Source: an uncultured Acidobacteriia bacterium (GTDB lineage: Bacteria > Acidobacteriota > Terriglobia > Bryobacterales > Bryobacteraceae). From it: DNA of 44,761 nucleotides. Below are positions 1 to 44,761 of the stretch, piece after piece. The DNA is taken from positions 1 to 44,761 of the forward strand of contig CAIRXZ010000136.1 of assembly GCA_903882645.1 (NCBI GenBank), read 5' to 3'. A program made the position numbers and the translations under genes. The notes under the pieces are model-generated. The model did no database searches, was not told where the DNA came from, and was given only the letters and a program-made list of their open reading frames with translations. The stretch's first letter is position 1. Each line of letters begins with the position of its first letter.

Positions 1-156
1 AGGGGTTCACCCCAACCGAAAGAAGCGCAGATCGTTCCCACGGGCTGCTTGGCATCGTCGTCACAGCTTTCCCGCCCGCAAGGAGTCCCAATGAGCTATT
101 TAAGTGGCATTGGGCGAAAGCGCCTGCCGAGCCCGCTTGCGGGCTATTATTTCCGA

Positions 157-205
157 CGTTCGCGGCTCCGATTGATGCACATGGCTGCGCACGGAGCCGC
201 GAACG
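157..205. repeat. Inverted repeat of the NRSLTFAA type
   Basis: Two perfect 14-base arms (CGTTCGCGGCTCCG at 157-170, CGGAGCCGCGAACG at 192-205) flank a 21-base loop. The right arm continues into AAGAGAGCGG, the same repeat seen at 3031, 12649 and 41364. It lies downstream of the stop of the first VWFA gene and could act as a transcription terminator. Bases 1-156 hold nothing else I can support. Confidence 0.6.
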
Positions 206-235
206 CAAGAGAGCGGAACGGTGCTTGGTTGGCGT

Positions 236-1897
236 TCAATTTGTTGCGATGTCTTTCAGAGGCATCGTCAGCGTTCCGATTTCGCCCGAGGGATCGTTGC
301 GGACCAGCACCCGGAGGCTGGCGGCTTTGGCCGGCATTTCGAGCGTTCTCGAAAAGAGCAGGCCGCGCTGTTGCGCCGCCTCGTAGCTCCGCTGCGTAAG
401 GTTGAACTCGATCCTACGGGAGGCCGGCGGCGCCGATTCGCTGCCGTCCTCCTTCGCGAAGCGCGTGACGAACTCCACCGTTCCCTGCCACCGGTCGCCT
501 TTTTGCCTGAGCGCCAGAGCGTCCGACCGTAAGGAGACGCGCAGCTTGAGGGTGTTCTTCCGCCGCGTGGCTTTGATATCGATGGGGATCTGCGTCGCGT
601 CCATCAGCCCGGTCAGGGCCTCGGCCACGGCTTCCTTCCGTTCGTCCTTGGTGATTTTCGCCGGCGCGTCCACGTAATAGCCTTCCTTGTAGCGCAGCGT
701 CAGGCCGGGGCGAAGCGCGCGCACGCTCAGCTTGTGGAAGCCCGCCCGGGAGCTGTCCTGTGGGGCGTAGAACCCCAGCGTGTAGCTGGCCTCGACGTCC
801 TCGATGGCCGCCTGTATCCCCACGTCCAGGCCGTTGTCATGATAAAACGACTTGCCGCCGGTCCGTCCGGCGAACTCGTCCATGGTCGGCCACGTGTCGT
901 TATCGGGGTTCCGCCTTGGGTCCTCCATTACGGTGAGCCCCCGCGCGTCGACTGGATAGACCGCTACATCGGCGTTGTTCAGCTTACGCATGGCGCGGTC
1001 GATTATCGCGTCGTTCGAAAAATGGAATCCTCCCATGGTCAATCCTGAAATGGACTTCGGTCCCACGCTTCTCAACTCCATTTGCCTCGGAAAAGCGGCC
1101 GAAATCCATATCAGGGATTTCCGGCCGGGCAGCCCCGCCAGGTGCGCCGAAATCGCTTCGAACACTCGCAGGGTCGCCCGGGTACGCTGGTCCACATAGA
1201 ACGTCACCACTTCCCGGGCTAAGGGATTGTCGAGGCCGCCGCAATTGGCCATCGAGTCATCGTACCGATCGTCCAAGATACTCAGCCGCGCCTGGTAGCA
1301 CGGGGACGGCTTGCCGATCACGGTTTTGAGGCTCTCGGACAGCGCCGCCCGGCTCGACCCGACTTCGTTGACCACCTGGAGCCCGAAGCGGTCGAACGAG
1401 TAGAGACCGACTTTTTGCTCCGGGCTCAGCCGGTTCAACGCCGCGCGGGCTTGCTCGCGCGCGCTCGCGGTGTTGTTAAAGGCCGTGTTGCTCCAGTCCA
1501 GCAGGATGACGGAATAGCGGCCGGGGGCCGGATTCTCCGCAAGCTGGTTCGTGAACGTATCTCGCGGAAGTGGCGGCGCGTCCGGAGCCGCGGCCCGGTT
1601 CGTGGGCGCACCCGGCGGAACCGCAGGCGCAGCCCGCCTCGTGCCGGCGGTCCTCTCTCCGTAGAACACGGCGATGGACTGCGGCTTGCCGTTGTCGAGG
1701 ACTTCAAAGTCTTCCTTCTTCAGCCCCTCGACGGGCCGTCTCTTCGCATCGAGCGCCACCACGCCGACTTGCACCAGGGTGGTGGTGGTGCGGATGGTCA
1801 CGCCGGACGGCGCGGGGCTTTGGGCAAGCGCCCACGACAGGGCGGCGGCCGCCAGGAGCGGCAGTTTCATCGAGGAAGAGTTCATCTTTGTACTCAT
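236..1897 (-). CDS. VWFA-related acidobacterial domain protein, type C, exported
   Basis: A 553-residue protein with an N-terminal signal peptide (hydrophobic KLPLLAAAALSWALAQ, residues 11-26). The opening module has the family pattern RTTTTLVQVGVVALDAK and LKKEDFEVLDNGKPQ (residues 37-73). A VWA-like domain follows, with DWSNT at residue 134 in place of a full DxSxS MIDAS, and later the family signature YTLGFYAPQ and YKEGYYVD. ATG 1897 was chosen because a motif shared with other genes ends seven bases upstream; ATG 1885 or 1870 would also keep the signal peptide. It has a shorter C-terminus than the type C paralogues at 12716 and 14844. It is divergent from the ECF sigma factor and probably in its regulon (inference). 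Such proteins are presumed periplasmic or surface adhesion or scaffold proteins; the specific role is unknown. Confidence 0.85.
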   Translation of the reverse strand: MSTKMNSSSMKLPLLAAAALSWALAQSPAPSGVTIRTTTTLVQVGVVALDAKRRPVEGLKKEDFEVLDNGKPQSIAVFYGERTAGTRRAAPAVPPGAPTNRAAAPDAPPLPRDTFTNQLAENPAPGRYSVILLDWSNTAFNNTASAREQARAALNRLSPEQKVGLYSFDRFGLQVVNEVGSSRAALSESLKTVIGKPSPCYQARLSILDDRYDDSMANCGGLDNPLAREVVTFYVDQRTRATLRVFEAISAHLAGLPGRKSLIWISAAFPRQMELRSVGPKSISGLTMGGFHFSNDAIIDRAMRKLNNADVAVYPVDARGLTVMEDPRRNPDNDTWPTMDEFAGRTGGKSFYHDNGLDVGIQAAIEDVEASYTLGFYAPQDSSRAGFHKLSVRALRPGLTLRYKEGYYVDAPAKITKDERKEAVAEALTGLMDATQIPIDIKATRRKNTLKLRVSLRSDALALRQKGDRWQGTVEFVTRFAKEDGSESAPPASRRIEFNLTQRSYEAAQQRGLLFSRTLEMPAKAASLRVLVRNDPSGEIGTLTMPLKDIATN

Positions 1898-1903
1898 TGT
1901 GCT

Positions 1904-1931
1904 ATTACCGCCAGGCCCGCGCCAGGATACG
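1904..1931 (-). promoter_or_regulatory. Shared VWFA/sigma upstream motif, copy 1
   Basis: Read on the minus strand: CGTATCCTGG, seven bases, CTGGCGGTAAT, then AG. It ends six bases before ATG 1897. The same two blocks with exactly the same spacing occur at 2080, 14799 and 16870. It may be an ECF-type promoter or an operator; the sequence cannot separate these. Confidence 0.6.
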
Positions 1932-1951
1932 GGGGCCTTGAAAGAAAGTCC

Positions 1952-2057
1952 GTGGGGTAGGGCTTTCAGCCTGCCGCCGGGCTTTTGCCCGGCGTCTCGC
2001 GAGGGTTCGCGGAACGCCGGCTGGAAAGCCGGCGGCAGGCTGAAAGCCCGACCCCAC
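1952..2057. repeat. Palindromic element, GTGG/CCAC ends, 106 bp
   Basis: Two 29-base arms with one mismatch begin GTGGGGT and end ACCCCAC. Inside are two further hairpins (GCCGGGCTTTTGCCCGGC, and GCCGGC either side of TGGAAA). It lies between the divergent first VWFA gene and the sigma factor. The layout matches the elements at 7918, 10765 and 44628; the last is also close in sequence. Confidence 0.8.
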
Positions 2058-2079
2058 CAAAAAGAAATCCGGGGGCGCC

Positions 2080-2107
2080 CGTATCCTGGCGATATCCTGG
2101 CGGTAAT
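2080..2107 (+). promoter_or_regulatory. Shared VWFA/sigma upstream motif, copy 2
   Basis: CGTATCCTGG at 2080-2089, seven bases, CTGGCGGTAAT at 2097-2107, immediately upstream of the ECF sigma factor. This placement is what autoregulation by that sigma factor would predict. A partial extra copy of TATCCTGGCG overlaps the spacer. Confidence 0.6.
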
Positions 2108-2116
2108 AGAGGATGA

Positions 2117-2620
2117 GTGCATGTGACGCCGCGGGAAGCGTTCGACAGGTACCATCAGGCGGTGTACCGATTCGTCTACCGGCTGACGGCGCGCGAGGAT
2201 CTCGCGGAAGACATCACGCAGGAGTGTTTCTTGGCCTTTGTCCGAGCTCCGCAACGGTACGACCCCGCACGTGGATCGGTGAAGACGTACCTGTTCTCCA
2301 TCGCCCGCCATCTCACGCTCAAGCAGCACCGCGACGATCGGGAGCATGAGCGGTTGGACGAGGAGGCGCTCACCACGGTCGAACCGGACGGCGCCTGGGA
2401 GGTTTCGTCCGCCGTGGCAAGGGCGGTGGCCGCCCTGCCGACGCTCCAGCGGGAATCGTTGATTCTCTTTGAATATGAGGGCTTTACGCTCGAAGAGATC
2501 GCCGGCGTCGTGAGCGCCGACGCCGGCACGGTCAAGTCGCGCCTGCACCGGGCGCGAGAGCGCTTGCGCCAGACACTGGCGGCGTACCGGGAGGTGGGAA
2601 ATGAAAATGGAACCGTTTGA
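2117..2620 (+). CDS. ECF-type RNA polymerase sigma factor
   Basis: A 167-residue sigma-70 family protein directing RNA polymerase to alternative promoters. Region 2 is visible as DLAEDITQECFLAF and VKTYLFSIARHLTLK (residues 28-70). Region 4 is visible as LPTLQRESLILFEYEGFTLEEIA and GTVKSRLHRARERLR near the C-terminus. The start is GTG 2117 or, better spaced from the AGAGGA at 2108-2113, GTG 2123; no ATG fits. The last 20 bases overlap the next gene, a small membrane protein likely to be its anti-sigma factor. A motif shared with three VWFA genes lies just upstream, suggesting self-activation and control of the VWFA array (inference). Confidence 0.92.
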   Translation: MHVTPREAFDRYHQAVYRFVYRLTAREDLAEDITQECFLAFVRAPQRYDPARGSVKTYLFSIARHLTLKQHRDDREHERLDEEALTTVEPDGAWEVSSAVARAVAALPTLQRESLILFEYEGFTLEEIAGVVSADAGTVKSRLHRARERLRQTLAAYREVGNENGTV

Positions 2621-2999
2621 CGGCGACGAACTGTCGGATTCGGAGCTGGACAACCTGTTGAAAAAGTGGGAAGCGCCTCAGGCGCCGGCCCGCTTGCGGG
2701 CGGCGGTCTTCCCCGAAGAGGCTGCGCCTTGGTGGCGGCGTCTGTGGAGCGCTTCTCTTCGCGTGCCCATGCCGGTGGCCGCCGCGCTGGCCATCGCGCT
2801 GGCGCTCGGGGCGTGGCAATGGGGCGGACCCGGCGCGCCGCGCGAGTTGGTCCGGACCGAGCGCGTGGAAGTCCCGGTGTGGAAGGAGCGGGTGGTCACC
2901 AGGACGGTGTATCGCTGCCGCGCCACGCCGCCCGCCCAGAAGCTGCAACCCGTGGCTGAGCTACGGCCGAGGATCATCAGGACGCCAGATGAAGAGTAG
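2601..2999 (+). CDS. Small single-pass membrane protein, putative anti-sigma factor
   Basis: A 132-residue protein: acidic N-terminal part (FDGDELSDSELDNLLKKWEAP), one transmembrane helix (VPMPVAAALAIALALGAWQW, about residues 55-74) and a short basic extracytoplasmic tail with VRTERVEVPVWKERVVTRTVY. The layout of cytoplasmic N-terminus, single helix and outer tail is typical of anti-sigma factors. I see no HxxxCxxC zinc motif, so it is not a classical ZAS protein. The gene overlaps the end of the sigma factor and its own stop overlaps the ATG of the next VWFA gene by 11 bases, so the three are probably translationally coupled. The anti-sigma role rests on position and topology, not on a recognised domain. 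Confidence 0.7.
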   Translation: MKMEPFDGDELSDSELDNLLKKWEAPQAPARLRAAVFPEEAAPWWRRLWSASLRVPMPVAAALAIALALGAWQWGGPGAPRELVRTERVEVPVWKERVVTRTVYRCRATPPAQKLQPVAELRPRIIRTPDEE

Positions 3000-5148
3000 T
3001 TCCCTAACGCCGGGTTCCATTGGGAGCGGGCAACCGCTCGCTCACGCTCGCGGCTCCGACTCGGGCATGGTTGGCCGCCGGGGTGTGCTCTGTTTGGTCG
3101 CCATGTTGGCTGTCGCGCGGGCGCAGGCACCCGCGGGCCTGGAGATCCTGGCGGGCAGCGGCACTCTCAGCTCGGGAGTCGCGATCCAGTACAAGACGCT
3201 GGCCGTAGGCCCCGGGGGACTCTCGGATTCCATCGGCGGCGGCTTCCGGATCGACGGAGACAGATTGTACCGGCTCCTCGTCGATAAAGTTGGCCGCCAG
3301 TATCTCGGTTACCAACTGGCGGTCGCCGCCGGCCCCTCCACGGGCGATTATCTGGTCTCCATCGAGCCGGTGACCGGCATCGAGGACCTGCTGCGGCGCT
3401 TCGCTCCCGACGCGGTTCTGAGGCCGGCGCCGCCGCCTAGGTGCCCCGAGCCGCAGGTAATGCGCGAGGGCGACGCCATCGCCCTGGACTTGATGACCAG
3501 TCCCGACGGGCGGCAGAAGATCACCGATACCATCCGAATACTCCGTCAGACTTCGGCCGAGGTCACGACTCGCGATACGCCCGTCACATTCAAATCGACG
3601 GTCAACCTGGTCTCCGTGCCGGTAGTGGTGCGCGACGGGCAGGGGCGCGCTGTCGGGAATCTCGAAAGGGACGACTTTCAGCTCTCCGACGGCGGCAAGC
3701 CGCAGATCGTTTCGCGCTTCTCTGTGGAGAAGGCCCCGGGGGCGGCGGCGCCCAGCCTGCCGGACCGCTTCGTCGCCTACCTCTTCGACGATCTCCACCT
3801 GGGTTACCCCGACGACAAGAGCTACGACGGGGGCATTCAGGACATGGAACGGGCGCGCGATGCGGCCTGGCGCCACATCGACGCGTCGCTCGGTCCCAAT
3901 GAGCGCGCCGCCGTTTACACCACCTCGGGCCTGACCGGCGTGGATTTCACTGCCGACCGGGAACGTTTGCACAAGGCCCTGCTCGCCGTTCGCGCCCTCG
4001 GCAGCTCCAGGAAAGACCCCCTGATCATGAGTTTTTGGCAGGCGGACCAGATCGAGAACAAGAACAAGTTTGTCCTGCCGGACGGCGCCGGGTTCCGCTT
4101 CGGCAACGCGGGGGCCGTGACCATTGTGGACCCCAGCGCGGAATACCGGGCCGGAGCGGCCGACACCAGCGGCGGGCGCATCGCGATCAGCGTGGACCCC
4201 AGCGCGGAATACCGGGCCAGAGCGGCCGCCGGCGTGGCGCTGGAGTACTGGAACAAGGACACTCGCTCCGCGCTCGACGCGCTGGACACCGTGGTTGGCA
4301 AGCTTTCCACCATGCCGGGGCAGCGCTCCATCGTGCTGGTTTCGCCCGGTTTTCTGGTGCTCGACGACGGCATCGAGTGGGAGACGCGCATCATCGACCG
4401 CGCCATTCGCGCGAGCGTCGTAGTGAGCGCGCTGGATGTGAAGGGCGTCCCGGCCCGCCTGGACCCGGCCATAGCCGCGGACGAACGCGCGGTCATGGCC
4501 GAGCTGGCCGCGGGAACCGGCGGGAGGTTCGTCGAGAACACGAACGATCTGGAGCGGGGATACGCGCTTGCGGCGGGGTCTCCGGAGAACATGTACATCC
4601 TGGGCTTCATCCCCCAGAACCTCAAATTGGACGGCCATTATCACCCGCTGACGGTGACGCTGCGGAACTCGAGGGGGCTGACGGTCGAGGCGCGCCGCGG
4701 CTACTACGCTCCCCGCTACGCGGACACTCCCGCCGAACAGGCCAAGAAGCTGATCGAAGAGGCGTTCTTCTCGACCGAGGAGATCCGCGAGCTGCCGGTC
4801 GCCGTGGAGACGCAGTTCTTCAAAAGCGGCAGCGATGAGGCCACCGTGGATGTCCTGGCGAAGGTGGACGTCAAGCGGCTCCAGTTTCGCAAGGAGGACG
4901 GGCGGAACCGGAACGACGTGACGGTGGTTTCCGGGCTATTCGACCAGGACGGAAATTACGTGTCCGGAACCCAGAAAGTGCTGGAAATGCGCCTCAAGGA
5001 TGAAACCCTGGCAACGCGCCTGAACGCCGGCATTGCCGTAAGGACCAGTTTCAACGTCAAGCCCGGCAGCTATACGGTCCGAACGGTGGTACGGGATTCC
5101 GAAGGCCAATCGCTGGCGGCGCTGAGCGCGGCAATGGAGATCCCGTAG
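2989..5148 (+). CDS. VWFA-related acidobacterial domain protein, type A, exported
   Basis: A 719-residue protein in the sigma-factor operon. The N-terminus from ATG 2989 runs through a repeat-encoded stretch (GQPLAHARGSDSG) before the true signal peptide MVGRRGVLCLVAMLAVARAQA (start at residue 27, base 3067). ATG 2989 has AGGA upstream and overlaps the previous gene, whereas ATG 3067 has no ribosome site, so 2989 is preferred. An extra N-terminal segment (about residues 48-180) precedes the family module VTFKSTVNLVSVPVVVRDGQG and LERDDFQLSDGGKPQIVSRF. The VWA strand reads AYLFDDLHLGY, lacking DxSxS. A 66-base duplication gives two VDPSAEYRA copies. The C-terminus, from about YILGFIPQNLKLDG onward, closely resembles the minus-strand gene at 10887. 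Function unknown. Confidence 0.88.
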   Translation: MKSSSLTPGSIGSGQPLAHARGSDSGMVGRRGVLCLVAMLAVARAQAPAGLEILAGSGTLSSGVAIQYKTLAVGPGGLSDSIGGGFRIDGDRLYRLLVDKVGRQYLGYQLAVAAGPSTGDYLVSIEPVTGIEDLLRRFAPDAVLRPAPPPRCPEPQVMREGDAIALDLMTSPDGRQKITDTIRILRQTSAEVTTRDTPVTFKSTVNLVSVPVVVRDGQGRAVGNLERDDFQLSDGGKPQIVSRFSVEKAPGAAAPSLPDRFVAYLFDDLHLGYPDDKSYDGGIQDMERARDAAWRHIDASLGPNERAAVYTTSGLTGVDFTADRERLHKALLAVRALGSSRKDPLIMSFWQADQIENKNKFVLPDGAGFRFGNAGAVTIVDPSAEYRAGAADTSGGRIAISVDPSAEYRARAAAGVALEYWNKDTRSALDALDTVVGKLSTMPGQRSIVLVSPGFLVLDDGIEWETRIIDRAIRASVVVSALDVKGVPARLDPAIAADERAVMAELAAGTGGRFVENTNDLERGYALAAGSPENMYILGFIPQNLKLDGHYHPLTVTLRNSRGLTVEARRGYYAPRYADTPAEQAKKLIEEAFFSTEEIRELPVAVETQFFKSGSDEATVDVLAKVDVKRLQFRKEDGRNRNDVTVVSGLFDQDGNYVSGTQKVLEMRLKDETLATRLNAGIAVRTSFNVKPGSYTVRTVVRDSEGQSLAALSAAMEIP
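3031..3060 (+). repeat. Translated NRSLTFAA/AHARGSD-type repeat arm
   Basis: Begins CAACCGCTCGCTCACGCTCG and matches the arm at 12649-12678 (24 of 30 bases) and those at 41364-41428. It lies inside the coding sequence ahead of the signal peptide and is read in a different frame from the copy at 12649. Confidence 0.7.
4126..4227 (+). repeat. In-frame direct repeat inside a VWFA gene
   Basis: A 36-base segment at 4126-4161 recurs at 4192-4227 with one mismatch, a period of 66 bases (22 codons). It yields two copies of VDPSAEYRA(G/R)AA, separated by a short linker, in a region that should lie within or beside the VWA fold. Confidence 0.85.
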
Positions 5149-5188
5149 GGCACGCATCGTTGGGCACGCGCTTTCGCCTGCCGGGTAC

Positions 5189-5208
5189 GGGTCGGGCATG
5201 CCCGACCC
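5189..5208. terminator. GC-rich palindrome between convergent genes, possible bidirectional terminator
   Basis: The perfect 20-base palindrome GGGTCGGGCATGCCCGACCC sits in the 79-base gap between two convergent VWFA genes. The same repeat is at 12602-12629 and near 30303-30385. There is no T-run, so the terminator role is inferred from position only. Confidence 0.45.
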
Positions 5209-5227
5209 CTACGGCGCGGGTCCAGGG

Positions 5228-7882
5228 TCAAGGCTGCGGCTTGGGCTCCTCCCCAAAGCTGATGCTGCTGTCCGTCGAGTATTTCCGGTAGGAATGGAAG
5301 GTCACTTCGTTCCGTGACGCCCGCCAAGAGCGCTGGAGTTCCACGACGGCCTTAAGCGGTAACAGATAGCTCTTGCCGCCGATTTCCGCATCCCCGTAAT
5401 CCACGGTGACGCTGGTGCGCTGAACCGGAGAGCCGGGCGGAATGGCGTCGGCCATGTAAATGAGGCGCAGGATGCCATATGTCTCGCGGTCGATGACGGC
5501 TTCGCCTCGCAAGCCCACCGGTTCCTGGGACACGTCGTCGTTCATGCCGAGCGTAATTGCGTAGTTCGCCTTGGAGCGTTCCACCCGGAAGGAATAGACG
5601 GCGGCGCGGCGTCCGCGCAGGGTCATCCACCGCTCAAAATGGAACTCGGCCGCCGAAGCCGGGTCGAATATAGTCCGCAATCTGCCGCCGAACTCGCCTC
5701 GGGAGACGGTTCCCCGGGCGTCGGAGTAGCCCATGCCGGCCGGGACGCCGTTGACCTCGGTCAGCCGGTAGTCCTCCTGCTGCTCGTAGTAGCTGACCTC
5801 GACCGTTAGCGTGTCTCTCTGCCGGGGGCTGCCCAAGCCCTCCTGGATGAATCGGACCACGGTCTGCGCGCAGAGGAAATTCGGCAGCGATTTTGCATAT
5901 TCGAGAGCAACCTGGCGGGCCGCCTCCAGGAAACGCTCTTGCTCCGCCTCGGAGGCCTGCCAGGAGCCCGGTGTGGCGGGTATAACCGGCGGAGGCGGCG
6001 CCGGCGGCGCGCCTTCCAGCCGAGAAACGGCTTCCGCGGCCTCATTGCCGGCGGCAGCCGCGGCGGCTTCTTCGGAGACCTCGAACTCCACCGTCCGGAC
6101 TACCGACTCTTCGCCGGGCGAACGCAAAGCCTTCACCTCGAGTACATAAGAACCCCTAGGCAAGGATGCGATGGGGGCCTTGAGAAGCACCGGCACAACC
6201 GGATTGCCCGGCCGGATAAAATCGGACGCGCCGAGGGTTTCAGCCTCCTTCTGTTCCCCCGTCCGGCGGTCGAGAACCCGAATCTCCAGTTTGATGGCGG
6301 GACGTTCCGGCCCGGCCAGCAGGGGCTCGTTGATTTCGAGGTACCCGACGCATGGCGCCGCGCCGCGGAAACGGTTGCTGGCGGAGGGAGAGATCTCGAG
6401 CGATTCCGCGATGAGATGCTTGTGGCCCTCGAACAAAGACGGGTCCAGTTCCGAGGACAGGTCCGGGACCTTGCGGGCGTCGCTCGAGAGCGCGATGCCG
6501 CTTATGGCTAAATGCCGCCCATCCCAGGCGTCGATCATCAGCGGCGCTTCAGCCTTGCCGAAGTTCTGGTCCCCCGAGCCGAACGCCACCCGGACGTTGT
6601 ACCGGCCCGCCCGGAGGCGGAACTGGCGCTCGTAATGGTAAGGCTGCGCCCGAAACGCATCGGCTTCCTCGGGGGTCGCGAAATCGAGCGGTACGGCGTC
6701 GCTGAATCTCCCGGCCACCTGGCCGTCGGTTCCATAGGCCAATCCCACCAAGTCCAAGTCCGCGTGTTGCTTGCCGTCCCGCTTCACGAACTTGAGGTTC
6801 GCGAGGTCCATCTCCATGGCCAGATCGACCAGGGCGATTCCGGGCGAGCTATAGAAGTATGGAAGCTCCATGGACGCGGCGGCGTTCCCGGCGGAGAGAC
6901 CCACCGCAAGCGCTTCCAATTCTTTTCCACTCACTTTTCCCGCGAGCTGGTCCGGCGCCTTGTCGTTGCAGTACGCGTTGCGCGCCCGCACTTCAAGTCC
7001 GCCGCGAGTAGTCTTCACGCGCAGCGAGTGGCAGCGTCCGTCGGGCGATTCGACCGGCTTGAAGCCGAGCACGTAGCCCTTCTCCCGATCGTCGACAATG
7101 GCGCCCAACTCGCGCGCCAGGTCGTCGCCGATCCACCGGCCCCCGGTTGCGTCGGCCAGGGTCCTCAGATCGGGGTTTGGGGCGTAAACGGCGACGTTGG
7201 CCCGGTTGCACGCGCGAATGGCGTCCTCCTGCCACATCGCCTGACTGACCCTCGACCGCCAGGGCCCCCATGCCAGCGGGGACGCGCTAACAACGATGAG
7301 GGACTTGCGGCCGGGGATGGTCGCCATCGAATCCGCAAGCACTTTGATGGCCTCCATGATGGACTGCACGGCGGGCGCGCCTGTGCGCTGGCCGGCGACA
7401 GGCGTAGAGCCGAGGGCGGCCTGCCGCGCTCGGTCGGCCAAGGCCGTGAACTCCTGAGTGATCGAGACTTCCACGGTGGTCGTGCTCATCCCGATCGGCC
7501 CAGCCTGCGCTTCGTTGAAGTTCACCACGGCCATATAGCGATCCGGGTTGGCATAAGCGCCGGCGAAGTCGGCGACGTGCTGCCGGAGTTCCCGGCTCTT
7601 CGCCGAACCTCCCAGCTCGTCGAAAAGAAAAGCGTAATGTTGCGCCTCCGGCTGGTCCGGAGAACCGGCCCGTTCCGGAGAGACGCTTGCGATGGGCCGC
7701 GCCTTGCCGTCCTCCCACAGGCGAAAATCTCCGGGTCCAAGATCGCTTACGATCTTGCCCTTCTTGTCGCGCACAACGGCATCCACCAGAACCAGGCGGG
7801 TTTCCGTGCGGATGACGGTCTGGGCAGGCGCAACCAGGGAGAGGATTGCCAGACAAAACACCAGGCGAAAGCGCCGCATCAT
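5228..7882 (-). CDS. VWFA-related acidobacterial domain protein, type B, exported
   Basis: An 884-residue protein starting MMRRFRLVFCLAILSLVAPAQ, a clear signal peptide. The open frame extends 55 codons upstream only because it runs through a palindromic repeat (GADSQSA peptide). Family module: TVIRTETRLVLVDAVVRDKKG and LGPGDFRLWEDGKA. The VWA strand reads AFLFDELGGSA, so the metal site is degenerate. Next come YVLGFKPVESPDGRCHSL and a long module with LPYFYSS, YHYERQFRL and GRYNVRVAFGSGDQNFGK that is shared with the type C genes at 12716 and 14844. Then an Ala/Pro linker (APPAPPPPVIPATPG) and a C-terminal domain (LEYAKSLPNFLCAQTVVRF to the end) found otherwise only in the neighbour at 8044. 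Function unknown; exported. Confidence 0.87.
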   Translation of the reverse strand: MMRRFRLVFCLAILSLVAPAQTVIRTETRLVLVDAVVRDKKGKIVSDLGPGDFRLWEDGKARPIASVSPERAGSPDQPEAQHYAFLFDELGGSAKSRELRQHVADFAGAYANPDRYMAVVNFNEAQAGPIGMSTTTVEVSITQEFTALADRARQAALGSTPVAGQRTGAPAVQSIMEAIKVLADSMATIPGRKSLIVVSASPLAWGPWRSRVSQAMWQEDAIRACNRANVAVYAPNPDLRTLADATGGRWIGDDLARELGAIVDDREKGYVLGFKPVESPDGRCHSLRVKTTRGGLEVRARNAYCNDKAPDQLAGKVSGKELEALAVGLSAGNAAASMELPYFYSSPGIALVDLAMEMDLANLKFVKRDGKQHADLDLVGLAYGTDGQVAGRFSDAVPLDFATPEEADAFRAQPYHYERQFRLRAGRYNVRVAFGSGDQNFGKAEAPLMIDAWDGRHLAISGIALSSDARKVPDLSSELDPSLFEGHKHLIAESLEISPSASNRFRGAAPCVGYLEINEPLLAGPERPAIKLEIRVLDRRTGEQKEAETLGASDFIRPGNPVVPVLLKAPIASLPRGSYVLEVKALRSPGEESVVRTVEFEVSEEAAAAAAGNEAAEAVSRLEGAPPAPPPPVIPATPGSWQASEAEQERFLEAARQVALEYAKSLPNFLCAQTVVRFIQEGLGSPRQRDTLTVEVSYYEQQEDYRLTEVNGVPAGMGYSDARGTVSRGEFGGRLRTIFDPASAAEFHFERWMTLRGRRAAVYSFRVERSKANYAITLGMNDDVSQEPVGLRGEAVIDRETYGILRLIYMADAIPPGSPVQRTSVTVDYGDAEIGGKSYLLPLKAVVELQRSWRASRNEVTFHSYRKYSTDSSISFGEEPKPQP

Positions 7883-7888
7883 GATGTG

Positions 7889-7912
7889 ACCTGCCAAATA
7901 TCGTAAGCTCCC
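7889..7912 (-). promoter_or_regulatory. Upstream element of type B VWFA genes, copy 1
   Basis: On the minus strand this 24-base block begins GGGAGCTTACGATATT and ends GGCAGGT, seven bases before ATG 7882. It matches 20 of 24 bases of the block upstream of the paralogue at 10731. It holds an AT-rich core that could be a -10 box and a CAGGT that could bind the ribosome. It differs from the motif of the type C genes. Confidence 0.4.
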
Positions 7913-7917
7913 GCCGG

Positions 7918-8025
7918 GGCGCGGACTGAGAGTCTGCCGTGTCCGCACTCCCGCGGACACGCTTGTGCAGGCCGGACCGAGCGTCCCCATGAGTGGGGAC
8001 GCGGCAGACTGAGAGTCTGCGCCAC
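7918..8025. repeat. Palindromic element of the GADSQSA type, about 108 bp
   Basis: Outer arms begin GGCGCGGACTGAGAGTCTGC and end with the complement followed by GCGCCAC. Internal hairpins are GTGTCCGC-ACTCCC-GCGGACAC and GTCCCC-ATGAGT-GGGGAC. It is a near copy of the element at 10765 and sits between the two tandem type B VWFA genes. Confidence 0.8.
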
Positions 8026-8043
8026 ATACCACCGGCGCTACCG

Positions 8044-10731
8044 TCATGGTTTGGGTTCCTCCTTGGCGAAACTGATGCTGCTGTCCGTCGAGAATTTCCG
8101 GTACGAATGGAAGGTCACCTCGTTGTCGGAGGTGGACGACTTGTCCCGCAGCTCCACGAGGGCCTTGAGCGGCAGCAGATAGCGCGCGCCGCCGATCTCC
8201 GCGTCCCCGTAGTCAACGGTTACGTTCGTGCGCCGGACCGGAAAGCCCGGCGGAATGTCGTCGGCCATGTAATTAAGGCGCAAGACGGCGAATGTCTCAA
8301 GGTCTATGACGGCCTCGCCTCGCAATCCCACGTGCTCCCGCACCACCTTGTCTCCCTCTCGAGTTGCAATCGGGTAATGAGCCTTGGAGCGCTCCACGCG
8401 GTAGGAATAAGCGGCGGCGCGGCGGCCGCGCAGCGTCGTCCAGCGCTCGAAATGGAACGCGGCGTCCGAAGCCGGGTCGAATATGGTCCGCAGATTCGTC
8501 CCAAACTCGCCTTGAGAGATCGTTCCCCAGGCGTCCTCATACTCGATAGCCGTTGGGATGCCATTGATTGCAGCGAGGCGGTACCGCTCCTGCTGCTCGT
8601 AGTAGCCGACCTCGACAGTGAGCGTGTCGGCAATAGCGTGGATGCTGCGGTCCCGCAGGACGGACCGGTGAACGGTCTGGGTGCAGAGGAAGTTCGGCAG
8701 CCAGCCCGCGTAGTCGAGCGCCTTTTGGCGGGCGGCCGCCAGGAAGCGATCTTGTTCCGGCTCGAAAGCCGGCTTTGCATCCGCCGCCGAGGGTACAGCC
8801 GGCGAAGGAGGCGCCGGGAGCGCGCTTTCCGGTTGAGACACGGCGTCACCGGTCCCATTGTCCCCGGCAACCTTGGCGACTTTCTCGGAGACCTCGAACT
8901 CCACCGTCCGGACCACGTAATCCTCGCCGGGCGAGCGCGAAGCCTTCACCTCAAGTACGTAAGAACCCGGTGGCAGGGACGCGATGGGCGCCTTGAGAAG
9001 CACCGGCACAACCGGATTGCCCGGCCGGATATAATCGGCCGCGCTGAGGGTTCCAGCCTCCTTCTGTTCGCCCGTCCGGCGGTCGAGAATCCGGATCTCA
9101 AGACCGATTGTGGGAGGATTCGGCCCGGCAAGCATCGGCTCGTAGATTTCAAGATACCCAAAGCATGGCGCGGAACGTGGGAAGCGGTTGCCGCCGGAGG
9201 GAGAAATCTCGAGCGATCTTGCGGTGAGGTCCTTGCGGCCATCGAGCAGAGACGGGTCCAGATCCGAGGTCAGGTCCGGGGCCTTGCGGGCCTCACTGGC
9301 GAGCGCGATGCCGCTGAGGGCGAGATGCCGCCCATCCCAGGCGTCGATGGTGAGCGGCCCCTCCACCTTCCCGAAGTTCCGGTCGCCCGAGCCGAACGCC
9401 AGCCGCACGTTGTACCTGCCCGATGGCAGGCGGAACTGGTGCTCGTAATGATAAGGCTGCCGGCTAAAAGCGTCGAGCGCCTGGGGGGTATCGAGATCGA
9501 GCCGGACGGTGTCGCTGAATCTCCCGGCCACCTCGCCGTCCGGTCCGTAGGCCAATCCCACCAAGTCCAAGTCCGCGTGTGGCTTACTGGTCTGCTTGGC
9601 GAGGTTCGCGAGGTCCATCTCCATCGCCAGGTCGACCAGGGCAATTCCGGCCGAGCTATAGAAGTATGGAAGCTCCATGGACGCGGAGGCATTCCCGGCG
9701 GAGGGGCCGGCCGCGCGCGCTTCCAGGTCTTTTCCCTTCACTTTTCCCGCCAGCAGGTCCGGCAGCTTGTCGTTGCAGTACCCCGTCCTCGCCCGCACAT
9801 CGAGCCCGCCGCGAGTAGTCTGCACGCGCAGCGAGTGGCAGCTTCCGTTGGGCGACTCAACAGGTTTGAAGCCGAGCACGTAGCGCTTCTCCTGGTCGTC
9901 GACGATTGCGCCCAACTCGTCAACCAAATTCTTGGAGATCGCCCGGCCCCCGGTTGCTTGAGCCAGGATCCTTAGAGCCCCGTTTGCGCCATAGACGGCG
10001 ACGTTGGCCCGGTTGCACGCGCGAGCGACCGCCTCGCCCTGCCAGGAGGGAGGATCGAGCGCCGTGGAGCCGCTTATGACGACGACGGACTTGCGGCCCC
10101 GTATGGCCGCCATCCCATCCGCCAAAGCTCCGATAGCATTCAGGAGCGGGAGGGGTCTCGCATTCTGTGCGATCTGGACCTGTTGTTGAGCCTGGCGCAG
10201 TACCCACGACGCCATGTACGGATCAGTAGCGGGGTTCGCTATCAGCGAATTCAGGTCTGTCGCCGGCCGGGGCGCGTCCGCGCCGCCGGCTGGCACGCCC
10301 GCCACGTCGGCGGCGGCCCGCTGCACCCGCTCTGCGATCGCAGTGAAGTTCTGAGCGATCGACAGGGTTCCGCGGACGTTCACCACGGCCATGTAGCGAT
10401 TCGGGCTCGCGTACGCGCCGGCAAAGTCGGCGACAGCCTGTCGGGCGCCTTCGCCGGCCGCAACACCGTCGAAAAGGAACACCAGATACTGCGCCTCGGG
10501 CCGGTCGGGCGGACCGGCCGATTCCAGAGAGAGGCTCGTGACGGGCTGCGCCTTGCCGTCCTCCCATAGGCGGAAATCCCCGATTCCAAGATCGCTTACG
10601 GTTTTGCCGTTCTTGTCGCGCACGATGGCGTCGACCAGGACGAGGCGGGTTTCGGTGCGGATTACGGTTTGGGCGGGCGCAACCATCGAGAGGATTGCCA
10701 CCCAAAGCGCCAAGCGCAAGCGCCGCATCAT
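8044..10731 (-). CDS. VWFA-related acidobacterial domain protein, type B, exported (paralogue)
   Basis: An 895-residue tandem paralogue of the gene at 5228, with the same domain order. Signal peptide MMRRLRLALWVAILSMVAPAQ; module TVIRTETRLVLVDAIVRDKNG and LGIGDFRLWEDGKA; VWA strand VFLFDGVAAGE, without DxSxS. The shared LPYFYSS to YVLEVKASRSPGE module, a Pro-rich linker and the C-terminal domain (LDYAGWLPNFLCTQTVHR) follow. An insert around QQQVQIAQNARPLP, in the middle of the VWA-like part, is absent from the other copy. The frame also runs upstream into a palindromic repeat, but the CAGGTGGCATA before ATG 10731 and the paralogy support this start. Outer-envelope or periplasmic location is likely; function unknown. 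Confidence 0.87.
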   Translation of the reverse strand: MMRRLRLALWVAILSMVAPAQTVIRTETRLVLVDAIVRDKNGKTVSDLGIGDFRLWEDGKAQPVTSLSLESAGPPDRPEAQYLVFLFDGVAAGEGARQAVADFAGAYASPNRYMAVVNVRGTLSIAQNFTAIAERVQRAAADVAGVPAGGADAPRPATDLNSLIANPATDPYMASWVLRQAQQQVQIAQNARPLPLLNAIGALADGMAAIRGRKSVVVISGSTALDPPSWQGEAVARACNRANVAVYGANGALRILAQATGGRAISKNLVDELGAIVDDQEKRYVLGFKPVESPNGSCHSLRVQTTRGGLDVRARTGYCNDKLPDLLAGKVKGKDLEARAAGPSAGNASASMELPYFYSSAGIALVDLAMEMDLANLAKQTSKPHADLDLVGLAYGPDGEVAGRFSDTVRLDLDTPQALDAFSRQPYHYEHQFRLPSGRYNVRLAFGSGDRNFGKVEGPLTIDAWDGRHLALSGIALASEARKAPDLTSDLDPSLLDGRKDLTARSLEISPSGGNRFPRSAPCFGYLEIYEPMLAGPNPPTIGLEIRILDRRTGEQKEAGTLSAADYIRPGNPVVPVLLKAPIASLPPGSYVLEVKASRSPGEDYVVRTVEFEVSEKVAKVAGDNGTGDAVSQPESALPAPPSPAVPSAADAKPAFEPEQDRFLAAARQKALDYAGWLPNFLCTQTVHRSVLRDRSIHAIADTLTVEVGYYEQQERYRLAAINGIPTAIEYEDAWGTISQGEFGTNLRTIFDPASDAAFHFERWTTLRGRRAAAYSYRVERSKAHYPIATREGDKVVREHVGLRGEAVIDLETFAVLRLNYMADDIPPGFPVRRTNVTVDYGDAEIGGARYLLPLKALVELRDKSSTSDNEVTFHSYRKFSTDSSISFAKEEPKP

Positions 10732-10737
10732 TATGCC

Positions 10738-10761
10738 ACCTGTCATATAGCATAAGCTCCC
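10738..10761 (-). promoter_or_regulatory. Upstream element of type B VWFA genes, copy 2
   Basis: The minus strand reads GGGAGCTTATGCTATAT then GACAGGT, six bases before ATG 10731. It is conserved with the block at 7889-7912 while the flanking repeat is separate, which suggests a retained promoter and ribosome site. Confidence 0.4.
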
Positions 10762-10764
10762 GGC

Positions 10765-10874
10765 GTGGCGCGGACTCTCAGTCTGCCGTGTCCGCACTCC
10801 TGCGGACACGCTTGCTGCGGCCGGATCGAGCGTCCCCAAGAGTGGGGACACGGCAGACTGAGAGTCCGCGCCAC
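10765..10874. repeat. Palindromic element of the GADSQSA type, 110 bp, perfect 29-base arms
   Basis: The 29-base arms (starting GTGGCGCGGACTCTCAGTCT, ending in the exact complement) are perfect. The middle forms GTGTCCGCA-CTCC-TGCGGACAC and GTCCCCA-AGAG-TGGGGAC hairpins, giving a three-stem cruciform-like structure. It lies between the stop of the type A gene and the start of the type B gene. Confidence 0.85.
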
Positions 10875-10886
10875 GCACTTCCGCCG

Positions 10887-12701
10887 TCATGGAATCTCCA
10901 CCGCGCCGCTGAGGGCGGTCAGTTCCTGGCCTTGGGCGTCCCGCACGACCACCCTGACCAGGTACCTGCCGGGCTTCGCCTTGAGGCTGGTCCTCACGGC
11001 GATTCCGGAAGCCAGACCCGTCGCGAGGGTCTCGTCCTTGAGACGCATCTCCAGCACCTTTTGGATTCCGGAGACGTAATTACCATTCTCGTCGAACAAC
11101 CCGGAAACGATGGTCACATCGTTGCGGTTGCGTCCTTCCTCTGGCTTGAAATTGAGCTGCTTCACATCCACCTTGGCGAGAACATCGACTGTGGCTTCAT
11201 CGTCGCCGGTCTTGAAGAACTGCGTCTCCATGGTGGCCGGAATCTCGCGAATGTCCTCGGTCGAAAAGAATGCCGCCTGGATTTCCTCCTTGGCCTGCTC
11301 GGCGGGATCGCGCTCGTGGTTGGGCGCGTAGTAACCGGGGCGGGCCTCGACCGTCAGCCCTTTCGGATTCCGGAGCGCGACCTTCAGCGTGTGGTAACGG
11401 CCATCGAATTTGAGATTCTGGGGCGCGAAGCCGAGCAAGTAGATATACTCCGGCGCGCCCGCCAGGCGCTTGACTCCCTCGTCCATGTCGTTGCTGTTGT
11501 GGAAGAACCTGCCGCCCGTGCCGCGCGCGGTTTCGTCCATGACCGCGGCCGCGGCGTCGTCGCCCGATACGTCGTATGACATCTTCGCCGCCTGCAACCC
11601 CGGACTGAGCGCCCCGTGCGAGCTGGCGTCTCCGCCGGGAACGTAGGCCTTCAGGCCTTTCGCGTCCAATCCATTGATTACGATGTTGAAGCGGATGGCG
11701 TTCTCAATGAGGCTCATTTCTTCCGGGCGGTGCTCGGTGAGCACCAGGAATCCGTCGGAGACCAGGACCAGAGACCGCTGTCCGGGCATCGTGCCGAGCT
11801 TTCCAATGACGGATCTCAAGGCGGCCATGGCCTGGCGTGTGTTCCAATCGCCTTCCGCCAGCGCCCTGTAGGCGGCGTTCCGGACCATAGCTTCGGCTTC
11901 CTGGGGCCCATATCGTTGTCCGACATGACAAATTATGAGTTCTTGTATCATCATCCCGAGCAACTCGCGATTGTCCTTGTCTATAATCTGGTCCGCCATG
12001 TAGTAATCGATCTGCGGGCATTCGGTCGTCGTCTTTACCCCGGAGTGGATCGCGAGCAGCGCTTTGGTCAACTGGTCGCGGTTGTTCGTAAAATCGACCG
12101 CGGTCTGGCCCGACGAGGTGTAGATCGCGACGCGTTCGGACGGGCCGGCGGAAGACTTCAGAAACCGCTCGACGGCTTGACGCGCCCAGACCAGGTCGGC
12201 GAACTCGGTATGCAGGTCGTCGATAACCAGGGCGACGAAGCGTCCCGGCATGGCGAGCGGCGCGGCGGCGGGGGGAACCACGGCCGCAGGAGGAGTGTCG
12301 GGAGCCTGAGGGGATGATTCCGTGGGAACGCTGGGCTTCTCGACGGAGAACCGGGACACGATCTGCGGCTTGCTGCCATCGAAAAGCTGGAAGTCCTCCT
12401 TGCCGAGACTGCCAACCGCCTTCCGCTTGGAATCGAGCACCACGACCGGCACGGTCACCAGGTTGACTCTCGACCGGAACGTCACCGGCGCTTCGCGGGT
12501 GGTGACCTCATTCGCTGGCGTCTGGGGCGTCTGCGCGTTGCCGCAAAGAACCGCCAGAGGCGCCAGGAGTCCCAGCGCGAAGGCGGCGGTTGCGCACCAC
12601 CGTAGGGGTCGGGCATGCCCGACCCCTACCTGGCAGAGAGTGCCCGGCAACAGAGCCGCGAACGTCAGAGAGCGGTTGAAGCTGTTATCTCGCACGGTCA
12701 T
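10887..12701 (-). CDS. VWFA-related acidobacterial domain protein, type A, exported
   Basis: A 604-residue protein starting MTVRDNSFNRSLTFAALLPG. ATG 12701 has a strong GGAGG seven bases upstream. Residues from about 9 to 34 are encoded by two repeats (12649-12678 and 12602-12629); only then comes the hydrophobic signal segment (CATAAFALGLLAPLAVLCGNAQ). No ATG or GTG lies between, so the repeat-encoded extension must be translated if the gene is. Module: VTFRSRVNLVTVPVVVLDSKR and LGKEDFQLFDGSKPQIVSRFSVEK. The VWA strand ALVIDDLHTEF lacks DxSxS. The C-terminal half (YLLGFAPQNLKFDG, VEARPGYYAP, FFSTEDIREIP, VDVLAKVDVKQLNF) is the close counterpart of the gene at 2989, but this protein lacks that gene's additional N-terminal segment. 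Confidence 0.88.
   Translation of the reverse strand: MTVRDNSFNRSLTFAALLPGTLCQVGVGHARPLRWCATAAFALGLLAPLAVLCGNAQTPQTPANEVTTREAPVTFRSRVNLVTVPVVVLDSKRKAVGSLGKEDFQLFDGSKPQIVSRFSVEKPSVPTESSPQAPDTPPAAVVPPAAAPLAMPGRFVALVIDDLHTEFADLVWARQAVERFLKSSAGPSERVAIYTSSGQTAVDFTNNRDQLTKALLAIHSGVKTTTECPQIDYYMADQIIDKDNRELLGMMIQELIICHVGQRYGPQEAEAMVRNAAYRALAEGDWNTRQAMAALRSVIGKLGTMPGQRSLVLVSDGFLVLTEHRPEEMSLIENAIRFNIVINGLDAKGLKAYVPGGDASSHGALSPGLQAAKMSYDVSGDDAAAAVMDETARGTGGRFFHNSNDMDEGVKRLAGAPEYIYLLGFAPQNLKFDGRYHTLKVALRNPKGLTVEARPGYYAPNHERDPAEQAKEEIQAAFFSTEDIREIPATMETQFFKTGDDEATVDVLAKVDVKQLNFKPEEGRNRNDVTIVSGLFDENGNYVSGIQKVLEMRLKDETLATGLASGIAVRTSLKAKPGRYLVRVVVRDAQGQELTALSGAVEIP
12602..12629. repeat. Perfect 28-base palindrome inside a signal-peptide region
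   Basis: The inner 20 bases are GGGTCGGGCATGCCCGACCC, flanked by GTAG and CTAC. It falls inside the coding sequence of the VWFA gene at 10887-12701, encoding VGVGHARPL just before the hydrophobic signal segment. Related copies are at 5189, 30303 and 30362. Confidence 0.85.
12649..12678 (-). repeat. Translated NRSLTFAA-type repeat arm
   Basis: The minus strand begins CAACCGCTCTCTGACGTTCG, encoding NRSLTFAAL near the N-terminus of the VWFA protein. It matches 24 of 30 bases of 3031-3060, but the paralogue there reads it in another frame. Confidence 0.75.
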
Positions 12702-12708
12702 GAGCAAA

Positions 12709-12713
12709 CCTCC
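12709..12713 (-). promoter_or_regulatory. Ribosome binding site fixing the start at 12701
   Basis: GGAGG on the minus strand, then TTTGCTC, then ATG. It is one of the clearest ribosome sites in the array and shows that translation begins upstream of the repeat-encoded part. Confidence 0.75.
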
Positions 12714-12715
12714 AA

Positions 12716-14791
12716 TTACTCCACGTCAAAATCCGCCAGTCGGATCGCCGAATCGCTTCCCGGCGAGCGCATTGCCTTCACTTCCAGCCGATAAGCGCCA
12801 GGGCCCAGACTGGCAATGGGCACAGTCAGAGACACTGGGACCACCTGGTCCCCGGCGCGAACCAGGTTGTCCACGCCGAAAACTCCCGAATCCACCTTCT
12901 GCGCGCCCGTCTGACGGTCGAGAACTCGTAGCTGAAGGCTGAGTTTGGGGGGATTCGGCTTGGCAAGCAGCGGTTCGTAAATCTCGACAAACGCGACGCA
13001 CGGTTCGCCGCGCTGGAAGCGGTTGCTCCCGGCGGGAATGACCTCGACAGATCGCGCAATCAGCGCCTTGCGGCCTTGGAGCGAGGCCGAGTCCAGCCCG
13101 GAAGCGAGATCCGCCACCTTGCGGCTCTCCCTGGCCAGCGCCACGCCGCTCAGCGCGAGATGCTGCCCGTCCCAGCCATCGATGGTCAGCGGCATTTCCA
13201 CTTTGCCGAAGCCGTCTTCCCCGAACCCGAAGGCCACCCGGACGTTGTACACACCGGGCGCCAGCCGGAACTGGTGCTCGTAATGATAGGGCCGCTTGCG
13301 GAAGGCGCCGGCCTCCGCCTCGGTCGCGAAATCGAACTTGACTGCGTCGCTGAAACGCCCCGCCACGCCGCCATCGGGACGGGACGCCGCCGCATCGAGG
13401 CTCAGCTCCGCGTGTTGCTTGCCGTCCACGTTCCGGAACTTCAGGTCCGCCGTTCCGATCTCCATCGCCAGGTTGACCAGGGCGACGTTCGGCGCCGTGT
13501 AGAAATACGGAAGCAGCATGGAGGCGGCGACGTTCGCCGACGACGGGCTGGCTGTCGGGATCTCCGGGTTCTTCGGAGCCGACAGGCTCGCGACCGCCAA
13601 AGCCCGCGCTTCCGCTCCAGGGATGGGCGGCATCAGGCTGGCGACCGTAGCCGTGGTTGGCTCCTCGAGGGAATACCCCTGCTTGTAGTTCAGCGTGATC
13701 CCGGGGCGCCGCACCTCTACCTTGATCTGGTGAAAATCGGTGCGCGCGCCTTCTTGAGGCGGATAGAAAGCCAGCGAATAGGTAAAGCGAACATCTTCGA
13801 TCGCATCCCGCATGGCGACATCCAGACCGTTGAGCCCGTGGACGGCCGCGCCGCCGGTTCGGGAGGCGTAATCGTCCATGGCCGAAGGATGCGATTTGCA
13901 GGGTCCACCCGAGGCGCCGGAGCGCTGCGACGCGTCGTGTCCCAGGCCCGTCAGGCCGCATGAATCGATCGGATAGAGCGCGACATCCGCGTTGTTCAGT
14001 TTCCGCATCACGCGCCCGATCTCTACGTCATGGACCGGCGTAGGAAGCTCCAACTCGGCAGCCACGTCCGTCGCCGTCGAAACCCAGATCAATGCCTTTC
14101 TGCCCGCGGCGAACGACAGGTGGTCCGCAAGGAACTCAACTGCGGCCAGCGTTTTTTCTTCGCGCTGCCAGAGGAAATACGGTCGCTCCCCCGCATAGCA
14201 CGGTGGTTCGCTGCTGAGCGGGTTATCGTTGCAGTGGGACGGCCGGCCCGTCACGGAAGCGATCTTGGTCAACAGGGCCTCTCTGTCCGAGCCGAAGTCG
14301 CCAATGGGCCTGAGTCCCGAGTCGTCCAGAACATACAGAGCTACCTTGCCGGCGGGGTCGAAATTGTCCAAAAACCGTACGATCTCGACGCGCGCCCGCA
14401 TGGCGGGGATCGAACCGGAATTGAGGTAGTCGAGAAGAACCACGGCATTGCCGTGCGGCGTTGCGGCAGGTTCCACGACATCATCTGGGAACGCGTTGAG
14501 AGGCGCGGCGCGCGGCCCTGGCGCGGCTGTGTCCGCGGTGAACACCGCGATATCTTGCGGTTTGCCGTTGTCGAAAAGCTCGAAATCTTCCTTTTTCAGA
14601 TCGGTAACGGCCCTGCCTTTGGAGTCGTGCGCCGCCACGCTGAGTTGCACCAGGGTGGTGGTAGTGCGCAGGGTCACGCCGGATTGGGCAGGCGGCGCGG
14701 CAGGCTGGGCAAAAGCCAATGAAAAGGCCGCTGCCGCCAAAATCGACGGCGGCAGCCGTAGGGAAGAGGCGTTCATGCGGCTCGCGCTCAT
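12716..14791 (-). CDS. VWFA-related acidobacterial domain protein, type C, exported
   Basis: A 691-residue protein: MSASRMNASSLRLPP then a signal segment (SILAAAAFSLAFAQ). Module RTTTTLVQLSVAAHDSKG and LKKEDFELFDNGKPQDIAVF (residues 42-84) resembles the gene at 236. The VWA strand is AVVLLDYLNSGS (Asp at 121), without DxSxS. YSLAFYPPQEGARTDFHQ and YKQGYSLEEP follow, then the long C-terminal module (LPYFYTAPNVALVNLAMEIG, YHYEHQFRLAPG, VYNVRVAFGFGEDGFGK) shared with the type B proteins. ATG 14791 follows the shared upstream motif by seven bases; ATG 14776 or 14800 is possible. Tandem paralogue of the next gene, nearly identical over the central part. Function unknown. Confidence 0.87.
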   Translation of the reverse strand: MSASRMNASSLRLPPSILAAAAFSLAFAQPAAPPAQSGVTLRTTTTLVQLSVAAHDSKGRAVTDLKKEDFELFDNGKPQDIAVFTADTAAPGPRAAPLNAFPDDVVEPAATPHGNAVVLLDYLNSGSIPAMRARVEIVRFLDNFDPAGKVALYVLDDSGLRPIGDFGSDREALLTKIASVTGRPSHCNDNPLSSEPPCYAGERPYFLWQREEKTLAAVEFLADHLSFAAGRKALIWVSTATDVAAELELPTPVHDVEIGRVMRKLNNADVALYPIDSCGLTGLGHDASQRSGASGGPCKSHPSAMDDYASRTGGAAVHGLNGLDVAMRDAIEDVRFTYSLAFYPPQEGARTDFHQIKVEVRRPGITLNYKQGYSLEEPTTATVASLMPPIPGAEARALAVASLSAPKNPEIPTASPSSANVAASMLLPYFYTAPNVALVNLAMEIGTADLKFRNVDGKQHAELSLDAAASRPDGGVAGRFSDAVKFDFATEAEAGAFRKRPYHYEHQFRLAPGVYNVRVAFGFGEDGFGKVEMPLTIDGWDGQHLALSGVALARESRKVADLASGLDSASLQGRKALIARSVEVIPAGSNRFQRGEPCVAFVEIYEPLLAKPNPPKLSLQLRVLDRQTGAQKVDSGVFGVDNLVRAGDQVVPVSLTVPIASLGPGAYRLEVKAMRSPGSDSAIRLADFDVE

Positions 14792-14798
14792 ACTTGCC

Positions 14799-14826
14799 AT
14801 TACCGCCAGCGCGGCCCCAGGATACG
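14799..14826 (-). promoter_or_regulatory. Shared VWFA/sigma upstream motif, copy 3
   Basis: CGTATCCTGG, seven bases, CTGGCGGTAAT on the minus strand, upstream of the type C gene ending at 12716. GGCGCC precedes it, as at copy 4; copies 1 and 2 also have G/C-rich flanks here. Confidence 0.6.
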
Positions 14827-14843
14827 GGCGCCACTCAAAGAAC

Positions 14844-16847
14844 TTACTCCACATCAAAATCCGCCAGTCGGATCGCCGAATCGCTTCCCGGCGAGCGCAT
14901 TGCCTTCACTTCCAGCCGATAGCCGCCGGGAATCAGACTGGCAATGGGCACCGTCAGAGACACCGGGACGACTTGATCCCCCGCGCGAACCAGGTTGTCC
15001 ACGCCGAATACGCCCGAATCCACCTTCTGCTCGCCCGTCTGACGGTCTAAAACTCGAATCTGAAGGCTGAGTTTGGGGGGATTCGGCTTGGCAAGCAGCG
15101 GCTCGTAGATCTCCAGGAACGCGAGGCACGGTTCGCCGCGCCGGAAATGGCTGCTCCCGGCAGGGATGACCTCGACAGATCGCGCAATCAGCGCCTTGCG
15201 GCCTTGGAGCGAAGCCGGGTCCAGCCCGGAAGAGAAATTGGCGGTCACCTTGCGGCTTTCCCCGGCCAGCGCCACGCCGCTCAACGCGAGATGCTGCCCA
15301 TCCCATCCATCGATCGCCAGCGGCATTTCCACCTTGCCGAAGCCGTCTTCCCCAAAGCCGAAAGCCACCCGGACGTTGTATTGACCGGGCGCCAGCCGGA
15401 ACTGGTGCTCGTAATGACAGGGCCGCTTGCGGAAGGCGCCGGCCTCCGCCTCCGTCGCGAAATCGAACTTGACGGTATCAGTGAAACGTCCCGCCACCCC
15501 GCCATCGGGACGGGATGCCGCCGCATCCAGGCTCAGTTCCGCGTGTTGCTTGCCGTCCACGGTCCGGAATTTCAGGTCCGCCGTTCCGATCTCCATCGCC
15601 AGGTTGACCAGGGCTACGTTCGGGGCCGTGTAGAAATACGGAAGCAGCATGGAGGCGGCGACGTTCGCCGACGACGGGCTGGCTGTCGGGATCTCCGGGT
15701 TCTTTGGAGCCGACAGGCTCGCGACCGCCAAAGCCCGCGCTTCCGCTCCAGGGATGGGCGGCATCAGGCTGGCGACTGTAGCCGTGGTCGGCTCCTCCAG
15801 GGAGTATCCCTGCTTGTAGTTCAGCGTGATCCCGGGGCGCCGCACCTCTACCTTGATCTGGTGAAAATCGGTGCGAGCGCCGTCTTGAGGCGGATAGAAA
15901 GCCAGCGAGTAGGTAAAGCGAACATCTTCGATCACATCCCGCATCGCCACATCCAAGGGGTCGCGCCCGTGGACCGCCGCACCGCCAGTTCGCGTAGCGA
16001 AATCGTCCATGACGGCGTTAAATGCGTTGCAACTTGGATAGCCGCACTGGGCCACCGGATAAAGCGCGACATCGGCATTGTTCAGTCTCCGCATCAGCCG
16101 CTCGATATCGGCCTTCAACCGCGGAAGGCTCCCCGTCGGGGTTCGGGATGTTGGGGTGTTCAGCACGACCTGCAGGTCGTATGCTCTCGTGACCCAGATC
16201 AACGCTTTCCTGCCTGGGGCAAACGACAACTGGTCCGCCATGGATCCGAGCGCGGCCAACATCAATGATTCGTGCATCCAGGCGCAGTCCCACGGCCGAT
16301 AGCATTTCGGCGGCGGGTCGAGGATCGCGGGGGCCATCTTCTTCAGCAGCGTTTCCCTGTCCGCCCCGAAATCCGCAATGGGCTTCGCCGCCCATCCGTC
16401 GAACACGAAGAGGGCGATCTTGCCGGCGGGATCGAGCTTCTTCAGCATGCTGACGACATCGAGGCGATCGTTTGCGACCTCGCCGCCGCCGTTCACGTAA
16501 TCGAGAAGGATGGCCGCATAGCCGATCTGTGTTCCGGGATCGTCCACGACGTCATCGGGGAACGCCTTGAGAGGCGCTGCCCGCGGAGCCGGCGCGGCTG
16601 CCTCCGCGCTGAAAACGGCGATGTCTTGCGGTCTGCCATTGTCGAAGACGGTGAAGTCCTCCTTCTTCAGATCGGTGACGGCGCGGCCTTTGGCGTCATG
16701 CGCCGCCACGCTGAGTTGCACCATGGTGGTGGTAGTGCGCAGGGTGACGCCGGATTGAGCGGGTGGCGCGGCGGGCTGGGCAAAGACAAGTGAAAAGGCG
16801 GCTGCCGCCAGAATCGACGGCGGCAGCCATGGGAAGGAAGAGGTCAT
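14844..16847 (-). CDS. VWFA-related acidobacterial domain protein, type C, exported (paralogue)
   Basis: A 667-residue protein from ATG 16847 (MTSSFPWLPP, then SILAAAAFSLVFAQ). GTG 16862, which aligns with ATG 14791 of the paralogue, or ATG 16871 would add 5 or 8 residues. The family module (RTTTTMVQLSVAAHDAKG, LKKEDFTVFDNGRPQDIAVF) and VWA strand AAILLDYVNGGG show no DxSxS. From about DFHQIKVEVRRPG through GVAGRF it is almost identical in protein and DNA to the gene at 12716, while the VWA part differs considerably. This suggests tandem duplication plus recent conversion of the C-terminal half. The distal stretch again differs slightly (RKVTANFSSGLDPAS). Exported; function unknown. Confidence 0.86.
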   Translation of the reverse strand: MTSSFPWLPPSILAAAAFSLVFAQPAAPPAQSGVTLRTTTTMVQLSVAAHDAKGRAVTDLKKEDFTVFDNGRPQDIAVFSAEAAAPAPRAAPLKAFPDDVVDDPGTQIGYAAILLDYVNGGGEVANDRLDVVSMLKKLDPAGKIALFVFDGWAAKPIADFGADRETLLKKMAPAILDPPPKCYRPWDCAWMHESLMLAALGSMADQLSFAPGRKALIWVTRAYDLQVVLNTPTSRTPTGSLPRLKADIERLMRRLNNADVALYPVAQCGYPSCNAFNAVMDDFATRTGGAAVHGRDPLDVAMRDVIEDVRFTYSLAFYPPQDGARTDFHQIKVEVRRPGITLNYKQGYSLEEPTTATVASLMPPIPGAEARALAVASLSAPKNPEIPTASPSSANVAASMLLPYFYTAPNVALVNLAMEIGTADLKFRTVDGKQHAELSLDAAASRPDGGVAGRFTDTVKFDFATEAEAGAFRKRPCHYEHQFRLAPGQYNVRVAFGFGEDGFGKVEMPLAIDGWDGQHLALSGVALAGESRKVTANFSSGLDPASLQGRKALIARSVEVIPAGSSHFRRGEPCLAFLEIYEPLLAKPNPPKLSLQIRVLDRQTGEQKVDSGVFGVDNLVRAGDQVVPVSLTVPIASLIPGGYRLEVKAMRSPGSDSAIRLADFDVE

Positions 16848-16869
16848 GCAAGTTGCGCCCACACTTGCC

Positions 16870-16897
16870 ATTACCGCCAGGGTAGCCCCAGGATACG
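16870..16897 (-). promoter_or_regulatory. Shared VWFA/sigma upstream motif, copy 4
   Basis: CGTATCCTGG, seven bases, CTGGCGGTAAT on the minus strand, with the same 3' flank GGCAAG as copy 3. The ATG at 16871 overlaps the motif itself, one reason for preferring a downstream start. Confidence 0.6.
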
Positions 16898-16944
16898 GGC
16901 GCCATTCAAGGAATTTCACTGCAGGTTGCCGAAAAAGACCTCTT

Positions 16945-17031
16945 GGCCGCGGATGAACGCCGATGAACGCAGATTCGGAGAATGTAAGTGTTTTGTTTTC
17001 AATCCGCGTTCATCGGCGTTTATCTGCGGCC
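16945..17031. repeat. Inverted repeat with 30-base arms, 87 bp
   Basis: Arms begin GGCCGCGGATGAACGCCGAT and pair with three mismatches across a 27-base AT-rich loop (16975-17001). It fills most of the gap between the VWFA array and the superoxide dismutase gene and may terminate transcription of the latter. Confidence 0.8.
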
Positions 17032-17047
17032 ATTGATTCCAAGAAGT

Positions 17048-17566
17048 CTACTTCGTGATTGTGCCGCAGGCGATCCGGTCTCCGGCGTTGCCTGCCGGCT
17101 GGCTCTTCATGTCGTCCGCTTTGGCGTGAATCACCAGCGCGGTCCCGCCGTTGGCGAACACCGAGTGGTCGCCGGGGCCGAAGGTCACGCGTGGGTCGCT
17201 CACCGTAGCCTTGGCGGTTCCGTTGGCTTTGACGGTGAAGTTCGGCATGTCGCCCGCGTGCGGCCCCATCGGGTTATCCAGACCGTGCTGCTTTTGGTCC
17301 GGATTGAAGTGTCCCCCAGCCGTGGTGAAGCCGGGCGCCTCGCACTTGGCCGTCTGGTGAATGTGAATGGCGTGTTCGCCGGGCGGCAGGTTCTTGAGAT
17401 TCAGCGCGATGGTCACGCCCGCGCCGCTTTTCGCGGCGGCGACCGTGGCCGTACCCACGCTCGCTCCCTTCGCGTCCTTCAACTCAACTTTGACCGGCTT
17501 GTCCGCCGCGTAAAGCGCGGCTCCGAAAACCGCCGCGATTGCTGCTGCGATCGTCAATTTCGTCAT
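17048..17566 (-). CDS. sodC: Cu/Zn superoxide dismutase, periplasmic
   Basis: A 172-residue protein with a signal peptide ([21 protein letters not shown]) that dismutates superoxide outside the cytoplasm. Copper and zinc ligands are visible: HAIHIH (HxH), [13 protein letters not shown] and the late LVIHAKADD. Two cysteines (AKCEAPGF and RIACGT) can form the conserved disulfide. ATG 17566 is preceded by GAGGAG on the minus strand; the frame is open ten codons further upstream without a ribosome site. It lies 54 bases downstream of flxA on the same strand and may be co-transcribed with the Flx-Hdr operon, which would link superoxide defence to an oxygen-sensitive Fe-S complex (inference). Confidence 0.93.
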
Positions 17567-17620
17567 TCGCTCCTCCACAGGAAATCGTCGCACAAAACAC
17601 GACGCGCGGAGAATCGAGGC

Positions 17621-18454
17621 TCAATAATCCATGGGGATTGCGCGCAATTCCTCGAAGGTGAACACCGGGCCTTCCTTGCAGACGTACACCGGCCCGGCGT
17701 TGCATCGCCCGCACTTTCCCACGCCGCACTTCATGCGGTTTTCGAGGCTCGTGTAGACGTTGCTCATGGCGCCGCCCATGCGCTCCAGCACCGGGATGGT
17801 GTTCTTGATCATGATGGGCGGTCCGATCACCAGGGCGATGGCGTTCTTGGCGGGGACATCGGCCCGTTCGAAAACCGTCGGAACGAAGCCAATTTCGCCC
17901 GTCCAATCCGGCGTCTGGCCGCCCGGATCGACGCACCGGATCACCCGCACCCGCGGATGCCGCGCCCACTCGTCCAGTTCGTCCACAAAAACCAGGTCGC
18001 CGACCGTACGGGCGCCGTACACAATCGTGATGTCGCCGTAGTCCGCGCGGTTCTCCAGCGCGTACCAGATGGCGCAGCGGATCGGCGGCATGGCGATCCC
18101 GCCGCCCAGGAAGATCAGGTCCTTTCCGCGCCACGCCTCCATCGGGTAGCCATTGCCGTACGGCCCGCGGAAGCCGACGGTGTCGCCCTCCTCGGCGTCC
18201 CACAGCGCCTCGGTGACCCGCCCCACTTTGCGGAAGCAGAACTCGATGGAACCCTTCCAGTTGGAGCTGGAGCAGATATTGAACGTGGCTTCCCCCGCGC
18301 CGAATGCCGAGAAGATGCCGAACTGGCCGACGCGGAAATCGAAGCTGCCGGCGCGGTTCGGGTCCTGGAAGCGCAACTTCACCGATTTCACGTCCGGCGT
18401 GTGCTGCCGCACGCCCGCGATTTCCATGAGGTCGGGCTGGTAGATGTTATCCAT
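17621..18454 (-). CDS. FAD/NAD(P)-binding oxidoreductase subunit, FlxA/AsrB-like
   Basis: A 277-residue member of the ferredoxin-NADP reductase superfamily, as in sulfite reductase subunit B and FlxA. An N-terminal FAD-binding barrel (RVGQFGIFSAFGAGEATFNICS, about residues 41-62) precedes an NAD-binding domain (DLIFLGGGIAMPPIRCAIWY). The C-terminus carries the four cysteines of a 2Fe-2S cluster (CGVGKCGRCNAGPVYVC, about residues 243-259). Its ATG overlaps the stop of the upstream Fe-S gene by eight bases. In the Flx-Hdr model this subunit exchanges electrons with NAD(H) and passes them to the Hdr part. Assignment rests on domain layout plus neighbourhood; AsrB in isolation would look similar. 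Confidence 0.83.
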   Translation of the reverse strand: MDNIYQPDLMEIAGVRQHTPDVKSVKLRFQDPNRAGSFDFRVGQFGIFSAFGAGEATFNICSSSNWKGSIEFCFRKVGRVTEALWDAEEGDTVGFRGPYGNGYPMEAWRGKDLIFLGGGIAMPPIRCAIWYALENRADYGDITIVYGARTVGDLVFVDELDEWARHPRVRVIRCVDPGGQTPDWTGEIGFVPTVFERADVPAKNAIALVIGPPIMIKNTIPVLERMGGAMSNVYTSLENRMKCGVGKCGRCNAGPVYVCKEGPVFTFEELRAIPMDY

Positions 18455-19448
18455 TGCCAATCTCCGTCGCGGCCGGGAGCACGCCCAGCCCAACCGGGCA
18501 GTTGCGCGAGCAGTTGCCGCAACCCGTACAGAGGACCTCGCCGAATTTGTCGGGATACATGACGAATTTGTGATAGATCCGCTGCCGCTGCCGGGCGCCC
18601 TGGTTGGCGCGCGGATTGTGCCCGCTCGCGTGCAGCGTGAACATGGGGAACTGGCAGGCGTCCCAGTTGCGGGCGCGGACTCCTTCGCGGCCGTTGCCTT
18701 CGTCCACCATGTCGAAGCAGTGGCACGCCGGGCAGGTAAAGGTGCAGGCGCCGCAGCCCAGACAGGCCAGCGCGCGCTCCGCCCAGTACGGGTCTTCGAA
18801 ATGTTCCTTGGCGAACGCGGCGACCTGCGCGGAGTCGAAACGTCGCGGCGGCGTATTGGCTCCGCTGGTCTGCGCGGTGGGGCAGGCGGTTTCGCCTGCC
18901 AATCCGCCGAGCAGTATCCGTCCCTTTTCCGATATGGCCCGCACTTCGTACCCGCCGTCGCGCTCGTGGAGCAGCGCGTCGGAGCCGCGCTCGGCCTCGG
19001 GGCCAAGCCCGACGCTCGTGCAGAAGCACTGGTCGTCGTGCGCCGCGCAGGCCATCGTAATCACGGTGGTGGCGGCGCGGCGGCGATTGTAGAATTCGTC
19101 GCGGTAGTCCCAGTTGAAGACCTTGTCGAGCGCCGCCAGCGCAGCCGCGTCGCAGGGGTGCGCGCCGATCGCGATCTGCTCGGGGATCTCCGCGGCCAGA
19201 TCCACCAACTCCACCCGGTTCTTAAGAATGCGATACCCGTAGAGGGCTTCGTGCCGCGGGAACACCAGTTCCTTGATGGAATTCGCCGGACGGATCCAGC
19301 CATCGAGTAGCAGCGCCTCGGCCGAGTCGAGCGGTGCGTACAATTCGAGGCCCGCCTTTACGCGCACCGGTCCGAATACCTTCTTGCCCGCCGCCAGCCA
19401 CTCCGCCACCAGCTTACGCAGGTCCTCCCGCGAAATCCGCGCGCTCAT
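18447..19448 (-). CDS. 4Fe-4S electron-transfer subunit, FlxB/AsrA-like
   Basis: A 333-residue protein. The N-terminal two-thirds resemble sulfite reductase subunit A (ELVFPRHEALYGYRI, IAIGAHPCDAAALAALD, TTVITMACAAHDDQCFC). The C-terminal part carries two 4Fe-4S sites (CLGCGACTFTCPACHC and CTGCGNCSRNCPVG). AGGAGGAG precedes ATG 19448, which overlaps the previous stop as ATGA. No sulfite reductase subunit C (sirohaem) is nearby, so an Flx-type electron-transfer role fits better than sulfite reduction. A peptide GGLAGETACPTAQ in the middle is encoded by a palindromic repeat arm (18877-18900) inserted in frame. Confidence 0.8.
   Translation of the reverse strand: MSARISREDLRKLVAEWLAAGKKVFGPVRVKAGLELYAPLDSAEALLLDGWIRPANSIKELVFPRHEALYGYRILKNRVELVDLAAEIPEQIAIGAHPCDAAALAALDKVFNWDYRDEFYNRRRAATTVITMACAAHDDQCFCTSVGLGPEAERGSDALLHERDGGYEVRAISEKGRILLGGLAGETACPTAQTSGANTPPRRFDSAQVAAFAKEHFEDPYWAERALACLGCGACTFTCPACHCFDMVDEGNGREGVRARNWDACQFPMFTLHASGHNPRANQGARQRQRIYHKFVMYPDKFGEVLCTGCGNCSRNCPVGLGVLPAATEIGNG
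18877..18900. repeat. In-frame palindromic repeat inside flxB-like gene
   Basis: GTGG, then GGCAGGCGGTTTCGCCTGCC. The last 20 bases form a hairpin with GGCAGGCG and CGCCTGCC arms. It encodes AGETACPT without breaking the frame and matches the repeat arm at 20263-20333. Confidence 0.75.
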
Positions 19449-20782
19449 CGGATGAACTCCTCCTTGTCCTGGAGCGAATAGGCTCCGATCGGAGGCTCGG
19501 CCGCCGGGTCCATGCCCGCGCGGTACCCGAACTGCGTCTCGGCGGCGCGCGCCAGGGTCAGGTTGAGCAGCCGCAGATCGATGCCCGCCGGACACGCGCG
19601 CGTACACTCGTCGCATCCCACGCAGCGCCCGGCCAGGTGCATCGCGCGCGCGATGTGCCAGGCGAAATTGCCCTTGCGGTGCGGCGACGTATCGATGGCC
19701 TGCGGCCGGTTCTTATCGGCGATGCAGCGCTCGCAGTAGCACATCGGGCAGACTTGACGGCAGGCGTAGCACTTCAGGCAGCGGTCGAACTCCGCGCTCC
19801 AGAACGCCAGCCGCTCTTCGGGAGTCTTGGCGAGGATGGCCTCCACCGCGGCGTAGCGCGCGGCCGGTTTCCCGCCCTGCCCGCCCGCCTTGCCCACGCG
19901 CTCGTCGGCGAATCGCGGCTCGTGGGTATCGCAAGCCGCGCATTTCTCCTGCCCCATTCCGTCGCAGGCCATGCCGATCACGCGCACATCTTCGCGCCGG
20001 ATTTGCGATTCCTTCTCCAGCACCACCAGCGACCGCTCGTCGCACCCCTTCACCACAACGGCGGGCTTTCCGAGCGCGCGGACTTCCTTGCGCTTCAGGT
20101 AAGTGGTGAGATTGGCCTGGCAGCCTTCGTTCCAGACCAGCCGCTCGACGTCGGCGGCCTTGGTGACGAAGACCGGGCCGGCGGCGCCGTATCCGATCAC
20201 AACCTTGACGTCGCCCGCGCCCAGCAGCCGCCGCGCGAGGTCGCGAAGTTCCTGTTCGGCCAGTGGGGCAGGCGCCTGCAAGGCAGGGGCCGGGCCTGCC
20301 CGGCCCGTGGCAGGCGAAACCGCCTGCCCCACCAAACCTCCCCGGTGATCGATCTCTGCCTTGGCCTCATACGCTCGCCACGGCCCCAGCGCCCGCGTCT
20401 GTTCCGTAATCTCGCTGATCACATGCTGGAACTTGCGCCCCTCGGCCGCGCTGATCCACGTAAAGTGTATCCGCCGCATGTCGAAACCCAGCACATCCAG
20501 CAGCTCGCGGAACAGCATCCAGCGCCGCCGCGCGTGATAGTTGCCCGCGTTGTAATGGCAATCTCCCGGATGGCAGCCGGAGACCAGCACCGCGTCCGCG
20601 CCGCCTTCCACCGCCTTCACCACCAGGTTGGTATCGATGCGGCCGGTGCAGGGCAGCCGCAGAATGCGCACGTTCGGCGGGTACTCCAGGCGCGACGTGC
20701 CGGCCAGGTCCGCACCCAGGTAGGTACACCAGTTGCAGACGAAGGCGACGATCTTGGGCTCGAACCCGTTGCTCCCGCTCAT
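19445..20782 (-). CDS. MvhD/FlxD domain fused to a 4Fe-4S (FlxC-like) domain
   Basis: A 445-residue fusion. Residues about 9-135 match MvhD/FlxD, the 2Fe-2S subunit that joins an electron donor to HdrA (FVCNWCTYLGADLAG, LPCTGRID, SGCHPGDCHYNAGN). The middle part (VKVVIGYGAAGPVFVTKAADVERLVW, AVVVKGCDERSLVVL) resembles coenzyme-F420 hydrogenase or formate dehydrogenase beta-type subunits. The C-terminal part has a cysteine-rich run (CLKCYACRQVCPMCYCERC) and a second 4Fe-4S site (CVGCDECTRACPAG). ATG 20782 overlaps the hdrA stop as ATGA. A repeat-encoded peptide (VGQAVSPATGRAGPAPA) forms an in-frame linker between the first two parts. Fe-S content suggests FlxD and FlxC functions are merged here (inference). 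Confidence 0.82.
   Translation of the reverse strand: MSGSNGFEPKIVAFVCNWCTYLGADLAGTSRLEYPPNVRILRLPCTGRIDTNLVVKAVEGGADAVLVSGCHPGDCHYNAGNYHARRRWMLFRELLDVLGFDMRRIHFTWISAAEGRKFQHVISEITEQTRALGPWRAYEAKAEIDHRGGLVGQAVSPATGRAGPAPALQAPAPLAEQELRDLARRLLGAGDVKVVIGYGAAGPVFVTKAADVERLVWNEGCQANLTTYLKRKEVRALGKPAVVVKGCDERSLVVLEKESQIRREDVRVIGMACDGMGQEKCAACDTHEPRFADERVGKAGGQGGKPAARYAAVEAILAKTPEERLAFWSAEFDRCLKCYACRQVCPMCYCERCIADKNRPQAIDTSPHRKGNFAWHIARAMHLAGRCVGCDECTRACPAGIDLRLLNLTLARAAETQFGYRAGMDPAAEPPIGAYSLQDKEEFIR
20263..20333. repeat. In-frame palindromic element inside flxD-like gene, 71 bp
   Basis: Arms GTGGGGCAGGCG and CGCCTGCCCCAC are perfect; a second hairpin (GGCCGGGCCTGCCCGGCC) lies inside. It encodes VGQAVSPATGRAGPAP within the open frame, at the boundary between the MvhD domain and the following domain. 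Confidence 0.8.
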
Positions 20783-22779
20783 GCCAGCGCCTCCACCATG
20801 GCGTAGACTTCTTCCTCGGTGAACCCTTCGCTGTCGGCGCTCTTCGAAGGACACACGGACACGCACGTGCCGCAGCCCATGCACAGCCCCTGGTTCACGC
20901 GCGCGGCGCGCTTGATCAAGTCGCCGTTGCGCGCGCGAAGCTCCACGCGCTCGATGGCGTGGTACGGGCAGGTCCGCTCGCACGCGAAGCACGCGGCGCA
21001 CGTTTGTTCGTCGATGCGCGCGATCTCCGGCTCGCGGGTAAGCTCGCTGGCGGAGAAACTGATCATCACCTTGCTGGCCGCCGCCGAGGCCTGCGCCACC
21101 GATTCGGGAATGTCCTTGGGCGCCTGGCACGCGCCGCACACGTATACGCCCGCGGTGTTGGTCTCCACGGGCCGCAGCTTGGGATGCGATTCCATCAGGA
21201 AGCCGAACTCGTCGCACCCGATGTTCAGCTTCTGCGCGAGCCGCTCGACGCCGTCGGCCGGGCGCATGGCCGACGCCAGCACAACCAGGTCGGTCTCCAC
21301 GGTCACCGGAACTCCCGCCAGCGTGTCGGCGCCGCGCACGATCAGCTTGCCGTTCTCTTCCGTTATCTTCGAAACGCGCCCGCGGTAGTATTTGGCGCCA
21401 TCCTTCTCGATGGCGCGGCGCACGAATTCGTCGTAGCCCTTGCCGCCGGCGCGAATGTCCATGTAGAAGACGTGCGCTTCGCCGCTATGCACTTTGTGCT
21501 TGTAGAGCATGGTGTGCTTGGCGGTGTACATGCAGCAGATCTTGGAACAATAGGGCAGGCCCTTGGCGTTATCGCGCGATCCCACGCAGGCGATGAAGAC
21601 CACGCTTTGCGGGATCTTGCCGTCGGACGGGCGCTTGAGCTCTCCGTTGGTCGGCCCGGAGGCGGAGATCAGCCGCTCGAACTGGAGCGAATCGATCACG
21701 TCCTTGTACTTGCCGTATCCATACTCGCCGTAGCCTGTCGTCTTGGCCGATGGCTGCTCGCGGCCGATGCTGTACAGCTTGTAGCCGGTGGCCACCACGA
21801 TGGCGCCCACGCGCTCGGTCGCCAGCTCGTCCTGGTCTTTGAAATTGATGGCGCCGGGCGCGCACTTCTTCTCGCACAGGCCGCAGCCGTTGCGCACGAT
21901 CTTGGCGCAGACTTTCTTATCGATCACCGGCCGCGCCGGAACGGCCTGCGGGAACGGCATGAAGATGGCCGGCCGCATGCCCATTCCGAAGTCGAACTCG
22001 CTCGGGTTCCGTTTCAGCGGGCAGATCTTCTGGCACTCGCCGCACCCCGTGCACTTGGCCATGTCCACGTAGCGCGTCTTCTTGCGGATGGTCGCTTCGA
22101 AGTTGCCCACGAAGCCGCTCACGCTCTCCAATTCCGAATAGGTGTACAGCTTGATGCGCGGGTGCTGCCCCGCCTCCACCATACGCGGCGTCAGAATGCA
22201 CTGCGAGCAATCGAGCGTGGGGAATGTTTCCGAAAGCCCCGCCATCTTGCCGCCGATGGAGGGCTCGCGCTCCACCAGCACCACTTCGTAGCCGGCGTCC
22301 GCGATATCGAGCGCCGCCTGGATGCCCGCGACCCCGCCCCCGATCACCATCGCGCGGCGCGTCATGGGAACGCGGATCGGCGAGAGCGCATGGTTGTAGC
22401 GCACCTTGGCCACCGCTGTGCGTACGATCCCGATGGCCTTCTCCGTGGCGCGGTCCTTGTCGTGGTGGACCCAACTGCACTGCTCGCGGATGTTCGCCAT
22501 CTCGAGGCGATAAGGATTGAGCCCGGCCGCGGCCGCCGCGCGGCGGAAGGTCTTCAGGTGCATGTGCGGGGAGCACGACGCCACCACCACGGCGTCGAGT
22601 CTTTCCGAGGCGATTTTCTCCCGGATCATCGCCTGTCCGGGATCGGCGCACATGTACTTGTAGTTTTGCGCGCACCGCACGCCCGGCATCTCGCCGCAGG
22701 CCTCGGCCACCTGGTCCACATCCACGGTCCGGGCGATGTTTTCTCCACACCAGCACACGAAAACGCCGATTCGAGACAT
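20779..22779 (-). CDS. hdrA: Heterodisulfide reductase subunit A-like flavoprotein
   Basis: A 666-residue flavin subunit, the presumed bifurcation centre. An N-terminal domain (CWCGENI, VVASCSPHMH) is followed by an FAD-binding fold (VIGGGVAGIQAALDIADAGYEVVLVE, about residues 145-170) and the HdrA cysteine motif DCSQCILTPRM. Mid-protein ferredoxin sites read CTGCGECQKICP and CGLCEKKC. The C-terminus carries two 4Fe-4S motifs (CAACFACERTCP and CMGCGTCVSVCP). Length matches the classical HdrA family. It lies between hdrB (four-base gap) and the MvhD-type fusion gene (ATGA overlap). No methanogenesis gene is present; the complex more likely couples NADH and ferredoxin to a disulfide (inference from Flx-Hdr systems). 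Confidence 0.93.
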   Translation of the reverse strand: MSRIGVFVCWCGENIARTVDVDQVAEACGEMPGVRCAQNYKYMCADPGQAMIREKIASERLDAVVVASCSPHMHLKTFRRAAAAAGLNPYRLEMANIREQCSWVHHDKDRATEKAIGIVRTAVAKVRYNHALSPIRVPMTRRAMVIGGGVAGIQAALDIADAGYEVVLVEREPSIGGKMAGLSETFPTLDCSQCILTPRMVEAGQHPRIKLYTYSELESVSGFVGNFEATIRKKTRYVDMAKCTGCGECQKICPLKRNPSEFDFGMGMRPAIFMPFPQAVPARPVIDKKVCAKIVRNGCGLCEKKCAPGAINFKDQDELATERVGAIVVATGYKLYSIGREQPSAKTTGYGEYGYGKYKDVIDSLQFERLISASGPTNGELKRPSDGKIPQSVVFIACVGSRDNAKGLPYCSKICCMYTAKHTMLYKHKVHSGEAHVFYMDIRAGGKGYDEFVRRAIEKDGAKYYRGRVSKITEENGKLIVRGADTLAGVPVTVETDLVVLASAMRPADGVERLAQKLNIGCDEFGFLMESHPKLRPVETNTAGVYVCGACQAPKDIPESVAQASAAASKVMISFSASELTREPEIARIDEQTCAACFACERTCPYHAIERVELRARNGDLIKRAARVNQGLCMGCGTCVSVCPSKSADSEGFTEEEVYAMVEALA

Positions 22780-22783
22780 CCCG

Positions 22784-23632
22784 TTATGCCTCCCTGGCCA
22801 GCACGAAGTGCCGGTCGGCGCCCAGTTCGCTCGCGCTGAGTCCCAACGCCATCCCCACCACGTCGGTCAGGTAGTAGACCGGAAGGTCGTACCGCGCGCC
22901 GGAGTATTCTTGAATCGCGGCTTGTTTCATATCCAGGTTGACGTGGCACATGGGACACGCCGCCACCAGGCAGTTCGCTCCGTGAGCGGCGGCGTTGGCC
23001 AGGATCTTGCCCGAAAGTTCCAGCACGGTCTCGGGGCTCGCCATGGTCATCCCCGCGCCGCAGCACTCGGTCTTGTAATTCCAGTCCACAGGCTTGGCGC
23101 CCAACGCGGCCACCACCGCCTCCATGGATTGCGGCTGCTCCGCGTCGTCGAAGCCCACCACCGCGGGAGGCCTCACCAGCAGGCACCCGTAATAGCAAGC
23201 CGGCTTCAGGTCTTTGAGCGGCTTGGTGACGGCGTCCGAGAGGGCTTTCAGCCCCACTCGCTCGAACACCTGGATGATGTTCAGCACCCGCGGGCCGTCA
23301 TTCACCTCAGCCTCGACGATGGAGGAGATCTCGCTGCGCAGCGCCGCGTCCGAAGCCAGCGCCTGCCCGGCGCGCAACAACTGCCCGGAGCACATGGGAC
23401 ACGGCGCCAGCATCTCGGCGCAGCCTTGCCGCTGGGCCAGCGCCAGGTTGCGCGCCGGCAGCGCAATCGCGAGCTTGTGATTCAGCGAGTGCGCCGCAGT
23501 GGCGCCGCAACAGATCCAGTCGTCGATTTCCTCGAGCTTGATTCCCAGCGCTCCCAGGCACGCGCGGATGGACTGCTCGTAATCGTCCGACGAGCCGTGC
23601 AGCGCGCAGCCGGGATAGTATCCGAAGTTCAT
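22784..23632 (-). CDS. hdrB: Heterodisulfide reductase subunit B-like protein
   Basis: A 282-residue protein with both CCG domains that bind the non-cubane 4Fe-4S clusters for disulfide reduction: CCGATAAHSLN with CPMC (residues about 41-82), and CCGAGMTMASPETV with CPMC (about 190-230). The PGCALHGSSDDYEQS opening is typical. ATG 23632 overlaps the hdrC stop as ATGA; hdrA begins four bases after its stop. In methanogens this subunit reduces CoM-S-S-CoB; here the disulfide substrate is unknown, possibly a DsrC-like protein, but no dsrC is seen in the window. Confidence 0.93.
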   Translation of the reverse strand: MNFGYYPGCALHGSSDDYEQSIRACLGALGIKLEEIDDWICCGATAAHSLNHKLAIALPARNLALAQRQGCAEMLAPCPMCSGQLLRAGQALASDAALRSEISSIVEAEVNDGPRVLNIIQVFERVGLKALSDAVTKPLKDLKPACYYGCLLVRPPAVVGFDDAEQPQSMEAVVAALGAKPVDWNYKTECCGAGMTMASPETVLELSGKILANAAAHGANCLVAACPMCHVNLDMKQAAIQEYSGARYDLPVYYLTDVVGMALGLSASELGADRHFVLAREA

Positions 23633-24189
23633 GCCGCCCCTCCCGCGCCGGCGCGCTCGAAGATCCGTTCCACCACCGCGCGGTCGCGCACCTTCTCGCC
23701 GGTCAGGTGGAGCTTGCGGCGTTTGTGCAGTTGCCCCGCCAGTCCCGCGTCGCGGAACAGGAACGCCAGGCTGCGGCTCTTGAGAAAAACTTCGCCCTTG
23801 AACCTGGCGATCAAATCGATCTCATTCAGCCGCCCGTAGCGCCGGATGTTCTCGAGAAAGGCCCGCTGGAACACCATCACCGCGCGCCCGGCCGGAGAGG
23901 CCGCGCCGCGCTCGAAAGCGAGCTGCCGCAGAGCGTCCATCACCCCGGCGCAATCCACCAACTTGGGGCAGCGCGCCGAGCAGGTCTGGCAGGAGACGCA
24001 CTGCCAGATGGATTCCACCCGCATGGCTGCGTCCCACTGGCCGAGCTGGACCAGCCGGACGACCTTAGTTGGCGGCGCGTCCATGCGCCCGGCCATGGGA
24101 CAGCCCGCCGTGCACTTCCCGCATTGATAGCACTCGGAGACCAGGCTTGCCAGTGCGGCCCCTGGAGAAGACGAACTTTCCCGTGGCAT
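23629..24189 (-). CDS. hdrC: Heterodisulfide reductase subunit C-like ferredoxin
   Basis: A 186-residue cytoplasmic electron carrier and first gene of the operon. Two 4Fe-4S motifs, CYQCGKCTAGCP and CVSCQTCSARCP (residues about 20-75), are followed by a helical part (FERGAASPAGRAVMVFQRAFLENIRRYGR) as in soluble HdrC. It passes electrons between HdrA and HdrB. The length is usual for soluble HdrC and there is no membrane helix. The 207-base gap upstream should carry the operon promoter; I could not pick a convincing box. Confidence 0.92.
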   Translation of the reverse strand: MPRESSSSPGAALASLVSECYQCGKCTAGCPMAGRMDAPPTKVVRLVQLGQWDAAMRVESIWQCVSCQTCSARCPKLVDCAGVMDALRQLAFERGAASPAGRAVMVFQRAFLENIRRYGRLNEIDLIARFKGEVFLKSRSLAFLFRDAGLAGQLHKRRKLHLTGEKVRDRAVVERIFERAGAGGAA

Positions 24190-24273
24190 GGCGAAGGATG
24201 AGCGGCGCGTTTCGCGTAAACCGGAATTGTCTAGTATCGGACACTTTTATCTTAACTCCATTGCGCGCGCGCC

Positions 24274-24297
24274 GGGGCGGCCCTTCCGGGCTGCCCC
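24274..24297. terminator. GC hairpin, possible terminator downstream of the antiporter gene
   Basis: GGGGCGGCCC, TTCC, GGGCTGCCCC forms a ten-pair stem with one G-T-type mismatch position. It lies in the gap 24190-24396, downstream of the antiporter stop and upstream of hdrC on the same strand. It lacks a T-run. Nothing else in this gap is recognisable. Confidence 0.4.
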
Positions 24298-24396
24298 AGG
24301 CCTCTGGCGCCGCGCCTACCGCCACTCTCTTACCGGCCCAACCCTCCGGCCAGGATCCGATCGGCGGCGGCCGCCGCGGGAGCGGCTGTACGCCGC

Positions 24397-25578
24397 TCAG
24401 CGTGGAATCTCGCCCATTCTGCGCAGAAACGGCGCCATCGTCAGGCCTTGAGCGAAGACCGAAAACGCGACGACGGCGAAGCTGATGGTAACGATCTTCT
24501 CGCGTTGCGGGACTTCGGGCGGAAGTCCAAGGGCCAGGGCAAGCGCCACCGCGCCTCGCAAGCCGCCCCAAAGCAGGATGTGCTGATGTTTCATCGTGAC
24601 GCAAAGCGAGGAGCGTGAAAACAAAAAGCAGCAGGGATAGATCGCGACCGCCCGGCCCAGCGTCACCAGCACAATCGCAATAATCGCTGCAAGCCAAGCC
24701 GGCGCGAAGTCTTGATGGGCTTCGTGCATTCCGATCAGGAGGAACACCAGCGAGTTCGCGACGAAGGCGGCGTATTCCCAAAATGCCTGAACCGCCTCCT
24801 TTCCCCGGTCGGAGATCGTGCCGAACGATTTGAAATTGCCCATGACAAGCCCGGCGGTGATCGTGGCCAATACGCCGGACAAGCCGAAATGGTCCGCAAG
24901 GAGGAACGAGCCGTAGGCGGCGACGGTTGTAAAGGTGATTTCGACGAGGTGATCGTCGGTTCGTCCCGCCAGCAGAAGCGCTCCAAGAGCGGCGGCAGCT
25001 CCGCATAAGATGCCGCCGCCGATCGTTCTCAGGAGCACGGCGGTGATTTCAAGCGACGTGAGTTGCCGGCCGGAAGCCATGGCGACAACAACGCCGAAGG
25101 CAACCGCGGCCGTGCCATCGTTAAAAAGACTCTCGGCCTCGACGAGCGCCAGCAAACGACCCTGCGCCTTCGCTTCCTTGAAAGTTGCGATAACCGAAAC
25201 CGGGTCGGTCGCGGCGATGAGAACGCCGAACACCAGCGCGCCGAGCCACTGCCAATGCGCCAGATACCGCATTCCGAGTGCGGTAACGCACGCGGAAAGC
25301 GCGACGCCCAGGGTCGCCAACACGACGATCACCGAAAAATCGCGGCGCAGATGGTTCCAATGGATATAGAACGCCGCTTCAAAAAGGAGCGGCGGCAGAA
25401 GCGCGGTGAAAATGAGGTCCTTGGTCAGGCTGACCTTCGGCGCGAACGGCAACACTGCCAGAAAGATTCCTGCGGCAACGAGGCCGAAGCTGTAAGGGAG
25501 GCGCAGCCGCCGGGTCAGCATCGAGACGACCGCGGCGATCAGAAGCAATAACGCCAAGGTTTGAAAATCGAGTTCCAT
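24397..25578 (-). CDS. CPA1-family Na+/H+ (or K+/H+) antiporter
   Basis: A 393-residue integral membrane protein with about 11-12 hydrophobic segments. The CPA1 ion-binding motif ATDPVSVIATFKE (about residues 124-136) and ESLFNDGTAAVAFG (149-162) are intact, as is the late LWGGLRGAVALALALGLP. There is no long cytoplasmic tail. ATG 25578 is preceded by GGAGGAGC. It exchanges cytoplasmic Na+ or K+ for protons. It is divergent from the Usp-Kdp operon across a 176-base region, which suits joint control of monovalent cation balance (inference); ion specificity cannot be read from the sequence. Confidence 0.92.
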   Translation of the reverse strand: MELDFQTLALLLLIAAVVSMLTRRLRLPYSFGLVAAGIFLAVLPFAPKVSLTKDLIFTALLPPLLFEAAFYIHWNHLRRDFSVIVVLATLGVALSACVTALGMRYLAHWQWLGALVFGVLIAATDPVSVIATFKEAKAQGRLLALVEAESLFNDGTAAVAFGVVVAMASGRQLTSLEITAVLLRTIGGGILCGAAAALGALLLAGRTDDHLVEITFTTVAAYGSFLLADHFGLSGVLATITAGLVMGNFKSFGTISDRGKEAVQAFWEYAAFVANSLVFLLIGMHEAHQDFAPAWLAAIIAIVLVTLGRAVAIYPCCFLFSRSSLCVTMKHQHILLWGGLRGAVALALALGLPPEVPQREKIVTISFAVVAFSVFAQGLTMAPFLRRMGEIPR

Positions 25579-25754
25579 GCTCCTCCATGCACGCTGCCAA
25601 TTCTATAGTTTAGGGGATTCCTGGGATACGCTACGAAACACCCAAACGCCAGAGCCGATAGCCGATCGCCGGCCGCTGACGGATTGATTCATTCCTCATC
25701 CTTTCTTTACGACTTCCTTATGCGCCCGCCCGTACTCTGGTACTGGTGACGACC
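25579..25754. other. Divergent intergenic region between antiporter and Usp/Kdp genes
   Basis: A 176-base region that must hold promoters for both directions. It has AT-rich patches (AATTCTATAGTTTAGG near 25600 and TCATTCCTCATCCTTTCTTT near 25690) against a GC-rich background. I find no clear KdpE-type operator, hairpin or riboswitch core. Confidence 0.4.
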
Positions 25755-26204
25755 ATGAAAACTCGCGGGGCTGTCCGCATCGATCCGGGATCTCTGACCA
25801 ACCAGGGCGAAGGCGCGGAGCTCGAGCTGGCGGCGCCGTACACGGAGCCGTCCATGACTGACGCGGTTCTCAAGCGAGCGGCCGCGCTCACCGCCGGGTT
25901 GAACGCCCGCGTGGCGCTTGTGGCGGTGCACGTTGTGCCGTATCCCATGGACTTCTCTTGCCCCGCTGCCACCCACGCCTTCCTTGTCGAACAATTGGTG
26001 GAGTTGGCCGGGCGCTGTGAGATGCCCGTAAGCGCGGAGGTGGTGCTGGCGCGCAGCCGGGAAGAAGGATTCCGGTACGCGCTCAAGCCTTCGTCCATCG
26101 TGCTGGTGGGCGCGCGGAAGCGTCCGTGGCGGACGGCGGAAGAGCGGCTGGCGCGCTCGCTCGCCCGCGACGGTTATCAAGTCGTGCTCATGCACGTGGA
26201 ATAG
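25755..26204 (+). CDS. Universal stress protein-like protein leading the kdp operon
   Basis: A 149-residue soluble protein (MKTRGAVRIDPGS). Its core follows the UspA fold: alternating strands and helices with VALVAVHVVPYPM, SAEVVLARSREEGFRYAL, SSIVLVGARKRPWRTAEERLARSLARDG and a final YQVVLMHVE strand. The usual GxxGxxG-(S/T) ATP loop is not present (GARKRPWRTAEER instead), so nucleotide binding is doubtful. The frame opens at GTG 25746, but ATG 25755 is the normal start. The next gene begins eight bases downstream. Because KdpD proteins also carry a Usp domain, a role in sensing or tuning the K+ pump is plausible (inference). Confidence 0.65.
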   Translation: MKTRGAVRIDPGSLTNQGEGAELELAAPYTEPSMTDAVLKRAAALTAGLNARVALVAVHVVPYPMDFSCPAATHAFLVEQLVELAGRCEMPVSAEVVLARSREEGFRYALKPSSIVLVGARKRPWRTAEERLARSLARDGYQVVLMHVE

Positions 26205-26212
26205 GCGGATAC

Positions 26213-26296
26213 ATGCCGGACCTTGCGTTCGTATCGATCACGGTTCTGTTCTTCGTCGTAGCCTGGGCGTTCGTCAAAGGATGCGACCGCTTGTGA
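26213..26296 (+). CDS. 27-residue single-helix membrane peptide upstream of kdpF
   Basis: MPDLAFVSITVLFFVVAWAF then VKGCDRL: one transmembrane helix with an acidic residue before it and a short charged, Cys-containing tail. AGGCGGA sits about six bases before the ATG. It is distinct from KdpF, which follows 21 bases later with its own start. By position and size it may be a second small subunit or assembly peptide of the Kdp complex. I do not know a named family for it. Confidence 0.7.
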   Translation: MPDLAFVSITVLFFVVAWAFVKGCDRL

Positions 26297-26317
26297 GCGC
26301 GGTTTGGGGAGACGCAC

Positions 26318-26401
26318 ATGGAATACTTACTGTCCCTGCTGGTTGCCGTAGGACTGGGCGTGTATCTTTTCTACGCACTGCTGAAGCCCGAGCGCTTCTG
26401 A
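26318..26401 (+). CDS. kdpF: K+-transporting ATPase small subunit KdpF
   Basis: A 27-residue peptide (MEYLLSLLVAVGLGVYLFYA, then LLKPERF) with one transmembrane helix and the typical K-P-E-(R/K)-F ending. GGGGAGA lies about seven bases upstream. KdpF stabilises the KdpABC complex in the membrane. kdpA starts ten bases downstream. Confidence 0.9.
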   Translation: MEYLLSLLVAVGLGVYLFYALLKPERF

Positions 26402-26411
26402 AAGGAATCGC

Positions 26412-28175
26412 ATGACAGGGAATGGACTTCTTCAGATAGGCCTCTATGTCGCGGTTCTCGTTCTGCTGACGAAACCGATCGGCGCCTACATGGCCAAGGT
26501 CTTCGCCGGCGAGCGCACCTGGATGCACCGCGTCCTGCGGCCGCTGGAGGCCGCCGTCTACAAGCTCTGCGGCATCGACGAGAACGCGGAGCAGCGTTGG
26601 ACGCAGTACGCCGGCGGGGTGCTGGCTTTCAGCGCCGTCAGCATCGTATTCTCCTACGTGTTGCTGCGCGTACAGCAGTGGTTTCCGCTGAACCCGCAAG
26701 GGCTGGCCAACGTGGGACCCGATCTCTCCTTCAACACCGCCGTCAGCTTCGGCACGAACACCAACTGGCAATCGTACGTGCCGGAAACAACCATGAGCTA
26801 TTTCTCGGAAATGGCCGCGCTGGTGACGCACAATTTCTTCTCGGCGGCGGTGGGCATCGCGGTCGCCATAGCGGTTATCCGCGGCTTCGCGCGCCATTCG
26901 GTGAAGACGCTGGGCAATTTCTGGGTGGATTCCACCCGAACGATCGTCTACGTTCTGCTGCCGCTTTCGGTGGCGGGCGCCCTGCTGCTGTGCTCGCAGG
27001 GCGTGATTCAGAACTTCAACTCCTACACCAAGGCCGCTACGGTCGAAGGCGCCGCGCAGACCATCCCGCAAGGCCCGTTCGCTTCGCAGGAAGCCATTAA
27101 GGAACTCGGGACCAACGGCGGCGGCTCGCTGAACGCCAACTCCGCGCACCCCTACGAAAACCCGACGCCGTTCTCCAACTTCGTCGAGATGCTCATGATT
27201 TTCCTGATCCCCGCGGGGCTGACCTACACCTTCGGCAAGATGGTGCGGGACACGCGCCAAGGCTGGGCGCTTTTTGCGGCCATGACGATCCTGTTCCTCA
27301 TCGGCGTGTTTATCGTGTATTCCTCCGAGCAGGCCGGCAACCCGATCCTGGCGAAACTCGGCATCGAGAGCGCCGCCACCGCCACGCAGCCGGGCGGGAA
27401 CATGGAAGGCAAGGAGGTGCGCTTCGGAATCGTCAACTCCTCGCTGTTCACCGTGATTACCACCGACGCCAGTTGCGGCGCGGTGAACAACATGCACGAT
27501 AGCCTGACGCCCCTGGGCGGCCTGGTTCCCATGGTCAATATCGAACTGGGCGAAGTGATCTTCGGCGGCGTCGGCTCGGGGTTGTACGGCATGCTGCTGT
27601 TCGCCGTTCTGGCCGTGTTCATCGCCGGTCTGATGGTGGGCCGCACGCCGGAGTACCTGGGCAAGAAGATCGAGCGGAAGGAAGTCAAGATGATGATGCT
27701 GGCCGTCCTGGTGCTGGCCTTCACCATCCTTGGCTTCGCGGCCTACGGCTCGGTGGCGCAATTCCACAAGGATAGTTGGGTGAACCCGCCCGGCCCCGTG
27801 ATCGCCAACCTGAACAACAACGGCCCGCACGGCCTTTCGGAGATCCTCTACGCGTACACCAGCGCCGTCGGCAACAACGGCAGCGCGTTCGCCGGTATCG
27901 ACGCCAATACCCCGTTCTTCAATACCACCATCGGGCTGGCCATGCTCTCCGGGCGGTTCCTGATGCTGATTCCGCTGCTGGCCGCGGCGGGCAGCCTGGC
28001 TCAGAAGAAACTCGTTCCAGTCTCGGCCGGGACCTTCCCCACCCACGGGCCGCTGTTCGTGGCCCTGTTGGTGGGGGTGGTGCTGATCGTGGGCGCGCTG
28101 ACGTTCTTCCCGGCGCTCTCGCTCGGTCCGATCGTGGAGCATTTCCTGATGTATCAGGGCAAGCTTTGGAGCTAA
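26412..28175 (+). CDS. kdpA: K+-transporting ATPase subunit A (channel-like)
   Basis: A 587-residue K+-translocating subunit of the high-affinity P-type pump. It shows the family's repeated pore motifs ([32 protein letters not shown] split across helices, [21 protein letters not shown] and [12 protein letters not shown]) and about ten transmembrane helices. AAGGAA precedes ATG 26412. The length is close to the usual 560-600. Full context kdpF-A-B-C makes the assignment secure. Confidence 0.97.
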
Positions 28176-28179
28176 CCGC

Positions 28180-30297
28180 ATGATGGCAACCGTCGCGCCT
28201 CCTTCTTCCAGTCCGCCGGACGATGTCACGTCGATCGTCCCCAGGAGGGGATCGCGGGCGCGCCCGCTGTTCGACCCGCCCATCGTGAAGCGCGCCATCG
28301 GGGATTCGTTCGTCAAGCTGAACCCGCGCGCCATGATGAAGAACCCGGTGATGTTCGTGGTGGAAGCCGGCGCTCTAATGACCACCATCCTGGCCGCCCG
28401 CGATCTCGCGGCGGGAGCCGGCGTGGCCGGATTCACTTTCCAGATCACCCTGTGGCTGTGGTTCACCGTGCTGTTCGCCAACTTCGCGGAGGCCATGGCG
28501 GAGGGGCGCGGCAAAGCCCAGGCGGACACGTTGCGCAAGACCAAGACGGAAACCAACGCGCGCCGGCTGCGCAACGGAACCGAGGAGGCCGTCCCCGCCA
28601 CCGCGCTGCGGAGCGGCGACCTGGTCCTGGTGAAGGCCGGCGAAACCATCCCCGGCGATGGCGACGTGGTGGAAGGCATCGCCAGCGTGGACGAATCGGC
28701 CATCACGGGCGAGAGCGCTCCCGTGATCCGCGAATCCGGCGGCGACCGCAGCGCCGTCACCGGCGGCACCAAGGTGCTCTCGGATTGGATCAAGGTGCAG
28801 ATCACCTCGAACCCCGGCGAGACGTTCCTCGACCGCATGATCGCGCTCGTGGAAGGCGCCGAGCGGCAGAAAACGCCCAATGAAATCGCGCTGAACATCG
28901 TCATCGCCGGGCTGACCCTGGTGTTCCTGCTGGCCGTGGTGACGCTGCAACCGTTCGCGCTCTACAGCGTGGCCGCGAGCGGCAGCGGCGCCGCGCCATC
29001 GGTCGTCGTGCTCGTTTCGTTGCTGGTTTGCCTGATTCCCACCACCATCGGCGGGCTGCTTTCGGCCATCGGTATCGCCGGAATGGACCGCGTGATGCAG
29101 CACAACGTGCTCGCCATGAGCGGAAAAGCGGTGGAGGCCGCGGGCGACGTCAACACCCTGCTGCTCGATAAGACCGGCACCATCACGCTCGGCAACCGCC
29201 AGGCCGTGGAGTTCATTCCGTTGGGCGGCGTAAGCGAGGCGGAGCTGGCCGATGCGGCGCAGCTCTCCAGCCTGGCCGACGAGACGCCCGAAGGCCGTTC
29301 CATCGTGGTCCTCGCCAAGCAGAAGTACAACATCCGCGGCCGCGAGGTGGCCGAGCACGAAGCCCGGTTCATCCCCTTCACCGCGCAGACGCGCATGAGC
29401 GGCGTGGATCTGGACGGCCGCCGCGTCCGCAAGGGCGCCACCGATTCCGTCGTGGAGTTCGTCCACGAGCACGGCGGGGCCGTTCCCGCCGAGCTGATGG
29501 ACGTGACCGATCGCATCTCGCGTTCCGGCGGCACGCCCCTGGTGGTGGCCGACCGCGGCCGCGCCCTCGGCGTGATCCATCTGAAAGACGTGGTGAAGGG
29601 CGGCATGCGCGAGCGCTTCCAGCAGCTTCGCGCCATGGGCATTCGCACCGTCATGATTACCGGCGATAACCCGCTCACCGCCGCCGCCATCGCCGCCGAA
29701 GTCGGAACCGACGACTTCCTCGCGCAGGCCACGCCCAAAGACAAAATGGACCTCATCAAGAAGGAACAGGCCGGCGGCAGGCTGGTGGCCATGACGGGCG
29801 ACGGAACCAACGACGCTCCAGCGCTGGCGCAAGCCGACGTTGGCCTGGCGATGAACACCGGCACCATGGCCGCCAAAGAGGCCGGCAACATGGTGGACCT
29901 GGACAGCAATCCCACCAAGCTGATCGAAGTCGTGGCCATCGGAAAGCAATTGCTGATGACGCGCGGCGCGCTGACTACCTTTTCCATCGCCAACGATATC
30001 GCCAAGTACTTCGCCATCCTGCCGGCCATGTTCATGGGCGTGTACCCCGTGATGGAGAAGCTCAACATCATGGGGCTGCGCAACAAGGAGAGCGCCGTGC
30101 TGGCGGCTGTGATTTTCAACGCGCTGATTATCGTCGCGCTGATTCCGCTGGCCCTGCGCGGGGTGAAGTACCGGCCCATGAGCGCCGCCAATCTGCTGCG
30201 GCGCAACCTTCTGGTTTATGGCGTGGGCGGAGTAATCGCCCCGTTCCCCGGAATCTGGCTGATCGACCGCCTTCTGGGGCTGCTGCATCTGGCGTAG
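28180..30297 (+). CDS. kdpB: K+-transporting ATPase subunit B (P-type catalytic subunit)
   Basis: A 705-residue P-type ATPase. Seen in order: the actuator loop ITGESAPV, the phosphorylation motif [18 protein letters not shown] (Asp about residue 329), the nucleotide domain with KGATDSV, and the hinge [22 protein letters not shown]. Seven transmembrane helices are expected. It starts five bases after kdpA. It is slightly longer than the common 680-690, mainly through an N-terminal Pro/Ser-rich lead ([18 protein letters not shown]). Confidence 0.97.
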
Positions 30298-30302
30298 GGG
30301 CC

Positions 30303-30406
30303 GGGGTCGGGCGTGCCCGACCCCTACTGGAGATTTGTGTAGGGCGTGGTGGAGACGATGTGTAGGGGTCGGGCATGCCCGACCCGAGCGGGCCTCTTGG
30401 CCCGCT
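30303..30406. repeat. Palindromic repeats splitting kdpB and kdpC
   Basis: The 125-base gap holds GGGGTCGGGC-GT-GCCCGACCCC (30303-30324), a second copy (30362-30385) and a hairpin AGCGGGCC-TCTT-GGCCCGCT (30387-30406). kdp genes are otherwise spaced by 4-10 bases here, so this is an insertion of repeat copies into the operon. It may reduce kdpC expression or stabilise upstream mRNA. Confidence 0.8.
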
Positions 30407-30422
30407 GGAGTTTGGAGCGAAA

Positions 30423-31004
30423 ATGAAGCAGCTCATAATTGCCGTCAAAGCGACGCTGGTTCTAGCGGTCCTGACCGGAATTCTGTACCCGCTTGCGGTC
30501 ACTGGCCTGTCGAAAGCGCTGTTCCGCCATCGGGCGGACGGCAGCCTGATCCAGGCCAATGGAAAGACCGTCGGCTCCGAGCTGATCGGCCAGCGATTCA
30601 CGCGGCCCGAGTACTTCCATGGCCGCCCTTCGGCCGCCGGCAACGATGGCTATGACGCCCTGGCCTCCGGCGGATCGAACTACGGGCCTACCAACCAGAA
30701 GCTGGTGGACCGCGCCGCGGGCGACCTGAAGCAGTTCCGCGCCGACAATCCCGCCTTCACCGGCGCGGCCCCGGCCGACCTGGTAACGGCCTCCGCGAGC
30801 GGCCTCGACCCGCATATCAGCCCCGCGTCGGCCGATGCCCAGATAGCCCGGGTGGCCGCCGCCCGCGGCGTTGGCCGGGACCAGGTCCGCCGCCTCGTGG
30901 CGGAGAACACCGAGGGCCGCCAGTTCGGCATTCTCGGCGAGCCGCGCGTGAACGTGCTGAAGCTGAATCTATCGTTCGACCGGGCCGCGCCGCTGCGAAA
31001 ATAG
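30423..31004 (+). CDS. kdpC: K+-transporting ATPase subunit C
   Basis: A 193-residue subunit with one N-terminal transmembrane helix ([22 protein letters not shown]) and the family motifs [59 protein letters not shown] and [10 protein letters not shown]. It assists ATP and K+ handling in the pump. ATG 30423 has GGAGCG upstream; the frame extends 16 codons further into a repeat and is not used. Confidence 0.96.
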
Positions 31005-31009
31005 AATTG

Positions 31010-32113
31010 GTGCCCGATTTCTCTCGCAGACCCGATCCCGAGGAGTTGCTGCGGCGCGTCGAGGCGGAAGAACGCCAAAAGCGCCGCGGCCGGCTGAAGG
31101 TATTCCTGGGCTACGCCCCGCGCGTCGGCAAGTCCCTCCGCATGTTCGACGAGGGCCGGCGGCGCGCGGAACGCGGCGAGGACGTGGTGGTAGCCGCGGT
31201 CCAAGGCGACGTCTCGCCCGATATTCAGGCCATTCTCGCCAAGCTCGAAGCGGTCCCCACCGTTCGGGAACTCCATGACGGCCGCGCCTACGAAGTCATC
31301 GATCTCGCCGGCCTTTTCCGCCGCCACCCTCAGATTGTTCTGATCGACGGCCTGGCGAGCGACAATCCCCCGGGCAGCCGCAATCCCCAGCGGTGGCAGG
31401 ACGTTGAAGATCTGCTGGAGCACGGCATCGGCGTTGGGACCGCGGTGAACGTGCAGCACATTCTGGAGCGCCAGGACGACGTCGCGCGGGTCACCGGAAA
31501 GCGGGCATCGAACAGCGTCCCGGAGGCGTTCCTGAACGAGGCCGACGAAATCGAAGTCGTGGATGCGCCTCCCGAGGCCCTGCTGGGCCGCGGCGGCGGG
31601 GCCGGAATGCCGGATGCGCATCAGCTCGCCGAGTTGCGCGAGCTGGCCCTGGTGCTGGCCGCCAACGTGGTGGATCGCCAGCTTCAGCACTACCTCAGCC
31701 TGCACGGGATCGCTCCCACGTGGGGCGTCGAGGAGCGCATTCTGGTGTGCCTGACGGCGCGCAGCAACGCCGCCGCCATGCTGCGCAGCGGCCGGCGCAA
31801 CGCGCGCCGCTTTCATGGCGCTCTCCTGGTCGCCTACGTCGAGCAGGAGGAAATCAGCCCCGAGGACCGCCGCAAGCTGGACGCCAACCTCGATCTGGCC
31901 CGGCAACTCGGGGCCGAAATCCACTGTCTCAAAGGCGCGGATTTCGTGGACGTCATCCTCGGTTTTGCGCGTGAGATGCGCGCCACCCAGGTCTTTCTTG
32001 GCCACACCCAGCGCGAGAAGCGGCCGTGGTTTTCCCTTTCGCCCATCGAGCGGCTGATCGAAGAAGCCGTTGACATGGATGTGCGCCTCTTCCCGCACGG
32101 CGGCGCCGCATGA
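31010..32113 (+). CDS. KdpD N-terminal domain protein with degenerate nucleotide site, no kinase
   Basis: A 367-residue protein equal to the N-terminal sensing part of KdpD only. The first domain (about 28-240) has LGYAPRVGKSLRMFDEG where KdpD has GxxPGVGKTxxM: the core Gly-Lys-Ser remains but Pro-Gly becomes Pro-Arg. IVLIDGLASDN (Asp 113) stands in place of DELAHTN, losing the Glu and His. RWQDVEDLLEHGI and VNVQH are kept. A Usp-like domain follows (RILVCLTARSNAAAMLRSGRR, about 245-367). There are no transmembrane helices, HisKA or ATPase domain. Start GTG 31010 (or TTG 31007), just after kdpC; the stop overlaps the next start as ATGA. Likely a partner or regulator of the second KdpD-like protein (inference). 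Confidence 0.85.
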   Translation: MPDFSRRPDPEELLRRVEAEERQKRRGRLKVFLGYAPRVGKSLRMFDEGRRRAERGEDVVVAAVQGDVSPDIQAILAKLEAVPTVRELHDGRAYEVIDLAGLFRRHPQIVLIDGLASDNPPGSRNPQRWQDVEDLLEHGIGVGTAVNVQHILERQDDVARVTGKRASNSVPEAFLNEADEIEVVDAPPEALLGRGGGAGMPDAHQLAELRELALVLAANVVDRQLQHYLSLHGIAPTWGVEERILVCLTARSNAAAMLRSGRRNARRFHGALLVAYVEQEEISPEDRRKLDANLDLARQLGAEIHCLKGADFVDVILGFAREMRATQVFLGHTQREKRPWFSLSPIERLIEEAVDMDVRLFPHGGAA

Positions 32114-33171
32114 GCGACGGGAATAAAGGCCGGCTGAAGATATATCTCGGATACGCCGCCGGGGTCGGCAAGACCTACCGCATGCTGGACGAAGCGCGGG
32201 CGCTCCGCGCCGAAGGGGCGGACGTTGTCATCGGCTATTTCGAGCCGCACGGCCGCCGCGACACCATCGCCAAGACCGAAGGCATGGAGATCGTCCCGCG
32301 GCGCATCGTCGCGTACGCAGGCGCCGAGTTCGAGGAGATGGACGCCGAGGCCATCCTGCGCCGCAAGCCCGCCGTGGCCGTGGTCGATGAGCTCGCCCAT
32401 ACCAACGTGCCCGGCGCCGGCCGCGAGAAACGCTGGCAGGACGTCCGCGCGCTCCTCGACGCCGGCATCGACGTTCTCACCACCATGAACGTGCAGCACC
32501 TGGAGAGCCTCAACGACCAGGTCTGGCGCGTCACCGGCGTGCGCGTGCGCGAAACCCTGCCGGATTGGGTCCTGGACGACGCCGACGAGGTGGTGTTCGT
32601 GGACCTCACGCCGCAGGCGCTGCGCAACCGCATCGAGCGCGGCGTGGTTTACGCGCCGGAGAAGGCGCGCCGCGCCATGGACAACTTCTTCACCGAGACG
32701 AACCTCGCCGCGCTGCGCGAAATCGCCATGCGCCACGCCGCCCACGAGGTGGAAGGACGGCGCCGTCCGGCCCCCGCGCGCGCCCCCGCCGCCGGCCGCG
32801 AGCGCATCCTGGTCTGTCTCACCGGCAGCCCCTCCTCCGCCATCCTGATTCGCCGCGGGAAGCGGGTGGCCGACTATCTCCAGGCCGATTGCCTGGCGCT
32901 GCACGTCTCCGGATCGTCCGAGCGCGATTCCAGGAGCGTGGAACGGCACATGAGTTTCGCCCGCAGCCTGCGGATCGACACCCACGTGGTGGACAGCCCC
33001 GGCATCGCCGCCGCCATCGCGAACTTCGCCCGCGAGCGGCGCATCACTCAGATCTACCTGGGCCGCTCCGCGCCCCGCCCGTTCTGGAAGCGCCTGCGCG
33101 AAAGCGTCGTGCAGCAAGTGGTCCGTCTGGCCCGAGACAAGCAGATCACCATCGTGGCCCAGCGGGGGTAG
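32110..33171 (+). CDS. kdpD: KdpD N-terminal sensing domain plus Usp domain, canonical motifs, no kinase
   Basis: A 353-residue protein. The KdpD domain has an intact Walker A (GYAAGVGKTYRML, residues 14-26) and Walker B-like VVDELAHTNVPG (91-102), plus KRWQDVRALLDAGIDVLTTMNVQHLESLND. The Usp-like domain (ERILVCLTGSPSSAILIRRGKR, about 232-353) follows and the protein ends there. A full KdpD would continue with four membrane helices and a histidine kinase. No kdpE or kinase gene follows. Truncated KdpD forms are known in some bacteria; here the pair may act on the pump or on a distant regulator. The symbol is used in the family sense only. Confidence 0.88.
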   Translation: MSDGNKGRLKIYLGYAAGVGKTYRMLDEARALRAEGADVVIGYFEPHGRRDTIAKTEGMEIVPRRIVAYAGAEFEEMDAEAILRRKPAVAVVDELAHTNVPGAGREKRWQDVRALLDAGIDVLTTMNVQHLESLNDQVWRVTGVRVRETLPDWVLDDADEVVFVDLTPQALRNRIERGVVYAPEKARRAMDNFFTETNLAALREIAMRHAAHEVEGRRRPAPARAPAAGRERILVCLTGSPSSAILIRRGKRVADYLQADCLALHVSGSSERDSRSVERHMSFARSLRIDTHVVDSPGIAAAIANFARERRITQIYLGRSAPRPFWKRLRESVVQQVVRLARDKQITIVAQRG

Positions 33172-33235
33172 GTGGGGCAGGCCTCCCGGCCTGCCTTCTT
33201 GCCGAAGGCGCGCCAGTCAGGCAGGGAAGCCCCAC
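33172..33235. repeat. Palindromic element, GTGG/CCAC ends, 64 bp
   Basis: Begins GTGGGGCAGGCCTCCCGGCC and ends GCCCCAC. It contains an internal GGCAGGCC-TCCC-GGCCTGCC hairpin. It is one base past the stop of the second KdpD-like gene and 16 bases from the convergent DUF5615 gene, where it could act as a bidirectional terminator. Confidence 0.7.
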
Positions 33236-33251
33236 CCATCCCAATCGACGA

Positions 33252-33620
33252 CTACCGAAGCGGCAGAACCCTGGCGCGCGGCCGGTCCGACCAGTCGAGC
33301 GAAACGATGGCGCCAAGTTCGAGTTCCGCCTCGCAATCCCGAATCGCGCGGAGTAACGCCTCGCCGCGCGCTTCGGGGACCAGTGGCTCGCCGCGAAGCA
33401 GGACCACGCTTGGAGCCGCTTGCCTGGTGTGCGCGAGCATCTGAGGGAAATCCATGTCATTGGTCAGGAGGACGAAGGCATGTTCGCGGGCGTAATCGCA
33501 GATTGCAGGATCCTTTGCGCGCGCCGGGCCGACCTCGGACCAGTGAATCGCTTCGTGCCCGAAGTCCCTTAGATACGAAGCCCAGCGATACGTCAGGTTC
33601 ATATCGATGAGAATTCTCAT
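33252..33620 (-). CDS. DUF5615 family PIN-like protein (putative toxin)
   Basis: A 122-residue protein with the DUF5615 pattern MRILIDMNLTYRWASYLRDFGHE at the start, TNDMDFPQMLA in the centre and VLLRG after it. The acidic residues of a PIN-like nuclease core (IDMNL, NDMDF) are present. ATG 33620 overlaps the DUF433 stop as ATGA, the usual antitoxin-first arrangement. Probable RNase-type toxin of a type II-like pair; activity unproven for the family as a whole. Confidence 0.85.
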   Translation of the reverse strand: MRILIDMNLTYRWASYLRDFGHEAIHWSEVGPARAKDPAICDYAREHAFVLLTNDMDFPQMLAHTRQAAPSVVLLRGEPLVPEARGEALLRAIRDCEAELELGAIVSLDWSDRPRARVLPLR

Positions 33621-33847
33621 CAACTCGCCAACGGGATCTCGTGTCCTTGAACGAGGCTCGCGGCGACCGCGAGAGCTTCGCGGATATCCTGCTCCTCGAG
33701 ATAGGGAAAATCGGCAAGCATCTGTTCGGTGGTCCGTCCTGCCGAGAGCGCCTCGACAATCATGCCGACAGACACGCGCATGCCGCGGATGCACGGCTTC
33801 CCGCCCATGACCTCCGGATCGAACGTTATTCGGCGGAACTGGCGCAT
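33620..33847 (-). CDS. DUF433 family protein (putative antitoxin)
   Basis: A 75-residue protein with the DUF433 pattern ITFDPEVMGGKPCIRGMRVSV, GRTTEQMLADFPYLEEQDIREAL and a terminal helix. It contains a small winged-helix-like DNA-binding fold in known structures. ATG 33847 (MRQFRRITFDPE) is chosen over longer openings that lack homology. It is upstream of, and translationally coupled to, the DUF5615 gene. Confidence 0.87.
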   Translation of the reverse strand: MRQFRRITFDPEVMGGKPCIRGMRVSVGMIVEALSAGRTTEQMLADFPYLEEQDIREALAVAASLVQGHEIPLAS

Positions 33848-33882
33848 GTCGTTATCATAGCGCGGGCCCGGGGAGCCACGCC

Positions 33883-34111
33883 GTGGCCACCACCAAGCAG
33901 GACCATTACCGTTCCGCTGGCGTGGTTCCCGCGTCTGGCGAACGGAACGCCGGCCGAGCGAGCGAATTGGCGCTTCATCGGCGGTGGCGCGGGAATCCAC
34001 TGGCCGGACCTGGACGAGGACATCAGCGTCGAAAGCCTGCTGGCGGGCCGTAGGTCGGGCGAGACTCAAGCGTCGCTTCGACGCTGGTTCCAGGCGCGAA
34101 AGACCGGCTGA
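33883..34111 (+). pseudogene. Decayed DUF2442 gene with internal deletion and frameshift
   Basis: The downstream frame encodes the conserved DUF2442 core RTITVPLAWFPRLANGTPAE and WRFIGGGAGIHWPDLDEDIS, then VESLLAGRRSGE, ending TGA 34111. This frame has no start codon after its last upstream coding overlap. A typical start, GTG at 33883 (VATTKQ, like the usual M-A-T-T-K opening), lies in another frame and meets the core after only five residues. About 25-30 codons therefore appear deleted with a frame change. A longer frame starting at 33641 overlaps the opposite-strand DUF433 gene and is not credible. Confidence 0.7.
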
Positions 34112-34164
34112 CCCGCCGGTGCGCGCGCGCTGCCCTCAAAAAGCCGTACAATCCGAAAGTGAAC

Positions 34165-34446
34165 ATGCCAGACTACAACGGCTGGAGATACGAGGCCCGC
34201 GTCGAGTCCGAGAACGACCTCATCCTCTGGTACTCGGTTGCCTTCTGCCGCTCACGCGGCGGCGGCTGGTACGATGAAGTCAGGCACGACAGCCACGACC
34301 GGGTCAAGGGCAGGCGGGGCATGGCGCCGCATTTTCACATGAAAATGAGGAGCGCGTTGAAGGAGGATGGACGTAGGGCGATTCAAGAGATCAAGGACCT
34401 CATCGCCTCGCATCTGCCGGGCATCGCTGAGGTGATAGAACAATGA
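34165..34446 (+). CDS. Uncharacterised small protein, first of an overlapping pair
   Basis: A 93-residue protein (MPDYNGWRYEARVES...). Features: aromatic N-terminal strand region, ILWYSVAFCRSRGGGWYDEVRHD, a histidine patch (MAPHFHMKMRS) and a C-terminal helix (AIQEIKDLIASHLPGIAEVI). It loosely recalls TumE-type toxin proteins in size and in the Y-x-V, H-x-H and R-x-x-x-F-type spacing, but I cannot confirm a family. The start is ATG 34165 (GTG 34159 possible). Its stop overlaps the next start as ATGA, the arrangement of a toxin-antitoxin pair. Confidence 0.65.
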   Translation: MPDYNGWRYEARVESENDLILWYSVAFCRSRGGGWYDEVRHDSHDRVKGRRGMAPHFHMKMRSALKEDGRRAIQEIKDLIASHLPGIAEVIEQ

Positions 34447-34724
34447 GCACGAACAGGAAAGTGACCATATACTCCTCGGACTCGGGCGCCACCGAGATCA
34501 GTTACTCCACCATGCCGGACGCCGAAATCGACCGTCGCATTGCCGAATACGAGAAGAAGTATGGGATGCCGCTGAAGCGCTACAACAGCGGCTTTTCCTG
34601 CGACCGCGCCGGCCACGAGGAGGTCTTCGATCAGCGGGACTGGGAGACGCTCACCGAAGAGCGCGATGACAGGCGACTGCCACAGGGAAGGCGCGACGAC
34701 AGGGCGCCGGCGTACCAACACTGA
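34443..34724 (+). CDS. Uncharacterised small protein, second of an overlapping pair
   Basis: A 93-residue hydrophilic protein (MSTNRKVTIYSSDSGATEISYS...) with AEIDRRIAEYEKKYGMPLKRY, a probable helix, and an Asp/Glu/Arg-rich end (RDWETLTEERDDRRLPQGRR). No family recognised. The very basic tail after about residue 72 differs in composition from the rest and may be non-native sequence added by a shifted stop. Coupled to the previous gene by ATGA overlap. Confidence 0.6.
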   Translation: MSTNRKVTIYSSDSGATEISYSTMPDAEIDRRIAEYEKKYGMPLKRYNSGFSCDRAGHEEVFDQRDWETLTEERDDRRLPQGRRDDRAPAYQH

Positions 34725-34803
34725 ACGTGAGTCGTTTCACAGACCCGTCTTGCCATTCCAAATCCCGGAAACCCGGCCTCCGGCCGAAACCCTTCGCCCG
34801 TTC

Positions 34804-35955
34804 CTACGCGAACATCTCCTGCGCGCGCACCAGCCGCTCCTGAACCCGCACGCCGTTGGGGCACTGAATCGCGCAGGAACCGCAGTCCCCGCAGCGAACC
34901 TGCCGCACGGCCTGAGGCAGACCCTCGAAGTTCCGCCGGCCCATCGGGAAATCGCCGTTGAAATCGGCGTACGCCAGGTACCGCAGCACGCTCGGAACCG
35001 GCACGCCCTTGGGGCAGTTGCCGTCGCACTGGTAGCACATGCGGCAGTACGCCGGCCGGATGTCCTCGTTCACCACGGCCAGCAACTTCTCTTCCTCGGG
35101 GTTCAACCTCTCGGTGATGGCCCGGAAGTTCTCGTCGAGCGCGTCGGTGTCCGTCATGGTCACCGTTGCTGTCGCGATCGCCGGGTTCTTCAGGGCCCAC
35201 TTGAGCGCCGCCAGGTGCGCTCCCGGCTTCTGCGCGGGCACGCCCGGACCCCGGCCGGCGCCGCGTCCGCCGCCGCCGCCGAATCCGCCTCCCGAAGGCG
35301 TCGTCACCTTCATCGCCGCCAGTCCGATGCCCGCCGCGCGCAATTTGGCGATCGCCGCGTCCCGGCCCGCGCCCATGCTGAAGTTGTACGTGAACAGCAC
35401 CACGTCGTGCTTTCCCAGGCCGACGATGTGGTCCGCCACCGCGGCCGGGTCGTGCGTGCTGACCCCCAGGAACCGCGTCTTCCCCTGCTTTTTGGCGGTC
35501 TCCTGCGCGTCCACGCATCCGGCCGAAATCGCCGCCGGGTTGTCCCGGGCGTGCAGGAACCACACGTCCAGGTGGTCCGTTCCCAGCCCTTTGAGGGTCG
35601 TATCCAGCTCCGCGAGCGCGCCCGCACGGTCGTTGGCCTCGGTCTTGCTCATCAGCACCACTTTGTCCCGCTTGCCTTTGAGGCCCACGCCGAGCAAGCG
35701 CTCGGAGTTGCCCTGCGCGTAAATGCGGGCCGTATCGAAGCAGTTGATGCCCATGTCGGCGGCCCTGGTCACTAGGCTCGGGTCGGTGATGCTGCCGCCC
35801 CCAAACGTCAGCGGCGTGACCTTAAGCCCCGTCTTACCCAAGGTCCGATAGGTCAGTTCGGCCGGCGCCGGAGCCGCGACCAGGGCCGATGCCGCCAGTC
35901 CCGCCGCCGGCAGCTTCAGTCCGGCAGCCAGAAAGTCTCGTCGAGATGAGTCCAT
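34804..35955 (-). CDS. Tat-exported aldo/keto reductase with C-terminal 4Fe-4S domain
   Basis: A 383-residue protein. A Tat-type signal (SSRRDFLAAGLKLPAAGLAASALVAA) precedes the reductase barrel. The catalytic tetrad is visible: Asp and Tyr in CFDTARIYAQGNSE, Lys in VLMSKTEAN and His in WFLHARDN. After the barrel come two cysteine motifs for 4Fe-4S clusters, CRMCYQCDGNCP and CGDCGSCAIQCP. A glycine-rich insertion (GGGFGGGGGRGAGRGPG) interrupts the barrel around residue 240. ATG 35955 was chosen for the Tat signal. It is divergent from the ABC transporter. Probably an NAD(P)H- or Fe-S-dependent reductase acting outside the cytoplasm; substrate unknown. Confidence 0.9.
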   Translation of the reverse strand: MDSSRRDFLAAGLKLPAAGLAASALVAAPAPAELTYRTLGKTGLKVTPLTFGGGSITDPSLVTRAADMGINCFDTARIYAQGNSERLLGVGLKGKRDKVVLMSKTEANDRAGALAELDTTLKGLGTDHLDVWFLHARDNPAAISAGCVDAQETAKKQGKTRFLGVSTHDPAAVADHIVGLGKHDVVLFTYNFSMGAGRDAAIAKLRAAGIGLAAMKVTTPSGGGFGGGGGRGAGRGPGVPAQKPGAHLAALKWALKNPAIATATVTMTDTDALDENFRAITERLNPEEEKLLAVVNEDIRPAYCRMCYQCDGNCPKGVPVPSVLRYLAYADFNGDFPMGRRNFEGLPQAVRQVRCGDCGSCAIQCPNGVRVQERLVRAQEMFA

Positions 35956-36045
35956 ATGCGTAAAATCTCCCGGAAATACGATTTTGGGGCCTGAATCATT
36001 GTAAACCGGCGCAACCGATGCCGCCATGAGACACTATTCCTTTCG

Positions 36046-36969
36046 ATGCCCCATCCCATCCAGGTCGAAGGTCTCACCAAGGACTACGGCTCCGTCCACG
36101 CCGTCAAGGGCATCGATTTCGAGGTCCGCGCGGGCGAGGTCTTCGGACTGCTCGGACCCAATGGCGCCGGCAAGACGACCACCGTCGAAATCCTCGAAGG
36201 CCTGCGGGCGCGCACCGGCGGGCGGGTCACCGTACTGGGCCGCGATCCCGAAGTGCAGACCCGCGAGCTGAAGGACCGCATCGGCGTCTGCCTGCAAGCC
36301 ACGCGCCTCCAGGACAAGCTCAAGGTTCACGAAGCCATGGAGCTGTTCGCCGCGCTCTACACGCGCACCGTCGACGCCAACCAGCTCCTGAAGCGCCTGC
36401 AGCTCTGGGAGAAACGCGAGGCGCATTACTCCACGCTCTCCGGCGGGCAGAAGCAGCGGCTCGCGCTGGCCCTGGCCCTCATCAACGATCCCCAAACGCT
36501 GTTTCTCGACGAGCCTTCCACCGGCCTCGACCCCCAGGCGCGCCTCGAAATCCGCGACCTGGTTCAGGACCTCCGCCGCGAGCAGCGCACCATCCTCCTC
36601 ACGACGCACTACATCGAGGAGGCCGAGAAGCTCTGCGACCGCGTGGCCATCGTGGACGAGGGCCGCATCATCGCCATGGGAACGCCGCGCGAGATTCAAG
36701 ACCGCGCCGGCGGGGAATCCGTCATCGAGATCGAATGCGCCGTCCCGCTCGATGCCGCCGCGCTCCCCAACTGGCGCGACGCGGAAAAGGTCTCGCTCGA
36801 CGAGGGCCGCACCCGGGTCTCGGTGGTCTCCCGCAAGCCCGCGCGCTCCATCGTGGATATGATGAAGTGGCTCGACGAGAAGGGCATCGAGCTCGCCGAC
36901 ATCCGCATCAAGCGGCCCTCGCTCGAGGACGCCTTCATCGAACTCACCGGAAAGAGCCTTCGCGAATGA
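36046..36969 (+). CDS. ABC transporter ATP-binding protein
   Basis: A 307-residue ATPase with Walker A GPNGAGKTTTVEIL (about residues 36-49), signature TLSGGQKQRLALAL, Walker B LFLDEPSTGLDPQ, and the H-loop TTHYIEEAE. The C-terminal extension (DEGRTRVSVVSRKPARSIVDM, RIKRPSLEDAFIELTGK) is typical of DrrA/CcmA-type exporters of the ABC-2 family. Its stop overlaps the start of the permease gene as ATGA. It powers export of an unidentified substrate. Confidence 0.95.
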   Translation: MPHPIQVEGLTKDYGSVHAVKGIDFEVRAGEVFGLLGPNGAGKTTTVEILEGLRARTGGRVTVLGRDPEVQTRELKDRIGVCLQATRLQDKLKVHEAMELFAALYTRTVDANQLLKRLQLWEKREAHYSTLSGGQKQRLALALALINDPQTLFLDEPSTGLDPQARLEIRDLVQDLRREQRTILLTTHYIEEAEKLCDRVAIVDEGRIIAMGTPREIQDRAGGESVIEIECAVPLDAAALPNWRDAEKVSLDEGRTRVSVVSRKPARSIVDMMKWLDEKGIELADIRIKRPSLEDAFIELTGKSLRE

Positions 36970-39167
36970 GAGCCTACGTAGCGCTGTTCAAGAGCAACAT
37001 GCTGCTGACCCTTCGGGACCGCTCCGTCCTCTTCTTCAACTACGCCTTTCCCTTGATGTTCTTCTTCATCTTCGCCGGATTGTTCGCCGGCGCGGCGGGG
37101 ACGGGCATCTCGTTCTACGTCGGAATGGTCCTCACCATGGGCATTCTGGGCAACGGGCTTTTTGGCGCGGGCATGCGCGCCGTGGCCGAGCGCGAAGCCA
37201 ATATCCTCCGCCGCTTCAAGGTGACGCCCATCTCGCCGCTGCCCATCCTGGTGGCGGCCATGGTGAGCGGATGGCTGCTCTACCTGCCCGTGGTGGCGCT
37301 GCTGATCGGGCTGGCGCATTTCGGCTACGGCATGCCGGTTCCGCGCCAGTGGTTCTCGCTCTTCCTGATGGTTACGCTCGGCCTGTGCGCGTTCCGCGCC
37401 ATCGGCCTGATCCTCGCGGCCGTGACCAACACCATGCAGGAGACCATGATCCTGACCCAGCTTCTCTACCTGCCCATGTTGCTGCTGAGCGGCGCCACCA
37501 TCCCTTCGGCCGTGCTTCCCAAATGGGTGCAGACCGCCGCCGAGTTCATGCCGGCCTCCTACCTGGTGAGCGGTTTTCAGGGCATCTTTTTCCGTAACCA
37601 GACGATTCTGGACCACGGCCCGGCCGTGGCGGCTCTGCTGGCCACTACCGTGTTGGGGATGTTCCTCGCCGTGCAGCTTTTCCGCTGGGAGAAGGAAGAG
37701 AAGATCCGGCCGCGCAACAAACTGTGGGTTCTTGCGGTCCTCGGGCCCTACCTTCTCATGGGCGGCTACCGCGCCTACACCAAGGAGCACCTCGGTCTCA
37801 ATCAGGCCATGTACCGCGACGTGCAACGCTCCGGCGCGTTTCTCATCCGCAACGCGCGCATCTTCACCGCGGCCGGCCAAACGATCGAAGACGGCTCCGT
37901 GCTGGTGCGCGACGGCAAGATAGCGGAGATCTACCAGGGACCGGGGCCCGATCCGGCCAGTCTGAAGGCCGACGTGGTGGAAGGCGCGGGCAAGACCCTG
38001 CTGCCCGGCTTGATCGATGCCGACGTGCGCCTGTCGCTCCTTGGCGGCGTCTCCGCCGGCAACCGGGATTACGAGCCGGCGAAATCCATGCCGCGCGCCG
38101 CGGCGGCCCTGCTCTACAGCGGCGTGACGGCCGCCCGCAGCCTCGGCGACGGCCTCGACGCTTCCCTGGAATTGCGCGCCGATATCGGGCTGGGCGCCAA
38201 ACTGGGCGCGCAGCTTTTCGTTTCCGGCCCTCTCGTCGCCTCCGAAGCCGCCCGCGGCGCCGCGGGGTTCCCGGACACGCTTCCGGCAGCCGTCCGGAAG
38301 ACGCTGGAACCTCAGTTGGTCCGCACGCCCAGAACGCCGGAAGAGGCTCGCCGCCTGGCCCGCGATTTCAAGACCGCCGGCGTGGATGGCCTGGCCGCCA
38401 TTCTGGACCCCGGCTGGGGCGATGGGGCCGTCGCCGACCGCCTGGACCTTCTGCTGGCGCGCTCCGTCGCCGAAGAGGCGCGCGCGCGGAAGCTGCCGCT
38501 GGCCGTCCGGACCGGCGACGCGCGCGACGTGGCCGACGCCGTCGAGATCGGCGCCGCCTCCGTCGAGCGCGGCTCATGGCGCGACGAATTGCCCGGCCCC
38601 CTGCTCGACCGCATGGCCCGCCAAGGCGTGTACTACGTCCCGGCCCTCGCCGCCGCCGAGGCCCGCGCGCGCTACTATGGCGCCAACGCCGCCGGCCTGA
38701 CCGATACCCTGGTGCAGCAAGCCGTCTCAACCGGCGTATGGAACGCCACCCGCGATCTGCTGGCCTCCGGCAAAACCGCCGACCCATCCAAGGCCGCGCG
38801 AGATCGGCAGGCCTTCGAGCAAGCCCGCGCCAACCTGCTGCTCGTCTGGAAAGCCGGCATCCCTCTGGCAACCGGCACAGGCGCCGGCGATCCGCTGGTG
38901 TTCCACGGCCCGTCGCTCCACCGCGAATTGCAGCTTTGGGTCGAAGCCGGCATCCCCCCGCAAGTCGCCCTGGAAGCCGCCACCTCCACCGCCGCCAGGC
39001 TCCTCGGCGCCTCCAACCGCATCGGCTCCATCCGCAAGGGCCTGGACGCCGACCTCCTGCTGGTGGACGGCAACCCACTGGAAGACATCGCCGCCACCGA
39101 ACGCATTTCCCTGGTGGTATTCAAAGGGGAGCGGCTGCACCGCGCTGCGTTGTTCGAGCAGAAATAG
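36966..39167 (+). CDS. ABC-2 permease fused to an amidohydrolase-like domain lacking metal ligands
   Basis: A 733-residue single open frame. Residues 1-240 are an ABC-2 permease (MRAYVALFKSNMLLTLRDRS; six hydrophobic segments; LPMLLLSGATIPSAVLP). A seventh helix (LWVLAVLGPYLLMGGYRAY, about 252-270) leads into an imidazolonepropionase-type amidohydrolase fold from about 291 (FLIRNARIFTAAGQTIEDGS) to the end (GSIRKGLDADLLLVDGNPLE). The expected metal ligands are missing: GLIDADVR replaces GLIDxHxH (about 348), AVRTGD and VERGS replace the two later His sites (about 514 and 533), and ATGTGAGD replaces GTDxG (about 637). A non-catalytic, probably extracytoplasmic binding domain is inferred. Coupled to the ATPase gene by ATGA. 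Confidence 0.88.
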   Translation: MRAYVALFKSNMLLTLRDRSVLFFNYAFPLMFFFIFAGLFAGAAGTGISFYVGMVLTMGILGNGLFGAGMRAVAEREANILRRFKVTPISPLPILVAAMVSGWLLYLPVVALLIGLAHFGYGMPVPRQWFSLFLMVTLGLCAFRAIGLILAAVTNTMQETMILTQLLYLPMLLLSGATIPSAVLPKWVQTAAEFMPASYLVSGFQGIFFRNQTILDHGPAVAALLATTVLGMFLAVQLFRWEKEEKIRPRNKLWVLAVLGPYLLMGGYRAYTKEHLGLNQAMYRDVQRSGAFLIRNARIFTAAGQTIEDGSVLVRDGKIAEIYQGPGPDPASLKADVVEGAGKTLLPGLIDADVRLSLLGGVSAGNRDYEPAKSMPRAAAALLYSGVTAARSLGDGLDASLELRADIGLGAKLGAQLFVSGPLVASEAARGAAGFPDTLPAAVRKTLEPQLVRTPRTPEEARRLARDFKTAGVDGLAAILDPGWGDGAVADRLDLLLARSVAEEARARKLPLAVRTGDARDVADAVEIGAASVERGSWRDELPGPLLDRMARQGVYYVPALAAAEARARYYGANAAGLTDTLVQQAVSTGVWNATRDLLASGKTADPSKAARDRQAFEQARANLLLVWKAGIPLATGTGAGDPLVFHGPSLHRELQLWVEAGIPPQVALEAATSTAARLLGASNRIGSIRKGLDADLLLVDGNPLEDIAATERISLVVFKGERLHRAALFEQK

Positions 39168-39272
39168 AAGGGCGGCGGGGCATCTGCAAGCCGGGTAGGA
39201 GGAGGAAGAAGCCCGTGGCGCAAGCCGACCTGGGGAGTAGTTTCTGTAAGGTGGTAAAATCGCCGTCACGAA

Positions 39273-39533
39273 ATGCCTACGATCAGCATTTTCTACGGGA
39301 TCTTGATCCGGATGTTCTTCAATGATCACGCGCCGCCCCACTTTCACGCCCGCTACGGCGAGTTCGAGGCTACGGTCGACATCGGCGCCCTGGAAATCAT
39401 CGAAGGCCAGTTGCCGCCCCGCGCTTTGAACCTGGTTCGGGAATGGGCGATGATACATAGAGAGGAATTGTTGCAAGACTGGCGGTTCTGCCGCGAGAAA
39501 ACGGCGCCGGCGAAAATCGAGCCGCTGGCGTGA
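39273..39533 (+). CDS. DUF4160 family protein
   Basis: An 86-residue protein with the DUF4160 pattern MPTISIFYGILIRMFFNDHA, PPHFHARYGEFEATVDI, GQLPPRALNLVREWAMIHREEL and a final helix. The H-x-x-P-P-H-F-H motif is intact. It is followed 16 bases later by a DUF2442 gene, a very common pairing that looks like a toxin-antitoxin module; the biochemical role is not established. Confidence 0.9.
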   Translation: MPTISIFYGILIRMFFNDHAPPHFHARYGEFEATVDIGALEIIEGQLPPRALNLVREWAMIHREELLQDWRFCREKTAPAKIEPLA

Positions 39534-39549
39534 ATGGAGCATTTGTCCG

Positions 39550-39825
39550 ATGTATTGGGACGTAGTTGAAGTGAAGCCCGAGCCGCACTACTGCCTCTTC
39601 GTCCGGTTCAAAGACGGATTGACGGGGCGCGTACTGTTGCGGCGAGAAGAACTTACTGGCGCTCTCGCGCCGTTGCGGGACGAGCGGTTCTTCGAGCGGG
39701 TTTTCATTGATTACGGCGCAATCGCGTGGCCAGGTGAGATCGATCTGGCGCCGGATGCTATGTACGCTCAAGTCGCCGGCCAGTATCGTGAGCCGCAGCA
39801 GGCTGGTCCAGGGAAGAGTCGCTGA
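39550..39825 (+). CDS. DUF2442 family protein
   Basis: A 91-residue protein with the DUF2442 pattern VVEVKPEPHYCLFVRFKDGLTGRV, LRDERFFERVFIDYGAIAWPGEIDLAPDAMY. The tail after about residue 76 (AGQYREPQQAGPGKSR) is less typical. It is partner of the DUF4160 gene. A decayed member of the other DUF2442 subtype is at 33883. Confidence 0.88.
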   Translation: MYWDVVEVKPEPHYCLFVRFKDGLTGRVLLRREELTGALAPLRDERFFERVFIDYGAIAWPGEIDLAPDAMYAQVAGQYREPQQAGPGKSR

Positions 39826-39846
39826 AAGCAAGCCGACGTCACAGTA

Positions 39847-39923
39847 CCGCCGCCGAACGCATTTCCCTGGTGGTGTTCAAAGGGGAGCGGATACGCCGCG
39901 CGGCGTTGTTCGAGCAGAAGTAG
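39847..39923 (+). pseudogene. Duplicated 3' end of the permease-amidohydrolase gene
   Basis: A 77-base copy of 39091-39167, without gaps and with seven mismatches (about 91% identity), ends in the matching TAG at 39921-39923. Both copies are followed by similar sequence (AGAAGCCCGTGGCGCAAGCCG near 39206 and AGAAGGCCCGCGGCGCAGGCCG near 39990). The two copies bracket the DUF4160-DUF2442 pair. Confidence 0.85.
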
Positions 39924-40037
39924 GAGCCAGTGGGGCGGACCTCCTGGTCTGCCTTCTTTCGGGCCGCATCGAGCGGGGTTGATCGCGCTGAAACAGAAGG
40001 CCCGCGGCGCAGGCCGTGGCAATGATGTGCTCGAACC

Positions 40038-40247
40038 ATGACTCCCCGCATCGCAATCGAGCCGGGCAGATGCTCCGGCCAGCCGTGTGTCCGCGGGTTG
40101 CGCATCACCGAATGGGACGTGTTGGGCTGGCTCGCCGCGGGCATGACGGAACAGCAAATCCTCGATGATTACCCGGAACTTGAGCCCGACGATTTCCGTG
40201 CGGTCTACGACTTTGCCTCCCGGATGGGCAGGCGTGTGGTTCTGTGA
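40038..40247 (+). CDS. DUF433 family protein (putative antitoxin)
   Basis: A 69-residue protein with PRIAIEPGRCSGQPCVRGLR, ITEWDVLGWLAAGMTEQQILDDYPEL and DDFRAVYDFASRMG, the complete DUF433 pattern. Its stop overlaps GTG 40244 of a broken DUF5615 gene, so the pair has lost its toxin. It is not closely similar to the DUF433 protein at 33620. Confidence 0.88.
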   Translation: MTPRIAIEPGRCSGQPCVRGLRITEWDVLGWLAAGMTEQQILDDYPELEPDDFRAVYDFASRMGRRVVL

Positions 40248-40279
40248 AATTGCTGCTGGACGAGAATCTCTATCGCTAG
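40244..40279 (+). pseudogene. Truncated DUF5615 toxin gene
   Basis: GTG 40244 opens MKLLLDENLYR and reaches TAG at 40277-40279. MKLLLDENL is the characteristic DUF5615 start. The rest of the gene is absent; repeat-like sequence (CTCTCGCTTGCGCTC, CGCGACCGTGAGGGATCGGTT) fills the stretch to 40415, where I see no other gene. Confidence 0.75.
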
Positions 40280-40415
40280 TTCCGTGGCCCGAAAGTGGGT
40301 GCTATTGACAAGCCTCTCGCTTGCGCTCAAACCCGCGTTCAGCGCCGCGACCGTGAGGGATCGGTTCCCACCCGCCGGCGCAACATAAAGCGGTCGAGAC
40401 GCCAGGCACATGCGC

Positions 40416-40652
40416 TCAGCGGTCCTCTTCCAGGAACTTGCCGCTATCGCCCCGCACCCTTGGGAAGGTCTTCCGGAAGCGGCTCATGTCGGGGAGCTTC
40501 GGCTTGGGCCGGGCCGCCGGCAGCGGGCGGAGTTCGGCGACGGCCTCGCCCCGCTTCTCGATGACGATCACCGCCCCGCTCGACGCTTCGCGGACCAACT
40601 CCGACGTGCGAATGTGCAGCTCGGTGATCGAGATCTTCCTCACGTGCCTCAT
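40416..40652 (-). CDS. Phd/YefM-type antitoxin
   Basis: A 78-residue protein (MRHVRKISITELHIRTSELV, REASSGAVIVIEKRGEAVAELRPL) with the Phd/YefM dimerisation and DNA-binding pattern, and a disordered C-terminal part (PDMSRFRKTFPRVRGDSGKF) that would bind a toxin. It lies nine bases downstream of a PIN toxin gene, in the reverse of the usual order, and no toxin gene follows it. Confidence 0.87.
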   Translation of the reverse strand: MRHVRKISITELHIRTSELVREASSGAVIVIEKRGEAVAELRPLPAARPKPKLPDMSRFRKTFPRVRGDSGKFLEEDR

Positions 40653-40661
40653 TGTAGCCCC

Positions 40662-41042
40662 TTAGGGAACGGCGTACATCCGAATGCCCGGCACGTCTTC
40701 GAAATCGGCGCGGTTCAGCGTCCAGAGGCGCGCCTCGCGCACGATGGCGCAGGCGGCGATCGCCAAATCGACTTCGCGTCCTCGCGGGCGCCGCACGGCG
40801 CGGTAGAGACGAGCGCCGGCGGCGGCCTCTTCCGGGCCGAAGGGAATCGCCGACCTCGCGGGGAAAAGCGCTTCCTGCGCGGCTACCTCCTCCGCCAGGC
40901 GCGGTCCCCGCAGCCACTCGTAGAGGACCAACGCGGGAATCGAAATCCGCTCCCCTTCCGCAATGGCGCCGCGGATCGCGGAGCCCGACCGCTTCGACCC
41001 CGTCAGCCCATCGACGAGCACGGACGTGTCCAGGACGATCAT
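40662..41042 (-). CDS. PIN-domain toxin, VapC-like
   Basis: A 126-residue PIN nuclease. Acidic residues are in place: MIVLDTSVLVDGL (Asp 5), PALVLYEWLRGPR (Glu), REVDLAIAACAI (Asp) and TLNRADFEDVPGI (Asp). Such toxins cleave RNA such as initiator tRNA or rRNA; the target here is unknown. ATG 41042 overlaps the stop of the ribbon-helix-helix gene as ATGA; a Phd-type gene follows nine bases after its stop. Confidence 0.92.
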   Translation of the reverse strand: MIVLDTSVLVDGLTGSKRSGSAIRGAIAEGERISIPALVLYEWLRGPRLAEEVAAQEALFPARSAIPFGPEEAAAGARLYRAVRRPRGREVDLAIAACAIVREARLWTLNRADFEDVPGIRMYAVP

Positions 41043-41335
41043 TTGCGGTTCCTCGAAAGCGGCGGCCGGCCACCGGTTCGCCGGGCGCGGCGGATCTCCC
41101 GCAGCTCCCTTTCAACTTCGCGTTGCGGACGAGCGGGTATCGGCGGGACCACGGCGTCGAAAACCTTTAGCATCCTCAAGCGCTCGTTCTCGCTCAAGCG
41201 GCCAATCCGGCTGTGAAAGTCCGCCACGGCTTCGCGGACAATCTGGCTCTTCGGCTTGGCCAGGCGTTCTGCGGCATCGTCGATCCGGTGGACGGTCTCC
41301 CGGTCCAGAGTAAACGTGACTTTGTTGGTTGCCAT
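41039..41335 (-). CDS. Ribbon-helix-helix antitoxin
   Basis: A 98-residue protein. The N-terminus MATNKVTFTLDRETVHRIDD, then AAERLAKPKSQIVREAVADF, is a classical ribbon-helix-helix DNA-binding domain. The basic C-terminal tail (EVERELREIRRARRTGG) would contact the PIN toxin. ATG 41335 has AAAGGT directly upstream; longer openings run into repeat sequence. It is coupled to the PIN gene by ATGA overlap and forms the likely cognate antitoxin. Confidence 0.87.
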   Translation of the reverse strand: MATNKVTFTLDRETVHRIDDAAERLAKPKSQIVREAVADFHSRIGRLSENERLRMLKVFDAVVPPIPARPQREVERELREIRRARRTGGRPPLSRNRK

Positions 41336-41363
41336 ACCTTTACCATACCATTGCCATATCACT

Positions 41364-41428
41364 GAGCCGCGAACGTGAGAGAGCGGTTGCCGGCACGAGA
41401 TTCTACCGCTCTCTTGCGTTCGCGGCTC
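41364..41428. repeat. Inverted repeat of the NRSLTFAA type, 65 bp
   Basis: Arms GAGCCGCGAACG-TGAGAGAGCGGT and ACCGCTCTCTTG-CGTTCGCGGCTC pair with about two mismatches. The right arm overlaps the 3' end of the glycosyltransferase gene and encodes its final residues (ANARER). It lies between that gene's stop and the antitoxin promoter region. Confidence 0.8.
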
Positions 41429-42944
41429 CGCCAGACCCACCGGCGGCGGAGACCGCCGGCGGTACTGGTGGCTCGAACACTACCACGTCCACGTCCCCAT
41501 GCGGATGCCGCACCGCTCGCCACCCCGCCAACTCCGGCCGCCCCGCGAACCATTTCCGCCAGAACCGCGTCGCTCCGTTGCCGCCGTATAGCAGGAACCG
41601 CCGCGAGTTGGAAAGGGCGCCCTTCGTGAGTTCCAAAGCGTAGCGTTCGGCTTCCGGCGAGGTCTCGAACGGGAACAGGTAGGCCTTCCCCTTGATCGGG
41701 TATACCGGCAGGTGCGCGTAAAGGAACCCGGGCATCGGGTAATCCGGCCGCCACTCGGGAGGCCGCGCCTCGATAAACGGGCTGGGACAGATCACCGGCG
41801 TGTCCGGCGCAAGGGCCAAGGCGCTCACCTCGCGGGCCGCCCCGCGCCAGTCCGAATTCTCGTGCGCGGGCCAAAACTGGCCCCACTGTCCCAGCACGAG
41901 CAACCCTCCGGCGCCCACCAGCGCCGCCAGCCGGTTCCAGCGGGCCGCCGGGACAAACCGGGCCACGAGAGCCGTGGCCGTCAGCGCCACCCCCGGCAGC
42001 ATCAGAAAGATGTAGCGCCGCACGAACACGCTGTTGCCGGTGAGCCAGGAGAACGCAAACAGGCACACCGGCTGGCAGAGCCACCAGCCGAGAAACAGCG
42101 CAACCGAGGTCGGCGAGATCGGCGCCTTGTCGGGCTTCCAGCGGAACAACCGGCTCAGAATCCAGGCGTCGCCGGCGCAGATCGCCACCACGTTCCATCG
42201 CAGCGCGTGCTCGAACTCGTGAAGCGTGGGAGGCTTCACGATCACGTGAGCTTTCGCTTCGCGGAACAATGCCAGCGAATCCATCAGGACCGGGGCCAGC
42301 GCCAGTCCCGCCAGTCCGAAAACGGCGGCCGTCCTCAGCCAGCCTGCTCGCGATTCCCCGCGCGCCAACCGCAGGACCGCGTAGCCCGCGAACACCAGGT
42401 AGAACGGCCAGAAGATCAGGTGTACTCTCCAGAGCAGCGCCGCGAACAGCGCGAAGAGCAGGCCGTCGCGCCACCGCGCCGCGTCCAGCCAGCGGACCAG
42501 AAACAGCGCGCCGGCGGCCGCCACGCACGTGCCCAGAGCGTAAGGCCTTGCGTCCGCCGCCTGGTAGTCGATGCCGTTCAGCGCCAGGCACGCGAAGGCC
42601 GCGAACCAGCCGGCCCGGGGATGAATCAGTCGCGCGGCCAGGCGCGCCACCAGCGCCAGCGCGATGCCCATCGCCAGAACCGAAGGCAGCCGGTAGACAA
42701 CCTCGGAGAATCCCAGCATCGCTTCGGCCAAGCGGGGCAGCCAGTAGTAGATCGAGTGCGGAACCTGCGGCGCCACGGCCAGCGATGGGTCGGCCGCGCC
42801 ATGCCGCACCACGAACGCCGTGGCCATTTCGTCGATCCAGAAGCTCGATCCCAGCGGCATCAGCCAGAGCCGCGCCACGACCAGAATCAGGAGCGCCGTC
42901 AGCCACACGCCGGGCCGCGCCTTGCGCAACGCTTCGAGCTTCAT
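41403..42944 (-). CDS. Polytopic glycosyltransferase, ArnT/PMT (GT39/83)-like
   Basis: A 513-residue membrane protein with about 10-12 transmembrane helices and a C-terminal soluble part. The first outer loop has [16 protein letters not shown], the acidic catalytic motif of this superfamily, and later [15 protein letters not shown]. Such enzymes move a sugar from a polyprenyl phosphate to an outside acceptor. ATG 42944 overlaps the GT2 stop as ATGA, and the GT2 gene could make its polyprenyl-phosphate sugar donor. The extreme C-terminus ([11 protein letters not shown]) is encoded by a palindromic repeat. Confidence 0.83.
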
Positions 42945-43732
42945 TGGCCGGGATTCACCGGCGCGGGCGCCGCGCCATCCTTCGCTTCGCGCGTGGGGAA
43001 TTGGAAGATCGGGGCGCGTGAGATCCCCCATTTCGCCAGCAGGAACCGCAGCGACGTCTCAAGGACCCCGAGGCCGTAGATCGCGCTGCGCCGGAAGTTG
43101 ATCGAGGAAGCCTCCGGAAAGTACCGCGTGGGACAGGAGATCTCGCCGATGCGCGCCCCGTACAGGACCGCCTGCGCCAGAATCTGGTTGTCGAACACGA
43201 AATCGTCCGAATTGCGCTCGATCGGCAGCGCGGTCAGCAATTCCCGGCTGTAGGCGCGATAGCCGGTGTGGTACTCGGAGAGGTGCGCGCCGATCAGCAG
43301 GTTCTGGCTGATGGTCAGGAAGCGGTTGGACACGTACTTGTAGAGCGGCATGCCGCCGCGCAGCGCCCCGCCGCCCAGAATGCGCGACCCCAGCGCGAGA
43401 TCGTAAACTCCATAGGCCACCATGCTCGCCATGGCGGTCACCAGCAGCGGCGAATACTGGTAATCCGGATGGGCCATCACCACCACGTCGGCCCCGCTCT
43501 CCAGGGCCTTGGCGTAGCAGGTTTTCTGGTTGGCCCCGTAGCCCCGGTTCTTGTCGTGTACCTCGACGGTGAGGTTCAGGCGCCGCGCCATGGCGACGGT
43601 TTCGTCCCCGCTATTGTCGTCCACCAGGATGCGTTCGTCCACCAGCTCGGGGAGTTCGCGCACGACGGCCTCCAGCGTCTTCTCGGCGTTATAGGCGGGC
43701 AGCACGACCACGATGCGCTTGCCGTTGATCAA
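42941..43732 (-). CDS. Glycosyltransferase family 2, polyprenyl-phosphate sugar synthase-like
   Basis: A 263-residue GT-A enzyme: [54 protein letters not shown] and HPDYQYSP in place of Dx[11 protein letters not shown] and [18 protein letters not shown] are typical of dolichyl or undecaprenyl-phosphate glucose/mannose synthases. No membrane anchor is seen. It uses TTG 43732 as start, with AGGAGG eight bases upstream; no nearer ATG keeps the first strand. Coupled to the downstream membrane glycosyltransferase. Confidence 0.88.
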
Positions 43733-43858
43733 CCTCGCGGCCTCCTGGCTATCTTGCAGTGTAACAGGGGGCCGGGCGGCCAGCCTTCGCCGCCGGTCTC
43801 GTGCGTCGCAAGAGTCCGCAAAAAGGAAAAGAAAAGAGGAAAAAGAACAAAGGGAAGA

Positions 43859-44623
43859 TCATTCCCCGACGCACCGAAAACCGAAGAAGCTGACCGGAAG
43901 CGCTGGAGCGAGCAAGTTGCGGTATGACACGCGCACGAGCCTGGCGGGGTAGACCCAGGAACCACCGCGCAGCGCTCTATCCTGGCCGCTCTCGGCTCCG
44001 GATGGATCGCTCTGCGCGCTGGGCGAGTAACTTCCATACCAGTCCGCGACCCATTGCCACACGTTCCCCAGCATGTCGTACAGCCCGAAGGCGTTCGCCA
44101 GCTTTTGCCCCACTCCGTGAGTCGTGTTTCCGCTGTTCCCCGAGTACCAGGCAATGTCGTCCAGATTGCCGTACCGGGCGCCCGTGGAACCGGCCCGCGC
44201 CGCGTACTCCCACTCCGCTTCCGTTGGCAGCCGTCCTCCAATCGCCACGCAGTAAGCCCTCGCGTCGTCCCATTTCACTTGCTCGACGGGAAGACCAGCG
44301 TCTTTCCTGAAGTAGCTCGGGTTGTGTCCTGTCACGCGCGAATAGGCCTGCTGGGTCACGGGCGTCTGACCCAGCCAAAAGCCTTTCGTGATGGTGACCT
44401 CGTGCGCCGGCCTCTCGATGTCATAGCACTCCGCATCCCCAGGCGAACAGCCCATCATGAACCTTCCCGGCGGAATCCAGACGTACGTCAGCCTATCCTT
44501 CGGGTTCACCTTTCTTGCGCCCGCTGCGATGGTGGCCGGCGGGATCGCTGGTGCGGCCGGTTGCAGTAGCCATATTAGGCGACGGGCGCGATTGCCAACG
44601 CGGGCGAATTGCGTGTGCCGCAC
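43859..44623 (-). CDS. SUMF1/formylglycine-generating enzyme-like protein
   Basis: A 254-residue protein whose residues about 45-254 form an FGE-sulfatase domain: VWIPPGRFMMGCSPGD, ERPAHEVTITKGFWLGQTPVTQQAYSRV, GRLPTEAEWEYAARAG, NAFGLYDMLGNVWQWVADWY, RALRGGSWVYP and a final FGFRCV. The paired catalytic cysteines of true FGE are not evident, so it may be one of the many non-FGE members. The only in-frame start is GTG 44623, next to a palindromic element, and the first 40 residues are not convincing. The N-terminus may be damaged or the gene may start further upstream in another frame. Confidence 0.82.
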   Translation of the reverse strand: MRHTQFARVGNRARRLIWLLQPAAPAIPPATIAAGARKVNPKDRLTYVWIPPGRFMMGCSPGDAECYDIERPAHEVTITKGFWLGQTPVTQQAYSRVTGHNPSYFRKDAGLPVEQVKWDDARAYCVAIGGRLPTEAEWEYAARAGSTGARYGNLDDIAWYSGNSGNTTHGVGQKLANAFGLYDMLGNVWQWVADWYGSYSPSAQSDPSGAESGQDRALRGGSWVYPARLVRVSYRNLLAPALPVSFFGFRCVGE

Positions 44624-44627
44624 AAAA

Positions 44628-44735
44628 GTGGGGTCAGGCCTTCGGGCCTGCCGCCGGGCTTTGGCCCGGCGTGGCGCGACAACACGAAGAACGCCGGCTC
44701 AAAAGCCGGCGGCAGCCCGAAAGGGCCGGCCCCAC
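44628..44735. repeat. Palindromic element, GTGG/CCAC ends, 108 bp
   Basis: Outer arms start GTGGGGTCAGGCC and end GGCCGGCCCCAC, about 30 bases each with some mismatches. Inside are GCCGGGCTTTGGCCCGGC and GCCGGC-TCAAAA-GCCGGC hairpins. It is closely related to 1952-2057 and lies at the right edge of the window, where no further gene is visible. Confidence 0.8.
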
Positions 44736-44761
44736 AAGAGCGTTCGTCCTTGCGCACACAT

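Follow-up and report, generated by a model that had tools for sequence, protein, structure and literature searches.

A DrrAB-like exporter locus of an uncultured Acidobacteriia bacterium encodes an ABC-2 permease fused to an amidohydrolase domain without its metal ligands

Organization of the locus

The window, that is, the whole stretch of 44,761 nucleotides analysed here (contig CAIRXZ010000136.1, from an uncultured member of the Bryobacteraceae), carries on its forward strand an ABC ATPase gene followed by a single long open reading frame (ORF), with the following features.

36046..36969, + strand: ABC ATPase, DrrA-like, 307 aa (Pfam, TIGR01188, motifs in the translation)
36966..39167, + strand: fusion ORF, 733 aa, ABC-2 permease with TM7 and an amidohydrolase domain without metal ligands
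36966..37700, + strand: ABC-2 permease, residues 1-245, six helices of membrane length (Pfam, model)
37710..37781, + strand: seventh helix, of membrane length, residues 249-272 (model)
37836..38006, + strand: beta-sandwich, N-terminal half, residues 291-347 (strands in the model)
38007..39026, + strand: (beta/alpha)8 barrel and C-terminal helices, residues 348-687, ligands lost (model, Foldseek, alignment)
39027..39164, + strand: beta-sandwich, C-terminal half, residues 688-733 (sequence identity)
39847..39926, + strand: second copy, at 90% identity, of the terminal 80 bp of the fusion gene

The ATPase gives 108.5 bits with Pfam ABC_tran and 27.6 bits with DrrA1-3_C, and its translation contains intact Walker A (GPNGAGKTT), signature (LSGGQ) and Walker B (LFLDEP) motifs. 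Against TIGR01188 (drrA) it scores 275.5 bits, below the cut-off of 312.45, and the fusion permease scores 40.3 bits against the drrB model TIGR01247 (cut-off, 223.05); since both fall under the NCBIfam cut-offs, we call the locus DrrAB-like only. The TGA of the ATPase gene overlaps by four bases the ATG at 36966, from which the fusion frame runs unbroken over 733 codons to a TAG at 39165-39167. A small two-gene stretch lies between the fusion gene and the 80-bp repeat at 39847..39926.

Pfam places ABC2_membrane at residues 4-209 of the fusion protein (87.3 bits; cut-off, 26.9) and Amidohydro_1 at residues 344-723 (58.3 bits; cut-off, 25). The AlphaFold2 model (pLDDT 86.4, pTM 0.83) shows, besides a two-domain amidohydrolase fold and a helix at 274-288, seven long helices, each of membrane length. 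Both results agree with an earlier note on this DNA, which had described one uninterrupted frame that joins a six-helix ABC-2 permease to an extra helix and a full-length amidohydrolase fold. An assembly join or frameshift artefact was ruled out, the sister ORF L039 from a genome of the same genus (G002) matching at 75% over residues 1-733. A 22-row alignment of fusions is continuous over its whole length, except that the contig cuts one row short at residue 52.

No C39 peptidase domain, the mark of AMS/PCAT exporters, was among the four Pfam families found in the scan. A function in anti-phage defence was considered and rejected: PADLOC gave no match to the fusion protein, and the 12 models that the ATPase matches through partial stretches are ATPases themselves.

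The amidohydrolase domain and its lost ligands

Pfam, the model and Foldseek all assign the domain to the PF01979 superfamily fold, a beta-sandwich with a (beta/alpha)8 barrel. The nearest solved structures are 2qs8 (Foldseek E 7e-24, TM 0.83 on target), 3mtw and 2p9b, all of the Xaa-Pro dipeptidase/arginine carboxypeptidase type, and the domain probably originated as a metal-dependent amidohydrolase of that type. Despite this nearest fold, the protein falls well short of the Xaa-Pro dipeptidase equivalog NF051886 (110.8 bits; cut-off, 500). The earlier note had termed the fold imidazolonepropionase-type. Assignment to the HutI subfamily fails, with 32.6 bits against TIGR01224 (cut-off, 298.15) and true HutI structures first at Foldseek rank 47; the name survives to the extent that the close matches 8yag, 8yak and 9l2o carry it from their depositors. 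The titles of 8yag and 8yak speak of an amide hydrolase and an ochratoxin-detoxifying amidohydrolase.

Ligand positions were set by alignment to intact homologues and, via profile, to 2qs8. All six are replaced (H353D, H355R, K477A, H515R, H535R and D639G).

38022..38030, + strand: HxH motif, now Asp353-Val-Arg355 (alignment, sequence)
38394..38396, + strand: bridging Lys position 477, now Ala (alignment)
38508..38510, + strand: His ligand position 515, now Arg (alignment)
38568..38570, + strand: His ligand position 535, now Arg (alignment)
38880..38882, + strand: Asp ligand position 639, now Gly, in GTGAG (alignment, sequence)

Where a subtype I binuclear site has HxH, carboxylated Lys, His, His and Asp, the window protein thus has D, R, A, R, R and G. 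The earlier note had reported that the recognisable ligands were all changed, which the alignment confirms, and had overlooked the bridging lysine. In the homologous enzyme ADH3, single ligand mutants are reported to be inactive (PMC11342369). With its six ligands all gone, the window protein could retain a non-catalytic role alone.

Distribution of the fusion

The fusion query matches 163 of 237 family genomes and 49 of 76 genera (E<=1e-60), four of the 163 turning out to be stand-alone enzymes. These family matches dispose of the idea that the fusion is confined to the window genome; a first single-protein scan of genome contigs had given no relative. The fusion is old. Many of the genomes are metagenome bins. 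Our census comprises 146 distinct ORFs found at 157 loci, and the ATPase lies directly upstream in 103 of the 107 family loci that have 2.5 kb of room. Within the window genus, two of four genomes, G001 (85% complete) and G003 (95%), contain no match, so the system is dispensable.

The 17 matched family genomes outside the census were inspected afterwards: G124, G196, G258 and G259 have stand-alone enzymes, the ORF of G110 ends after TM7, those of G112, G236 and G247 are frame-broken, and the remainder are barrel-deleted (G203, G204, G217 and G178, the last also contig-cut) or cut by contig ends. Among the 159 matched family genomes that include a permease part, three (L069, L236, L348) have an ORF ending after TM7; in L236 a stop near codon 268 leaves the hydrolase in frame downstream. 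The frame-broken copies L059, L304 and L305 are interrupted in the permease part. For all of the frame-broken copies, errors in the draft genomes may be the cause.

Genes for DJ-1 and serine-hydrolase proteins, linked in other loci, are absent from the window locus; the window genome does contain a DJ-1 relative at another place, at only 31% identity over part of the length. Over 102 loci, DJ-1 linkage goes with dead domains at a Fisher p of 5.6e-5, but among phylogenetically independent pairs the significance is lost (median p 0.22), and the linkage was discarded as a marker.

Intact and lost sites among relatives

The earlier note had proposed a search for co-linear fusions, a conserved ligand loss among which would speak for a functional pseudoenzyme. 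Such fusions abound, 144 of the 146 census ORFs having both parts, but the loss is not general. Among the 138 end-complete ORFs (146 less the permease-only L069 and L236 and six that contig ends or apparent frame breaks cut short), 82 keep all six ligands and 56 do not. Homologues with intact HxH and Asp, which the note had held to speak against its reading, are therefore present in the family, while the window protein itself has lost every ligand. At 70% identity the 138 ORFs form 67 clusters, of which 34 are wholly intact, 28 wholly lost and five mixed. Fused or split relatives outside the family are intact in seven of seven cases, two of them (L307 and L313) being close kin at 93%.

On a tree built from the permease columns only, the two states require 21 changes, 13 of them forced by starred branches; this is a quick tree supported by SH-aLRT values alone, and stars on its long branches are less trustworthy. 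Ligand loss is derived and recurrent, and the ancestor had an intact site. The window protein is a pseudoenzyme in the sense that it descends from that ancestor and has lost the site. Shared loss is limited to certain clades, and being fused does not in itself make the protein a pseudoenzyme.

Of 44 stand-alone relatives (25 clusters at 70% identity, 35 at 90%), 43 are intact, hence relaxation accompanies fusion, although all 44 come from the top matches to a mostly-intact-fusion profile or to L307 and the control is tilted towards intact sites. The coverage filter removed no matching ORF from this set. A separate set, 80 loci kept out of 230 that matched a pattern favouring intact HxH, was for that reason not used as a ligand control.

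Selection, barrel erosion and the fate of the domain

For dN/dS (NG86), 35 pairs were compared, of which 14 lost/lost and 16 intact/intact pairs were used, three mixed pairs and two intact pairs with undefined dS being dropped. The hydrolase value for the 14 pairs of ligand-losing ORFs is 0.052-0.210 and that of the barrel remnants alone is 0.049-0.287 (14 pairs of each kind, two of the 16 intact pairs being omitted), with dS above 1 in several pairs and YN00 failing in many. The ratio of hydrolase to permease dN/dS is 2.43 where ligands are lost versus 1.38 where they are intact (p 0.0034). As judged from these pairs of relatives, the dead domains are under purifying selection, relaxed yet far from neutral. 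For the window and L039 the values are 0.161 (permease) and 0.187 (hydrolase); L039, the window's sole close comparison, keeps four of six ligands, and the pair does not isolate the time since the window's own loss.

Of the 56 ligand-losing ORFs, 32 are barrel-deleted, defined as having at least two gaps at ligand columns and fewer than 665 aa, which represents 11 changes on the tree. The beta-sandwich persists: mean pairwise identity in its N-terminal half is 0.54 in intact and in barrel-deleted members alike, and in its C-terminal half 0.56 and 0.55, respectively. For that C-terminal half, the window protein is 0.81 identical to seven intact cousins, which are 0.78 identical to one another. 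The barrel-deleted form is predicted confidently (pLDDT 89.6, pTM 0.86; 29 of the 32 deleted ORFs used), its model resembling solved amidohydrolases only loosely (TM on target mostly 0.4-0.54, rmsd 9-15). Evolution has retained the barrel less than it has the beta-sandwich and the C-terminal part.

Could the domain be decaying neutrally, its substrate gone, the catalytic part dead weight and the in-frame C-terminal tail not yet trimmed? Relaxed selection in the lineages that lose ligands is what slow decay would produce too, yet dN/dS is far below 1, even in the barrel remnants. Such decay would accommodate the 32 barrel deletions, and the greater erosion of the window barrel, where residues 556-640 are 0.48 identical to the seven intact cousins versus 0.68 among the cousins; it sits poorly with a barrel-deleted clade, 15 ORFs strong and spread over four genera, that keeps its remnant, and with beta-sandwich conservation equal to that of intact members. 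Three relatives do end after TM7 and a few are frame-broken, but truncation at this point is rare even though the domain could most easily be lost through a stop or frameshift. We regard neutral decay as unlikely, in line with the earlier note, which had argued from conservation against simple decay.

A pseudoenzyme whose dead barrel binds the exported compound uncut, much as the dead C39-like domain of HlyB does with its cargo, seems to us somewhat improbable. The binding barrel would be precisely the eroding part, mostly deleted in 32 ORFs while the beta-sandwich persists, and the C39-like domain is N-terminal and cytoplasmic. The window ORF and the 23 other losers that remain long (644-735 aa, with five of these 24 below 710) fit substrate capture better, and it has a precedent in dead exporter-fused peptidases that recruit substrate (PMC6363468).

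A serious, if tentative, contender is that the domain serves as a structural or dimerisation module that holds together the permease homodimer or an envelope partner. Barrel-deleted members conserve the beta-sandwich and a C-terminal motif in a confidently predicted remnant fold, and amidohydrolase-superfamily folds can be inactive but needed chains, as with a Pseudomonas dihydroorotase (PMC7053772). Permease-only homologues with TM7 exist, however, so the permease family can work without the domain.

Helix 7 and the side of the membrane

Such permease-only homologues occur in the order and class. Acquisition of helix 7 together with the domain was ruled out, because the permease-only L069-L074 have this helix (by eye). 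The TM6-TM7 loop is positively charged, most stand-alone relatives inspected carry signal or lipoprotein peptides (by eye), and the hydrolases of split operons carry an N-terminal hydrophobic anchor of their own (by eye). From these three features we infer that the hydrolase domain is probably on the outer face of the membrane. The earlier note had attributed this position to the extra helix; the exoplasmic side fits our data, but the helix is not special to the fusion.

Proposed function

We surmise that the ATPase and fusion ORF make up a DrrAB-like ABC-2 exporter whose domain would lie outside the membrane behind the seventh helix. The ancestral tethered enzyme most likely hydrolysed an amide- or peptide-like compound exported by the pump. 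The domain would in addition have come to serve the exporter non-catalytically, most likely through the beta-sandwich and C-terminal helices. This second role may be to stabilise or pair the permease, or to hold substrate at the exit; the earlier note had suggested a module for substrate capture or partner binding, which may likewise be right. That the domain took on both roles and the window protein keeps the second one only is, in our judgement, reasonably probable.

More broadly, an ATPase, an ABC-2 permease and an anchored exoplasmic amidohydrolase, fused or split and with or without CIA30, may constitute an undescribed export-and-process class in the Acidobacteriota and at least one gammaproteobacterial metagenome bin, in which a second, non-catalytic role has made catalysis, or the greater part of the barrel, repeatedly expendable; we rate this at slightly under an even chance. 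If it is true, the window protein, full length and ligand-free, is among its clearest examples. Among the papers listed in searches of an open-access library (most subscription journals lie outside that scope), none was seen to describe a permease-amidohydrolase fusion, PMC8620254 and PMC13081902 included. Within one bacterial family the domain occurs in versions that are intact, dying, dead or trimmed, a natural series suited to asking what an enzyme gives a transporter beyond catalysis, and what the cargo of unstudied soil exporters is.

Comparison with known systems

Like the DrrAB exporters, the window locus has an ATPase and a permease (ABC2_membrane) in one apparent operon; unlike them, it adds helix 7 and an amidohydrolase domain of 440 residues that is probably exoplasmic. 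That domain shares its two-domain fold with the Xaa-Pro dipeptidase/L-Arg,L-Lys carboxypeptidase type (2qs8, 3mtw Cc2672, 2p9b, 3be7, ochratoxinase, ADH3), whose six ligands are also those of the 82 intact fused relatives, and differs in being permease-fused and ligand-free.

The pseudo-dihydroorotase of Pseudomonas is an amidohydrolase-superfamily chain, cytoplasmic and not fused to a membrane protein. In the aspartate transcarbamoylase of this organism the chain is inactive yet necessary for the complex (PMC7053772). It belongs to a different subfamily from the window domain.

To our knowledge, transporter-fused hydrolases are known mainly from C39 peptidase exporters. AMS/PCAT and HlyB resemble the present system in having an exporter-fused hydrolase with active and catalytically dead versions, the dead ones recruiting substrate and still being needed for export (PMC6363468). 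The window hydrolase is unrelated to theirs, is C-terminal and probably exoplasmic, and is carried by an ABC-2 permease.

Architecture and fold of the fusion protein

The fusion gene is a single frame of 733 codons, the start of which overlaps the preceding gene by four bases.

36046-36969: ABC ATPase
36966-39167 (+): fusion ORF, ABC-2 permease joined to an amidohydrolase domain

Pfam places ABC2_membrane at residues 4-209 (87.3 bits) and Amidohydro_1 at residues 344-723 (58.3 bits); no NCBIfam model reached its cut-off among the best 25 of 42 matches. AlphaFold2, supplied with 22 aligned natural fusions (one row cut at residue 52), returned a model with pLDDT 86.4 and pTM 0.83, in which an N-terminal helix, six membrane-length helices, a seventh (249-272) and a further helix (274-288) precede a beta-sandwich and barrel. 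The top PDB matches of this model in Foldseek are 2qs8 (Xaa-Pro dipeptidase), 3mtw (Cc2672) and 2p9b, and a sequence profile search concurs on the nearest solved relatives. The earlier note had called the domain imidazolonepropionase-type. This label fits poorly with the Foldseek ranking, where HutI structures first appear at rank 47, but it is the molecule name borne by a few close ochratoxin-type hydrolases in the profile search (8yag, 8yak, 9l2o); such depositor naming may be the source of the term.

With six positive charges, the TM6-TM7 loop (FRWEKEEKIRPRNK) suits the cytoplasmic side. TM7 is probably older than the enzyme fusion, since permease-only homologues from the order and class (L070-L074) and from the family (L069) already possess it, with a short tail. 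By eye, a signal or lipoprotein peptide can be made out at the start of most stand-alone relatives that were read, and a hydrophobic anchor at the N-terminus of the split-operon enzymes. Together with the loop charges, these features suggest that the amidohydrolase domain most likely lies outside the cytoplasm.

Active site

In amidohydrolases of subtype I, two metals are coordinated by an HxH motif, one carboxylated Lys, a pair of His and one Asp. In the alignment, these six positions of the window protein are now D353, R355, A477, R515, R535 and G639; five of the losses had been recognized previously, while the Lys position (A477) was overlooked. Judged from its sequence, the domain retains no residue for the usual metal binding. 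In ADH3, a homologous enzyme, replacing individual ligand residues is reported to abolish activity (PMC11342369).

Distribution and history of ligand loss

At E<=1e-60 the family search matched 163 of 237 family genomes and 49 of 76 genera, four of the 163 being stand-alone enzymes. Both parts are present, at least partly, in 144 of the 146 distinct family ORFs extracted. All six ligands survive in 82 of the 138 ORFs that are complete at both ends; the other 56 miss one or more, and in 32 of these (567-658 aa) much of the barrel is gone as well. The same-genus sister, L039, keeps four of the six. Outside the family all seven relatives are intact, whether fused (L307, L313, L316, L187) or split (L309, L310, L150), although L307 and L313, both counted, are 93% identical. 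The fusion thus started out with the site, and its loss came afterwards. In a tree inferred from the permease columns alone, 21 changes between intact and lost are needed, of which starred branches force 13; loss of at least three ligands takes 17 changes and barrel deletion 11.

Were frequent ligand loss inherent to this type of amidohydrolase, it would show in stand-alone copies, which thus serve as a control. Of 44 distinct copies of this kind from the phylum, which form 25 clusters at 70% identity, 43 are intact and one is without the first His; the sample is tilted, having been drawn from the top hits of queries that were mostly intact. Ligand loss thus goes with the fused state. Fused point-mutants such as that of the window score close to intact ones (1134.6 versus a best of 1232.2 bits), so that this tilt should matter mainly for deletions.

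Selection on the hydrolase part

Hydrolase-part dN/dS (NG86) ranged from 0.052 to 0.210 (median 0.173) in 14 ligand-losing close pairs versus 0.058 to 0.229 (median 0.106) in 16 intact pairs (p 0.077); its ratio to the permease value was 2.43 versus 1.38 (p 0.0034). Selection on the hydrolase part of ligand-losing ORFs is therefore relaxed, yet far from neutral, which speaks against a dead domain that is rotting rather than kept. This reading is weakened by the relaxation itself, by saturation of dS in some pairs and by the window offering one pair only, the other member of which (L039) is partly intact. Barrel and beta-sandwich analysed separately (14 pairs each) give the same relaxed but not neutral picture, with medians for lost versus intact of 0.175 versus 0.116 and 0.114 versus 0.092, respectively.

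In barrel-deleted members (at least two gaps at ligand columns, <665 aa) the two beta-sandwich halves show mean identities of 0.54 and 0.55, versus 0.54 and 0.56 in intact members (permease: 0.58 and 0.55, respectively). The barrel is divergent or missing where the beta-sandwich matches intact members in identity. The window protein shows this family pattern: over residues 556-640 its identity to seven intact cousins is 0.48, where the cousins share 0.68 among themselves, while the C-terminal beta-sandwich stands at 0.81 versus 0.78. A barrel-deleted member of 586 aa is predicted to be well folded (pLDDT 89.6, pTM 0.86), its best structural matches falling loosely in the same amidohydrolase group. 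A permease part is present in 159 of the matched family genomes; in three of these the ORF ends after TM7 (L069, L236, L348), and some other copies are frame-broken.

Neighbouring genes

In 103 of the 107 family loci that extend far enough, the gene immediately upstream encodes the ATPase. Upstream genes also include DJ-1/PfpI (47/107; e.g. L047:5432-6849) and a PF13354 serine hydrolase, beta-lactamase-like (13/107). Neither occurs at the window locus, where an aldo/keto reductase gene is found upstream of the ATPase on the opposite strand. DJ-1 is commoner alongside dead domains, but the association is not significant after correction for relatedness.

Outside the family, an exporter and a membrane-anchored amidohydrolase, fused or in neighbouring genes, recur, as at the following loci.

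L307:5431-8148
L309:3854-7871
L310:4476-8203
L150:3913-7614

L307 and L310 have histidine kinase genes next to them, and CIA30 domains are found at the end of L307, L309 and L310. This gene setting is reminiscent of systems that detect envelope-active compounds and pump them out. L314 and L315 mark a tandem pair of stand-alone amidohydrolase genes with an ABC ATPase gene nearby.

Other features of the window

32110-33171 (+): KdpD sensor domain (310 bits) with a weak Usp match
33255-33620 (-): DUF5615 PIN-like gene (81 bits), adjoining a small ORF
39091-39170: final 80 bp of the fusion gene
39273-39533: first gene between the 80-bp copies, presumably DUF4160-like
39550-39825: second gene between the copies, DUF2442 (Pfam)
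39847-39926: second copy of the 80 bp, 756 bp downstream, 90% identity
40662-41440 (-): PIN-domain gene, preceded by a small ORF

The downstream 80-bp copy still encodes ERISLVVFKGERIRRAALFEQK-stop and is 92% identical over 63 nt to the intact cousin L040, from which we surmise that an insertion may have pushed the original end of the fusion gene aside and provided a new one. The DUF5615 gene and its small neighbour, presumably a DUF433 partner, look like a toxin-antitoxin pair; the PIN-domain gene and the ORF before it, which we assume to be ribbon-helix-helix-like, resemble VapBC. The domain scan of ORF 32110-33171 found no kinase domain, and its product appears to be a short KdpD.

Possible function and known systems

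A hydrolase tethered on the exoplasmic side of an ABC-2 pump could cleave the pump's own export cargo. In the window protein such cleavage is impossible by the usual route, and the remaining role is probably that of a folded domain stabilising, pairing or holding substrate within the exporter, its beta-sandwich and C-terminal motif being preserved by selection in relatives. Full-text searches of an open-access library turned up no account of an ABC permease fused to an amidohydrolase. Two precedents make a second, non-catalytic life of the dead domain plausible. Secretion by HlyB depends on its dead C39-like domain (PMC6363468), and Pseudomonas transcarbamoylase still requires an inactive dihydroorotase chain (PMC7053772).
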